DNA from: Armillaria gallica
Taxonomy: Eukaryota; Basidiomycota; Agaricomycetes; Agaricales; Physalacriaceae
Direction of reading: 5' to 3'
Length of the DNA: 64,000 nt
NCBI GenBank assembly: GCA_037576215.1
Contig: JBANDB010000022.1
Span: 1 to 64,000, forward strand
The notes under the pieces were generated by a model. It made no database searches. It saw only the letters and a list, made by a program, of their open reading frames with translations, and had not been told where the DNA came from. Position 1 is the first letter of the stretch. Each line of letters starts with the position of its first letter. A program made the translations under genes and the position numbers. Shown here in pieces: positions 1-64,000 of this stretch.

Positions 1-130
1 CCTAACCCTAACCCTAACCCTAACCCTAACCCTAACCCTAACCCTAACCCTAACCCTAACCCTAACCCTAACCCTAACCCTAACCCTAACCCTAACCCTA
101 ACCCAACCCTAACCCTAACCCTAACCCTAA
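1..130. repeat. Telomere, (CCCTAA)n
   Basis: About 21 tandem CCCTAA units, with one degenerate unit (CCCAACCCTAA) near base 101, start at base 1. The C-rich strand reads 5' to 3' inward, as expected for the left end of a chromosome, so the G-rich 3' overhang would be on the minus strand. The repeat passes without spacer into retroelement coding sequence after base 130. Confidence 0.97.
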
Positions 131-167
131 GTCCATTGAATATCAGCTCGCAGTTGGTCTGAAATAT

Positions 168-2234
168 ATGTTTCACTCACCACGTAAAACGTCTTTAATC
201 AAAGACGCGTGGAATGACTTTAAAGAACGCCTTCGATGGCGCATTTACTTTAGTTTCACTGCGCATAACGACGAAGATTCGTACGATCCGGACTTTGAGG
301 TGCCCCGCTCTCGCGGCAAACGTGCACCCCTGTCCCCGCAATATATAGAAGCTGGCATCCGTGAGGGCGAGCGCTTCGTGTTAGACACGATCGCCAAAAT
401 ACCCACGGAAGAGGAAGTGAGCTACCCGGCCTCCGCGCTGGCCGTCCACCCTCGCCAAATTTCTAAGTTCTTAGAGGATAACGCATATGTAGTTACTTCT
501 ACCGATAAGAACCTTGGGCTCACGGTATCTACGCGCGAATGGATCGACGAAAAGTCAAAAGAAATCGTTGGCGATGTATCAAACTACACGCCCCTTCATC
601 TACTCATGGTGAATGCGATATGCGATAAACAATGTACTGACATGGAAGAAATTGCACTGCTCGCTGAAGCACACCTTCCTAACGGATCACAACTCGGAAG
701 ATTCTTTCGATCGAAGATTACTTCGACAGAAACTCAACATGTGGTACCGACGTTCTACGGCATTCCTAAAATTCATAAGGAACCCGTCAAGATGCGTCCT
801 ATTATACCATGCCACAGCGCTATCCAGAATCCGGCTGCTAAGTACGCCTCTAAAATTCTCAAACCGCTCATCAAAGCGGCGCCAACCATTATACACGGTT
901 CCAAAGACCTGGCGATAAAATTGAGTCAGATTAAATTAACCCCCGGCCGTAACACTTATATCGTTACTGGTGACGTCGTCGCGTTTTACCCTAACATTCC
1001 ATTGGATCACTGCCTTGAAACAGTGCTCGAGCTTTACAAGGAATGGTACGGCGACGCGATTGAAGTCGACAATGAAGAAATGCTCTACGCAGAACAAGTC
1101 TTCATTAAATGTCTTATAACGGGCAATAAAAATCTGGTCTTGCGTTACGGAGACTCATTCTTTAAACAGACATCGGGCCTAGCAATGGGCGTTGCCGATA
1201 GTCCGGACCTAGCCAACCTCTACGGGTACTGGTTCGAACGACGTCTTAACCTAATGAATGATCCGGATATCCCGTTCTACGGACGGTATATCGACGACTG
1301 CCTCGCCATTGTGCACGCTTCAACAGAGTCTGAAGCGCTTGCTAAAATTACAAGGGTGAAGTTCGACGGATGCAAGATAGAGTGGGAAGTGAGCAATCAC
1401 CATCACGAGTTTCTAGACATGATGATATATATCGACGACAAAAACGCGATTCAACACATGCCTTACAGAAAGAGCCGCTCCCACCAAGAAAGAATCCCAT
1501 GGGTTTCATTTCACCCTCTCACGGTAAAACGTGGAACGTTTATTGGGGAAATGTCCCGGCTAGCAACGCTAAGTAGCACTATGTCAAGCTACGACGACGC
1601 CATTCGCAATTTAATTGCGCTCTACGTCTCGCGCGGCTACCCCGCAGACCTTTGTCATAAATGGACAAGAGAAAACTTTACAGAACGTTGGTCAAATCGT
1701 CTCAGGGTGACACCTGCTAAAGACGGAGAGGATGACGGAGTTCTAGTACTCAAATCCGAATACAACACTGCATGGGACTTCTTTTCTGCAAAAGAATTAG
1801 GAGATACTATCGTGAATACCTGGCGTAGTCGCATCGAACAGATCGACCGCCTGCGGACTGCTCCGCAAGATTTATCGGTCCTCTTTGGACAAATCCCACC
1901 GGACAAGGTCCCTTCTGACCTCGCGTTGGAAGTTCAGACCCCCGGAGGGCCCGAGGAGATACCCGATATAAGAAAAATAGGTATTCTCAACCGACGAATG
2001 ATTGTGTCTAAACGCAGGACACGTAATCTATTCGACCTAACTAACCTTTGGAAAAGGATAGTTCTCCTTCGCCTGGATGAAGATGTACTCAATCCCGGAT
2101 ATCAATCGCCCGATTCTGAAGAGTCTGTCGCTAGCGACTCTTCCGATAGAATGGACGTTGATCCGAATATCTTAATCCAAATGAATCAAGCGTTAGCCCC
2201 TGCTGCTCTGCGGCACCTGGGTGCAACGGTATGA
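168..2234 (+). CDS. Penelope-like reverse transcriptase, no GIY-YIG domain
   Basis: The 688-residue ORF encodes a reverse transcriptase of the Penelope-like clade, related to telomerase RT. Visible motifs in order: FYGIPKIHK near residue 196 with the following MRPII, motif A TGDVVAFYPNIP with Asp 269, motif B SGLAMG at 336-341, catalytic YIDD at 374-377, then the HEFLDMMIYID block near 413 and a thumb region containing GEMSRLATLS. The last roughly 200 residues show no GIY-YIG endonuclease, so this is the endonuclease-less terminal type. The frame is open upstream of the Met at 168 and runs through base 131 into the telomere repeats (residues such as YQLAVGLKY precede the Met), so the true N-terminus has been lost and 168 is only the first available ATG. 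No internal stop or frameshift is seen. With its 5' end and promoter gone, the copy is probably not autonomous. Confidence 0.88.
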   Translation: MFHSPRKTSLIKDAWNDFKERLRWRIYFSFTAHNDEDSYDPDFEVPRSRGKRAPLSPQYIEAGIREGERFVLDTIAKIPTEEEVSYPASALAVHPRQISKFLEDNAYVVTSTDKNLGLTVSTREWIDEKSKEIVGDVSNYTPLHLLMVNAICDKQCTDMEEIALLAEAHLPNGSQLGRFFRSKITSTETQHVVPTFYGIPKIHKEPVKMRPIIPCHSAIQNPAAKYASKILKPLIKAAPTIIHGSKDLAIKLSQIKLTPGRNTYIVTGDVVAFYPNIPLDHCLETVLELYKEWYGDAIEVDNEEMLYAEQVFIKCLITGNKNLVLRYGDSFFKQTSGLAMGVADSPDLANLYGYWFERRLNLMNDPDIPFYGRYIDDCLAIVHASTESEALAKITRVKFDGCKIEWEVSNHHHEFLDMMIYIDDKNAIQHMPYRKSRSHQERIPWVSFHPLTVKRGTFIGEMSRLATLSSTMSSYDDAIRNLIALYVSRGYPADLCHKWTRENFTERWSNRLRVTPAKDGEDDGVLVLKSEYNTAWDFFSAKELGDTIVNTWRSRIEQIDRLRTAPQDLSVLFGQIPPDKVPSDLALEVQTPGGPEEIPDIRKIGILNRRMIVSKRRTRNLFDLTNLWKRIVLLRLDEDVLNPGYQSPDSEESVASDSSDRMDVDPNILIQMNQALAPAALRHLGATV

Positions 2235-3053
2235 TTGTAAGTAGTTCGTTACAGTTCTGCGCGCTGTCGTCTTCGCGGGCGGCCAGTGTCGTCGGAGCGT
2301 CCTTGGCTGCCCTCACCCGCGCCTTGGAATGGTCCCCGTTCATTGGGGTTCTTCGCCGTTAGGTGGGGTATCGACTTAGCAATCTAAACGTATGCGTCTG
2401 TGACCAGACGCTTGTAATCCTCTGCCGGTACCTAGTTACCGTATCAGTCGGGACAACTAACGCTTTTCTGCCACAGGCAATTCTTTTTATACAAGACTAT
2501 TTATGTAAAAAACTTACTATAACGTCGATCTTCACGACGCGTTGAGGCTGGTGTGTCCAGCTGGCGGGCTAACCCTAACCCTCCTGTAAGTTTTGACTTA
2601 GCAATAAGTCGCAGCACTCAACTAAGCAAATTTATTGACTTAGAACCCTAACCGCTAACCTAGCACGAACCTAACCGGTACTCGGCCCGACCGGACCGGA
2701 CCGATGGTAATAGGCCCGCTTAATGACGAAATGCCGCCGCCCTACGGGGGCGGGCCTGATTAATAAGCGAATCGACGCTCGGACCCCGGCCTTCGGGCCG
2801 AGCTCCGCACCCACGGAGATGGCTAGTCATCACCGAGTTTGATCACGTGACCTCGGGCTGGTACCCGACTCAGATCACGTGTTAGGTAAGCAAGATTTGT
2901 CAATAATCTTATCTAATCTAGACCGGGCCTAAGCGGCCCGGCCGTTAATCGTACGATTAATTATTTAATGCCGCGGCGCACGGACCATGCCTTTAGCGAG
3001 GCCTTATCCGCGCGTCGTCCTTGAGGCTGCTGCGTAAACGTCACTGAGAGCCA
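2235..3053 (+). other. 3' non-coding region of the element, hairpin-rich
   Basis: No convincing ORF. Perfect inverted repeats are frequent: 2394-2400 with 2405-2411 (7 bp, loop TGAC); CGGCC-TTCG-GGCCG at 2787-2800, or alternatively 2777-2782 with 2798-2803; CCGGGCC-TAAGC-GGCCCGG at 2923-2941; and the 16-bp palindrome TTAATCGTACGATTAA at 2945-2960. GATCACGTG occurs twice, near 2842 and 2872. GACTTAGCAAT occurs at 2373 and 2595. Degenerate telomere-like repeats lie at 2643-2660. This fits a structured retroelement 3' UTR or pseudo-LTR. Confidence 0.55.
2569..2582. repeat. Short internal telomeric repeat
   Basis: CTAACCCTAACCCT in the same orientation as the terminal telomere, preceded by GGCGGG. 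It is the outer of two internal stubs and could be an older attachment point. Confidence 0.7.
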
Positions 3054-3088
3054 ATGGCTATTGTCTCTCATGTCTTGGCAACATGCGA

Positions 3089-3167
3089 CGAACGGTCCCT
3101 GAAGAGCTTTAAAAGCGAAACGGGGTGGGATGGCTTAATCTCCATCCCCCGTTGGACCTCAGTTTCG
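3089..3167 (+). ncRNA. Hammerhead ribozyme, type I, in the element's 3' region
   Basis: All conserved core parts are present in order. Stem I 5' strand GGTCC is at 3094-3098, CTGAAGA (consensus CUGANGA) at 3099-3105, stem II GCTT/AAGC with loop TAA at 3106-3116, and GAAA at 3117-3120. Stem III pairs A3120-T3152 and 3121-3124 with 3148-3151, continues after a GTG bulge with 3128-3133 pairing 3142-3147, and is closed by the loop 3134-3141. The cleavage triplet GTT is at 3151-3153, and stem I 3' strand GGACC at 3154-3158. Predicted cleavage is between 3153 and 3154. A further outer pairing of CGAAC (3089-3093) with GTTTCG (3162-3167) is possible. Hammerheads are known from Penelope-like elements, so the context supports the call. 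Only this copy was found; the 5' end that could carry a second is missing. Confidence 0.88.
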
Positions 3168-3228
3168 CTCACACAGCAAAGCTCAAGAACCCGCCTTTCG
3201 GTGAGTTTCGCTTTGCTCTACGATCCCT

Positions 3229-3281
3229 GCGATCCTTCGGATCGCACCCCCCTCCCAACGCCTTCGGCGAAGGTCGGGGGG
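3229..3281 (+). other. Terminal hairpins of the element next to the telomeric stub
   Basis: GCGATCC-TTC-GGATCGC (3229-3245) is a perfect 7-bp hairpin. It is followed by a nested structure: CCCCCC (3247-3252) pairs with GGGGGG (3276-3281), enclosing CCTTC-GGC-GAAGG (3261-3273). The second structure ends exactly where the telomeric stub begins, which suits a structured RNA 3' end used in end attachment. Confidence 0.6.
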
Positions 3282-3298
3282 CTAACCCTAACCCTAAC
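3282..3298. repeat. Internal telomeric stub at a healed break
   Basis: CTAACCCTAACCCTAAC, nearly three telomere units in the terminal orientation. It lies between the retroelement 3' end and the broken third exon of the membrane-protein gene that follows. Confidence 0.85.
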
Positions 3299-3622
3299 GA
3301 AATGATGGTGACCATGATTTGTTTTCCTCGACCGTTTTCAGACCGTTCCGAGGAAACTATACTGTCGTGTCAGCACGTGTAAATGGCCCAAGTCCCAGTG
3401 TAAGTATACGAACAGATGTTCCACATAGTGGTGCAGAAGACTCCCGTATAGATTCCTGTAATACATATTCAGGATCGACGGAACGTAATCTACCCAGATG
3501 AAGAGAAACAAACCGAAAAGCAACGCTTCCATAATCGTCATATTGAGAAAGATATTGTTGGTCTCAAAGATGATTCGTACGTCTTCCGGGGAAAGGCTGG
3601 GGATTGTTGTCGTCGTCGACAT
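3299..3622 (-). pseudogene. Truncated multi-TM membrane protein gene, cut by telomere addition
   Basis: Minus-strand gene with ATG at 3622-3620. Exon 1 is 3622-3514, intron 3513-3456, exon 2 3455-3410, intron 3409-3362, and exon 3 starts at 3361. Splicing gives a first segment with SLSPEDVRIIFETNNIFLN, then MEALLFGIYTGVFCTTMWNI across the first junction, then a stretch ending KQIMVTIIS. This arrangement (short extracellular N-terminus, hydrophobic ALLFGIYTGVF helix, charged loop, next helix) is that of an uncharacterised multi-TM family frequent in Agaricomycetes. Frame is kept over both introns, so the gene was functional until broken. At 3298/3299 coding sequence stops within a codon and becomes GTTAGGG repeats. 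The remaining helices are absent. Confidence 0.75.
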
Positions 3623-4995
3623 GGCAGTGGAATTTGGGTTTCTGGGGGTAGATTGCTGTATTAATAGGAAAAGGACGCTCGATTCTTATAACGAACTAAG
3701 AGTTGGAGCATCATCTAAGGCTCCGATGCCGGTGGTGAAATCTTCACGCCTGATGGAAGGGATTGAGATGACGCCGAATCGAAGAGGTGGAGTTCATACC
3801 GTAAGGGATATTTTTACCCCAACATGGTTAGCGTTCAAACACGACTCGGAGGCTATTCTCTCGGTATGTGGACCTTAATGACCCTTCCTGTACATGAGTC
3901 CCGACTCAGTTGGCATCGTGAAAATCAATATCAGATCCTGCCTTCGTGATGTAGCCTTCAGTAGAAAAGATGATAGATTGGTCCATGCTTGCCCCTCGGT
4001 GATGCCTGGCCTGTATAGCAACAGACCGTTCAGGTACCAACAAACAGCAGCGGGAGAAGAATTCAACTTACCCACGAGCAGTACCATCTTCCAATTTTAT
4101 GCAAGGATCAGCCGCGGGTCCGAGATACTAAGCGCTAGTAGGCACGAATCAGTAACAAGATGGCGGACCCTAGTGATTAAATCCTGATGCTTATAAGTCA
4201 GCACGGACGTTACTTGCGCCAACAGCTCGCTGCGATTCCTAGACTAACTGTCTCATATCAGTCCCACTTGAAGCAAATATTGCTGTTCACAATTGGTGAC
4301 TTGCGTCGGTCTCTGTTCTGGTAGTGACTTAAAATTGGCTTTGTCAGTTTATGGATCCGGTAAACAATTATCCGGGGTGATTGGAACAGAAGTACGGCAC
4401 TCGTTCACTTGCGATACCGGTCAACTTGAAAGATCAGCCAGGCTGTAGCCAGGCTGTTAGGAGCAAATGAGGAGTGCGCTGACTACCCATGTGTATTCAG
4501 TGAGTATCAAGTGAGTACGTGACCGTCCACTAGAGGATGATCCCACTAGCCACCGGTTATATTTCTGATATAGGATATGCAATCAGATCATCAGCATGAT
4601 CGTCTATTGAATTTACGTTGGATGGATCAGCAGACGGGATTTCGGGATGCAAGGTGGATGTAGTGGATCTAGCCGCGTTAATGTCGCAATGCCGGATGTT
4701 CGGCAAACCGGCAAAGCGCCATTGACAAATAAGGACAACCTTTCCATTTTTCAAACCACAACCGACCCCGGACTTTTCATCCCCTCTACCTCGCGCTCGC
4801 TTGAACGCCAGCCTTGTGACTCTTTTAATGTATTGTCACCTGGTGGCAGCTCCATTCGTCCGCGTCATCTCGCGGCATGAATGAAGATCGACTGGTAATG
4901 CCTTTCTGACCTGACAAGTTCGCCATCTTGCTCACAAATGAATAGCCGTTCCTCCTTTGCTACAATACCCATACTCTGCTTCATCCCTTTACAAC
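3623..4995. other. Intergenic, no supported gene
   Basis: Only short overlapping ORFs without recognisable domains or consistent splice structure. No repeat or RNA gene recognised. Confidence 0.5.
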
Positions 4996-5960
4996 ATGAC
5001 AAAGGAACCCGTGGCTGTCATCGAAGGTGAATTTGCCTTCACAGTCCTCGTCAATTCTTATAGAATCGCTTGGCATATAGGTCTTCGTTGTGGTACCGGT
5101 ACTTGTGCAGTAGCCGCGTAGGTTTCCTCGGCTCCAGCGTCTCCTTCGATTACCTGAGGATTACCAGTCGTCTATTTGCCAAAGAAGGCTACGTCATTAC
5201 CCCCATCGCCCGCGGCGCCGACTTTCTCAAGGCTCTCTCTGACGACATCACCGCGGTTGGCGGGACCGCCGCCCCTTTCCCATCTCTTCCTACAGCGTGG
5301 CAGGCATCAGTGCCGCCTTTACTAAAATCCATGCCTGTTACCAAGACCATCCCGTTAAAATCGCGGTCTACAATGCTGCACACGGTGTCTGGAAGTCCTT
5401 CCTCGTCGGCGATATCCAGGCTGTGACGCAGACCCATATCGAGGAGGGATCCACCTTCTCGAATAATGTTTATTCTCTCATTCGAGAAAAACGGCTTGGA
5501 CGACACGGTTAAACGCGACGCATTGATGTTGGCAGGTGCTACACCCAGCATCAGAGGGAGTGCGACGGCGAGCGCCTTCTCGGCTGGGAAGCATGCGCTT
5601 AGATCACTATCGCAGAGTCTGGTAAAGGAGTTCGGAAAGCAGAATATTCATATCTCGCATGTAAGTTTCTCTCATCGCCGTCCTTACTCTATGATTGACG
5701 AAAAGCTGTAGGCTATTATCGATGGCAGCATTTTGGTTACTATGGTCCGAAAAAATCATTATGATCCCGAATGGGGGAACAACGAAGATGCGAGATTATC
5801 GCCGAAAGGTGTAACAGAGGTATGTCCGCCCTATCGTTGACGCATGATATTGAACCGTTCATCCAGTCTCCCTGCACTTCGTCAACCAGTCCTGCTCAAC
5901 GTCTCGATGGGGTCAGTCTATGTCAGGCGGAGCAATTATGGATTGGTGTCACGCTGTGTT
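4996..5960 (+). pseudogene. Short-chain dehydrogenase/reductase (SDR) pseudogene
   Basis: A decayed NAD(P)-dependent SDR. The start ATG is at 4996. Exon 1 (to 5026), exon 2 (5081-5117) and exon 3 (from 5168) splice in frame and give VAVIEG-LRCGTGTCAVAARL, a Rossmann glycine motif, then LFAKEGY and a typical beta3 segment. A frameshift near 5285 moves the frame to KIHACYQDHPVKIAVYNAAHG, whose YNAAHG replaces the family's NNAG-type motif. A second shift near 5465 leads to GATPSIRGSATASAFSAGKHALRSL, matching the active-site serine and the (Y/F)xxxK region, then VKEFGKQNIHISH. An intron at about 5661-5711 and a degraded C-terminal exon (LHFVNQS...) follow. The two or more frameshifts make it non-functional. 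Confidence 0.75.
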
Positions 5961-8032
5961 AGGTATAATCGCTTTTTGTCTTAGTGCTTAATCAACTAAC
6001 ACACGACTAGTGTAGAATCTTTACCCAGCTCGTATTTTAGACATTCAACCAACAAAGCTTAGCCGCTGATGACTTCCCTGGAAGCCTTGTTACGGCTACA
6101 AACCCTTACTACAACGTTAGTCGTGGCGTTGGTAGTAGAACTCTTCGAGATTTGGGTGGAACCTTCTCCCCTGGCGAGTCGGTCGTCGTGGAAGTTTCGA
6201 TTACTTCCGGGGGTATGCCGTGTGGGCATAAAAGCCTGCATCAACAGATCTTCTGTAAGGATCGGTTAAGAACACTCAATGAAATTTCAATTTCTTAATC
6301 CCTCTCAGGCTATCCATAATGCTACCCGCCAATCGAGAAGACAATACCTATAGCCTCGTCTGGATACAAAAGTCACAGTGAAGTATTGAAGAACGTGGGC
6401 TCCTTTCGGAGTGTTGGGAATACATGCGACAATGATGTCCTAGAGTCAAGATCATCTGGTAAAGGATCTGGAACCGTTCTCTGGATTTTATACACTCACT
6501 GTCGCCTCCAATTTTCTGCGGTAGACCGTTTTCTTGCCGTTTGCCTTGCCGATGCTCCTCATATCCCGATCGTGGCAGGCGCTCTTGCGGGCGAGCCAAG
6601 ATCACTTGCACAATAGCCTTACGTTATGTTGGAGTTGCTAATTGGACCCTACTCCGAGTCGGCGAGGGCGATCTTTGTTGCATCCTCCGTAGGATATTGC
6701 GCTGTTGGTAACCTGTACAACGGTGCGCGCCTCATACGTTTCCCTCCTCCGTTCAAGCCATTGGCAACACATTAAGAACACACGATTTACGTCCGGTTCG
6801 ACGTCGACGGCACTAATAGTTATCTAGCTATATTTACCAGCGGGCAATGATGGGCTATGCGAAAATCACGGCGATCCGTCCTGCTCCGCTATCACTGCCA
6901 CTGAATCCTCGGCCCAATCGTTAAACTTATGATCGGTACATACACCCGACATGGCATGCGCAGAGGAAGAATACATGCATGCAGCTTTCGAACGTTGGGC
7001 CAAGACACTTCTATTGGACCAGAGTAAGTACCCGCAGCCCTGAATTTGGCCGGATTAACCTTGATCCTTTCTACTTTCTTTGCTGAATAGATTCCAGGAT
7101 TCCGTGATGTACATATATCATTATTTCTTAGAGTTTTCGCGCGAGGGTCGCTGTCTTGGCCAATAGACGTGATTCGATATCAAAGTTTTCACCACGAATC
7201 GGAATGCAGCTGACTTTGCCTAATCGACTACGGCGAGAACTACTCGGGGTTCGTTAGCAATTTTGCCTATGAAAAGCATCCGCCGGTTCTTAGGCTTTTC
7301 AGCCACTGTTATGCATCATGCCGCCCAGTTTTCGATGCGTCGAGTCACCGCCAAGAGTTCTTAGCCTCTCCAAAACAGGGGAAGAATAATACATTGCGGC
7401 GACGATCTGGTATCTCGCCCTCTGGCAAAACGGCACAACTGGACATTCGGGGTAATGCGTTGAACTTCTTTCTCGGTTGGGCGGCGGCCTCTAGCGAGTG
7501 ATTTACTGTACAAATGTAAACTTCTAAATAATAGTGTGTTCCGTTTTCTAAATGCGCCCGTTCCGACAATCATTATTGAACTATTCAGCATCGGAATAGC
7601 TCATTCCAGCCATGCCATACACCGAGTATTAGCGATTGGAAAATGGCCCGAACCCGAGTACCACATCAAATTTCCAAAGGCTTCCCGAATCGGCAATGGT
7701 TTGACTGTTAGTGTCGACCAGCGACCATCACCTGTTAGCGTCCACTGAACTCATCACAGAAGGACATTCCTCCTTTCGTTCGGCTAGAAAACATGTAGAA
7801 AGGTATGAGTCATTTGTCCGAATCGTCCCTGACAATCTGATGGTCGCGTAGCGAATACAGTAATGCATGTCCGAGTCGGAGGATGTTGCCTGTTCTTTCC
7901 TTGCCGACGGTCCGCCTTTGTGTGCAGTGTCCGACTCGGCTGCCGAATGAATACATAAATCCGTGAACATGCGACCACATCCCCCCACAGCCTTTTTCCT
8001 TGCAGTTCATTCGCTCGTTCTCACGTGCAGCC
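5961..8032. other. Intergenic with unrecognised ORF fragments
   Basis: No complete gene found. Around 6061-6269 (+) an open stretch reads ADDFPGSLVTATNPYYNVSR and continues GVGSRTLRDLGG...SGGMPCG, preceded by a splice-acceptor-like CTTAG. It has the composition of real coding sequence and may be a surviving exon of a lost gene; I do not recognise the family. The segment 7345-7990 has only short overlapping ORFs. Confidence 0.35.
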
Positions 8033-9827
8033 ATGTCTATCCGTCCCTCTGCTAGCTCCTCCACCGTCAACGTTAATGCCCGGGTGCACACCAGCCCAGA
8101 GAAGGAAAAGCAGCCCGCGGCTTCTCCCAAGCTCTTCTCCAATGACTTCACCGATAGGGAGCTCACGGCACAGCGGAAGGAGTACATCAAGAGTTTGGTG
8201 GTCGGGTGTTTTTCCATGGTTATATTGATGTTCGGCGTCTTCTCAATATACTGGGGAGCGTTGTGGAAAGTACCTGATCACAAGCTACCTGGATGGGTCG
8301 TGGTGCGTGCTTTTCCATTAACGCGTCTAGAGCGCGTATCTCATCATTTTGATAGGATTTTGATGGATCCACAATCGGCAGTAACGTCACTAGCGCTCTC
8401 TTAGCAGACGTCTCCTCTTCGTCGAGGGTATCTTGGACACAACGAGCAGCATCAGACTTCTCGGGCCCAGACGATGTAGGAGATCATGTGGTAGACCAAA
8501 GAGCCTGGGTGGCAGTCGTCAGTACGTGGCATTGCGCTTCTATCAATACTCTTTCTGAACACTCTTCTAGTCCACGCCAATGCTACTTCATCGCTCAACA
8601 CTGCCGTTTCCTCGCCCGCCTCTTCGTATAATGGCTCTGCAGCTGTGACTGTGTACGTCGTGGAAGCACGAAACGAGAATGCATAGTGAGTGGCATCTTC
8701 CTATAGTCTTTGAACACCCTTCTCAGTCATCGACAGCCGCTCGTTAATTCGTCCTTACATCATGACCACCATGGCTACCATATCCCAGAGTTTCGCCCAA
8801 TGGTTTGGGACTCAGATCGCTGCATCTTCTTCATCGGAGACCCTAGCTTCGATCCTCCAAACTGCCCCACAAATTGTCACTGAGCCTATCAGCTACACGA
8901 TTGACAACCTCCGTCCTTTCAATGTACCTGTGTAAGTGCCTTATATTTGTACAGTCTTGTACCGTACCTAACGTTTATTTTCAAGGGCGAGTGCTATCAC
9001 CTTCGTTGGCCTTATCTATCTATTAGTCCTGTGCTTCTTCATTGTGGTAAGCCCCATCTTTAGTATTGCGCAAGATCAATCTGTAACTCCTCACTTCAGT
9101 TGATCGGTTCCGGCGCTCGTATGGCCTCCGGCATTGAAATGAGGTTAACGACAAAGTCGCTCATCAAAGTTCGCCTCTACTCGACGATCGCCTTGTACTT
9201 CATGATCTCGATCTTCTACTCCACATTGAGTAGGGCTTTCCAAGCAGACTTTGACACCAAGTGAGTATCAACCAATGTGTTCTCGGTCAATACCTAAATG
9301 GAACTTCTGTGCAGGTTCGGCCGTGCAGGCTTCTTCATTTTCTGGATGCTTAACTTTGTTGGCATGCTCTCCGTTGGACTTGCTCTCGAGGCTATGATCA
9401 CGCTCCTCACACCGAAATTCATGCCATTCTTCATGATCTCATGGATCATCAGTACGTTTTCCTCTCCCACTTGTTTCTATCGATGTTTGACCGTCCTCTA
9501 CAGCTAATGTGTCCGTCTGCTTCATGCCGATCGAAGTCCTCCCGCACTTCTACCGCTATGGCTATGCGTTCCCATTCTACAACGTCTCGGGCGCTGTCAG
9601 GACTATTCTCTTCGGAACGAAGAATCAACGTAAGTTATTGTTTAATCTAAAACCGCGGGGTGCCTATTGATTATCGGCTAGTCGGACTTCATTTCGGTGT
9701 TCTCATCGCTTGGACCGTCATCTCCCTCATTACCCTCCCGCTGTTCCAATGGAATGCGAGACGCATGATGGCCAATGCCGCTGCTCGCGCGGCTGCTGCT
9801 CAAGCTGAAGAAAAGGGAAAGAACTGA
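8033..9827 (+). CDS. SNG1-like membrane protein (DUF3533)
   Basis: Nine exons: 8033-8302, 8356-8521, 8571-8685, 8737-8931, 8986-9046, 9100-9260, 9315-9451, 9504-9629, 9682-9827. All introns are 49-54 bp with GT..AG ends. Their sum is 1377 nt, 458 residues, with no break. The family is typified by yeast Sng1 (nitrosoguanidine resistance) and has an N-terminal transmembrane helix, a large extracytoplasmic loop and a C-terminal membrane block. Seen here: KSLVVGCFSMVILMFGVFSIYWGALW with WKVPDHKLPGWVVDFDG behind it, the loop with N-glycosylation-type sites (NVT, NAT, NGS), SLIRPYI, SYTIDNLRPFNVPVASAITF and then several helices (FGRAGFFIFWMLNFVGMLS, EVLPHFYRYGYAFPFYNVS). The C-terminal tail is Ala-rich and charged. 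In yeast, Sng1 affects drug resistance and membrane lipid asymmetry; the role here is inferred. It converges with the next gene, 420 bp away. Confidence 0.92.
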
Positions 9828-10247
9828 TTGGTCGGTTTAGAGAGCAACTTCACAAGTCACTGTAAATTATCATCACATACAAGTCTTCCTATACCATCGC
9901 ATGTACCTATCATGATCATAGCTACGCTAAAACACGAACTTTTTAATGTAACATCGAGTGAATAAGTCCTTGACTTTTGCGCAGAGCTTAGAGGTTCTAT
10001 CGGAGACAAGACATCTGCACCTTGGGTATTCGACTTGGAGATCTGAATACGCATTAATTTTGAACCTTTGCGCTACCACTCAGATTTACACTGTTCGATA
10101 CTTATACTCCATATTTGTCGGTACGAGGAGTATAGAAAACGCAGATTCACATAAAACAAAATTCCATTCCATACAGAAAGAGACTATAGCTAGTAATACA
10201 GTTCCGCTGAAGCAAAGAAGGAAAAAGAGGTCCCAAGAGAAAGTGCA
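9828..10247. other. Convergent intergenic spacer
   Basis: 420 bp between the 3' ends of the SNG1-like gene (+) and the coiled-coil gene (-). It is AT-rich with no ORF of note and presumably holds both 3' UTRs and polyadenylation sites. Confidence 0.6.
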
Positions 10248-12366
10248 TTAAGAGTCCGAAAAAAGAGAAATGGGTCGATGCAACGAAGCGGTGTGCCCAC
10301 CAAAACTTGGCGCCCTCGACCGTAGGCTCGCATTATCACGCATACTTCCGCCAGCAGTGACTGGTCTTCGCATCGGAGCCAGCTCCGTCGGAACCTGAGG
10401 AATCGGAGAAAAACGTTCGTCCATCTGGGGTATTGGTACAAAGCCCGGAGGAAGACGATCATCGGGTAATTCGATGGGATCAGGGCTTCTTGGCACCCTC
10501 CGACTCGGAGGAAGATCTGGCAAAGGTCGATCTGTAAGTAGTCTTGGATTAAAGGTCGTGTGCTCGCTTGGATTTGAAGGAGACTGAGACTAAAGAAAGG
10601 TCAGATACTCGACAACGCATTTCGAGGGAATCGCACCGGAGGTTCGACTTGGATATTGACGCCTGCAGGACTCGAGTAAGATCTTTGGAACCGTTTCCTT
10701 AACCAGGCAAGGGGCGACCTCAATCGCTTCGGCGGAGACTGCCTGGGAGATTGTTCGCCTTCCCCTAGCGCGTGCTGGCTTCCCGGATCAGTCTGGTTAT
10801 ATAAACTAGATGCATGATATGAAGCCTCAGAAATAGGCGATACAAACTCCCAATCAGTTGGACGAGATGGCGTCTAGAAAGGAATCATTAAAAGAGAGAA
10901 CATCGGTATAAGTTTACAACATACATCTTGCCCTCGGTTAGCCGGCGAAGAAACTATATCATGGTTTTGACTTCTCCATTCATCTGCAATACGCTCGGTC
11001 TGCTTTCGGCCTGGGAATTTGTCTGGTTCTGATGCGGGAGGGCGCAACATGGCGTACTGTGAAAGGGGCGTAGAGGCTCTCGAATCTCCTCCACGATCGT
11101 CGATATGGGGGCTAAACTTCGAATAACGAGTCAACGCCCGAAAAGGACCGTCCATGGGGGTGGTCGATTCTTCAATCTGTTCGAGGGATTGCTGTCCTCC
11201 GTGGTCAGACGGTGAGTGGGAATGAGACGGGGAGACTGGGGACGGGGCATATATCTGCGTGGGTATCGGGCATATGACTTCGGGCGAGACAGGCAACCGA
11301 CGAAGAGGTAAGGACGCTTCCGAATGCAACGATGACGGGCCTGCGGAGTGTTCCTCCGAATCGTGAGAAGGCGATAAAACAGGTTCCGGTGAACTAGGTA
11401 CATGTAGTTCGTCCTGACGTCGATCAGGAGTTCCACGACGATTAGACTGCCAATCAGGAGGATTGGCAAAGGATGAGGCGACACTTCTACTGGTCGATTA
11501 ATATCGAAGAGAAGTGACTGTACATGAGAAGGCACGCACCGCATGACAGCGACCATTGGATTGGGATAAACAGGGACTTTCAGCTTCTCCTCCAGGTCTT
11601 CATAATCAGCCATTATGGAAACGGACAGATTTGACTTCGCGGTCCTGAATAGGAAGTCACATATGTTGCGCCATATATTACTGAAAAACATACCTGCCAC
11701 GGGTTGGAGGGAATACTGGAACAGGAACACCTCTGTCCCTCGGCGAGTGTCTCCTGGTCCTGATCTCCCGGAACGATCTAGCCATTCCAAACCCTTCTTG
11801 GTATCCCTCCTTATACCCTTGCTCCTTTGCTTCATCCATCGCGCGTTCCATAAGGAGCCTTCTCGCAGTCGCCCTATCCTTTGCCGATTGGACTTCCGCT
11901 TCAATACGTTGCCGGTCCACATCTGCGATGATATCCTCCGCACGTTGGAGTTCCATCTTCGCGTTTTGCAGCTGAACCTTATGAGCCGACAAGGATGCCG
12001 TCGCCTCGACAAGCTGTGTCCTCAGGGCTGCGAAACGTCGCTCAAAGGCATCGAGTATCTGGACATCGCGGCGCAGGTTGTCAGTATTCCGGGACCCCCC
12101 AAAGCCGTGGAGGAGATCGATTTCGGAATGTGAAGGTGGAACTGCGCGATGGTGGCGCTGTCGTGGAAGGCTTCTGTGGCGTCGCTTGCCGTGACTATGC
12201 GGTGCCACTGAGCGGTCAGGCCTTGGAGTGTCTGACGATGGTGCGGGAGATGACGAATCTGCTTCTTCCAGGACCTCTGCCGGATATTGGAGCCTAGCCG
12301 TATTTGTTCAGCTCGTGAATTAAGGACTTGAAAGGAGGCGCACTACCTGGTATCCTGATCAGCCAT
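10248..12366 (-). CDS. Coiled-coil protein with disordered Pro/Ser-rich tail, unknown function
   Basis: Six exons on the minus strand: 12366-12347, 12293-11694, 11644-11540, 11489-10925, 10873-10637, 10589-10248. The total is 1869 nt, 622 residues, without break. The start is the ATG at 12366 (MADQDTR across the first intron); the 20-nt first exon is supported because frame is kept through all five introns. The N-terminus is Ser/Pro-rich and then basic (HGKRRHRSL). About residues 75-150 form a heptad-like charged helix (DAFERRFAALRTQLVEATAS, LQNAKMELQRAEDIIADVDR), followed by GYKEGYQEGF. The rest is low in hydrophobics, with many SP/TP and PPS motifs and a stretch SPIPQV-like near the end, so probably disordered. 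I recognise no catalytic domain. It could be a scaffold or cytoskeletal adaptor, but nothing in the sequence shows this. Confidence 0.85.
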
Positions 12367-15300
12367 AATACCGATGTGTCGATAGCATCCACCGAAAGGT
12401 AGGAAACAAGGAGAATTCTGGGGTAAAGTGAGGAGAACGATATGATGGGGGCTTGCGGCAAGCAATGCCTGCCTCGTGTTCCCATTACTCCGTGGCCATC
12501 ACGCGGCATGAGATCATCAGCGACATTCCTTTCATCTGGAATGCAGAACGAGAAAAAGGATGTCGCATGAAATGGATGTGTTGCGTCTCATTACAAGATG
12601 TCGAACACGTGTTGGCGGCGTGGGTGCTGTGAGATTCACCCACTTCAGAACCTGAAAATACTCTCAGCGGATGTCGGATGTGAGATGAATGACAAGGAAC
12701 CTACCTAAACAGTGGGAAGAATCAAAGTTTTGTTCGGGAGGGACGTCTTGATACGCTAGGACTCGCAAGCTAGTACGCCACAAATACCAAGGTGTTTCTT
12801 TGAGAACATTCGACGAGCAAGAGCGGTCAAAGATGTCAAGGAGCCCAGTGTTATGAAAAACACGAGGAAAAAGCAAGGATAACCCTCGTCGGGATCCGCG
12901 GATTGTGGCGAGGAGTTTATTGATGTTCAAAAGGGATCAAATGAGTTTCCCTGTAATGAAGAGGAAAATGCTAGTATAAGGCTGACGGGAAAGAAGCACG
13001 AAATCACTTCAGAGAGTTTTGTGAAGCTAATTTGTTCACGTTCTTGCCTACTCTTCTATCCAGGGTTCTTCTGCGAAAACCAAGACGAAGGCACAAAGCA
13101 ACTTCAATACCGGTCCGACTGCCGTCAGTGACGCGTCATGCATTCCCATCACATGATGTGCACGCGCCGATATATTGAAATTTAAAATTCACGGTGCCAC
13201 ACGTTGAGACTTGAGTCGACTCTACCATCATCATCGATTTCTGGTTTTTCTGTTTTTCCGCCTTCCACTCTCAAATGTAATTGCAACATGTATGCAAAGC
13301 TTAGCTAGCACCCGTTGTTGATCATTGGAAGGGTGTATATTGGGCTAGCGCAACATCTGAACTCCTTTTTGCTCAAGCGGAAAATGTCTCAGAATGTTCG
13401 TTCGCTATCCCACACCTGGATCACCCCTCGCTGCCATGCTTTCGCATCTATTGCATTAACAAGCACTGCAGAATGCTCTTTGCTTTGTTTCATGCCTGTA
13501 CGAGGTCCCTGTGACCATAGCTCGAGGAGTCTTCTCCCGCTACTTCCAGTGACCACACGGTCTGACATCATCGCCCTCTCGTCTCTCGCCGATGGCCTCT
13601 CTACCGTTTTTGCAGAGTCATGGCAGAGGATGAGCCTCGCACGTTGCTCGAATGCCGCGCTAACGGCGGACTCTCTCGTCGACGTCATTGTTTCATTCAT
13701 GACATCACTGCGTTTATCCCAGAAATCACTGATCTCTGGTCCTCTCCTTGCTCCCTGATTGAACAATTGCGGTTTCTGCTCAGGGTATCTGATGTAGAGA
13801 GGGTTTACTCGCAAACTTTATACATGATGTCTTGGCTATTGACAACGACGTACCTGTGTATGGAGCGCCTTTAGCAATATGGACAGATGATAGCCCTGTA
13901 ATACAGGAGCAACGCACTCACATATGTATATAAGTCCCTGCGAAGTCATCCAACTCCGTGAGATGCGCTTGGTCTAGACAGCCAATGCGATGTTCACAGC
14001 GGCAGGGGTTCTTCGTGGTCTGCGATGTTGCCTTGTTTGTCAACAACGGCGCAGAAACATTGGCTGTTCCCTTAATAGGGACCGCTTGCCAGTGCGACTA
14101 CTACTACTACTACTTGACATTCACCGTCCCTACTTGCTTCCACGGTTCGAATTTCGAAGATTTATACTCGTCGCCTCCATCATCACATTTAACTACCACA
14201 GATTCCAGACATACACAAATCCGTCTCATCCGTCCACGATTTTAAACTATCCTCGCCATTATTAGGGGCGCAGTAAATGCTCCCTTCAACGTGTGGATAG
14301 ACGCCAGAAACTTGCGAGGGTTAGATAGCGGTGTCATATGAGGGAGAAATTCTACGATGTACGTGCTAATTGTGAAATCGATTGCTTGTTGCTGCGTGTG
14401 TTCAAAGTTCTAGAAGCACCCGTAGTTTGGAGAGAGTAAACTTCACGTCGAAAGGCAGGGACAACTGTTTGATGATTATTGTGATAACAACAAGGGTATC
14501 AAATAAGTATCATGCTCTACGCCAAGTACCCCGGAGGTTCCTTTACCTCATTCGTATGCTTCAGTGTTCATGCAATGTTTCGTGTTCCGATACACCGACG
14601 TGCAGTGTTACAGTACTGTGTACGAGCTTCTACATGTAAGAACTTTACTTTGGGTAGCTTCTATCACATCTCTGGAGTGATTGGGAAACACGAAAAGTGT
14701 TTGACACAGAAGAATTATGCTCTCAGATGATGTTACTTACTATGTCACCGATGACCGTATAATGCCTTCGTCGATATTTATAACGCGCGCTACTTGATGC
14801 TGCATGACGTGGAGAAATTCAGAGCCATCCCGCTTCATGGGCTGTAATGTTGGTTCAGGTCGTGGAGTCGCGCTCCGAAGCAAGTAAGACGTAAGGCAGA
14901 CGCGTTTTAGTCTATTGTTTAACGGGGGGGGGGGTTTACTTGCAACCGCGTTATTACAAAGCATGACATAATTTGATTGCCGTGAGTCGGCACTGCGCCA
15001 AACGGAATCGGATTTGACGATCCCGGCGGCAAGTTTAAAGTGCCGATTGCAAGCCGGTCAGTGCGTCTGGACGGAAAATAATGCATGTACCACCTTTCCC
15101 TTCATAATAAATTCATTTTATGTGATAAGAGTATTTATATCTTAAATAAATAGCACTCTGTAGTCTTCATACGCGTCCAAAGACCGTGAATAAATCAGTT
15201 ACGCGCTGCCGGGTTTCCATCAAATTAGTAATAACTGGGTTGCAAGGCAGATGGCCCGATTAAGCAACAAACTACATACAGACCGTCCCTCCCTTCCATC

Positions 15301-15399
15301 GATAGGTCTGTATCGTTGTCTGTCTACGAGAGACTAGACGCGTTTCGGGAAATCTTATACGCGACGCGTAACGTAATGAACATGTGACTGCTCGATGCA
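12367..15399. other. Long stretch without a supported gene
   Basis: Contains short ORFs on both strands that overlap each other (for example 12664-12930 minus, with RVFHNTGLLDIFDRSCSSNV, and 13315-13814 on both strands), none with a recognisable domain. An 11-G homopolymer lies at 14924-14934. Nothing further recognised. Confidence 0.45.
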
Positions 15400-16300
15400 T
15401 GCAATTTCAAATCACTCGCAATTCTCTCCCGTCCGATCCATCACGCAGGGACGTCTATAAGAAGATTGAACAATCGGTGCCTCTGAGATCGTCACGACAG
15501 TAATGCAATGCACTGGTACCTCACTGATAACCCTGTTGCTGGAAAAGCGTCCTATATCGCTTAACCGCGATTGGAGAACGTGCATCTAAGGGTATTGAAC
15601 CTCTATTTCTGTTGGCCGGTCACCCTGTTCACACTGTATCTCTGGTGGCTATGTTGTATTGGTGACGGCTTTAACGTCGGCAATGAACGGACTGTATTTA
15701 ACAGCACCCTTGCTGTGGCTCGGACCGACCGAAGCTATTCATGAGTCACGGTTGTCCCGTATACAAACCATTGCAGTTACGTAGGTCCAGCTCTTTGATT
15801 GATTCAAACTGTGTCGGATCCAGAATCCAGTGCGCTTTTCTTGAGCTAAAGTCTGATGTATCGATGATACAAATCTATTCTGCCCTTCAAACGTCGCAGC
15901 TTATTTCCGGTGATGTGGAGAGGGGAAATCCTATTTAGTCCCGTCAGGATGACGTCGCTGACGTAGCCGTCCCGCATTCTTTTGGCTATTCTCCCCACTT
16001 ATACGGTCTATTACTATTAGTGAGATACCTGCCGAAGGTTCACAACAATACATGTGAGTGGGTCCGGGCAAGAGGCTACAGTGATCAGCCTTCCTCACGT
16101 TCTAATGGGGCAACGAAGGCGGTCTGGGCGGCAGATGCTATGACGACCGTTTTACACGGAGCTGTGTGAAGAGCTTCGGATCTCCGTTTAATGGCGGTGC
16201 GAACGCGGGCTCAACTCCAATTGTTGAACAGTACTTGATTTTTTATCTCTACTATGACCTATCATGCTGAACAATACTCATCATCCAGCTGTTCTCCTTC

Positions 16301-16486
16301 TTATGTTCGATCCCTCAAGCGTCTTGAGAAGACATCGATAAATGGTGGATATCCATCACAATTGAATCCCCTTCCAGGCTGCCCATGTGGACTCGCGGCA
16401 GCAAAAAGATCACGTTTATCGACGATCACCCAGTGGATAAAGCGATGAATCCCTTCTCCCGAATTACATCCCTCCTTTAGCGGCAA
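16301..16486 (-). other. Conserved ORF fragment opposite the DUF2235 gene, copy 1
   Basis: The minus-strand ORF includes FAAASPHGQPGRGFNCDGYP followed by PFIDVFSRRLRDR. The partner duplication has FAAAGPHGQPVKVFNDDGYP and PLSINVFSRRLGGR at 60035-60268 on the plus strand. The reading frame is kept without gaps while many bases differ, which favours an ancestral coding exon. The family is not recognised. Confidence 0.35.
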
Positions 16487-16785
16487 TATTTAAGCGCGTT
16501 TCAACGCTCTAATCGGAGAGCTCCTGCAGTTTTTCTCTCGCCGAGTAGGGCTCTGAAGTCTGATGCTAACAATCCCATCATTTTCCTGTGTATCATCCCA
16601 GCATTGCGCTTGATCATCTAAACATCAAACTGATAATTTCATCGGCCCGGGAAGTGTCCTCACGCTAATTAGCACTGCCCCTTGATATCTTCAATTATGA
16701 TACTGTTCGGGCGGTTAATGGAATTCATAAATAAAGTCGCTGCTCTGATGAGGACCCTCCACAGTTCCGTTCACTCTATTTGATC

Positions 16786-18936
16786 ATGACGACTCTGGAA
16801 ATTCCTGACTCGTACGCTCCCCGTCATGGACGCATATCTACACCATCATCCGCTGCGGAAACAGTCGTCGATTCAGAAGAATATGCGGAACAGGCTTTCC
16901 CCAAAGATATACCAAAGACGATTCCTCCAAAGCACGAATCTCGTACTTTGGTGCTCTGCTTCGATGGAACTGGGGACCAATTTGACGCCGATAATTCGAA
17001 TATCGTAAAACTCTGTTCGCTGCTGAAGAAGGATGACCCTTCGCAGCAGATGGTCTATTACCAGGTACGACTTGACTATCAGTAACCTTAGAGTCAATTA
17101 ACAATTAACATGTCTTTCAGTCAGGAGTTGGCACCTATGAGCCACCAAAGATTCCCGGTCTTCTCACGTCGAAAATGTACAAGGTAACTGCGTTCATGGT
17201 TCCTGTTTGGAGAATTGATCCTGATATCACGAGTAGACTGTTGATCTTTTGATCGCTTGCAGCCTTGATGCCCATGTCATGGGTACGTCTGTTTTGTTGT
17301 ATTCATCCTGATCTTATCTTCATGTGTTCACGCTAGATGGTTATCAATTCTTGATGCAAAATTGTAAGTTCCTGTCCACCTTTAGCCTCGAGTCGGTACT
17401 GAGGGCATTTGTAGATCGTACTGGCGATCGCATATGCATCTTCGGCTTTTCACGCGGCGCATACACCGCTCGGAGGTAAGGAGCATCCATCGTTGTGTCG
17501 CGTGTGTTGCAGATCAATCATTCAACGTTACCATCAGCCTCGCCGGGATGATTCACAAAGTAGGATTACTCCCGCCGGATAATCGGCAGCAAGTCCCCTT
17601 TGCATACAAGATGTACACTCGGACAGATGAGATTGGGTGGTGCCAGTCGACGGCTTTCAAAGAGGCATTCTGTATAGATGTCCCAATTGAATTCGTAGGA
17701 GTATGGTACGTACCGGCTTTCACTGATTGCTCGGAGATGCTTATGAATAACAGGGACACAGTTGATTCGGTAGGGCTCGTCCCGAAACGACTGCCGTTTA
17801 CCGCCTCCAATACGATCATTCGGACGTTCCGACATGCACTCTCGTTAGATGAACATCGGGCAAAATTCAAAGCGAATTTATGGAATGTGCCGACTGCGAA
17901 AGACCTTAAATTGAGCACACCGAAGTCATCACCGTTGAGTTCGCGGAAGAATACAGTGGACTCCAGAGTGCTTAAACCGCGGCATATTCACGGGTTGGAG
18001 TCAGGAATTGAATGGTCTCCGGAAGATGATAAGCTCTTGGAGAAGATGGAAGAGCTTCATTCGTCGCCTTCTGCGCAACCTACCGACGTTGAAGAAGTCT
18101 GGTTTGCTGTGAGATTTCTGTTTTCATTACGCATCTAATTTTGGCTGATTGGTCTCTCTCAAGGGATGCCATTGTGGTATGTCCTCTCATCCTTCCATCC
18201 TCTTGCAATAACGATCATTAACCGCTTAAATACACCAGATGTGGGTGGGGGCTCCGTACAAAACTCGACGCGCTATTCTTTATCACGAATTCCGTTACGA
18301 TGGATGATTCGAGAGTGCTTCAAAGCGGGAACGGGAATCATGTTCAATTCAGAACGCCTGAGGCTGATAGGTATCGATCCAGCAATGCTGTATCCTTCTG
18401 TTATGCCACGGCCCCCGGCGCTTTCGGTGGTATCTGCTGTGATACCAACCGGAGAAACGAAAACGCCATTGTTACAGAGGATAATATCCATGTTTCGGCG
18501 CCAAGGTCAAACCTTTGCTCAAGAGGCTTCAATTGAGGACCTGCCAATTGGGACAGAGGAAGAAGAGGAGCTTCGTGACGCAATGTCTCTTATATACGAT
18601 CAGCTCAAACTTTCAAAGTCATGGTGGATTCTCGAACTGATTCCGTTAGAATTCCGACAGCAGCTGGGGAACGGCAAATGGGTGTCCTGGTTTGGGTACG
18701 TGCAGAGATATCATCGTTCAGCAACATAACTGAATAATGGATTTAGTCTAAACCTCGGCCGACCTCGAGAGATTCCAAACTCATCACATGGAGTCAAGGT
18801 CCACCGTACTGTACGGATGCGTATGTCGGCTTGTTATGAGCATAACCCCCGAAAGCAGTATCTACCGAGGGCTCATTTCAAAAATCCAATATGGATAGAT
18901 GACAATGTGCCTTCACTAGCTGGCCAGCAGAACTGA
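16786..18936 (+). CDS. DUF2235 alpha/beta-hydrolase (Tle1-like phospholipase fold)
   Basis: Ten exons: 16786-17064, 17121-17183, 17237-17282, 17337-17363, 17415-17475, 17538-17705, 17754-18108, 18164-18176, 18239-18695, 18747-18936. The sum is 1659 nt, 552 residues, frame intact. DUF2235 proteins share the fold of the bacterial Tle1 phospholipase effectors. Seen: RTLVLCFDGTGDQFDADNSN near residue 50 (the conserved FDGTxN-type start), nucleophile elbow GFSRGAYTAR with Ser 151, VWDTVDSVG with Asp 216, and GCHCDVGGGS with His 336, a plausible Ser-Asp-His triad. Exon 8 has only 13 nt (GGATGCCATTGTG) and supplies the triad His; it is conserved in copy 2. No signal peptide or transmembrane segment is evident. 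Substrate is unknown; lipid ester hydrolysis is an inference from the fold. Confidence 0.92.
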
Positions 18937-20640
18937 GCCAACTATTCCTTTTGCCTTACTTTTGCCGATAGACGAGCCATCACTATCGTCTCAAAGAATA
19001 CACGACCACGTACGTTTACGAAGGTATACACGGTTTTCTCGAGTCGTGTTTGTTCCCTGGATGTCGGAAGAATTGGGTTGGAAGAAGGAAGGTGGCGAAA
19101 TGAAGCTATTCCTTTTCGTGGTTGTCAATTTCCTTGCTATCCACAGGGCGGCGGCCGCGCGGCGCGCTTTGGTATCAGGGTTAATTAACTAGAATGATTT
19201 TAGCTGAAACTTGTAGGCCCTGCTGTACAACGCCTCTGCACATTTAGTCTCAATGTTGACGTCAAAGGTCACCTTGTCGCAAAATTATAATAAATAGTTT
19301 TATAATTTGTCCAACAAGGCGCTTGTACACATAACAATTAATGAAGAGATATAAAAGCATTATTCCCAGCGAAGTGTTAGGTAAAGATTAAGTAGTGATC
19401 TGAAAATGCGTATGGCTTTCGCTGTAGCGCGACTTGCATTGCTAGGTCTAGCCGGTGTTTGAAATAAATGTCACTATATCCATTACTGCTGAGAGTTTGA
19501 GCTACTTAAATGCAGACATCAGTCTGCAGAACTCATATTTCCTGTCCTTGTTGAGTAGTCGAAGCAGTGCCTCCTCCGCCTACAGGAGTCTGAAAGTATG
19601 AGAGGCGTAAGGACTACTGTACAAGCCCTAATGATGGATGTGCTTACCTGTTTGGTAGAGCACCCGCCGGTGACTCTGGCTGCGGTGTTGATATAATTTT
19701 ACCGTCATGCTGATAGGGAAGAAGGATCAATGAGTAATAAATGAAGGGGAAGCGGCGCGTATAGACCATCAGCAATTCCGTGGAGAAAAACTGGTTGTTT
19801 ACGACGTCTTCCTGTCCGTTTAATCATCGTTAGGGAATTATTTCTACTTGTTCGTGTAGAAGAGAAAGGCTTACATGGTCTGTGGGAAAGTATGACGTAG
19901 TTGGGTGTTAAGTAAACGATAAATTTTCAAGTAGACGGCAGGAGACATCGATGGAGGTCCCGCTCTGGGATTCGAGTAGTTTATGTAGCCTCCTATTTCA
20001 CGCTCCACAGATGTAGCACCAATGACGAGGCTACCAGTTTGGCTCGGGTCTCAGATTAGCATGGTCCCAGGCGTCATCGGATGCTTAACTGATGGAGGGG
20101 ACAATCGCTGTTGCTTGGTGGCTCCAGACTTTCGAAAAAAGTGGAACATTAGCTCCCTAGATCGATTGCCGACTCGTCAGGCGTAGTTATCCCAATGCAG
20201 ATATCCGGGCAATAAACACCAATGAATCATAAATCAAACACCACCCTGGGCTACACATGCCATCGATGAGAAGCCCCGAAGCGCGGCATTTTTTCAAATC
20301 GGACTTGTTTTTATCGGGGACTTGTTATGAGAGCTCGTCAAGAGGCATACTTTATACGAGTACGTTTTCGAGTGGGAGGGCCTAACCGCCAGCGTTCTTT
20401 TCAGTTCTGAATGCGCGTGAGTGAGGAATTGCCTTGACGTCTAGTATTTCGGACAGTATATAAAATCATACCCAAGGAAACTTCTACGCCGGCCGACTTG
20501 GAGTATTCCAAATCTATTGATATAGTCTCGCTGAACATACATTTGGCCTAGCGCGGAAGGTCTTAATGGTCACGCCCATATATTCAGAAGGAAGAGCAAC
20601 TATAACTTATGGAGGAGAAGCGCGCTGCCCTCGTTATCCG
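18937..20640. other. Intergenic, no supported gene
   Basis: No ORF with recognisable content. A short ORF at 18962-19192 ends in a hydrophobic stretch but has no partner or splice support. Confidence 0.5.
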
Positions 20641-20649
20641 CTTGCTCGA

Positions 20650-21310
20650 AGACTATCCCCCGATTCTCCTGCGTGAGTGAGGTGTTGAACGAAAATCACC
20701 ATCTGGTCGAACTAGTATGGATTTATGTATAGGAGAGGGCTTTGTTTGGGAGTGAACTACAATCAGTTGAGAGAAGAAATTGCTGGGTCTCAGGACCTCT
20801 ACACCTGTCCGGACTGCCGAGGAGGGACGCTTGAAAATCAGGAGGGGTAAAGATGCCTTTGCGATGTTGGGATCGAACAGCGGGAGGAAGCGAGAGGACC
20901 TGGAGACGATCTCCCTTGTATGCTCCCTCCCAAACATCGGGATGAAGCGATCGTTTCCAAGGGGACCCTCGCTGAGTGAAAGGCTCAGATCATGAACCTC
21001 TGAACCTCTGAAATTCTGGGAACGAGATACGCTCTAGATCCTGGGACGAGGTAGTAATACGGCAAACAGAGCGTACGAGGCCATGGACGAATCGAGGAGT
21101 GAATATACAGCAACTGTCGAACTGTCAGAGCCTACCGAAGTTGGAGGATGAAATGTTGGGTACACTGTGATATATTGACCCTGCACATAGATCTCCGAAT
21201 CAGTATCGTGATGACCTGGGTGCAATATTTCTCCAGATTCCAGTACTTGAGCCAGAGACTAGTTAGCGCAGAAATAAATGGCTGCACATAACGTGAGAAT
21301 GATATAAGCA
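20650..21310 (-). pseudogene. Membrane-protein remnant, module A
   Basis: Minus-strand open fragments here (QGQYITVYPTFHPPTSVGSD, SSMASYALFAVLLPR) recur in module B (31450-32070) and module D (54307-54510, plus strand), with a more decayed form in module C. The shared peptides and intron-like spacing suggest the tail of a decayed gene next to each type 1 F-box gene. The family cannot be named with confidence. Confidence 0.35.
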
Positions 21311-21840
21311 AGCAAGAAAGTATTGGCGCGCGACTATTGAAGCTGAGGTTGATGGCGGTAAGTCGCGTAAAGTTTCAAGGCTCCGACGTTTATGATCCCG
21401 GCAAATACCGACGTATTTCTCCTTAGACCATGATGGTCCCGGGATGATTTCTCGTTAACAGGTACGCAACTTTCAACGCTTGCTTTGTTCGGTTATGTAT
21501 GACACTAACGCTTTGCTGGACAGGTACCTCACTCTCTCATGATATCCAGCATTCTACAACGGGCAATCGTCGAGCTAGGAACCGAACAGGCTGCAACGTC
21601 TAGTTTTTTTCTCTTGCTGAGGAGCAGGAGCAGAAGTCAGGACGACAGCAGGACGACAGACAGGACGGCCCCTTAATGAACGACGATCCATAGGAGGGAG
21701 GGCTTCGAGAAGAGAGCAAGACGCGTCAGGGTCTCTTTGGTAACGATCGGGACCCTGACAGCTCGTTTTGTTCCCGTCCGTCCATCTCATAATGATACTC
21801 AAACACTCATATACCATGCCCTCAATACTCCTCCCTCTAC

Positions 21841-23031
21841 ATGGCCGCCCTCTACTCGGAGCTGTACGACCTCATCATTGACCACCTCGCAAATGACACC
21901 CCAGCCCTCACAGCATGCTCCCTCGTCTCGCGCGCGTTCCTCCCTCGATGCCAACACCATCTCTTTCGGCACATCACGTTCTACCCTGGCAATGGTCGAT
22001 GCGCGCGGTTCTTTGCAGACAAGGCACCGTTCGTCGAGGAGCTAACGATCTTTGAGCGGAGGCTGCCAGGGGATAAGGGAATGCGTACAAATGCATGGAC
22101 AGAGGCGTTGCCGAGGGTGCTACCTCTCCTCGTCTCGCTGCGGACAGTCAAGCTCTCTGGGCAGATGTACTTGGATACGCGGCATAGAGTGCGGACTGGC
22201 GTACAAGGAGTGTTGGCTCAGCTGACGAGCCTCATGCTGGACGGTGTGTTCTTCAGCAGTCTCGTGGAATTGGCAACGTTCTTGGGGTGCGTGCCGCATT
22301 TGAAGAGATTGGCGGTCAACGTCATCACTGTCGGCAGAGACGATAACGACAATGACGTTCATATGGGCGGGCTGTGCAAAGAGCTGCAAACGCTCAAAGT
22401 CGGGATCGGGCATCTACGTGCGAGATGGATGCGCTTCCTTTTTGGGAGAGACGGCGTCATTTCATTGGAGAATCTGAGAGAGTTGGTCTTCCCGGTGACG
22501 TCGGAGGTGGATAGCTGGATGCCAGGCGTGCATGAAATCTTCGGCCGAGCTCCGAGGCTGGAGACGGCGATGCTATTGGATTGGAGAGGGTCACATCAGA
22601 ACCTTGATCGTAAGTCGCATTTCATCTCTTTTAACTGGTCTAATCTCTCCCCAGATATCACCCCCATACCCGATATCAGCAACCTCCGTTCCCTCATCGT
22701 ATTCGTCCCTCTCGCATATACGGACCGCTACGAGGTTCGGAGAACCCTGGTACCCAAGAACACTAAGGTGGATACAGTGGATACGGCTATATGCGCACTG
22801 GATTGGACGAGGAGGATGCTGGATACGGGTACTCAGTTGGATGAGGTGGTGCTCATCGTGAGCGCAAGCTCTGTAGTGGATGACGAGGGTGTGAAGGGGG
22901 CGTGGGCACGTCTGCTAAGGCCGAACATCATTGTTCGCGTGGAAGGCGGTTGTTCGGAGGTGACTCGGGCGAGGTTAGGGTGTGCGAGGATAGAGCCAGC
23001 GGAAGGGAGAGAGGTATTCTATGAGTTGTAG
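21841..23031 (+). CDS. F-box protein, type 1, module A (intact copy)
   Basis: The ATG at 21841 opens with an F-box-like motif: SELYDLIIDHLANDTPALTA, then CSLVSRAFLPRCQHHLFRHI (residues about 5-45), the form usual in Agaricomycete F-box proteins, where it binds Skp1 in SCF ubiquitin ligases. The remainder has repeated L/V-rich segments (LTSLMLDGVFFSSLVELATF, LENLRELVFPV, LRSLIVFVPLA) consistent with an irregular leucine-rich repeat substrate-binding part, ending VEGREVFYEL-like. A 45-bp segment 22610-22654 has intron signals (GTAAGT..CCCCAG) and is a multiple of three without stop, so the protein is 396 residues if retained and 381 if spliced; splicing joins LD-HITPIPDISNLRSL and is preferred. 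Paralogues in B, C and D are broken, that in E is cut by the window edge. Confidence 0.82.
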   Translation: MAALYSELYDLIIDHLANDTPALTACSLVSRAFLPRCQHHLFRHITFYPGNGRCARFFADKAPFVEELTIFERRLPGDKGMRTNAWTEALPRVLPLLVSLRTVKLSGQMYLDTRHRVRTGVQGVLAQLTSLMLDGVFFSSLVELATFLGCVPHLKRLAVNVITVGRDDNDNDVHMGGLCKELQTLKVGIGHLRARWMRFLFGRDGVISLENLRELVFPVTSEVDSWMPGVHEIFGRAPRLETAMLLDWRGSHQNLDRKSHFISFNWSNLSPDITPIPDISNLRSLIVFVPLAYTDRYEVRRTLVPKNTKVDTVDTAICALDWTRRMLDTGTQLDEVVLIVSASSVVDDEGVKGAWARLLRPNIIVRVEGGCSEVTRARLGCARIEPAEGREVFYEL

Positions 23032-25394
23032 GCTCCCACCTCCATCACTGTCGACTCCCACTGAACGTCGTGCCCAGATGACGGCTTCACTGCCGAGAGA
23101 CCCATCTCAATCGGCTCAAAATAAGGGGCACCCGAGTATCATCATCGTCGAGGACTCGCCTTGCTGCTATTGGTACAAGACCCTCGTCCTCCTCTATTCA
23201 TCTACGCAAGCGACCATGGGCAGTCAGGGAAGGATCATAGAACTTAAAAGACAGATGTTTCATAGCTTCGACTATGCCCTTTACGCCTATTCAAGGACTT
23301 TATCCCTACTACAATATCAGAATTTGTTTCGACCGAGTACTTCCAACTTAAACCAAGTCATTGGATAATTCTGGGGATCTGCACTTAGAATGTCGTGTCC
23401 TTCTATTCTCGTCGCCGCCGCATGCAATTTCCCTGTTCTACAACTACCTCGAACTGAGAGATGTTGCAATATGCAGACGACGGGATTTCATAGCGAGTCT
23501 TGATTTTCTTCTGACTTTCTTCCTTGTTTCGGACAGTCATGGATTGATACCGTCTCCAGCTCACACCCACCCTGTAAGGGCTACCACTACCGCTCTCATT
23601 TCGACTCGTTCCGGCAAATGAAGAGCATCCAAAGAATAGCGGGACATTAAAGGGAGGCAGCATTCGACGCCGACGGGGTGTACCCAGTGAATTCTGTATT
23701 CACTTGGTTTTTCAGCTTTGGGTGATAACGTGTTATAGAATAGGCCCTTCAACACTACTCCCTGCCGGCCGTCATGTAAGGAAAGGAGGACTCTCGTTTT
23801 TACAGCCGCATGAAGGATTACTCGTTATCATTTTTTTTACAAAGGTCAGTTATAAATTTGTTCTCGGTCACATTTGGACTGACGCGCTTTCGTGTAGTCA
23901 CTTTGACTCCCCGTTCTCATTGCGAGATCGGCTCTTTATTTTGGGGGGAGACATACGAGCGTATCCTGACGTGTCTCTCTTCACTGTATAGAACTCTTTC
24001 ATGCGAAAATACCCCATCACCCCTCAATGAGCGTGAGCGCCAATCTTGTATGCACGAGCGAACTTCGTACCACCGACCTATCATCGATCGCCCACGCTTC
24101 TCTCTTCGTTTTGTTTGGGGAGTCTTCGAGCGGCGAAGGTACCTGAGCCCTCCCCCCGTGAAGAGTCGGAGCCGAGGAACTGTGCATGTCCTCGTGTACA
24201 AGAATGTGGTCCTTCATTCGCGTTGTCGTGTTCTTCTTTCTCAATCAGACGACGAAAAGTCAGGCATGGGATTGAACTTGGGCACGCAAAAATGCCTGTA
24301 CGCGGTAGTGAAGACGCATCAATCTCTGGAAGTGAGGGACTGTCTGTTACCCCTCCATCAAGTGCCTTCCCTCAGAGGGACGCGGGAGAGCGTTCGCAGC
24401 ATCCGTCATTTTTTTGAACAGAGAACGGATCGGAGCTCAGGTTTTTCGACCAAGTCTTAGGGATGTATGTCGCAAGTTCATGGGGCTATGACGACGTGTG
24501 TTTTTGGACTAGAGTAACCGGTGTCTTTAATGGGGCGTTCCTTCAGGTGCGTTTCTCGTCGTACCAGCCCGATTCGCAACTAGCGATCGTTAGACTTGAC
24601 ATCCCTGCCCCTCGCAGTCAAACATATGCTCCCCTCCCTCAACCTCAAGACGAATACTTCTCCCTATCGTGAGGCTAAAGAGCGATTCCCAGTCCACCGG
24701 ATGGGATACTTGACGCCGGAAACGAGGGAGTGTCTTAGCGTCATGCTTTTCCTTCTCCTCCTGGACCGCCACGCATCTCTTCTGTACGTTTTTCAGTTGT
24801 ATGGAGCAAACGTTTCGGCTTGTTCACAATATCAGTATAGTCTTCCTACTTCTTTCCATCCAATTTGTACAATGAATGATATTGTATTGCAAGCGGTAGA
24901 CATTGCACGACTGCTACGGATCCCAACTCATAGCAGACTACGGCCCTTGTTTCTCCTTACAAGTCTACGATGAAGCCATCGATCACAATCGGCGTGCTCT
25001 ATCTGCTTCCCACCTCAACAGAGAAGTGATTTCATTCGCAAGCCTGGTAACCAACAATCAGGCCATTACACCGAAAAATCAGTACTGACCTGGATCTCTA
25101 GGCTCGAAATTAACATCGCGTTCTGTCGTATTGCTGTGCGTTTATTCTGGGTGTATGAGGTAAGTTCGGATCTGTAGACTAATCCATTCAAACCCGCTTT
25201 CCTTCGCAGGAGCGTCCACCTTGTCCCGTAATACGCTGGCATGTTTTTTTTTGTCCGTTAGAACACAGTGTCAACTGAACGCCGGTATGTTTCACTAGCG
25301 ACCTCTCTCGTTGCGTCTAACAAGCTAGCATTTACAGATACATATAAAGCAAAGATCTCGGGATACATAAGTAAAGAATGAATGTATTTAGGAT
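23032..25394. other. Shared inter-F-box segment, module A
   Basis: Between the two convergent F-box genes. Several peptides recur in B, D and E, such as SVTFGLTRFRVVTL and SHCEIGSLFWG (near 23870-23950, 34900-35000, and reversed at 62570-62720). The longest ORF is 23810-24460 (+). Intron-like GT..AG blocks separate the conserved peptides, so a small spliced gene is possible, but frames differ between copies and no domain is recognised. Confidence 0.4.
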
Positions 25395-27000
25395 TTAATT
25401 CATCAACAAAATGTTACAAAAAAAGAATCCTCCATCCTCCGCCAATTTCAGATTTCCAAGGCTCTTGGCCTCTTCCTCGACATTTGGCTTCAAGATAATA
25501 ACCATGTGCTCCAAGACTGGCCCAACGTACATCCCATCAACAGTTCCTAGCTCCAGTCGGTTGCGTATGAAGGACATGACACCAACACTCGCATCCTCAG
25601 TGCCCACCTTTACAATCAGATCCTTCAGCCCGGACAGATTGACTTTCCCTCCTCCGGATTCACTCCCATAATTCATGAACTTCAAAAAATCATCGCAGCA
25701 ACACTGCAACACGAGTTTAGAGAGATTGCCCCGTGTCAGTCGGCGCAGGAACTGAAGTATCAGAGGTAGCGATTCCTCCTCTGCCCCTTTTAGTTCTTGT
25801 TCCGGAACATCTTCCGGGGTAAGAGAGATGCCATCGAGCCTGAGATCAAGCAGCTCCTCAACCCGGACGTACTTCAACACGTCGACTAAGACGGCGCTGC
25901 TGTCTTCGTCCTCATTATGGCTGTTGATAGTAAGCGTACGGAGGGCGGGGAAATCGAAGGCTCGGAGAATTTGCTGCGCTTCGCGAGGATCGATGTACAC
26001 CAACTTGAGCTTCTTGACACGTGGAAGCGTCAAGCGAGACTCCGAAGGAGGCGGGTCCCCAAGCTCCTCATCAAGGCCGATCGCATACGTAAGTTCCAGA
26101 CTCTCCAAGGTGTCCCTGCTATTGGAAAGGATTCCTCGCAAAGTCTCCATCGAAGGTCGTGCCTCCAATGGCTGATTCTCAAGATAGAGCTCCCGCAAAT
26201 TCGACGCGCAGAATAGGTCCCAATCCATAGGAATCCCCGAACAACAGACATCTTTGAGAGCGGGATACAGCAAACTGCCGCCGGTCCGTAGATCCTGAGA
26301 AGTCATTGGTGGGGCATCATCACTTTGCGCATATTCGAGTAACTGAACCGGTTCGGTAGCTTCTTCATAGACGTCCATGCACACCCTGATCTCGGAACAC
26401 AGAGCGGTGAGGAAGCAGGTTTCAAGACGCGGCATGGGGATTCCGTGTAGCTCGGTACAGAGAAGATGAATTTCGGCCCAATCCAATGTCGTAACGCGGA
26501 ATGACCGGATACGATGGGCACAGTGATCAGCGAGGAAGTGAGAGAGTACCAAAAGGTGGTCTTCCGTGAGGTGATATCGCGTTTCACCCTCTTCAGAGTC
26601 TTCGTACTCAAGATAGATATCGATATCCGTATCCGCAGAGCGTTCAACGATCAGGGCTTCTCTTGGGAAGATCGAGGAAACAGGGAAAGTAGGATCGGTT
26701 GGTATGGGAAGTGGCTCGACTGCGGAGGTGAGAGTAAGAGTGAGATTGGTCCAGAGACGTGGTTCGCCGATAGCGAGAGATCGCCAGGATTGGCAGATGG
26801 TCGATACTAGAAAGGAGAATGATGTATTGTCGCTGCTGTTGGCACCCAAGGTGAAGATCTCGAGGAGAAGTTCGTCTGGGAGCACATCGATGGGGGCCTC
26901 AGGGCGTGGCTGACCAGAGCTATGAAAATGAATGAGCCATAAATTTGATATAGAGCCATTTTGCAGCGTACCTATTGGCGGTTTCGATATCAGACGGCAT
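25395..27000 (-). CDS. F-box/LRR-like protein, type 2, module A
   Basis: Two exons: 27000-26972 and 26919-25395, joined in frame (MPSDIETANS then SGQPRPEAPIDVLPDELLLE), giving 517 residues. The ATG at 27000 is chosen over the internal Met because the small first exon, its splice sites and an upstream TATA box are conserved in three copies. The F-box occupies residues about 22-65 (VLPDELLLEIFTLGANSSDN, ICQSWRSLAIGEPRLWTNLT). Next come acidic segments and many short L-rich repeats (LRELYLENQPL, VKKLKLVYIDP, LRTLTINSH, LSKLVLQCC). Predicted role: substrate receptor of an SCF ubiquitin ligase; target unknown. Copies B (36166-37771) and C (45414-47010) are intact, and a fragment lies in E. Confidence 0.88.
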
Positions 27001-27050
27001 TGCCAATAGATATGATGATGGGGAGTGCTGTCGATTCAAGCACGACCTCC

Positions 27051-27057
27051 TTATATA
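27051..27057 (-). promoter_or_regulatory. TATA box of type 2 F-box gene, module A
   Basis: TATATAA on the minus strand, about 51 bp upstream of the ATG at 27000. The same site at the same distance is kept in modules B (37822-37828) and C (47061-47067) and is lost in the pseudogene of module E. Confidence 0.6.
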
Positions 27058-27399
27058 CACACGCAAAGATCGGTGGCACTGGTAAGAATTCAAGACAATG
27101 TCAATGACAATAGGTGGCGTTCAATATTTTCTTGTCTTTTTTCGAGACCCGGAACAAACATCCGAGGTATCTCATTAAATTCGTCCAGCGCAGACAAAGG
27201 ATTTGTACATTCCTTGTGTTCTGAGATAACATTAGAAAATATATTCCTATAAATGGAGATTTCTCCTACCATTTCTCAAAATTGAGTCGCACAATGCTCC
27301 ATCCCGTTTGGTCACAACTTATTCTCGAGTGAGGGCCATCACCTGCTGCTGGTATCGCATCGGCTGAGCGAGGATTCTGAAGCTTGGCGAGCTACTTGC

Positions 27400-27770
27400 G
27401 ATACTTCATAGAAGGACCGCATATCTTGGAGGTATTTCAGCGATGGAGCACCAGACCGTCCACCTGGAAGTAGAGTACCTCAATCAGCATGAGATAGGAT
27501 ATGGACTGTCTGAGATGCTCGCACTAGGTGAGAAGCATTCATAGTCTCCAGGGGGAGGGGATCCGTGGAGAGCGAGAGAATTCCAGGTCCAGAGGAAATG
27601 ATTCCGTACGACTCACTTCTTTTCCCGTTTCGGCGGGTGCCGTGCTATTTCGTTTTACCGTGAAAATCTGCGCAAGTAGGCAGAGGCGGAGAGAGGAAAA
27701 AGGGCCCCCAGAATGAAGGATCAAGTTCCTGATGATGAGGTGATCGAAGAGGTAGTTAGCTCTGTCTGAC
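27400..27770 (-). pseudogene. HNH-like gene remnant, module A
   Basis: Short stretches match the 5' half of the HNH-like gene of module C (for example DPSFWGPFFLS-type sequence and a DGRSG-type segment), but frames are broken and the HNH part is absent. It stops next to the type 2 F-box promoter. Confidence 0.45.
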
Positions 27771-28098
27771 ATGAGACAGGACCCTTTCTTCTAGAAAGTA
27801 TAAACGCAGTACATAAGGGTAAGACGCGTCCATCTCGTGATTAGCGTTTCCACAACGCGATCTTATTATATATATGGGACTTTCGGAGTTCTCTCTCAAG
27901 TCACGATCAACAGTCACTGGTAGCATCAATATCTGGGTCCTTTTGGCATATAAATCAAGAACATTGTGGGTATTGTTACAGACACTTTCTACCATCGCCC
28001 ACCTACTCTTCTCGTCACCAATTAGGCGTTAGTGGTAAACACGCTTACAGCTCTGCGCTCATAAGAGGTTGGGCATGAAATAACATAAAACGGGTTTC

Positions 28099-28364
28099 TC
28101 ACGGCAAGGTTACGGTCCCCCCATTATCGCGCTTGATGAGAACCGATTCCGTACCCTGAAATATGTTGATATCAGTTTGCATAATTCCATTCCAAAGTCT
28201 TCGAAACGAAAATACTAACATCTGACAAACGACTAATGGATTGTACGACTCCAGTTAACAGTCGCCCGTTCGAGTCGAAGAACGAGACACGTGAACCAGC
28301 CTAGAGAAGTGAGTAGTATCGACGCGTTGTGAATGACAAGTGTGCGTACTGTAAGGACGTTCAT
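28099..28364 (-). CDS. Tiny three-exon gene, 50 residues, SH3/Tudor-like small barrel suspected
   Basis: Exons on the minus strand: 28364-28350 (15 nt), 28300-28220 (81 nt), 28155-28099 (57 nt). Introns have GT..AG ends (GTACGC..CTCTAG and GTTAGT..TTTCAG). The 153 nt encode MNVLT, then AGSRVSFFDSNGRLLTGVVQ, SISRLSD and GTESVLIKRDNGGTVTLP. The pattern G-S-R-V-x-F-x-D-S-x-G-R-x-x-x-G-x-V, then R-x-S-D-G-T, then V-x-L-P resembles small five-strand barrel proteins that I recall as common in basidiomycetes; the fold assignment is an inference. No signal peptide. Both junctions fall in frame and the peptide is well formed, which makes a chance ORF unlikely. Function unknown. Confidence 0.65.
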
Positions 28365-31130
28365 AATGGAAACAGTTCGTGGGGGTAAGTGCTAACTAAA
28401 CCGACGCAACACGCGGCCCTAAATACTTTGATTAATCTCGAGAAAACAGGCCATGAGACTGAGCTCGAACTCGAATGATATGGAAGGCACGGGGACGGCG
28501 TCGGATGAAGTCAACCTCAAGTCATCAACTAGGGTATTGAAAATTTACCGTGCTCTCATCACCAAGACTTCTCACAGAAACAATGTGGCGTCAGTATCGC
28601 TTAGGGTTGACCGATCGCGTGGGAATAGCATACCCTTAAAGGCCGGATCATGAGACTATATGACGCACAAGGTCCCTGGTTCGTTGTCTTCCGCTGTCTT
28701 TCCATGCGCCGCCATGTCTTTACAGGCTATGATGCTAACAGCGACTCCACTCCCTACTGTACATGACACTTTAGTTTGATCCTCATCTTCCTAGGCCAAC
28801 ACACTGCATGAGATAAGTACTAGGTTCAAGCAAGGTAATGAACCAAATTCAAATTACTCAATTGAAAGTTCACATCTCTTTACTTTGGGATGCCTCTCTC
28901 GGGCTCTGAAGCTTTTCTTGGTCATTTAGGCATGTAAATTGGCCCTTATAACTGAGTATGGGGTGCACAGGTGCTAATTTACTAAGACCGGCAAAATTAT
29001 TTCTAGTGACCTTTTCGACTGACCGACCAACCAACCAGATGTGCCGGGCTGACGGCCCGCAACCCCCTATCCGGTTACGAAGGAGAGCCTGAGAGCTCGT
29101 GTTTAAGAACATTGCGATCAGCACTGGCCGCTGGTTTCGACTCCGAGATGGTCCTTGCAGCAGCAGTCTTGTACTGAGTGATTCATCATACTGCTGAAGA
29201 AAAGACATAGTAATGAAGTAAGCGTGAAGGCTATAGGTCGGAAGGACTCCATCAATCCTATTCAGAGACGTGAGAAACTCACAGTTGTCCCTTCCTCCGA
29301 CTCGATGTTTCCTGTTTGAGATCAACTACACACACCTTCGATGACCGTGAATAGGTCTGATAAACATTTTGTGGGCATTGGGGGCAAATGTGAAGACCGC
29401 CCGTTGCCACTCATAATTGATGAATTTTTGATTGGGATGTGATATCCAAGCTTTATCCAGACGTGCCTGAGTAAAATTTGAGGTATGACATGGTAAAACA
29501 ATGGAAATGGTGGTGGTATATTACGTAAATGAAATTACTAGATATACGCCATAAAAGACGACAGGGATGATAGGTAGTATCGATTGCTCGTACCGAGTCA
29601 TACTCGATATCCTAGCTGATAACCATCTTATGACGCGCAATAATCAGTGATCATTCATATCAATCGCGTCCAATTCCCAGACTGTCACAAAATACACATG
29701 TCCATTGAGCGGGTGACAGATTACATAGAACGAGCGTTGAAAACCACCAAAGTGAAGGCCGATCATAGTTTTATGGTACAGAGCGCCCAATGACGGGGAT
29801 CAGGAACTGTGTCGTACTCCAGCCCCTGACTGTCCCCGGGAGACCGGTCGTCATCATCATATTCATTTATACAGCCGCATGTGGAATGCGCCCGATAGGT
29901 CGCAGTTGAAACAGGTCATACCCAGACGAGCTCCAGGAAGGATCACGATAATATAGGCTGTCCTACACAAGGCTGCAAGTTCCAGGTAGAAGAACAAAGC
30001 GACAATATAGCAGATAGTCGGAGAAGCCGTCGCTGTGAGATCGGGATTAAAATCTTCTGACGTATCTAAAAAAAAAACGCGACCTAGAGAGAAGGAAGCT
30101 CAACGACGGAAGCTGATAGATATGACCGATGTTGATATAGGCCACAGTGAGGCTCATCACACAAAGAGGCGACCAATTTCCCTCTTTTGTTGACTCGCAG
30201 AGCTTTCCAGGTTTGAAAATTCCATGAGAACGATCGTAGCTGATAGACATGACATCGAGAAGACTATCTTTCTGGCTGAAGATTGCGGTGCGAGGAGGAT
30301 GAGTCAGTAAGACAACTCGAGCCTTCTTTACGCAAAGAATGGCGATACGAGTCATCATCTGCCGCTACTTAATATGTCGACTGATTCCTTGACCCTCATG
30401 ATGAGTTATATGTAGTATAATGAGTGCACCCTCACCATCTTGACGACCAGCACCCGCGTTGATGGAGAGAAGATTCTGAATGAGGCTGAAGACGAACAAT
30501 ACGACGAGAAACAGTGTTGTGTTCCTAGACTAACCTCGATACCAATCCGGTACAGATTTGAATAATGTCCCCTCAATGTTACTGAAGACGGCTGCAGAAG
30601 AGACGTTGAAACCAGGTAGAGCTCTATTGGGCAAGACATCACATAGAGCATACAGACTTGGTTCGGGGAGCATTATGACGAGTAGAACGCGTAATGGCCG
30701 AGATGACGTGTGTGCGCTTGAGTCATAAAAGGTTGAGAGATTGGGCCCTGGCCTCATCGTAGTTCGCTGAACAGGTGTTACATAGTCGTAATCGAAGAAG
30801 TTGGAACTGATTCACGAGGAGCAGCTAGATTTAGACGTGACAGTGACGGCATCAATAGCCAAACGGGTAGAAAAGCAATTGTGATCATACACGGTCCGAC
30901 CCAACCGCGGCTGGCAGATACTACCTGTTGCCCGTGGAAAGAAGCAGCGTCAATGTTCAAGTTAAAGATTTCAAATTGACAGTCACAATCGGTCACACTC
31001 CTTCTTTTCACCTGTTACCTCTTTCGTCAGAAATCTAGTTGGCAATCTACCTTATGAATATATCATGAGTTTGCACCCGTATATAGAAGATGACATGTTA
31101 CAGGGGAGAGGGTGTATAACGCGAGTATGT
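28365..31130. other. Region of unresolved minus-strand fragments
   Basis: ORFs such as 28870-29325, 30047-30358 and 30406-31011 (all minus) include hydrophobic stretches (CMITIAFLPVWLLMP, PLRVLLVIMLPEPSLYALCD) and GT..AG blocks, as would a decayed spliced membrane-protein gene. I could not join them into one frame and do not recognise the family. Confidence 0.35.
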
Positions 31131-32642
31131 TTTCGAGTCCATATCAAGTAGAATAGCCTCCTAATCCTAGCGCTTGGTATAACTTCTGCTTGAAGAAAAA
31201 ATGTCCTGTATATCAACCTATTCGAGTAGGGAATCAGGCCAGGGAGCGCAATTATGGCTGGGGGATAAATACTGCCAGGGTTCCGATCATTGCTGAAGAG
31301 GCTCTAGAAGACTATGAGTTCGACACGTCTCCTCGTCACTCTCCACCCTCGCTTCCACCTCCGATTCATCGCGCCGCCATGTATCTGGCTTCCAAAGTCG
31401 CCACTGGATCTCACCCCAAGAATGTGCGTAGGGGTGAGAGAAGCGGAGGAGAAGGGCACTTCTCACGATGGACCGAGTGCTTAGAAGGGACACTTGAAAA
31501 TTAGGAGGGGATAGATGCCCTTGCGATATTGGGATAGAACGGGCGGGAGGAAGTGAGATACTGCCGCTGCGTTGAGAAGACCTGGCGACGATCTCCCCTG
31601 TATGCTCCCTCCAGAACATCAGGATGAAGCGATCGTTACCATGGGGACCCTGAATTGGAAGGGAACACCGTTCCATTATCCGCCTCGCTGAATGAAGGGC
31701 TCAGATCATGACCCTCTGAATAACGACGAGAAACCTCTGAAATTCTGGGAATGAGATGCGCTCTAGATCCTGGGAGGCTGAGACGAGGTAGTGAAAACAG
31801 CGTACGAAGCCATGAACGAATCGAAGAGTGAATATACAACATCTGTCGAACTGTCAGAGCCTACCAAAGTTGGAGGATAAATGTTGCGTACGCTGTGATA
31901 TATTGACCCTGCGCATGGATCTCCGAATCAATATCATGCTGACAGTTGACCTGGGTGCAATATTTCTCCAGATTCCAGTACCTGAGCGAGCAATGAGCCA
32001 GAGACTTGTTAGCGCCGAAAGAAATGACTGCACCTAACGTGAGAATGATATAAGCAAGCAAGAAAGTATGGGCGCGAGACTATTGGTTAGGACGGGAAGC
32101 TGAGGTTGATGCATTGATGGCGGTAAGTCGCGTCAAGTTTCACGGCTCCAACGTTTATGATCCTGGCATATGCCTACATATCTCTCCTTAGACCAACGAC
32201 ACCAACACCAACACCATGATGGTCCCGGATATCTGCGCGATGATTTCTCATTAGCAGGTACGCAACATTCAATGCTGGCTTTGTTCGGTTATGTATGACA
32301 CTAACGCTTGTTGTACAGGTACCTCACTTCCCATAATGGCCAGTGTTCTCCGAGCAATTATCGAGCTGGCAACCGAATAGCAACACTGCGACGTCTATTT
32401 GTCCTTTTCATTTGTGCTGAGGAGCAGGAGCAGAAGTCAGGACGGCAGCAGGATGACAAACAGGACAGCCCCTTAATGAACAACGATCCATAGGAGGACT
32501 TCGAGAAGAGAGCAAGACGTGTCAGGGTCTCTTTGGTAACAATCCGGACCCTGACAGTTCACTTTGTTGCCATCCATGTATCTCATAATTACAATCAAAC
32601 GCTCAAACACCATGCTCTCAACGCTACTTCTCCTCCTCCTCC

Positions 32643-34087
32643 ATGGCCGCCCTCTACTCTGAACTCTATGACCTCATCATCAACCACCTCGCAGGTGACA
32701 TCCCAGCGCTCACAGCGTGCTCCCTGGTCTCGCGCGCGTTCCTCCCTCAATGCCAATACCATCTCTTTCGGCACATCACGTTCTACCCTAGCGATAGTCC
32801 ATGCGCGCGGTTCTTTGCGGACAAGGCCCCGCTCGTCGAGGAGCTGGCGATCTTGGAGCGAAGGCTACCGGGTGATGGATGCATGCGTACGGATGCGTGG
32901 ACAGAGGCATTGCCGAGGGTACTGAGTCTGCTAGTCTCGCTGCGAAGGGTCAGGTTCTCAGGGCAGATGTATTTGGATGCGCGGCATAGAATGCGGACTG
33001 CTTCCTTTTTGGGAGAGATGGTATCATCTCGTTGGAGAATCTGAGAGTGTCATTCTTTCCTGTAACGTCGGAGATGGATAGCTGGATGCCAGGCGTGCAT
33101 GAGCTCTTCGGCCGCGCTCCGAGGTTGGAGAGGGCGATGCTATTGGATTGGTGGACCTCATACTCGACGTAAGGAACGAACGGCTCAAGTTTGAGCGGGG
33201 CCAAGCTAGTGGTGCAGTAGTGGCACCATATTTGCGTCCGTTTTGTACGATCGAGTAGTAATGCCGATGTTTGCGGACTTCGTAGATCTCCATCGAAGTT
33301 TTCGCTCTCTCCTCGTTGTGCAGGACTCGGTTTTCGCGACCCACCCACCTGCACCCTTGTTAGTCATAGCTGTTTGGGTTCGTTGTCTGCCGCATCGCGT
33401 CTCCAGCCGTCGGTCAGTCATCAACCTCCCGAACACCTGGGTTCCCTGCCCATCAGTTGGTGACGTTCCAGTCACCCTTCCGGCTTCCCTTCCTTCACGC
33501 TCTCTCTTCCCTCAGCCGGAAGTCACCTCAGCAGGAAACTCACCCCCCAAACCCCAAGATACCCTGTATCTTGGTTTCTCGCTCACTCGCGCTCCTTCTG
33601 CCACGTCTAACGGTCACCATCTAGCTTGGAGAGGGTTTCATCAGAACCTTGATCGTAAGTCGCATCATCATCTCTTTTCAAGTCTTTTGACTGGTCTAAT
33701 TTCTTTCAAAATATCACCCCTATACCCGATATCAGCAATCTCCGTTTCCTCACCGTCTTTGTCCCACTGGCGTATACTGACCGATACGAGGTTCGGAGGA
33801 CTCTGGTACCCAAGAATACCAAAGTGGATACAGTGGATACGGCTATATGCGCATTGGACTGGACAAGAAGGATCCTAGATACGGGTACTCGATTGGAAGA
33901 AGTGGTGATTATCGTGAATGCGAGCTCTATGGTGGATGACGAGGGTGTGAGGGCGGCGTGGGTGCTTCTTCTGAGGCCGAACGTCATCGTGCGCGTGGAA
34001 GGCGAGTGTTTGGAGGTGACTCGGGCGAGGCTAGTGTGTGCGAGGGTGCAGCCTGCAGAAGGGAGAGAGGCGTTTTATGAACTGTAG
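32643..34087 (+). pseudogene. F-box protein type 1, module B, broken by deletion and insertion
   Basis: The F-box part is open from ATG 32643 (SELYDLIINHLAGDIPALTA and on to DARHRMRT). After 32998 a central segment of about 220 bp present in copy A is missing, which throws the frame. The remaining middle (SEMDSWMPG...) ends near 33150, where about 475 bp of unrelated sequence is inserted. Homology resumes at about 33627 with the GAGGGTTTCATCAG stretch and runs, after further small indels, to the C-terminus (33824-34087, ending EGREAFYEL). Not functional as an F-box/LRR protein; the N-terminal 133-residue ORF could still give a lone F-box. Confidence 0.8.
33150..33626. mobile_element. Unidentified insertion in the type 1 F-box gene of module B
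   Basis: Sequence absent from copies A and C lies between GCTATTGGATTGG and TTGGAGAGGG. TTGG occurs on both sides and may be a 4-bp target duplication. No terminal inverted repeats were found. It has a C-rich, pyrimidine-biased part and an internal hairpin (CCAAGATACcctGTATCTTGG near 33560). Origin unknown: a transposon fragment or filler DNA. Confidence 0.4.
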
Positions 34088-36165
34088 GCTTACTGCTCCA
34101 TCGCTGTCGACTCTCGCTGAACGTCATCTCCAGATGACGGCATACCGTGTTTTTCTTCACTGCCGAGAGACTCATTCCATTCGGCTCAAGATGCGGGCAC
34201 CCGAGTATCATCATCGTCGAAGACTCACCTTGCTGCGATTGGTACAGGACCCTCGTCCTCTATCCATTTACACGAGCGACCATGGACAATCAGGGAAGGA
34301 TCATAGACCGTAAAAGACGGATGTCTCGTAGCTCTTCGACTATGCGCCTATTCAATGCCATTATACTTACTCCAATATCAGAATTTAGTTTGGCCGAGTA
34401 CCTTCCAACTTAAACCAAGTCATTGGGCGATTCTGGGGATCTGTGCTTAGAGCGTCGTATCCTTCTATTCTCGTCCCCGCCTCATACCACCTCCCTTTTC
34501 TACATCTATCTCAAACTGAGGAATGCTCCCGACTGTGATGTTTACACGCGCAGACAACGGTGAGTATTTGATCTCTTTGTTTCTGACAGTCATGGATTGA
34601 TATCGTCTCTAGATCGAACCCGCCCTGTAATGGCTACCACTATCGCTCTCTTTTCAACTCGTTCCGGCGAGCGAGAAGCATCTAAAGAATAGTGGGATAT
34701 TAAAGGGAGTCAGCATCCGAGGCTGACGGGATGTACCAGGTAAGTTCTATATTCACTTGATGTTTCAGCTTTGGGTTCTAATGTATTTTAAAACAGGCCC
34801 TTCGACACTACTTCCTGCTTGCCGTCGTCTAGGGAAAGGAGGACCCTCGTTTTTACAGTCGCATGAAGGATTACTCCTTATTCATTATTTACAAAGGTCA
34901 GTTATAAATTCGCTCTCGGTCACATTTGGACTGACACGTTTTCGTGTAGTCACTTTGACTCCCCCTTCTCATTGCGAGATCGGCTCTTTATTCTGGGGGG
35001 AATATACGAGTGTATTCCGACGTGTCTCTCTTCACTGTGTAGAACTTTCATGCAAAAATACCTTATCACCCCTCAATGAGCGTGAGCCTCAGTATGGTAT
35101 ACATATTTCAGCCGAGAGAACTGCGTACCACCGACCCCTCATCGAGTACTCGTCACGGAAAGAGAACCCGCCTACACTTCTCTCTTCGAGTTTGATGATT
35201 TGTTCGGGAGGCCTTCGAGCGGTGAAAGTACCTGAGTCCTCCCTCTGTGGTGTGGAGAGTAGGAGCTGAGTATGCCGAGGAACTGTGCATGTCCTTGTGT
35301 ACGAGAATGTGGTCCTTCATTCGCGTCGTCGTGTTTTTCTTTCTCAATTAGATGACCAAAAGTCAGTCAGGCATGGGATTGAACTTGGGCACGCGAAAAT
35401 GCCTGTACGCGGCAGTGAAGACCTTTGAGGCACATCTATCTCTGGAAGTGAGGGACTTTCTGTTACCCCTCCATCAAGTGCTTTCCCTCGGAGGGACACG
35501 GGAGAGCGTTCGCAGAATCCGTCATTTCTTCGAAGAGAGAACGGATCGAAACTCAGGCGTTTCAACCAAGTCTTAAGGTTGTATAGAGCAAACGATTCGG
35601 CATGTTCACAATAGAGTTCTTCCTACTTGTTTCCATCTAATTTGTACAGTGAATGATATTTCAAAGGGGTAGACATTGCACGACTGTTACGGACTCCGAC
35701 TCATAGCATACTACGACCCTTGTTTCTCCTTACAAGTCTACGATGGAGCCATCGATCACAATCGACGTGCTCTATCTGCTTCCCACCTCAACAGAGAAGT
35801 GATTTCATTCGCAAGCCTGGTAACCAACAATCAGGCCATTACACCGAAAAATCAGTACTGACCTTGATCTCTAGGCTCGAAATTAACACCACGTTCTGTC
35901 GTATTGCTGTGCGTTTATTCTGGGTGTATGAGGTAAGTTCGGATATGTAGACTAATCCATTCAAAGTCGCTTTCCTTCGCAGCAGCGTCCACCTTGTCCC
36001 GTAACACGCTGGCAGATTTCTTTTGTCCGTTAAACATGGTGTCAACTGAACGCCGGTATGTTTCACTAGCAACCTCTCTTGTTGCGTCTAACAAGCTAGC
36101 ATTTACAGATACATATAAAGCAAAGATCTCGGGATACATAAGTAACGAAAGAATGTATTTAGGAT

Positions 36166-37771
36166 TTAATTCATTAACACAACGTTACAAAAAAAGAATC
36201 CTCCATCCTTCGCCAACTTCATATCTCCAAGGCTCTCGGCCTCTTCCTCGACATTTGGCTTCAAGATAATAACCATGTGCTCCAAGACTGGCCCAACGTA
36301 CGCCCCATCAACGGTTCCTAGCTCCAGTCGATCGCGTATAAAAGACATGACGCTAACGCTCGCATCCTCAGTGCCCACCTTTACAATCAGATCCTTCAGC
36401 CCGGACAGATTAACTTTCCCTCCTCCGGATTCACTCCCATAATTCATGAACTTCGAGAAATCATCGCAGCAACACTGCAACACGAGTTTAGAGAGATTCC
36501 CGCGTGTCAGTCGGAGCAGGAACTGAAGTATCAGAGGTAACGATTCCTCCTCTGCCCCGTTTAGCTCTCGTTCCGGAACGCTTTCCGAGGAAAGAGAGAT
36601 ACCAACGAGCCTGAGGTCAAGCAACTCCTCAATCCGGACGTACTTCAACACGTCGACTAAGACGGCGCTGCTGTCTTCGTCCTCATTATGGCTATTGATA
36701 ATCAGCGTACGGAGGGCGGGGAAATCGAAGGCTCGGAGAATTTGCTGCGCTTCGCGAGGATCGATGTACACCAACTTGAGCTGTTTGACATGGGGAAGCG
36801 TCAAGCGAGACTCCGAAGGAGGTGGGTCCCCAAGCTCCTCGTCATGACCGATCGCATACGTAATTTCCAGACACTCCAAGGTGTCCTTGCTATTGGAAAG
36901 AATCCCTCGCAAAGTCTCCATCGAAGGTCGTGCCTCCAATGGCTGGTTCTCAAGATAGAGCTCCCGCAAATTCGACGCGCAGAATAGGTCCCAATCCATA
37001 GGAATCCCCGAACAACAGACATCTTTGAGAGAGGGATACAGCAAACTGCCGCCGGTCCGTAGATCCTGAGAAGTCATTGGTGGGGCATCATCACCCTGCG
37101 CATATTCGAGTAACTGAATCGGTTCTGTAGCTTCTTCAGAGACGTCCATGCACACCCTGATCTCGGAACACAGAGCGGTGAGGAAGCAGGTTTCAAGACG
37201 CGGCATTGGGATTCCGTGTAGCTCGGTGCAGAGAAGATGAATTTCGGCCCAATCCAATGTCGTAACGCGGAATGACCGGATACGATGGGCACAGTGATCA
37301 GCGAGGAAGTGAGAGAGTACCAAAAGGTGGTCGTCCGTGAGGTGATATCGCGTTTCATCCTCTTCGGGGTCGTCGTAGTCAATATAGATATCGATATCCG
37401 TATCCGCAGAGCGTTCAACGATCAGGGCTTCTCTTGGGAAGATCGAGGAAACAGGGAAAGTAGGATCGGTTGGTATGGGAAGTGGCTCGACTGCGGAGGT
37501 GAGAGTAAGAGTGAGATTGGTCCAGAGACGTGGTTCGCCGATAGCGAGAGATCGCCAGGATTGGCAGATGGTCGATACTAGAAAGGAGAATGATGTATTG
37601 TCGCTGCTGTTGGCACCCAAGGTGAAGATCTCGAGGAGAAGTTCGTCTGGGAGCACATCGATGGGGGCCTCAGGGCGTGGCTGACCAGAGCTATGAAAAT
37701 GAATGAGCCATAAATTTGATATAGAGCCATTTTGCAGCGTACCTATTGGCGGTTTCGATATCAGACGGCAT
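36166..37771 (-). CDS. F-box/LRR-like protein, type 2, module B
   Basis: Exons 37771-37743 and 37690-36166; 517 residues, structure as in copy A. The F-box VLPDELLLEIFTLGANSSDN is identical to copy A. Differences lie in the acidic segment (IDYDDPEEDE against LEYEDSEEGE), in LRR-like parts (VGISLSSESVPERELNGAEE against DGISLTPEDVPEQELKGAEE) and near the C-terminus. There is no stop or frameshift, so both copies have stayed open since duplication. From about 37384 to 37896, including the F-box, intron, first exon and promoter, I see no base difference from copy A. Confidence 0.88.
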
Positions 37772-37821
37772 TGCCAATAGATATGATGATGGGGAGTGCT
37801 GTCGATTCAAGCACGACCTCC

Positions 37822-37828
37822 TTATATA
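37822..37828 (-). promoter_or_regulatory. TATA box of type 2 F-box gene, module B
   Basis: TATATAA on the minus strand at the same distance (about 51 bp) from the ATG as in module A. Confidence 0.6.
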
Positions 37829-38179
37829 CACACGCAAAGATCGGTGGCACTGGTAAGAATTCAAGACAATGTCAATGACAATAGGTGGCGTTCAATGTTT
37901 TCTTGTCTTTTTCGAGACCTGGAACAAATATCCGAGGTATCTCATTAAATTCGTCCAGCGCAGACAAAGGATTTGTACATTTCGTGTGTTCTGAGATGCC
38001 GTTAGAAAAGATATTCCTATCAATGGACAGTTCTCTCACCATTTCTCAAAATTGAGTCGAACAATGCTCCATCCCGTTTGGTCACAACTTATTCTCGAGT
38101 GAGGGCCATCACAGACTGCTGTTATCACATCCACTGAGCGAGGATTCTGAAGCTTGGCGAGCTACTTGCAATACTTCCG

Positions 38180-38566
38180 AGAAGGACCGCATATCTTGGA
38201 GGTGTTTCAGCGACGGAACACCGGACCGTCCACCTGGAAGTAGAGTACCTCAATCAGCATGCGATAGTGCTGTCTGAGATGCTCGCATTGGGTGTGAGAA
38301 CCACTCATGGTCTCCAGGGGGGGGGGATCTGCGGAGAGAGGGAGAATTCCAGGTCCAGAGGAAATAATTCCGTACGACATGACTCCACGTGAAATCAGCC
38401 TGACTGGAGAGAGGAAAAAAGGCCCCCAGAATGAAGGATCAAGCTCCTTAGTCCATCGCTGCAACGTTGCGCTTGTTACGGGGTGAGAAGTTGATTTATT
38501 CCTATTAGATGTTAAACCTGACGTCCAAGCGGTGACAATCTTACCGAGAAGTGAACTGGGAAACAT
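38180..38566 (-). pseudogene. HNH-like gene, module B, 5' part only
   Basis: The ATG at 38566 starts MFPSSLLG, followed by an intron-like GTAAGA and then TSATLQRWTKELDPSFWGPF and SYGIISSGPG. Homologous to the module C gene, but the HNH domain is missing, so the copy ends shortly before the type 2 F-box promoter. A small deletion relative to C precedes TSATLQ. Confidence 0.5.
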
Positions 38567-40633
38567 GCTGACACAATAAATGTATCGCGTTTCAGTTCGA
38601 TTGATCTCTTGGATAATATGTGGGACGATTTGTTATTCATGAAGCTTTGCGGGTTGCGGCGGTAGTCCAGGTTGTGTGCTGAGTGTTAAATATGTAGAAG
38701 CCAATATTTCCAGCACCAAATTCAGAGACTAAGTTAGCGCTTACGGCTGGAAGAAGGGACTGTATAAAATGACTGTACCTAACGTGAGAAACATATAAGC
38801 AAGACTCTGAGTGCGCGACTACTGGTTAGGATGTTGAAGTCGAAGATGATGAGGGTTGGTGAGTCGCGCTCAGTTCAAAGGCTCACGCGAATTTCCCGAA
38901 CTTTATCGGCAAATGCCGATGTGTCTCTCCTCACACCAGAATGTTAGCGGACGTTCAGTGCGATGGTTTCTAGTTAACAGGTACGCAGTATTCAAGACTA
39001 ATTATGTTCGTTTATTCCTAACACTAACGCTTGCTAGACAGGCACCTAACGTTTCATGATGTCCAGAATGCTCCAACAGGCAAGCGTCGAGCTAGGGACC
39101 AAATAGGATAGCGCGATGTTCCGCCGTCTAGCTGAGAAGCAGAAGTAGAAGTCTGCAGCAAGACATCCGATTGCACCCCTTAATGAACGACGATCCATAG
39201 GAGGGTTGGTCTCCATTCGAGAAGAGAGCAAGACGCGTCAGGGTTTCATTGGTAACAATTGGAACCTTCGCAGCTCGTTTTGTACCCACCATCTCATCAT
39301 AACATTCAAACACTCATATACCACGCCCTCAATATTCCTCCCTCTGTATGGCCGCCACCTACTCCGAGCCGTATGACCAACTTGCAGACGACATTTCCTC
39401 ATCATCGACCACCTCGCAAACGGCACCGCGGCGCTCACAGCATTCTCCCTCGTCTTGCACGCGTTCCTCCCTCGATGCTTGCACCAGCATTTGAGGGCCA
39501 TCGCATTCGAGTGGCATGATCCGAGTCCTATTAGTATGCTCCCCAGTTCCGGAAATAGTGACCCAAATTCAGCACACGGAAACCGGCGCGAAGTTCCGGA
39601 TCCCTCTTTTCGCAGATCCGTGACGTGCATCACCGGAAGCATCACAGTCGGCGGGCTTGTGAAGGTAGATTTCCGTTACTGGATACCAAGGCCTCGCAGA
39701 TTTATTAGCAGTGTCCTTCACGCAGATTCCATCAGTAACTAGTGCCTATTTTGTGAAGACCAGTCTCTGTCCTGGTCAAGCCTCTTGTAGGTCGCGAGAA
39801 ATTGACAAGAGGCTATCCAAGTGGAATACAAAATTGGGGAGCCATGGATACGGGTTCATGGGATGAAGATTTCGCATTGACGGGTAATTAGAAAGGGACG
39901 AGACCTTCTACGAGGGGTCCGGTATGAGTTGCTGTTGTCAAGAGATTGGTAAGAAGTAGCAATGATGATTGGTTATTGATGGCTGTGACTACCAAGCTCT
40001 GAGATAATAACAAGCTAGAGAGCTTGTTGTTCTTCGACCGCCTGTAAAGAATAACGTTTAGCTCGGCGCGATACGACGAAAGAGAGAAAAACACATATCA
40101 ATGATTTCCATGAATCCACCTCTCCTGACTGTAGTGAATCCCTGTAACATCAAGTGATGCGTCATCCCTCCTTCCGCCTAGTCGTATGAGATCAAAGCTT
40201 CAGGCAGACGAATGCATGCTATTCGCAATAAAGCAACCATCCTGAGCATGCCATAATTCTGTTGAGAAGAAATAGTAGAGGATATCGGGGAAAGATTCTT
40301 ACCTTGGCGCCTTCCTGCGAAGTTAGAGACAGTTTATCGCGTACCTCGGCCATGAAATCATAGCGCAATCACATAGAGAATCAAAGCGTAGCATTTTCGT
40401 AGGATTCCAGAGCCCTGGTATACGTAAGCGACGATATGACATACAGAAGGGCCGGGACATCCTCACCAAAATTCCCCAGACAGAGTTGACCATCATCCAT
40501 TTGCAATGTTTCTAAGCCAGCCCCTCCAAGCACTACAGAATGTAGAATAGTCACAGTCAGCCCTGATTGCAAAGAAGCACACCACCTACATGTCTGCAAA
40601 GTGACAAAACAGAGTGGGCCAGAGTATCATCGA

Positions 40634-40891
40634 CATTGGAAAGAAGCGGAAATGAGTCGAAGAGAAGTTTCACAGTACTTCTACCCGGAAGTGAACGTGA
40701 GAGTGACGGCCGGCACGTCAGACAGAAAGCTCGAAGATGAGAGTCGCGTTGAAGTCGTCCGAGTAGGCTGGCAAGTTCAGTCCGATTTCGGCTTTGGCTC
40801 TCTTTCTACTCGTTCCAAGGCCGCTGTCGTCTTGTTCATGTTGTCTCTCGCTCTCGTTTTCTGGAGGATCTTTTTGTGGATAAACGAGTAG
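40634..40891 (+). CDS. Small ORF with C-terminal transmembrane segment, unrecognised
   Basis: From the in-frame ATG near 40652 the ORF reads SRREVSQYFYPEVNVRVTAG and then a charged region, ending KAAVVLFMLSLALVFWRIFL and WINE. This is the layout of a tail-anchored protein. No family recognised and no second copy seen; it may be the last exon of a larger gene carried in the insertion. The upstream in-frame Met at 40601 is also possible. Confidence 0.3.
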   Translation, partial: HWKEAEMSRREVSQYFYPEVNVRVTAGTSDRKLEDESRVEVVRVGWQVQSDFGFGSLSTRSKAAVVLFMLSLALVFWRIFLWINE

Positions 40892-40979
40892 GGAGACCTG
40901 CGATACATTGAGTTCAGACCATGGAGTAAAATCAGTCTACGTACCAGTAGAAATTCTCCATTGTATATCACAAGGAATA

Positions 40980-42220
40980 CTGTACTATTTCGTTCAAATC
41001 GAACTTCATGCGTCACCAAGGCCTCGTTCGAGTACGAAAAATTACTGTTAGTCACGCATCACGGGAGGCTCGTTCGAATTGATTTTGCACTTTGTCACTG
41101 GTCCAAAACCAAAAAATTGCACTAATGAAGCTCTGACTGGATAAAAACTTGAAAATTCGGCACATATACTTCCCTTTTTGATATTTGGTATAAAAATGTT
41201 CCAAAATTTCATCCTAAAGCTGTACAATCGAAGCTGACTCCCAATTTTGAGGTTCGAATGTTTTCGTACGTCACACGTCCCCGATACCCCGTTCGAGCGT
41301 TCGAATTTGGGTACCGGCAACCCCCGGTTCTGGAACGTGAGCTGAGTAAGCGCCTTTTTGGGCCTTCCGGCGGCAAATCCCTTCCGTATTTGTCCATGAC
41401 CATCCGTACTCTTCATTTGGGACCTGTACAGTGTATGCAATGCATGCCTCCATTAAATAATGTTACAAGGAATCCTAATCATGGCAGTAATCTTCTCCTT
41501 TTGTTAATATACATGGCATCTTTGCAACCATTGTGTCTCTCTCTCATAGCTTGGAGAATAAGGCTGCTATACTTATTGCCATATTTCCTTGACTTGATTA
41601 TCCTAAAGTGTTGATATATTAACTACCGCTCGTTTACACCTTAAATGATGTGTTTGGTAACAATTAAACACCTTCAACCGTGACAAAATTGGTACCATGT
41701 AACTGTTTGTACATATTTGTACCCTGAAGTTATGCACCTTGTATAGGCTTCCACAGAGTCGAAGCTGCTCCAAAAAACACAGGAGATGTCTTTCATAACT
41801 AAAATACATGTATTCTTCGAGACAAAAGTGAAATTTTCATTCTGCAATCATGATAAACTTCACCAAAATCAAGGAAAATGATGTAAATCAAACAAAGTGC
41901 CTTGAAGAATACATGTAGAATTTTATTCCGAGTAAATTGTTCCAGCAAATCTAGAGCTGAATCTTGCTCCTTCGACCCACAGTAGGTGCATCCATAAAAC
42001 ACGGGTATTCCGGTCCATTTTTGGTAACGCTCGGAGTCCGAATTTAGCAGGGGGTTGCCGGTACCCATATATTATATATAGGTATAATAGAGTCACGTGG
42101 CTGGTTGGTTGGTCATCGCCAGCCTGAAATAAATTTTTGGACCTTATGTGCAAATTTTTATTTGGCGTGCCCCCTTGGTCACGCGTCACACCATGGTTCG
42201 AATTGAACGAAATAGTACAG
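40980..42220. mobile_element. TIR element with TA target duplication (Tc1/mariner-like, non-autonomous)
   Basis: The left end CTGTACTATTTCGTTCAA (40980) and the reverse complement of the right end (42220) are identical for 18 bases, and TCGAAC follows after one mismatch. The element of 1241 bp is flanked by TA on both sides (40978-40979, 42221-42222). AT-rich interior without a transposase. Subterminal TTCGAAC-like repeats are also present. TA duplications are usual for Tc1/mariner elements; the assignment is an inference. Confidence 0.65.
41309..42066. mobile_element. Inner inverted-repeat element nested in the TIR element
   Basis: GGGTACCGGCAACCCCC at 41309-41325 recurs as its exact reverse complement at 42050-42066, bounding 758 bp within the TA-flanked element. 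It is either a nested insertion or a second inverted repeat of the same element. No ORF recognised. Confidence 0.5.
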
Positions 42221-44167
42221 TATTGTTAGGTGTTCTCCGGATACTTCACTGTCATTGCGGCATACTCTTGAACGGAATCGTCGTCGCCGTCAGGTGGTGG
42301 TTCGTTATCAAGAAAATCCGGATGAAAAAAAGCCGGTGATAAGAAAGGCAAAAGAATCCCAGGAAAATGATGAATCTTGCCAAAACGTTCCCACGGTAAA
42401 GCCAGGTAGAATGCGACGGCAAACGCCGTGATGAACGATCAAAAAACGCGAATTGGGATGGTATAATGACCGAATACCTATATTCATAGGACTCGGAACT
42501 ATCTCTTTCGGTACATCACGTTCTACCTTGGTAATAATTGATGTGCCCGCTTCTTCAAGGACAACGGTCTACTCGTCGAGGAGCTGACAATTTTTGAACG
42601 GAGGCTACCGGGTAATAAGTGTATGCGCACGGATGCGTGGACAGAGGCATTTCCGAGGGTGCTTCCATTGTTCGTCTCGCTGCGGACAGTCAAGTTCTCT
42701 GGGCAGATGTACTTGGATGCGCGGCATAGAGTGGGAAGTGGGGTGCAAGGGTTGTTGGTGCAGCTGACGAGCCTCACGCTGGATGGCGTGTTCTTTAGCA
42801 GTCTTGCCGAATTGGCAACGTTTTTTGGGTGCGTGCCGCATTTGAAGAAATTGGCGGTCAATGTCATCACTGTCGGCAGGGGAGATGACGGCGATGACGT
42901 TCATATGGGCGGGCTGTGCAAAGAGCTGGAGATGCTCAAGGTCGGGATCGGGCATCTACGGGCGAGATGGATGCGCTTCCTTTTGGGGAGAGACGGCGTC
43001 ATCTCGCTGGAGAATTTGAGAGAGATGGTCTTTCCGGCGACGTCGGAGGTGTATAGCTGGATGCCAGGCGTGGACAAGCTCTTCGGCCGAGCTCCGAGGT
43101 TGGAGAGGCCGATGCTATCGGACTGGAGAGGGTCACATCAGAACCTCGATCGTGAGTCGCGTCTCATCTCCTTAGACTGGTCTAACCTCTCTCAAGATAT
43201 CACCCCCATACCCGATATCAGTCACATTTGCTTCCTCACCGTGTTCATCGCGCTCTGGTACCCAAGAATGCCAAAGTCGATAAGGCGGATATAGCTATAT
43301 GCGCACTCGATTGGACGAGGAGGATGCTGGATACAGGTACTCGATTGCTTATTGTGAACGCGAGCTCTGTGGTGGACGGCGAGAGTGTGAGGGAGGCGTG
43401 CGCGCGTTTGCTGAGGCCGAACGTCGTAGCGTGGGTGGAAGGAGAGTGTTTGGAGACGATTCGAGCGTGTCTAGGGTGTGCGAGGATAGAGCCCGCGGGA
43501 AGGAGAGAGGCGTTCTATGAGTTGTAGCCCTCCGCCTCAGGCGTCATCGACATCCTCCATCGCCGTAAACTCCCGCTGAGCGTCATCCCAGATGCGCATT
43601 TCTTTCAATGTCAATATAACCAGCCCATTCCGCTCGAGATTACAGGGCGCCCAATTCTAGATCTCATCGCCGAACCTCTACCCGCGAGGGAGGACGAGAG
43701 GATTCGCCTTGCTGCAATTGGTACAGGACCTCGTCCTTCTCTATTCGAAGAGGCCATTGATCAATCAGGGAAGGATCGTAGAACTTGAAAGATGATGTCG
43801 CGTAGCTTCGACCATGCCCTTCACGCATATTCATTTATATCTTTCTCCCTCCAATATCAATACTCGATTCGACCGAGTACCACAAAAGCGTCCAACTTAA
43901 GCCCAGTCATCTTGGGGGGTCTGCGCTTAGAGCGTCGCTATCCCTCTATTCTCGTCACTGCTGCATGCCCCCTCCATACAATGCCTCCGACCCCAAAACT
44001 TGGAGATGTTTCTGAGTTTGACGTTCACGCACTCAAACGACACAGGATTTCATAGTGAGCATTAAATTTCTTCTTTGTTTCTAGCAGTCATGGATTGATA
44101 TCGTCCCCAGGCCCCGTAATGGCCTGATCTATCACTCCGACGTGTTCCGCCGAGCGAGGAGCATCCA

Positions 44168-44193
44168 AAGAAGAAGAAGAAGAAGAAGAAGAA
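44168..44193. repeat. (AAG) microsatellite
   Basis: Eight AAG units plus AA, not seen at the matching position of modules A and B. Confidence 0.9.
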
Positions 44194-45413
44194 TGGCCGA
44201 GCTAGCGGACCGTTGAAGGGAGGAAGCATCCGAGGCCGACGGGATGTACCAAGTGAGTTCTTTATTCACTTGATCTCTAAAATTCCGGTGCTAAAGTACT
44301 CTAAAACAGGCCTTTCGACTGTGGCCACTGGCTTCGAGGCTCACAGGTATTTCCCGAATTTTGTGGTCCCAGAAAATGCCGATGTATCTCTCCTTCCGCT
44401 GTGATGCTCAGAAGTCGACATCCAAGTGACTGTCGTTCCAGAATAATATAATTATGTTCGGGAGGACGATTCCCCCGTAATGGCGCGTTCCTTCAGGGCC
44501 CTTTCTCGTGGTACCAGTCCGATCACAGCCCTAATAACGAGTGATCATCGTGGAGATGTTAAGACCTTGACATCCCCACCACTCCCACTCAAAAATAGTC
44601 ACCTCCCTCCCCTCTGGGTTCCTATTGCAAACCTCAAGACGAATACTTCCCTGTCGTCAGACTGGGTGGCAATTTTTATTCCACCGGCTGCATGTGTGAG
44701 ATGATTGACGCACAGGAGAGTTCGGGCTCCTCATCATGAAACGAGGGCGTAGCCTAACGTTACGCTTCTCCTTCTCCTCCTGTACGTTTTACCGCACCGT
44801 GATCTACTGGCGTCTCTTCTGTACCTTATTTCAGCTGCATGGAACAAATGTTCGGCTTGTTCACAGTACCGATTTAGAGTTCTTCATTATTTTTCCATCC
44901 AAATTGCACGAGAGGTTCTATTCGTATTTTAGGCCGTAAACATCTCATTACTGCTATGGAACTCGACTAATAAGATGCAAATCGTTTATTACAGCCCTTT
45001 CCCCTCCATACAAGTCTATATTTCAATGAAGCCATCGGCGTGCTCTATCTGCTTTCCCACCTAAACGGTGATTTCATTCGCAAGCCTGGTAACCAGCAAT
45101 CACGCCATGATTACACCTGAACAGCAGTATTCTTCGGGATATATAAGCTTGAATTTTACAGCCTGGTCGGTCGTAATGCTGTCCCTTTAGTCTGGTTCTA
45201 CGAGGTAAGCTCAGATACGTGCATTAATCCATTCTTTGCAGGAGTATCGACCGCGTCCCGTAACATGCTGGCATATTTCTTTTTGTCCGTTAAAGCATTC
45301 GGCGGTCTATTTCACTGTCCACTTCTCTTATTGCGTCAATGATCCAGGGTTTACAATTATATATAAAGCAAAGATTCCAGGATACGTAGGTGATGAATGA
45401 TGGTATACGGCAA

Positions 45414-47010
45414 TTAATTCATTAGCACAACGTTACAGAAAAAGAATCTCCCATCCTTTGCCAACTTCAGATCTCCAAGGCTCTCGGCTTCTTCCTGGAC
45501 ATTTGGCTTCACGATAATAATCAGGTGCTCCATAACTGGACCAACGTACACCCCATCAACAGTTCCCAGCTCCAGTCGGTCGCGTATGAAGGACATGACA
45601 CCAATACTCTCATCCTCCGTACGCACCTTAACAATCATAGCGTGGAGTTCGGACAGATTGACCCTTCCTTCCCCGAATTCTTTCCCATAATTCATAAACT
45701 TCAAGAAATCACCAGAGCAATACTCTAGCACGAGCTTGTAGAGATTGCCGCGTGTCAGTCTGCGGAGGAACTGAAGTATCAGAGGTAACGATTCCTCCTC
45801 GGCACCATTTAGCTCTTGTTCCGGAAAGTCTTCTGGGGGAAGTGAAATCCCGGCGAGACAGACATCAAGCAACTCCTCAACTCGGACGTACTTCAGCACA
45901 TCGACCAAGACAGCGCTGCTATCTTCGTCCTCGTCGTGGCTTTTCATGGTTATCGTACGGAGAGCGGGGAAATCGAAAGCCCGGAGCATTTGCTGTGCTT
46001 CGCAAGGATCGATGTATACCAACTTGAGCTGCTTGACATGGGGAAGTGTCAAGCGAGACTCGGAAGGAGGCGGGTCCCCAATCTCCTCGTCAAGACCGAT
46101 CGCATAAGAAAGTTCCAGATATTCCAAGGTGTCCTTACTATTGGACAAGATTCCTCGCAAATTTTCCATCCCAGGTCGTTCCTCTGATGGCTGGTTCTGA
46201 ATACACAATACCCGCAAGTTCGACGTGCTAAATAGTTCCCAATCCATAGGAATTCCCGAACAGCTCACATATTTGAGAGCCGGGTACCGCAAGCTGCTCC
46301 ATTGCTGAAGGTCCTGGGAAGTTACTGGGAGAGTATCATCATCCTGCGCATATTCGAGTAGGTGAACTGGCCCAAGAACATCTTCATAGGTATCCATGTA
46401 CACCCTCATTTCGGAGCACAGAGCGGTGAGGTGGCAGGTTTCCAGACGTGGCATTGCGATCCCCCGTAGCTTGGCACAGAGGTGATACATCTCGGGCCAA
46501 TCCAACGTAGTCGCGCGGAACGACCGGATACGATGGGCTATGTCGGCGAGGAGCTGAGAGAGTACGAGGTAGTGTGTTTCCGTAAAGTGTTTCGTTTCCT
46601 CATCTCCGGAGCTTTCGTATTCAAGATGGAAATCAATATCCTGATCGCCAGAGCGGTCAACGATCAGGGTCTCTCTTGGGAAGACTGAGGAAATAAAGAA
46701 GGACGGATCAGTTGGTATGGGAAGTGGGTCAAGGTCGGCGGAGATGATGACGGCGAGAGCAGTCCAGAGGCGGGGGTCGCTGATGGCTAAAGATCGCCAA
46801 GATTGGCAAATGATCGATACAAGAAAGGAGAATGATGTATTGTTGCTGCTACAGGCACCCCAGGAGAAGATCTCGAGGAGAATTTCGTCTGGGAGCACGT
46901 CGATTGGGGCCTCAGGACGTGGTTCATCAGCACTATGGAAACGAATAAGTCAGAGAATTGATGTAGAGTATTTGTACAACGTACCTAGCAGTTTTGTTAT
47001 CAGACGACAT
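45414..47010 (-). CDS. F-box/LRR-like protein, type 2, module C
   Basis: Exons 47010-46985 and 46932-45414; 514 residues (MSSDNKTAS then ADEPRPEAPIDVLPDEILLE). F-box VLPDEILLEIFSWGACSSNN followed by ICQSWRSLAISDPRLWTALA. LRR-like segments match copies A and B (LRVLCIQNQPS, VKQLKLVYIDP, LYKLVLEYCS). It is the most diverged of the three intact copies, with changes concentrated in the middle and in the acidic loop. No stop or frameshift. It is convergent with the broken type 1 gene and lies downstream, on the same strand, of the HNH-like gene. Confidence 0.88.
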
Positions 47011-47060
47011 CACCAATAGATGTGGGGATAAAGAGCGCCGTAAGCACAATATTAACCTCC

Positions 47061-47067
47061 TTATATA
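47061..47067 (-). promoter_or_regulatory. TATA box of type 2 F-box gene, module C
   Basis: TATATAA on the minus strand about 51 bp upstream of the ATG at 47010; conserved with A and B although flanking bases differ. Confidence 0.6.
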
Positions 47068-47541
47068 CACGCACAAAGATCGGTGGCACTGGCCAGAATT
47101 CAAGACAATGTCAATGACAATAGGTGGCGTTCAATATTTTCTTGTCTTTTTCGAGACCCGGAACAAATACCCAAGATATCTCATTGAAATTGTCCAATGC
47201 AGACAAAGGAATTGTGGATTTCGTGTGTTCTGAGATGACGTTAGAAAATATATTCCTAGAAATGGAGACTTCTCCCACCATTTCTTAAAAATTGAGTTGA
47301 ACAAGGCTCCATCGCGTTTGCTCGCAACTTATTCTCGAGTGAGAGCCATCACTGGCTGCTGGTATCACATCAAGTGAACAAGGTTTATGAGGCTTGGCAA
47401 GCTATCTGTATACTTCAAAGATACCGAAGCTCCACACAAAAATAACCGTTTATTTCGAAATCAGAGGAGCTAGTCGTAACTGGCGGCTGCTAATCTATCT
47501 CGAATGATCTCCTCCAATATCGCTTTACCAATCACACTCTT

Positions 47542-48680
47542 CTACCGTGGATCTGACAGAGGAATAATCTCGTCATCATCCTCCCCTCCAACGCCAGGCT
47601 CATCCATCAGAACTTCAATAGCACGGTGGCCATACTCGTCCTTAACATCCCCGTGAAGGTTATTTGTTCTTACAGAGCTATGGAAGCGCGTCTCAAGAAA
47701 ATTTAGGGTTTAGAAACCACGCGGAGGAGATATGTGCGTAGGAAGGAAGCGACGTACCGCTCCCATATCACGGAAGATAACGATACGGTAGTTATCCTAT
47801 ACCAAAATGAGATTCATCAGTAGATAATGACTGACTTATAGGCTACTTACGTTTATGTCAACGCTGAACGCATTATCGAGAAAGTAGGAAATGAGCGCCT
47901 GATGCATAACTGTACAATTTGATGTGTCTGCCATCTCAGCTCGATTTCTGTTCGTGGCGGGAAACACCTTCTCCGACATGAATGAGGCGATACGACCGCG
48001 TTGATTCAGCAGAAACTCACTAATTGAGAGAAAAAACGGAGTATTCATCCAGTATATGCCAGTCATCTGTCCTGGAAATTCTCCAGTGAACGGACACCGG
48101 TTCCCATCACGCTGTCGGACATGTTTTTGAATCATCGGAGGCATATCGAACTGGAAAAGACATTCATTGGTAGCGAGACAAGGTGATAACGTACGATATT
48201 AATAACCAATATGCAAGGATCACCAAGCACCGCATGTATTATACCACTCTCGATATGTTAGCGCTGCATGGCCCTGAAGGACCGCATATCCTGATGGTGT
48301 CTCACCCACGGGATGCCTGAGCGTCCATCTGGAATCGAGATGCATGTATGACTATGAGGATGAGATAAGAGCAGTCGGGGAGACGCTTACCAGGAAAGAA
48401 CCATCCGTAGTCTCCATGAGGGAGGGAATCTCCGGTCCAGAAGGTTCGATTCCGTATGACACCACACCATATGGAGCCACATCCACTGGAGCAAGGTAAA
48501 ACGGTCCCCAGAATAGAGGATTAAGCACCTTAGTCCATCGCTGCAAAGTTGCGCTTGTGACGGGAGTGAGGCGTTGATTGATTCTTGTTGAAAGTTAAAT
48601 CAAGTGAGAAATACAACCAAAATACAACTGGTAAGAACCTCACCGATGAGAAGTGCAGAAGGAAACGTGTTAACCCAAAT
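47542..48680 (-). pseudogene. HNH-endonuclease-like protein gene, most complete copy
   Basis: Segments on the minus strand, separated by GT..AG blocks: TSATLQRWTKVLNPLFWGPF with SYGIEPSGPEIPSLMETTDG (about 48560-48391); DGRSGIPWVRHHQDMRSF; FDMPPMIQKHVRQRDGNRCP, FTGEFPGQMTGIYW and on to FSVDIN; DNYRIVIFRDMGA; and a last exon ending IIPLSDPR, stop at 47542. The block VRQRDGNRCPFTG is typical of basidiomycete proteins with an HNH-type domain, where such a CxxTG motif opens the domain. Two defects: the start codon aligned with ATG 38566 of module B is ACG here, and a frameshift lies between MRSF and QGHAALTYREWYN. Modules A and B have lost the HNH part. A host role is unknown. Confidence 0.55.
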
Positions 48681-48986
48681 AGAAGTACCACGCTTAAGTT
48701 CAGAAGATCTTGTGGACAAGATGTGCGAGGATTTGCTATCCATCAATCTCTGGGGATTGCGGGCAGCGGGGCCGCCGCCGGTGTGTGCTGGGTTTGAAAT
48801 TCGAATTGATCATTGGCCCCTTCGGGCCGGTTTCTCTACTGCCGCCATCATCTCGAAACCAGCTACTGGACTACATGGTCCCGATTGCACCAATATTGGG
48901 CTGTTTTCCTCACATATATTGATTCTTCAAATTGTGTATCTCTCTCTTTGGGCACTATCTCCAGCATTCAAGGTCTCGCCAGCACC

Positions 48987-50939
48987 ATGATATGGACCGC
49001 GTTGCCTGTGATATTTTCTCTCTTGCTACGACTCTGCGCAGCCCAACCTCCTCTTTTAATCAACGAAAACTATGAAGCTTTCAATCCCCAAATAACGCAG
49101 ATCAATTGCGTGAATAACGACGTAGAATCTCTTGCTAACTTATCTACCGCCTGTTTCACGACCCTCCGACATCCATTATACCCCGAACACTCTGTCAGGA
49201 TCAAGAAGACAGCATTCTGTGATGAAACAGTCCAGTATGCACCTCCCTTCTTTACCATAGCCTCGTCACTGAAACACCTTCAGAGCCTATACAGGATACA
49301 TCGACATCTCGCCAACCCGCCATCTATTTTTCTACTTCTTCGAGAGCAGGTTCGACCGAGATAAGGATGACGTAGTCTTTTGGACTAACGGAGGGCCGGG
49401 GTGCTCCTCATCAACAGGATTGTTTATGGAGCTAGGTGAGTTTGTAGCTGGGAGTCCAGTGTATCGTGGACTGATGTGTACAGGTCCCTGCCGCATTCTC
49501 GACACAGACGGACCAAAGTTTCATCCAGAGTCATGGAATACGAACGCGAATATTTTCTTCATCGATCACCCTGTGGGCACCGGGTTCTCGTATGGAGATA
49601 TGGTTGTAAGGAGCCCCTACGAGTTGGCTTGTTGTGTATTTTTCAGCTCAATCCTTACTCAGAGTACCACAGAAGACGCGGCACGAGACGTTGCTGCTTT
49701 CATTTCCATTTTCTTTGAGACTTTCACGCAGTTTGAAGGCCGTGCTTTGCATATGGCAGGCGAGTCGTATGGTGTAAGTCCTCCGTGTTGTTTCACCAGC
49801 CCAGCGTTCACTAACGACGAGCGTTTCTAGGGACGGCTCCTTCCACTTTTTGCTTCAGCAGTCTATGATAACAATGCTCTGCTCCGTGGGAATGGCCGGC
49901 CGCCGATTAATCTGAAGTCGGTTATGATAGGTACGTTGATTTCCTTTACATTCCTTCTCCAATTCTAATAACACACAGGAAACGGGTTGACCGATAGTAT
50001 CACAATGGTTTTGTCGTACTATGATATGGAGTGTACACCGGCATCTGTTTTTCCCACCCTAGACATCTCTACCTGCGTCGCGATTAAGTCGACGGTCCGT
50101 CTTGCCTTCTCGTCTTCAGTGTACGAATGCTCATTTCCGTTCGCAGCTAAGTAGATGTGAGAAGTGGATGAACGACGCATGTATCGACGTCTTCGATTCT
50201 ATTAATTGTGGTGCTGCGTACTCATTTTGCCGCACTGCTATTGGTGCACCATATGCTAGAACTAGTACGTCTAATTATCATCCTCCAATTTATATTAACA
50301 GTTGTTAGGAATGAATCCGTACGATATGAGCCGTGAATGCGACGGGGAATACTCTGAAACTGGTTGCTATCCTATGACAAAGTGAGCCTGAGTCCACTTC
50401 CCCTTCGTCCTTCTCTTTAAAACAGGATCCAGGTACATCTCAGAGTATCTCTCCCTTCCTTCAATACGCTTACTGCTCGGAGTCGACCCGGGAGTTCCTC
50501 AGAACTTCTCCTCATGCAACGAGGACATAATTAACAGCTTCCACGCCTCCCAAGACGAACTGCATCCCACCATCACCAAAGATCACGTCGCCGCTCTTCT
50601 CGAACGCGGCATCAAAGTTCTCATATACGTCGGTGCGAACGACTGGATCTGCAATTGGGCCGGGAACGAAAGATGGACACTCGCATTGGAATGGAGCGGC
50701 CAAAAGGAGTTTGTAAGCGAGGGATTGAGGGAATGGCGTGTAGATGGGAAGGTCGCTGGGAAGACGCGCAGTGCGAAAGGATTAACATTTGCTACTGTTG
50801 ATGGAGCTGGACACTTTGTGAGTTTACCTTCTAGGAATTGTTTGAAGGAGAGTTTCCTGAATTTTAGCAGGCGCCGTATGATAAACCAAAGGAAACGCTT
50901 GTGCTGCTCCAGCGATGGATGGTGGGAGAGGCTCTTTGA
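48987..50939 (+). CDS. Secreted serine carboxypeptidase (peptidase family S10)
   Basis: Ten exons: 48987-49234, 49284-49435, 49484-49605, 49663-49773, 49831-49930, 49979-50094, 50147-50264, 50309-50381, 50433-50817, 50871-50939. The sum is 1494 nt, 497 residues, no break. It removes C-terminal residues from peptides at acid pH (carboxypeptidase Y-like fold). A signal peptide MIWTALPVIFSLLLRLCAAQ is followed by a possible propeptide, then TGYIDIS, FWTNGGPGCSSSTG (oxyanion region), NIFFIDHPVGTGFSYGD, GESYGGRLLP with Ser 209, GANDWICNWAGN with Asp 417, and GAGHFAPYDKP with His 474: the full triad. Several Cys and NxS/T sites fit a secreted or vacuolar glycoprotein. The intron after exon 6 starts GTCCGT, weaker than the others. 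It lies between the HNH-like gene (divergent) and module D. Confidence 0.93.
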
Positions 50940-52151
50940 AAGGAGGATAAGCATGCGGGGCCTAGGCAGAGATTCCTAACTAGTTGACAGGCCGCTTTTC
51001 GAAACTCTTTAATATATAGATCGTCCCGATTACTGAAAAATCAGGCGCTGTTTATGAAAAGAGGAAGTCGGTGACTGCAGTGCCGCGCCCGTATAATAGA
51101 CGCCTAGTCATGGAGAGGAAGGCTGTAAATTACAGACATACAGTTCTGCACAAATGTTAACCCTACAATTTACTTCGCATCCCAAAGAAGCCGATTCGCA
51201 CATCCCACCCCAAGTCGCCGCTATTTAATCAGTTGCGACGGAAGGCGAAGGGCGACTGTCTCTTGGTTGGGGCCAAAGTTAGCATGTCGTTGAGAATCAA
51301 AATTCTAACGCTTAGCATCAGGAAAGAAACCCTGGTTCTTTCCTCCCTCATCGCTAAGGATCCACGGCCCCGACCAATGAATTGAGACTCAAACCTTGTG
51401 AGAGCGGGGAAGACGCTGATGACCTCCTTCTGCCGTACCCGCGACTCTTGTCTCTTGCTTATCGGAACCCCTCGCTGGTCTATATCCCCGGAAAGTTTCA
51501 ACGCAAAACCCAGGGAAAAGGGGGAATGTTAGCGAGTCGTGCAAAAGAGAATCGACTAAACGGAAACGCGTCAGTCCAAAAGAAACTGAGAACGGATGTA
51601 TACCAGACCTTTCCAAAAACTGAATACCGAACAGATCCCCAAAAACAACGGTCCTCATTAATATTCTCCTACAAGATAGTTAGCAGCAGTGTCGAAGGGC
51701 CTGTCGTAGAGTTCGTTAGGTCCTAAATTTCAGATATAAAGCGGATACAGAACTCACTTGGTGCGTCAGCCTCGGATGTTGCCTTCCTACATCGCTCCCC
51801 CAAAAAACGGCTCACTAACTAGGCTCCTTGGCATCTTCTTCAAATGATCCTCGCTCGCCGGAACGTGTCGGAGTGATAGCCATGATGACTAGACTGTCCA
51901 TGGCAGCCTGCGTACACCAATCGAGGAGGACGAGGTCCTGTGCAAATCGCAGCAAGGCAAATCCTCCCGTTCTATCTCGGGGGTGGAGGTTCGACGATGA
52001 TGATAATCGGGCGCCCTGTATTTTCGACCGCAACGGGCTGGGTCTCTTGGCAATGAGGGAAATGTGCGTATGACATCATCTGGGGACGATGTACAGCGAG
52101 AGTCGACATGGACGGAGGAGGATGTCGATGATATCTGCCTGAGGTGGAGGG
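50940..52151. other. Shared segment of module D
   Basis: The minus strand at 51389-51658 has SGIHPFSVSFGLTRFRLVDS, matching the recurring SVTFGLTRFRVV peptide of the A, B and E inter-F-box segments, which marks this as the module D equivalent. No type 2 F-box gene follows. No other gene recognised. Confidence 0.4.
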
Positions 52152-53661
52152 CTACAACTCATAGAACAATTCTCTCCTTCCCACGGACTCGCCCCCCGCA
52201 CAAGCCAGACATGCCCGAATCATCTCCGAACACTCTCCTTCCACGCGCACCACGATGCTTTGCCTCAGCAGACGTGTCCACGCCTCCCTCACAACCTGTT
52301 CATCCGCCACAGAGCTCGCTTTCACAAGGAGGACAACTTCCTTTAACCGAGTACCGGTATCCAGCATCCTCCTCGTCCAATCCAGCGCGCATATAGCCGT
52401 ATCCGCCGTGTTTACCTTGATGCTTTTAGGTACCAGAGCGCGACGAACCTCATATCGGCCCGTACATGCGAGAGGGACAAACACGACGAGGGAACGGAGG
52501 TTGTTGATATCAGGTAGGAGGTTAATATCTTGAGAGGTATCAGACAAGTCAACGAAGAAGAGGCGCGACTTACGGTCAAGGTTCTGACAAGACCCTCTCC
52601 AGTCTAATAGCATCGCCGTGTCTACCCTCGGAGCTTGCTCGAAGAGCTCGTGTGCACCTGGCATCCAGCTGACCACCCCTGAGGTTACTGGAAATAATAG
52701 CTCCCTCAGGCTCTCCAGCGAGATGATGCCGTCTCTCTCAAAGAGGAACCGCATCCACCTCGCGCGTATGTGCCCGATCCCGACCTTGAGAGTCTTGCAC
52801 AGCAGCTCGTGAGGATCGTCGTCGTCATCACCTCTGCCGACGATGACGACGTTTATCGCCAATTTCTTCAAACGCTACATACACCCAAAGAACGTCCTAT
52901 ACCCTTATCACCCGGCAGCCTCCGTTCATAGATCGTCAGCTTCTCAACGAGCGGAGTCTTGTCCGCAAAGAACCGCGTACATCGACTATTCCCAGGGTAG
53001 AAGGTAATGTGTCGGAAGAGATGATGCTGGCATCGAGGGAGGCGAGACGAGGGAGAACGAGATGACGCTGTCTTTCCCGAAAAGGAAGCGCATCCCCCGC
53101 GCGTAGGTACCCGATCTCGACCTTAAGCGTCTGTAACTCTTTGCACAGCCTACTCTCGTGCTTATCATCGTGATCACCTCCGCGGACGGTAACAACATCC
53201 ATCGCCAATCTCTTTGAATGTAGCAGACACCCAAAGAACGCTGCTAATTCGACGAGACTGCTGGAGAACACGCCGTCGAGTGTGAGGGTCGTGAGCTGCG
53301 TCACTAGCCCTTGCACATCACTCCGCGCTCTATGCCACGCATGCAAGTACATCTGCCCAGAGAGCTTGATGGTCCGCCGTGAGACCAGCAATAGTAGCAC
53401 CCTCGTCAACGCCTCTATCCACACATCCGTGCGCGTGCCCTTGTCCCGCGGCAGCCTCTGTTCAAAGATCTTCAGCTCCTTGACGAGCGGAGCCTTCCCC
53501 GCAAAGTATCGCGCGCATCTCCCATCACCAGGGTAGAACATGATGTGTCTGAAGAGATGCCACTGACACCGAAGGAGGAACGCCCACGAGAGAAGAGCAA
53601 GCTGTGAGCGCTGGGATATGGTCTGCGATGTGATCGGTCGTATAGCTCAGAGGGCGATCAT
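52152..53661 (-). pseudogene. F-box protein type 1, module D, chimeric and broken
   Basis: Reading from 53661 the start ATGATCGCCCTC meets TGA at codon 5 and the F-box is partly deleted. From 53541 the frame is open (MFYPGDGRCARYFAGKAPLV to RAGDALPFRER). Near 53045-53020 the sequence jumps back to the F-box end (ACCTTCTACCCTGGGAATAG...), repeats the ADKTPLVEKL segment and then passes, after a deletion, into KKLAINVVIVGRGDDDDDPH (52871) through the C-terminus at 52152 (ELFYEL). The first third is therefore present twice, as if two paralogues were joined by unequal recombination. Confidence 0.75.
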
Positions 53662-55062
53662 GTAGAGGAAAGGAGGAGTGTCGAGGGCATAGTATATGAG
53701 TGTTTGAGTGTAATTATGAGCTGTCAGGGTCCCGATCGTTACGCGTCTTGCTCTCTTCTCGAAGCACTCCTGAGGCCTGAGGATCGTCGTTCATCAACTT
53801 TAAGGGGCCTTCCTGTCCGTCATGCTGCTGCTTTCCTGGCACCTACTCAGGCTCCTCAGAGAAAAAAAAACGAGACGTCGCAGTGTAGTGCTGCCCTATT
53901 CAGTCCTTGGCTTGATGATTGCTCCTTGGAGAATATTGACCATTATGAGAGAGTGAGGTATCTGTCCAACGAGTGTTAGTGTCAGACTTAGCCGAGCAAA
54001 TACAGCATTGAATATTGTGTACCAATGTGCCTGCTAACGAGAATGCAGCGCGCAGATATCCACCGGCGTTATGTTGTAAGGAGAAATACGTCGGCATTTG
54101 CCGGGATCGTAAATTGTTCGGGAAATTCCTGTCCTTCCCAAGTCCTTCCGCTTTTCAACGCACTTTCATCTTCATATTCAGTGTACCAGACGGTAGCCGT
54201 GTGACTATAGCATTTCTCCTTGTCACTTTCGATGCAATCCTTTGGCTACTAGCTAGTTTCTGCGTCAGGTAGTACTTGCACGAGGTATTGCATCCAGGTC
54301 ACAATATTGATTCGGGAATCTGCGCAGGGTCATTATATCACAGCATACGCAATATTTGATCCTCCAACTTCGCTAGGCATTGTCAGTTCGACAGCTACCG
54401 CAAACTCGTTCCTCAATTCGTCCATGGCCTCGTACCGTATTCCTATCTCGTCCCAGGACCTAGAACGTGTCTCATTCCCAGAATGGCGGAAGTTCGTCGT
54501 TGTTCAATGAGCATCCTATGAGCCAACCGACGCGAAGCGGATGGTAGAATGACCGAAGACTATGCACCCCTCATCGTCCAAGCCAGGATCCCCTTAATAA
54601 CAATCCCGATGTGTTTGGGAGGGATCACACAGGGGAGATCGTCACCAAGTCCTCTCAGCGTATCTCGTTTCCTCCCACTGTTCGATTCCAGCATCGAAAA
54701 TGCTCATAGGTTCTGAGCGCCCCTCCGCGGCGCTTTGGACAGGACAGTCAGCGTGTAAAGGACCCCTTCTCCTCCTCCTCCGCCACGCTCTCATGCATTC
54801 GAAATTCTTGGTAAGGTCCAGCGGCCTTTTTTAGGCTCTAGGAAATTCTGGAGGCCAAATACATGGTGTCGCGAAGGAAACTCTGAATCGGGAAAGGTGG
54901 AAAGTAACACAACGGCTACCGGGAGATGTATCGATCCTATGGTCTTCTGGTATACAACAGGGTCTCTTCAGCAATGATTGGGACCCTGAAAGTATACCAA
55001 GCTCTAGGAGCGGGTGCCTATTCTGCTTGATACGGAGCGTATTATTGCAAAATATACTCGTG
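53662..55062. other. Upstream part of module D with membrane-protein remnant
   Basis: Sequence to about 54720 matches the region upstream of the type 1 genes in A and B, inverted (CAGGGTCCCGATCGTTACGCG near 53726; GHYITAYAIFDPPTSLGIVS at 54307-54510, the membrane-protein remnant). 54720-55062 has no recognised gene. Confidence 0.45.
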
Positions 55063-56780
55063 TTATACATACTGCTCATGCTCCCGACCAACGCACTCCG
55101 CTTGAGGAGAATCGTCTCCTGATTTTAGAGCAGTCGCAAGGTGCAGGATGGTTGCGTATGGGTGTTCTTTATCTGCTTTAATATGCACGGACCCATCGAA
55201 GAATCTCAGGCTACCATGTTTCCGTGACATACATGTCTCGACGAACTGCTCGCCAATATATGGGCCATCTTCCAAAATATTGCAGTTATTAAAAGCGATT
55301 TTCAACGTCCGAAGTCCGGGAAGCATGTTTTGCTGATTTATGAATGAAAACACTTTGTCGATGTTCTCTCTCGGAGGAGTAAAGCCTACATCAGGGTACG
55401 TCAGGGTGGGGCACTGCGAAATGACATCTTCAAATGCGGGCCCGAAGTCCACGATCGGCAACAAGGTTGCATGCGTCAAGACGCACCCAGAACCCCTCAG
55501 TAGCCCACCCACAATATCCAGAAACTATCCTGAGACTATGCAACGCCTCGAATCGAGCTCCTTCCGGTCCACGTGCAGATTTTCCAGCGTCGGAAGGATC
55601 ATTTCGGAAGGCAAAAACGGAGGGTCCATTACGGAAAGGACGTCAAGTGTATGAACAGCGGGGAGAATAATACTACTGCCGGCGTCCGTGGTATCACTGT
55701 AAAGGCCTTGTATGGGACGCTCTTTGGGGGAGATCGTCAGATGTTCAACGTTCTTCGCTGAACGCAGAACATGAAGGAAGTATGACATATCATGGAGACC
55801 ATTCAGAACGAGCCTCTGGATCTGCTGCCATGGGAATACTGACTGTCCTCGACAGCCACGAATGGCAACTGTGTGTAGCCGTGGGGCTACATTAAGAAGA
55901 TCGAGGGGATCATCAGGAAGGCCTGTCTGGAGCTTGTCGCAAAAGAAGTCGCCACCGTGATGGGCATAAAGATATGCTACTTTCCATCGAGGTGCATGAT
56001 CCAGAAGCATATCAAGCATCTCGATGTCTTCCTCCGAGAAGCCCCTTGGATCCCAGCTAACAGGCTGAATGAAGGAAATAATCAGTGGCACATCTCGAGA
56101 TAATTCAAGCGCGCGACCTACACACTCCTCATTGGACGCTCCAGGGGATGCAGAGCGCAACCATTCAAGTTCAGGCATTTCTATGATTTCGCAGGGTTGC
56201 ATGTATTTTCGTGTGTCTGTGGCGACATGTACTTATCTTCGACCAGAGCGTGGGTGTCTGCGTGGCGATGTCCCTCCACTCCGTGCACGTATGAGTGGCA
56301 ATCCAAGCAATGTCTGTTATATCGGCCGCATTTGAAGACATCAGAAGAAAGATCTCCCTCATGATATCGATAGGTAACTTCCGAATAGGAGATGATAGAG
56401 CACGTCGGTGGCGCTCAAGAAGGTCATGAACACGGGCCTGCTCTGAGAGCATTTCCTCGCGGGAGTCCTCGTAGTTATCTAGAATCAGAGATAACTTCGC
56501 GATAGCTTCATCTTGTTGAGCGATGATATTGCGAAGGTGCACAGACTTGGCAGATAAGGATGAAAGGGAATCTTTGATCAAAGCACAGTCGTCGGGCGAT
56601 GGGACGTAATTAGATAGAACGAATAATTCTAAAGAAGATTCCAGGGAGTAGCCATACGCCTTGCGCGCGCTGGAGTAATAATCCAAATTTTGGTCTGCAT
56701 TGCATAGTGCACAAGTCTGGAATTCTCCATCAATGAGAGGGAGGATGGCATCCAGTAAAAGAAAAACGAGCTTACCGTGA
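55063..56780 (-). pseudogene. Coiled-coil F-box protein (third type) with an in-frame stop
   Basis: A minus-strand gene of the common Agaricomycete layout. It has CALCNADQNLDYYSS near the N-terminus, a helical segment (IIAQQDEAIAKLSLILDNYE, LLERHRRALSS), then the F-box PIRKLPIDIMREIFLLMSSN with WRDIATQTPTLWSKI, then LRR-like parts (LHTVAIRGCRG, IQRLVLNGL, LRTLKIAFNN). An intron joins LWSKIK to MPELEWLRSA at about 56236-56188. After ENLHVDRKELDSRRCIVSG a TAG at 55525-55527 interrupts; the same frame continues FLDIVGGLLRGSG to the stop at 55063. A 41-nt intron removing the TAG is conceivable but would be shorter than all others here. The true 5' end beyond about 56780 is unclear; an upstream exon within 56781-56884 is possible. 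Confidence 0.7.
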
Positions 56781-56884
56781 CCAAAAATAAGAAAAGTTTC
56801 TAAACAGATAAGAATGCTTGAGTGCACAGCGCGTCCAAGGAGCCTTCGTCCAGAATCTTTGAATTCAACTGTGGCAACTGTCAA

Positions 56885-57282
56885 AACGGCTCCCGGGGAT
56901 CACCGTGATCCCGTGATCCGTATTCTCTTCTCCGGCACAACGGCGACAGAGAACTTGCCTTCTCAAGGTGTCGACACTGTCAAGCCGTATATGCTACCTG
57001 AAACCCTACACAGTCGCATACCCAAGTTCCAAACTAACATGTAAAAAACGGTGGACGCGGGCATGACACCGTAATAGACGCGTCAAGAGGCCCTACTTGT
57101 CGATTTGCCTCCGATTCGTCTTCGATGACATTTGAAAAAGGCTAGCTATATCACTGGTGGCCAAGTAATATTGAGTCCAAATAATCAACACGTCGTAAAT
57201 GCGTCGTGCTTGGCCAGCACGTCACTTAGGGCCTTGTTGCTATTCTATGGACGAAGGATTGGGATAGAATGAGTACTCGGCT
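56885..57282. other. Intergenic, no gene seen
   Basis: Spacer between the third F-box gene and the inverted duplication. No ORF or repeat of note. Confidence 0.5.
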
Positions 57283-59800
57283 TCAGTTCTGCTGGTCTTG
57301 TTGAGAGGATACCTCATCATCTATCCATATTGGATTTTTGAAATCAGCCCTCGGCCTATACTTTTGACGGTTATGCTCGTGACAAGCCTCCATCCGCATC
57401 CGCACGGTACGGTGGACCTTGACATTACTAAATGAATTTGGAATCTCTCGAGGTCGGCCGAGGTTTAGACTAAATACATTATTCAGTTATGTTACTGAAC
57501 GATGATATCTCTGCACGTACCCAAACCAGGTCACCCATTTGCCGTTCCCCAGCTGCTGTCGGAATTCTAACGGAATCAGCTCGAGAATCCACCATGACTT
57601 TGAAAGTTTGAGTTGATCGTGTATAGGAGAAAGTGAGTCACGAAGCTCCTCTTCTTCCTCTGTCCCAATTGGCGGGTCCTCGATTGAAGCCTCTTGAGCA
57701 AAGGTTTGACCTTGGCGCCGAAACATGGATACTGTCCTCCGTAACAGTGGCGTTTTAATTTCTCCGGTTGGTATCACAGCAGATACCACCGAAAGCGCTG
57801 GGGGTCGTGGCATAACAGAAGGATACAGCGTTGCTGGATCGATACCTATCAGTCTCAGGCGTTCTGAATCGAACATGATTCCTGTTCCCGCTTTGAAGCA
57901 CTCTCGAATCATCCATCGTAACGGAATTCGTGATAAAGAGTAGCGCGTCGAGTTTTTTACGGACCCCCCACCGACATCTGTTGTACTTGAGTGGTTAATG
58001 GACAGTATTTCATGGTAAGTGGACATACCACGGTGGCATCCCTTAAGAGAGACCAATCAGTACAAAATAGACGCGTAACACAAATGGAAATCTCACAGAA
58101 AACCAGACTTCTTCGACGTCGGTAGGTTGCACAGAAGGCGACGAATGAAGCTCTTCCATCTTCTCCAAAAGTTTCTCATCATCGGGGTACCATTTAATTC
58201 CTGACTCCAACCCGTGAATATGCCGCGGTTTATGCAATCTGGAGTCCATTGTATTCTTCCGCGAACTCAACGGCGATGGTTTCGGTGTGCTTAATTTGAG
58301 GCCTCTCACAGTTGGCCCATTCCATAGATTCGCTTTGAATTTTGCTCGATGTTCATCTAACGAGAGTGCATGTCGGAACGTCCGAATGATCGTATTTGAG
58401 GCGGTAAACGGCAATCGTTTTGGGACGAGCCCTACCGAATCAACTGTGTCCCTGCCATTCATGAACATCTCCGAGCAATCAGGGAAAGGCGTACGAATGC
58501 CGGTACGTACCATACTCCTACGAACTCAATTGGAACATCTATGCAGAATGCTTCTTTGAAAGCCGTCGACTGGCACCACCCAACCTCATCCGTCCGAGTG
58601 TACATCTTGTACGCGAAGGGAACTTGCTGCCGATTATCCGGCGGGAGTAATCCTACTTTGTGAATCATCCCGGCGAGGCTGACGGTAACGTTAGATTGAT
58701 CTGCAGCACGAGACAATGATGAATGTTCGTTACCTCCGAGCGGTGTACGCGCCACGTGAGAAGCCGAAGATGCATATACGATCACCAGCACGATCTACAG
58801 ATGCCCTCAGTACCGACTCGAGGCTAAAGGTGGACAAGGACGTACAATTTTTCATTAAGAATTGATACCCATCTAACTGGAACGCATGAAGATAAGGTCA
58901 GGATAAATACAACAGATCGGGCGCACCCATGACATGGGCATTAAGACTGCAAGCGATCAAAAGATCAACAGTCTACTCGTGATGTCAAGATCAATTCTCC
59001 AAACAAGAACCATGAACGCAGTTACCTTGTACATTTTCGAAGTGAGAAGACCAGGAATCTGAGGTGGCTCGCAGGTACCTAGGGATGCCCACCGTACCCG
59101 TACATACGGTGGATACGGGTACCGTATATACGGGCCCGTACCCGTACCGTCGGCGCTTTAGAATTACATTTTTACGGCCGTATTTGTACGGTTACTATAC
59201 GGGTAGGCCAAAATTAGGCATGGAGCTATTCTTTTGGCCATGTGGTGAGTGCAATTAATCAAATACGACGTTTTGACCACAAATCTCACCCAACATAGAT
59301 CACAGACCTCCTAAATGCCACCCGTATACGGTATACGGGACGGGTACGGTACGGTATACGGGCAAAACCCGTACCGTACCGTCGAGGTCCTTTTGCCATA
59401 CGGCTTACGGCCGTAACTTGTACGGCCGTAACCGTATACGGTACGGTGGGCATCCCTACAGGTACCAACTCCAGACTCAAAGACACGTTAATTAAGTCTA
59501 AGATTACTGATAATCAAATCGTACCTGATAATAGACCATCTGCTGCGAAGGGTCATCCTTCTTCAGCAGCGAAAAGAGTTGTACGATATTTGAATTATCG
59601 GCATCGAATTGGTCTCCAGTTCCATCCAAACATAGCACCAAAGTGCGGTGTTCGTGCTTTGGAGGAATCGTCTTCGGTATATCTTTGGGGACAGACTGTC
59701 CCGGTTTCTTCTGGATCAATGACTGTTTCTGAAGCGGACGGCGATGTGGATACGCGTTCCTGACGAGGAGTGTACGTATCAGGGATTTCGGAATTGTCAT
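57283..59800 (-). pseudogene. DUF2235 hydrolase, copy 2, broken by a MITE
   Basis: Same exon plan as copy 1, ATG at 59800 and stop at 57283. Catalytic parts are kept: FDGT-equivalent reads LDGTGDQFDADNSN, the GFSRGAYTAR region is present, the VWDTVDSVG junction is possible, and the 13-nt microexon is GGATGCCACCGTG (GCHRDVGGG). Two lesions are seen. A 1-base loss near codon 3 and a later 2-base loss give about 40 altered N-terminal residues before frame is regained. A 379-bp MITE sits in exon 2. The C-terminus (NPIWIDDEVSSQQDQQN) is open. Without the MITE the gene would still read through, so inactivation is recent. Confidence 0.85.
59080..59458. mobile_element. hAT-like MITE with 8-bp target duplication
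   Basis: Terminal inverted repeats TAGGGATGCCCACCGTACC are perfect over 19 bases. The target duplication CAGGTACC is at 59072-59079 and 59459-59466. Eight-base duplications and YAGGG ends are hAT features. The interior is unusual: dense overlapping GTAC, CGTACCC, TATACGG and ACGGCCGTA motifs, giving many alternative hairpins, with a short AT-rich centre (about 59215-59320). No ORF for a transposase. Confidence 0.85.
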
Positions 59801-60034
59801 GGTTAAATAAAATGAACGGAATTGTGGGAGGTCCTCATCAGAGCAGCGATCTTATTTATGAATTCCACTAAGCGCCCGAACAGTATTATAATTGAAGAGA
59901 TCAACGGGCGGTACAAAATAGGCGCGTGGCACTTCCGGAACCAATGGAAGCGGAAGCCTGATGTATGGATGATCAAGCGCAATGCTGGGAGGATACATAC
60001 GACGGGAATATCATGGGACTGACAATATCATGCT

Positions 60035-60268
60035 TTGGAGTCATGCTCAATGAGAGCAAGACTACAGGATTTGAATAGCACCACAGCCAAATATTGTCGC
60101 AGAAGAAGGGAGACAATTGTGGAGATGGGATCCTTCGACTTTTCCGATAATAAACGTGTTATCTTTGCTGCCGCCGGTCCACATGGACAGCCTGTAAAGG
60201 TATTCAACGATGATGGATATCCACTATCTATCAATGTCTTCTCGAGACGCTTGGGGGGTCGAGTATAA
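60035..60268 (+). other. Conserved ORF fragment, copy 2
   Basis: Contains GSFDFSDNKRVIFAAAGPHG and QPVKVFNDDGYPLSINVFSR, matching the fragment at 16486-16301 without gaps. It lies opposite the DUF2235 gene, head to head, in both duplicates. Family unknown. Confidence 0.35.
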
Positions 60269-60903
60269 GGCAACGGATAGATAAGTGAAGAGTATTGTTC
60301 AGCATGACATGTCATAGAGATAGAAAACCAAGTACAGCTCAGTACTTCTGAAATTGAGCCCACGTCCGTACCTTAATTGTGTGGCGATTCGCAGCTCTTC
60401 ACACAGCTCCGTGAAAAACGGTGATCATGACATCTCCTGCCAAGCGAAGGTCTTCGGTACTCCTTAGAACCCGAGGAAGGTCGAATCATCCGCCTGTGAA
60501 GAACAGCGTTCGTTTTCTAGCCTCTTGCGATCAGACCGACTTACTTGTATCCTTCTGAGCCTTTGCCTATCGAGGCACGAGAGCAAACGGGTACTATATC
60601 CCTAGTAGTAATAGAGCGGAGAAGTGAAGAAGACGGGCAAAAGAATCCGGAGCGATCAACTCAGCGACGGGGATCATCTTGATAGGACTAAAAAGGATTT
60701 TCCACATCAACCGGACATAAGCTGCGACGTTTGAGGGCTGAACGGACTTGTATCAGGTCTAGGTTTAAGAAAAATACACTGGATTCTGGATCAGACACAG
60801 ATTGAATCAATCAAAGAGGACCCACGTACCGCAATGGTTGGTATACGGGTAATGAACTAAGACTCCGAGTCACAGCAACTTGCTGCTGTTGAATACGACC
60901 GGT

Positions 60904-61086
60904 TCATTGTTGACTTTGAAGCCGCCACCAATATAACATACCCACTAGAGATCGAGTGTGAATGGGGACTACCCAACAGAAATAGAAGTTCAATACCGTT
61001 AATACATTCTCCAATTGCGGTAAAGCAACTTGAATGTGATACAGGACTTTTCCTGTAATAGGGTCGTCAGCTAAGTACCAGTGCAT
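60904..61086 (-). other. ORF fragment in the outer flank of duplication copy 2
   Basis: Reads MHWYLADDPITGKVLYHIQV, then ALPQLENVLTVLNFYFCWVV and PIHTRSLVGMLYW. The corresponding stretch of copy 1 (15507-15670) is similar in DNA but has frame breaks. It is probably a remnant of a gene that once lay upstream; family unrecognised. Confidence 0.3.
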
Positions 61087-61978
61087 TGCATTACCGTCGT
61101 TGCGATCTTAGAGACCAATTCTTCTCATGTGGCGTCCCGGCGAAGGTCTAGTGATGGGTGGGAAAGAAAGGCGCGTGATTTGAAATTTCGTCTGCAGACT
61201 GTCACCTGGTCATTACGTCACGCGTCGCGTCGATCTCAGCAACTTTCGGGTGCGAGTCCTCAAGAGCTGATACATTACAGCAGAGCGGGACGGCTTGAAC
61301 TTTCTCCACTAAATACGGTATCCGGTAGCACGCGTTAGAAACATCAATCGCACTCCGGTCCCTTCTAAAAAAAAATTGAACTCATGTAGTCGATTCAGAA
61401 TGAACACGTATATCGGAGATTTTGTCCTCTGTATGACACCACAATCTGACATTCGCATATACTCTGCCAGGCGCCAGTCAGACTTGGAATGTCTCAACGT
61501 CCAAGGGAGATTCGTTTAGGTTTGGATGTGTGGGTCGCAATTCTAACAACCCAGCGTACAAGTCCAGGAACCTGTTCCCACTCTGTCTGCGTCGCGATGG
61601 CATCTCACGACTGAGGTTACAACGCTACCGATACTTTACCCCTCTCACAGATAGAGAGTAGCGCGTGTCCATTCCCAGAGCTGGCGGCGAGTGAAGACGT
61701 GAGTAGCTCCTTACCATTAAACCACATTTCTTACCGAACACACGTAATCTACACTTCCTTTGTCTGCACTGGACAAATTTAATGAGATACCTTGAGGCTT
61801 GAGTACTTGTTCTGAGTCTCGAAAAACTTGAAGTCAAGAAATATTGAACGTCAGCTGTTATCATTGACATTGTCTTTAATTCTGACCAGTGCCACCGATA
61901 TTTGTGGCGCGTATGTAGGGAGGTTGATATTTGATATTGTGCTCACGGCGCTCCTCATCCCCATATCTATTGGTAATG

Positions 61979-62352
61979 CCGTCTGATACTAAAACGGCTA
62001 GGTACGCCGCAAAAATGTTCTATGTTGATTTCTGGCTCATTCATTTCCATATAACTCTGATCAACAAAGGCCTGAGGCCCCCACTGACGTGCTCCCAGTC
62101 GAAATTCTCCTCGAGATCTTCATCCTGGATGCCAATAGCAGCGACAATACGACATTCTCCTTTCTAGTATAGACCATCTGCCAATCCTGGCGATCTCCAG
62201 CCATCGGCGAACCACTTCCCATACCTCCCGAGCCTCCCTATCCCGTTGCCTCAGTTTTCCTAAGAGAAGTTCTGATCCTTCAGCGCTCCACGGATGAAGA
62301 CTTCGATTTCTATATTGCGCATAAAGACCCCGAAGAGGATGGAACGGAATGA
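61979..62352 (+). pseudogene. F-box type 2, module E, 5' fragment
   Basis: Reads MPSDTKTA, an intron whose acceptor CATAG has become CATATA, then QRPEAPTDVLPVEILLEIF and DANSSDNTTFSFLV, then TAG, then ICQSWRSPAIGEP and a shortened acidic part ending near 62352. The upstream flank (61640-61975) matches the type 2 promoter region, but the TATA box is degraded. LRR-like part absent. Confidence 0.8.
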
Positions 62353-63542
62353 AATGTGAGTATAGGAAAACGCGTCAACCCGAGAAACCAAGAACGAATG
62401 TACAACTGACCTTTGCAAAAAATACTTCAATCCGAATACCAACAAGCTTCATTTGTCCGCAAAAAGGAAGGCCTTCCTTCCACTACACGCTGGCCAGCAG
62501 CGGTGTCGAAAGGACTGTTTTGAAGTACGTTAGCACCCGAAAATGAAAATCAAGTGAATACAGGACTCACTTAATGCATCCCACATATGAAGAGGACGCG
62601 TCGGAATGTGCCCACCCGGAGGAAAAAGCCGATCTCGCAATGGGAAGGTGAAGCCGTGGAACAGAAAGTGACTACACGAGAACGCGTCAGTTGAAGAGAT
62701 ACCGAGAGAGAATGTATAACTACCTTGCATAAAAAGAAGACCGAATACAAACTGGCCTTCATCCATCCGAAACAAAGGCCCTCCTTGCCCAACACAATAG
62801 CCAACACTAGTGTCGAACAGCCTGTTATATAGTACATGAGCTTGAAAAATCGAGTGAACACAGAACTCACTTGATACATCCCATCAGCCTTACATGTCAT
62901 CTTTGAATGCTCCTCGCTTGCCGGAATACGTCTGAGTGATAGCTATAGCGGTAGTCGTTGCTGGGCGGATGTGGGTCGGAGACCATGTCCATCCATGACT
63001 GTCAGAAACGCAATGCTCACCATGAAATTCCAAGTTGTCTGCGTGCGTGAGCGTGTACATCAAAGGAGGAATGTCTCTCGGTTCGAGATAGATGTAGAAA
63101 AAGGAGGTGATATGCGGAGGTAATGAGAATTAGAGGGATAATGACGCTCTAAGCGCAGATCCCTGATTCCTTTCTTGACCGGGCTTAAGGGTAAGTTGGA
63201 CGTTTTGTGATGCTCCGTCAAATCGAATCCTGATGTTTGAGTAAGGAAAACATCAATGAAGAAGCGCAAACGGTACAGTCAAAGCTACGAAGTTCGATAA
63301 CTGCTCCCTAATGTATCCACGGCCTCCTGGACACACGAGTTGAGGAGTGCGAGGTTCTGTACCAATCACAGAAAGGCGAAGCCTGCTATTCTGCCTCGTG
63401 GGTGGAGGTTCGACGATGATGATAATCAGCGCCTTGTATTTTCGAGCCGAATCGGTTGGTTTCCAGGTAGCGAAGAAGATGCACGCATGACGTCATCTGG
63501 GGACGACGTTCAGCAAGAGTCGACAGCGAAGGAGGAGGAAGC
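62353..63542. other. Shared inter-F-box segment, module E
   Basis: Minus-strand peptides SPSHCEIGFFLRVG and LRDRLFPPGG correspond to those of modules A and B, and intron-like blocks of about 50 bp recur. The 3' flank of the type 1 gene (CATCATCTGGGGACGA near 63490) matches other modules. No clear gene. Confidence 0.4.
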
Positions 63543-64000
63543 CTACAGCTCGTAGAACATTTCTCTCCCTTCCGCTGACTCCACCTTCGCATTGCTAACC
63601 CACGCCCGAGTCGCCTCCGAACACTCCCATTCCACGCGCACCACGACATTCGGCATTGGGAGACGCGTCCAGACCGCCCTCATACCCTCGTCATCTACCA
63701 CAGAGTTTGCATTCACAATGAAGACGACCTCCTCTAACCGAGTCCCCGTATCCAGCATCCTCCTCGTCCAGTCCAGCACGGATATCGCCGTGTCCACCAT
63801 ATTAACCTTGGTTTTCTTGTGTACCAGGGCGCGACGAATCTCATATCGGTCCATATACGCCTGTGGGACGAAGACAGCGAGGGAACGGAGGCAACTGATG
63901 TCAGGTACGGGGGTGCCATCTTGAGAGAGATTAGACAAGTAAAAAGAGCAGAGACACCACTCACGATCGAGGTTTTGATGAGACCCTCTCCAACCTCGGC
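63543..64000 (-). CDS. F-box protein type 1, module E, C-terminal part at window edge
   Basis: The stop is at 63543 and the gene continues past 64000. Visible: GTPVPDISCLRSLAVFVPQA, VDTAISVLDWTRRMLDTGTR, SEATRAWVSNAKVESAEGRE and the ending MFYEL. An intron like that of copy A ends near 63918 and begins near 63963. The visible part has no stop or frameshift, so whether this copy is intact cannot be judged here. Confidence 0.7.
   Translation of the reverse strand, partial: RGWRGSHQNLDREWCLCSFYLSNLSQDGTPVPDISCLRSLAVFVPQAYMDRYEIRRALVHKKTKVNMVDTAISVLDWTRRMLDTGTRLEEVVFIVNANSVVDDEGMRAVWTRLPMPNVVVRVEWECSEATRAWVSNAKVESAEGREMFYEL

Follow-up and report, generated by a model that had tools for sequence, protein, structure and literature searches.

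A conserved hammerhead-type motif near the 3′ end of a telomere-attached Penelope-like element in Armillaria gallica

Our analysis gives good support to the original prediction that a hammerhead-type motif lies within a telomere-attached, endonuclease-less Penelope-like element (PLE) of Armillaria gallica: the anatomy of the element, its copies at ten telomeric ends and the conservation of the sequence block that holds the motif all point to this assignment. The window, the stretch of 64,000 nucleotides analyzed here, is the left end of contig C22 in an 86-Mb genome of 28 contigs. We propose that positions 3085-3168, at the 3′ end of the element, form a type I hammerhead (HHR) that serves in a cycle of priming, cutting of read-through RNA and escape from cutting, a model whose chances of being right or wrong we regard as evenly balanced. 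The parts of the element are as follows.

1-130, forward strand: terminal telomere, CCCTAA repeats running from the chromosome end inward
131-3281, forward strand: endonuclease-less PLE, a 5′-truncated copy whose sense strand runs away from the telomere
168-2234, forward strand: reverse transcriptase (RT) ORF of 688 aa, with motifs GDVVAFYPN and YIDD and no GIY-YIG domain found
2569-2582, forward strand: internal telomere-like stub CTAACCCTAACCCT, exact in 7 of the 8 copies found covering it
3023-3184, forward strand: strongly conserved block of the 3′ UTR, holding the hammerhead and two hairpin-like stretches upstream of it
3154-3281, forward strand: structured tail of 128 nt 3′ of the predicted cut, with hairpins at 3175-3217, 3228-3246 and 3247-3281
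3282-3298, forward strand: telomere-like stub CTAACCCTAACCCTAAC of 17 nt, the 3′ end of the element, followed by sequence that differs copy by copy

The window ORF has lost its N-terminal part through truncation, its frame being open from 102, and its C terminus ends as in its relatives, with an RT and no GIY-YIG endonuclease, as in endonuclease-deficient PLEs. Pfam reported no domain in the window protein or in the full frame from contig C20, and RVT_1 alone, in 6 of the 11, when 11 proteins were scanned; because nothing but RVT_1 appears in the scanned proteins we see no endonuclease, a reading that has to be taken together with the facts that Pfam misses the RT itself here and that relatives carry precomputed PF26215 and PF28514. 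Protein relatives comprise 466 matches at E<=0.001; among the best 120 of these the closest, from Armillaria ostoyae, is 87% identical to the window RT, the other 119 (one from Lentinula edodes) are 44-60% identical, and many are 1000-1200 aa long. PDB searches with the RT as a single sequence and as a profile returned nothing useful, and none of the DNA of relatives sought in viral and prokaryotic collections was confirmed. Downstream of the ORF, the 3′ UTR of about 1 kb ends in GGGGGGCTAACCCTAACCCTAAC, and the sequence beyond is not common to other copies. We considered the stub at 2569-2582 as the junction of two elements and rejected this; the stub is common to copies on other chromosomes. 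It could mark a second priming site or be the relic of an older 3′ end.

Parts of the window element, always including its 3′ end, occur at nine further telomeric ends, so that C1, C2, C4, C8, C9, C11, C16, C18, C20 and C22 all carry it. The telomere pattern has 364 matches in the genome; with 14-20 matches at each of the five completely listed ends, we estimate roughly 20 telomeric ends. Thirteen copies of the element tail were found, 12 of them at these ten ends and one internal, on C19. A copy or tail lies directly under the telomere at nine of the ten ends, the exception being C11, with about 90 nt between. In all 13 tail copies the 3′ end reads CTAACCC(T/C)AA, with one to three repeats, and then differing sequence. 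The 5′ ends other than that of C20 are scattered through the ORF and 3′ UTR, and scattered 5′ truncation is described likewise for endonuclease-deficient PLEs in the available text of PMC3846280. C18 holds a head-to-tail pair, the only clear one, in which the stub of the distal copy (C18a) is joined to the truncated 5′ end of the next (C18b). Apart from C19 and C11, then, the copies are 5′-truncated, telomere-capped and bounded at their 3′ ends by reverse-complement telomeric repeats, as telomere-associated endonuclease-deficient PLEs are, and in the window the hammerhead indeed stands between the terminal telomere at 1-130 and the 17-nt stub.

Two of these places have features of their own. 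The roughly 90 nt at C11 (about 125-214 of L019) show no alignment to the window; some 33 nt of them correspond, in inverted orientation, to sequence lying past the element at C20. The C19 copy (C19:1090805-1092861), which lies internally, 1.09 Mb into its contig, is old and has 75% identity across the 3′ UTR. It still ends in CTAACCC repeats, and C-to-T or G-to-A accounts for 64 of the 151 changes that it carries outside the conserved block. It is perhaps a former chromosome end that has become internal.

Direct reading of the window finds every core element of the hammerhead where it had been placed and in the right order, and the distance from the predicted cleavage site to the stub is 128 nt (3154-3281), as claimed. 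The layout, all on the forward strand, is as follows.

3085-3168, forward strand: hammerhead with extended stem I, 3085-3088/3165-3168 and 3091-3093/3162-3164 being added to the 5-bp stem
3094-3158, forward strand: catalytic part of the hammerhead, read directly, matched by a descriptor and intact in copies
3094-3098 and 3154-3158, forward strand: stem I, GGTCC/GGACC, 5 bp
3099-3105, forward strand: core CTGAAGA
3106-3109 and 3113-3116, forward strand: stem II, GCTT/AAGC, with loop TAA
3117-3120, forward strand: core GAAA
3120-3152, forward strand: stem III
3151-3153, forward strand: GTT triplet, with the predicted cut at 3153/3154
3162-3184, forward strand: competing strand, 3162-3169 pairing with 3114-3121 and 3178-3184 with 3104-3110, which excludes the hammerhead

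CUGANGA, GAAA and NUH are arranged around a three-helix junction with stem I open, the organization of a type I hammerhead. Two details of the original prediction need amending. The 5-bp stem I is there as described, and can be extended to 12 bp with two bulges (3085-3098/3154-3168); the long stem III is likewise present, but not as one helix, since 4 bp are followed by a 3-nt bulge and then by 7 bp. A strict descriptor (stem I at least 5, stem II at least 4 and stem III at least 4 bp), composed after the motif was seen, has one match on both strands of the 64-kb window and one in total in 3704 shuffled windows that preserve dinucleotides; a looser descriptor (4, 3 and 3 bp) gives 0.008 matches per shuffled window. 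We take the hammerhead motif of the window to be confirmed as real, with self-cleavage as a prediction from its sequence.

The motif has been kept with little change. Twelve of the 13 tail copies reach the hammerhead, the thirteenth, C20b, beginning just past the cut, and in all 12 of them, the old C19 copy included, no change has touched CTGAAGA, GAAA, GTT or either strand of the 5-bp stem I; the core, whose loss from all related copies had been named as counting against the prediction, is thus intact wherever a copy extends to it. Among the 11 close copies (C20b being omitted from this count), 4 of 162 sites vary in the block at 3023-3184, 51 of 323 at 2700-3022 and 19 of 99 at 3185-3283; the corresponding differences between C19 and the window are 12 of 162, 133 of 323 and 22 of 99. 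From these comparisons we judge the block to be under strong purifying selection, as seen in one genome with few independent lineages. The stems themselves are paired in 99.1% of 216 cells across 8 distinct rows, with two failures, one in C19 and one in C18b, and no compensatory double changes occur in them among these 8 rows, whose sequences are very alike. C19 carries six pair-preserving stem changes, all C-to-T, which we dropped as support for pairing because C-to-T keeps a G-U pair automatically. Directly 5′ of the hammerhead, at 3036-3084, lie the hairpin-like stretches GAGAGCCAATGGCTATTGTCTCTC and CATGTCTTGGCAACATG, both invariant among the 11 close copies.

The covariance check suggested for 3060-3200 went against the prediction: no Rfam hammerhead model reports the motif even at E<=10, neither there nor on 2200-3700, and the gathering-threshold scan of the window likewise contained no hammerhead, the gathering threshold being a detection aid rather than a definition of a type I hammerhead. 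When RF00163 was run over the genome and 73 of 14295 first-look candidates were scored, the window motif was absent from those scored, and one weak place emerged elsewhere, on C5, at 19.3 bits and below the cut-off. This place was dropped as a lead because sub-cut-off matches to RF00163 also turn up in 11 of 14 control genomes. A chance resemblance with no ribozyme function would agree with the silence of Rfam, and with the folding calculations below, in which the hammerhead is not the minimum-energy fold. We consider it highly improbable in view of the single match in 3704 shuffled windows, the conservation of core and block, and the presence in the same genome of a second PLE-like element whose two flanking repeats each hold a canonical hammerhead motif, one of them being listed weakly (E 0.068) by a model of the window hammerhead while the other is not listed.

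Folding calculations suggest that the hammerhead competes with another structure. It was never the minimum-energy fold: in 6 of 6 stretches the enforced hammerhead lay 1.8-7.6 kcal/mol above the free minimum, the cost being greatest for 3054-3185 and 5.2 kcal/mol with the whole tail (3054-3300), in energies that describe secondary structure without tertiary contacts. Ensemble folding of RNA ending at 3160-3165 gives probabilities of 0.75-0.77 for stem I, 0.99 for stem II, 0.67-0.69 for upper stem III and 0.56-0.59 for lower stem III. When the RNA extends to 3170 or further, the probabilities of stems I and II drop to at most 0.03 as the competing hairpin forms, and once the competing strand is present all stems but upper stem III are lost. 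The pairing of this strand is kept in 12 of 12 copies (one cell being a gap), which is no proof of a switch because part of the strand also serves the extended stem I. Further 3′, pairing in the tail fails in 5 of 334 cells and is kept in 98.5%, pairing counts reached by 1 of 500 shuffles, a fraction not to be read as a probability, and the inner part of the last hairpin shows three compensatory pairs, all in the single copy on C16. The element tail is probably a folded RNA.

Alternatively, the hammerhead fold may be mainly a structural landmark, which together with the three tail hairpins would bind the RT and make the telomere-complementary end available for annealing, cleavage being absent or incidental. 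We regard this as possible. It would account for the conservation of the block past the catalytic part on both sides and for the largely kept tail hairpins, including the one with three compensatory pairs in one copy. It also has precedents in the available text of two papers, one saying that the 3′ HHR of Terminons exposes the adjacent repeats with cleavage auxiliary (PMC6431247) and the other that insertion of an anole PLE is unaffected by HHR mutants (PMC11167929). A landmark accords less well with the unchanged CTGAAGA, GAAA, GTT and 5-bp stem I in 12 of 12 copies, a constancy that would seem to exceed the needs of a scaffold, and with an end at the predicted cut on C20.

At the telomeric end of C20 the order is telomere, ACCTCAG... 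tail (136 nt matching 3156-3291), CTAACCCTAA, 34 nt and ATG. The element here measures about 4.6 kb from telomere to stub and has one long ORF, the longest of any copy, whose start aligns with the N termini of relatives of about 1100 aa; among 10 RT matches in the genome only C20 keeps this N-terminal part. The junction between telomere and tail lies 2-5 nt from the predicted cut and is given as a range, 3156-3159, because ACC is common to telomere and tail and the first certain element base is 3159. With 11 random ends in 4.4 kb, the chance of one end within 5 nt of a given site is 0.027, a rough figure for a single junction in a pattern that was noticed afterwards. The C20 start is a first hint that the cut helps to shape the attached RNA.

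An RT stall at the base of the folded hammerhead (the 3′ strand of stem I, 3154-3158), with no cleavage at all, might have left the same mark, since a halt at the entrance to stem I and a cut at 3154 agree equally well with a junction at 3156-3159. This strikes us as rather doubtful: copying passed through the hammerhead in 12 of the 13 tail copies, and a stall leaves unexplained why the only end of this sort is found in front of the longest ORF. Only at C20 does a terminal segment stand on both sides of the ORF (136 nt, 95.6% identical), an arrangement that two attachments could also give. When the first two columns are omitted, the leading tail has 6 differences from the 3′ tail of C20 itself, 2 from those of C18a and C1 and 3 from that of C11; it is therefore nearer to the tails of these copies than to that of the C20 body, as read-through from another copy would give. 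Our reading is that the C20 leader is pLTR-like and that a neighbouring copy's hammerhead, acting on read-through RNA, determined its 5′ end. Alternatively, C20 could record two events: attachment of a full-length copy and, later, reverse transcription onto the end so formed of a 3′ piece (128 nt plus stub) that the ribozyme had released from a different copy. The tail-stub-ORF junction of C20, which resembles other 3′ junctions, and the differences between the leader and the tail of the C20 body would both suit such a sequence of events, which we nevertheless think unlikely, since it requires an initial copy that begins a mere 34 nt upstream of its ATG and is complete while the others are truncated, and since there is just one tail-only piece among the 13 tail copies.

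Taking the hammerhead as a processing site, we picture the cycle as follows. The element RNA would end in the folded tail and CUAACCCUAA, and could anneal to a G-rich 3′ overhang or a broken chromosome end; the element RT would extend the annealed chromosome end and telomerase would then cap it, which fits the junctions. Copies could come to stand head to tail at a chromosome end, and transcription from a distal copy into the next would carry the distal hammerhead, which may cut after 3153. Such a cut would give the downstream RNA a fixed 5′ end consisting of the 128-nt tail and stub, followed by the ORF, a structure that C20 has. The hammerhead at the RNA's own 3′ end would often have to escape cutting if the priming tail is to remain joined to the ORF, and folding calculations suggest that the escape could come about through the competing hairpin once 3166-3184 has been transcribed. 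The rarity of the motif by chance, the invariance of the core in 12 of 12 copies and the conservation of the block beyond its flanks all favor this cycle. So do the common 3′ end of the 13 tail copies, the ten telomeric ends that carry the element, the head-to-tail pair on C18, the order of parts at C20 with a leader unlike the tail of its own body, and the stem probabilities of RNA ending at 3160-3165. It is disfavored because Rfam is silent, the stems hold no compensatory changes and the hammerhead lies above the minimum-energy fold; because a single telomere-capped end out of ten falls at the cut, a pattern chosen post hoc and with a chance of about 3%; and because C20 is equally explicable as two attachments and there is only one plain tandem pair. 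The in vitro results on an anole PLE, given below, count against it as well (PMC11167929). More specifically, and as a tentative extension that we would not call probable, the HHR of an attached copy may process the RNA of the next copy and supply it with the 128-nt leader and stub, so that a pLTR-like cycle depends on a head-to-tail arrangement of copies at a telomere, while the competing hairpin limits cutting by the 3′ HHR to a short transcription window and the priming tail survives.

The genome contains a second PLE-like family. At C16:750192-755384 lies an internal element whose RT is about 29% identical and interrupted by stops; on either side of it stands a 669-bp repeat, the two being 97.5% identical and each holding a CTGATGA ... 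GAAA ... GTC hammerhead motif, to which RF00008 gives 26.1 bits, below its cut-off of 48.5. The repeat has further matches on C2, C3, C4, C5, C8 and elsewhere on C16, some as head-to-head inverted pairs. Of 15 repeat matches, none has either end at the cut predicted for this family (query position 583), the nearest ends being 566, 567 and 572, where 583 is arithmetic on the query and match ends come from alignments rather than from inspection of the loci. These ends speak against a general rule that ends lie at the cut.

Fungal endonuclease-deficient PLEs go by the family name Coprina. Hammerheads were reportedly found in fungal PLEs by Cervera and De la Pena in 2014, and the motif is therefore probably not new for these elements. 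Among the papers searched, none links Armillaria, Penelope and telomere, and just a pipeline paper came up for Coprina with hammerhead; neither result implies absence from print. The window element shares its endonuclease-less RT and telomere association with fungal endonuclease-deficient PLEs as described in the available text of PMC3846280, and we found no feature that clearly separates it from them. PLEs at chromosome ends of Agaricus bisporus (PMC7473861) and an HHR in repeats of the fungus Yarrowia (PMC3088659) are on record in the text at hand from those papers.

The closest parallel in setting is with the Terminons and Athena elements of bdelloid rotifers, which the accessible portions of PMC6431247 and PMC3846280 describe as endonuclease-less PLEs at chromosome ends, 5′-truncated, capped by telomeric repeats and arranged in head-to-tail arrays, with an HHR close to the 3′ end and, downstream of it, reverse-complement telomeric repeats. 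In Terminons the HHR lies immediately upstream of these repeats, and a role in pre-processing of the template is suggested (PMC6431247); because this review describes the same setting, a hammerhead beside a telomere is not new in kind. The rotifer elements can reach 40 kb and carry accessory ORFs, whereas the element described here has, at C20, a single long ORF in about 4.6 kb, so that C20 is not a giant element of the Terminon type; the telomere is TTAGGG, and 128 nt containing three hairpins separate the HHR from the stub, instead of the two being adjacent.

With the pLTR hammerheads of canonical PLEs, as presented in the available text of PMC6155905, PMC7761336 and PMC11167929, our element shares the type I hammerhead and, at C20, a terminal segment on both sides of the ORF. 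The hammerheads of those elements are described as minimal and without helix III (PMC6155905, PMC7761336), whereas the window hammerhead has a long stem III and could therefore act as a monomer; unlike pLTR elements, moreover, C20 holds only the post-cut part on its 5′ side. In the accessible text on the anole PLE in vitro, cleavage needed the protein, HHR mutants had no effect on insertion and reads with either end at the cut were absent (PMC11167929), and a 2020 review, so far as its text was available, called the role of the HHR in PLEs unknown (PMC7761336). If the cut were to define the attached RNA, self-cleavage would be tied directly to the attachment of a retroelement at chromosome ends. 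The kind of element reported here is already known; the addition made by this work, a compact group of copies together with the C20 end, brings the question of processing within reach, since ordinary tools suffice to test the role of the HHR in a fungal element that is small, is present in 13 copies, retains intact ribozyme cores and in one instance has an end at the predicted cut.
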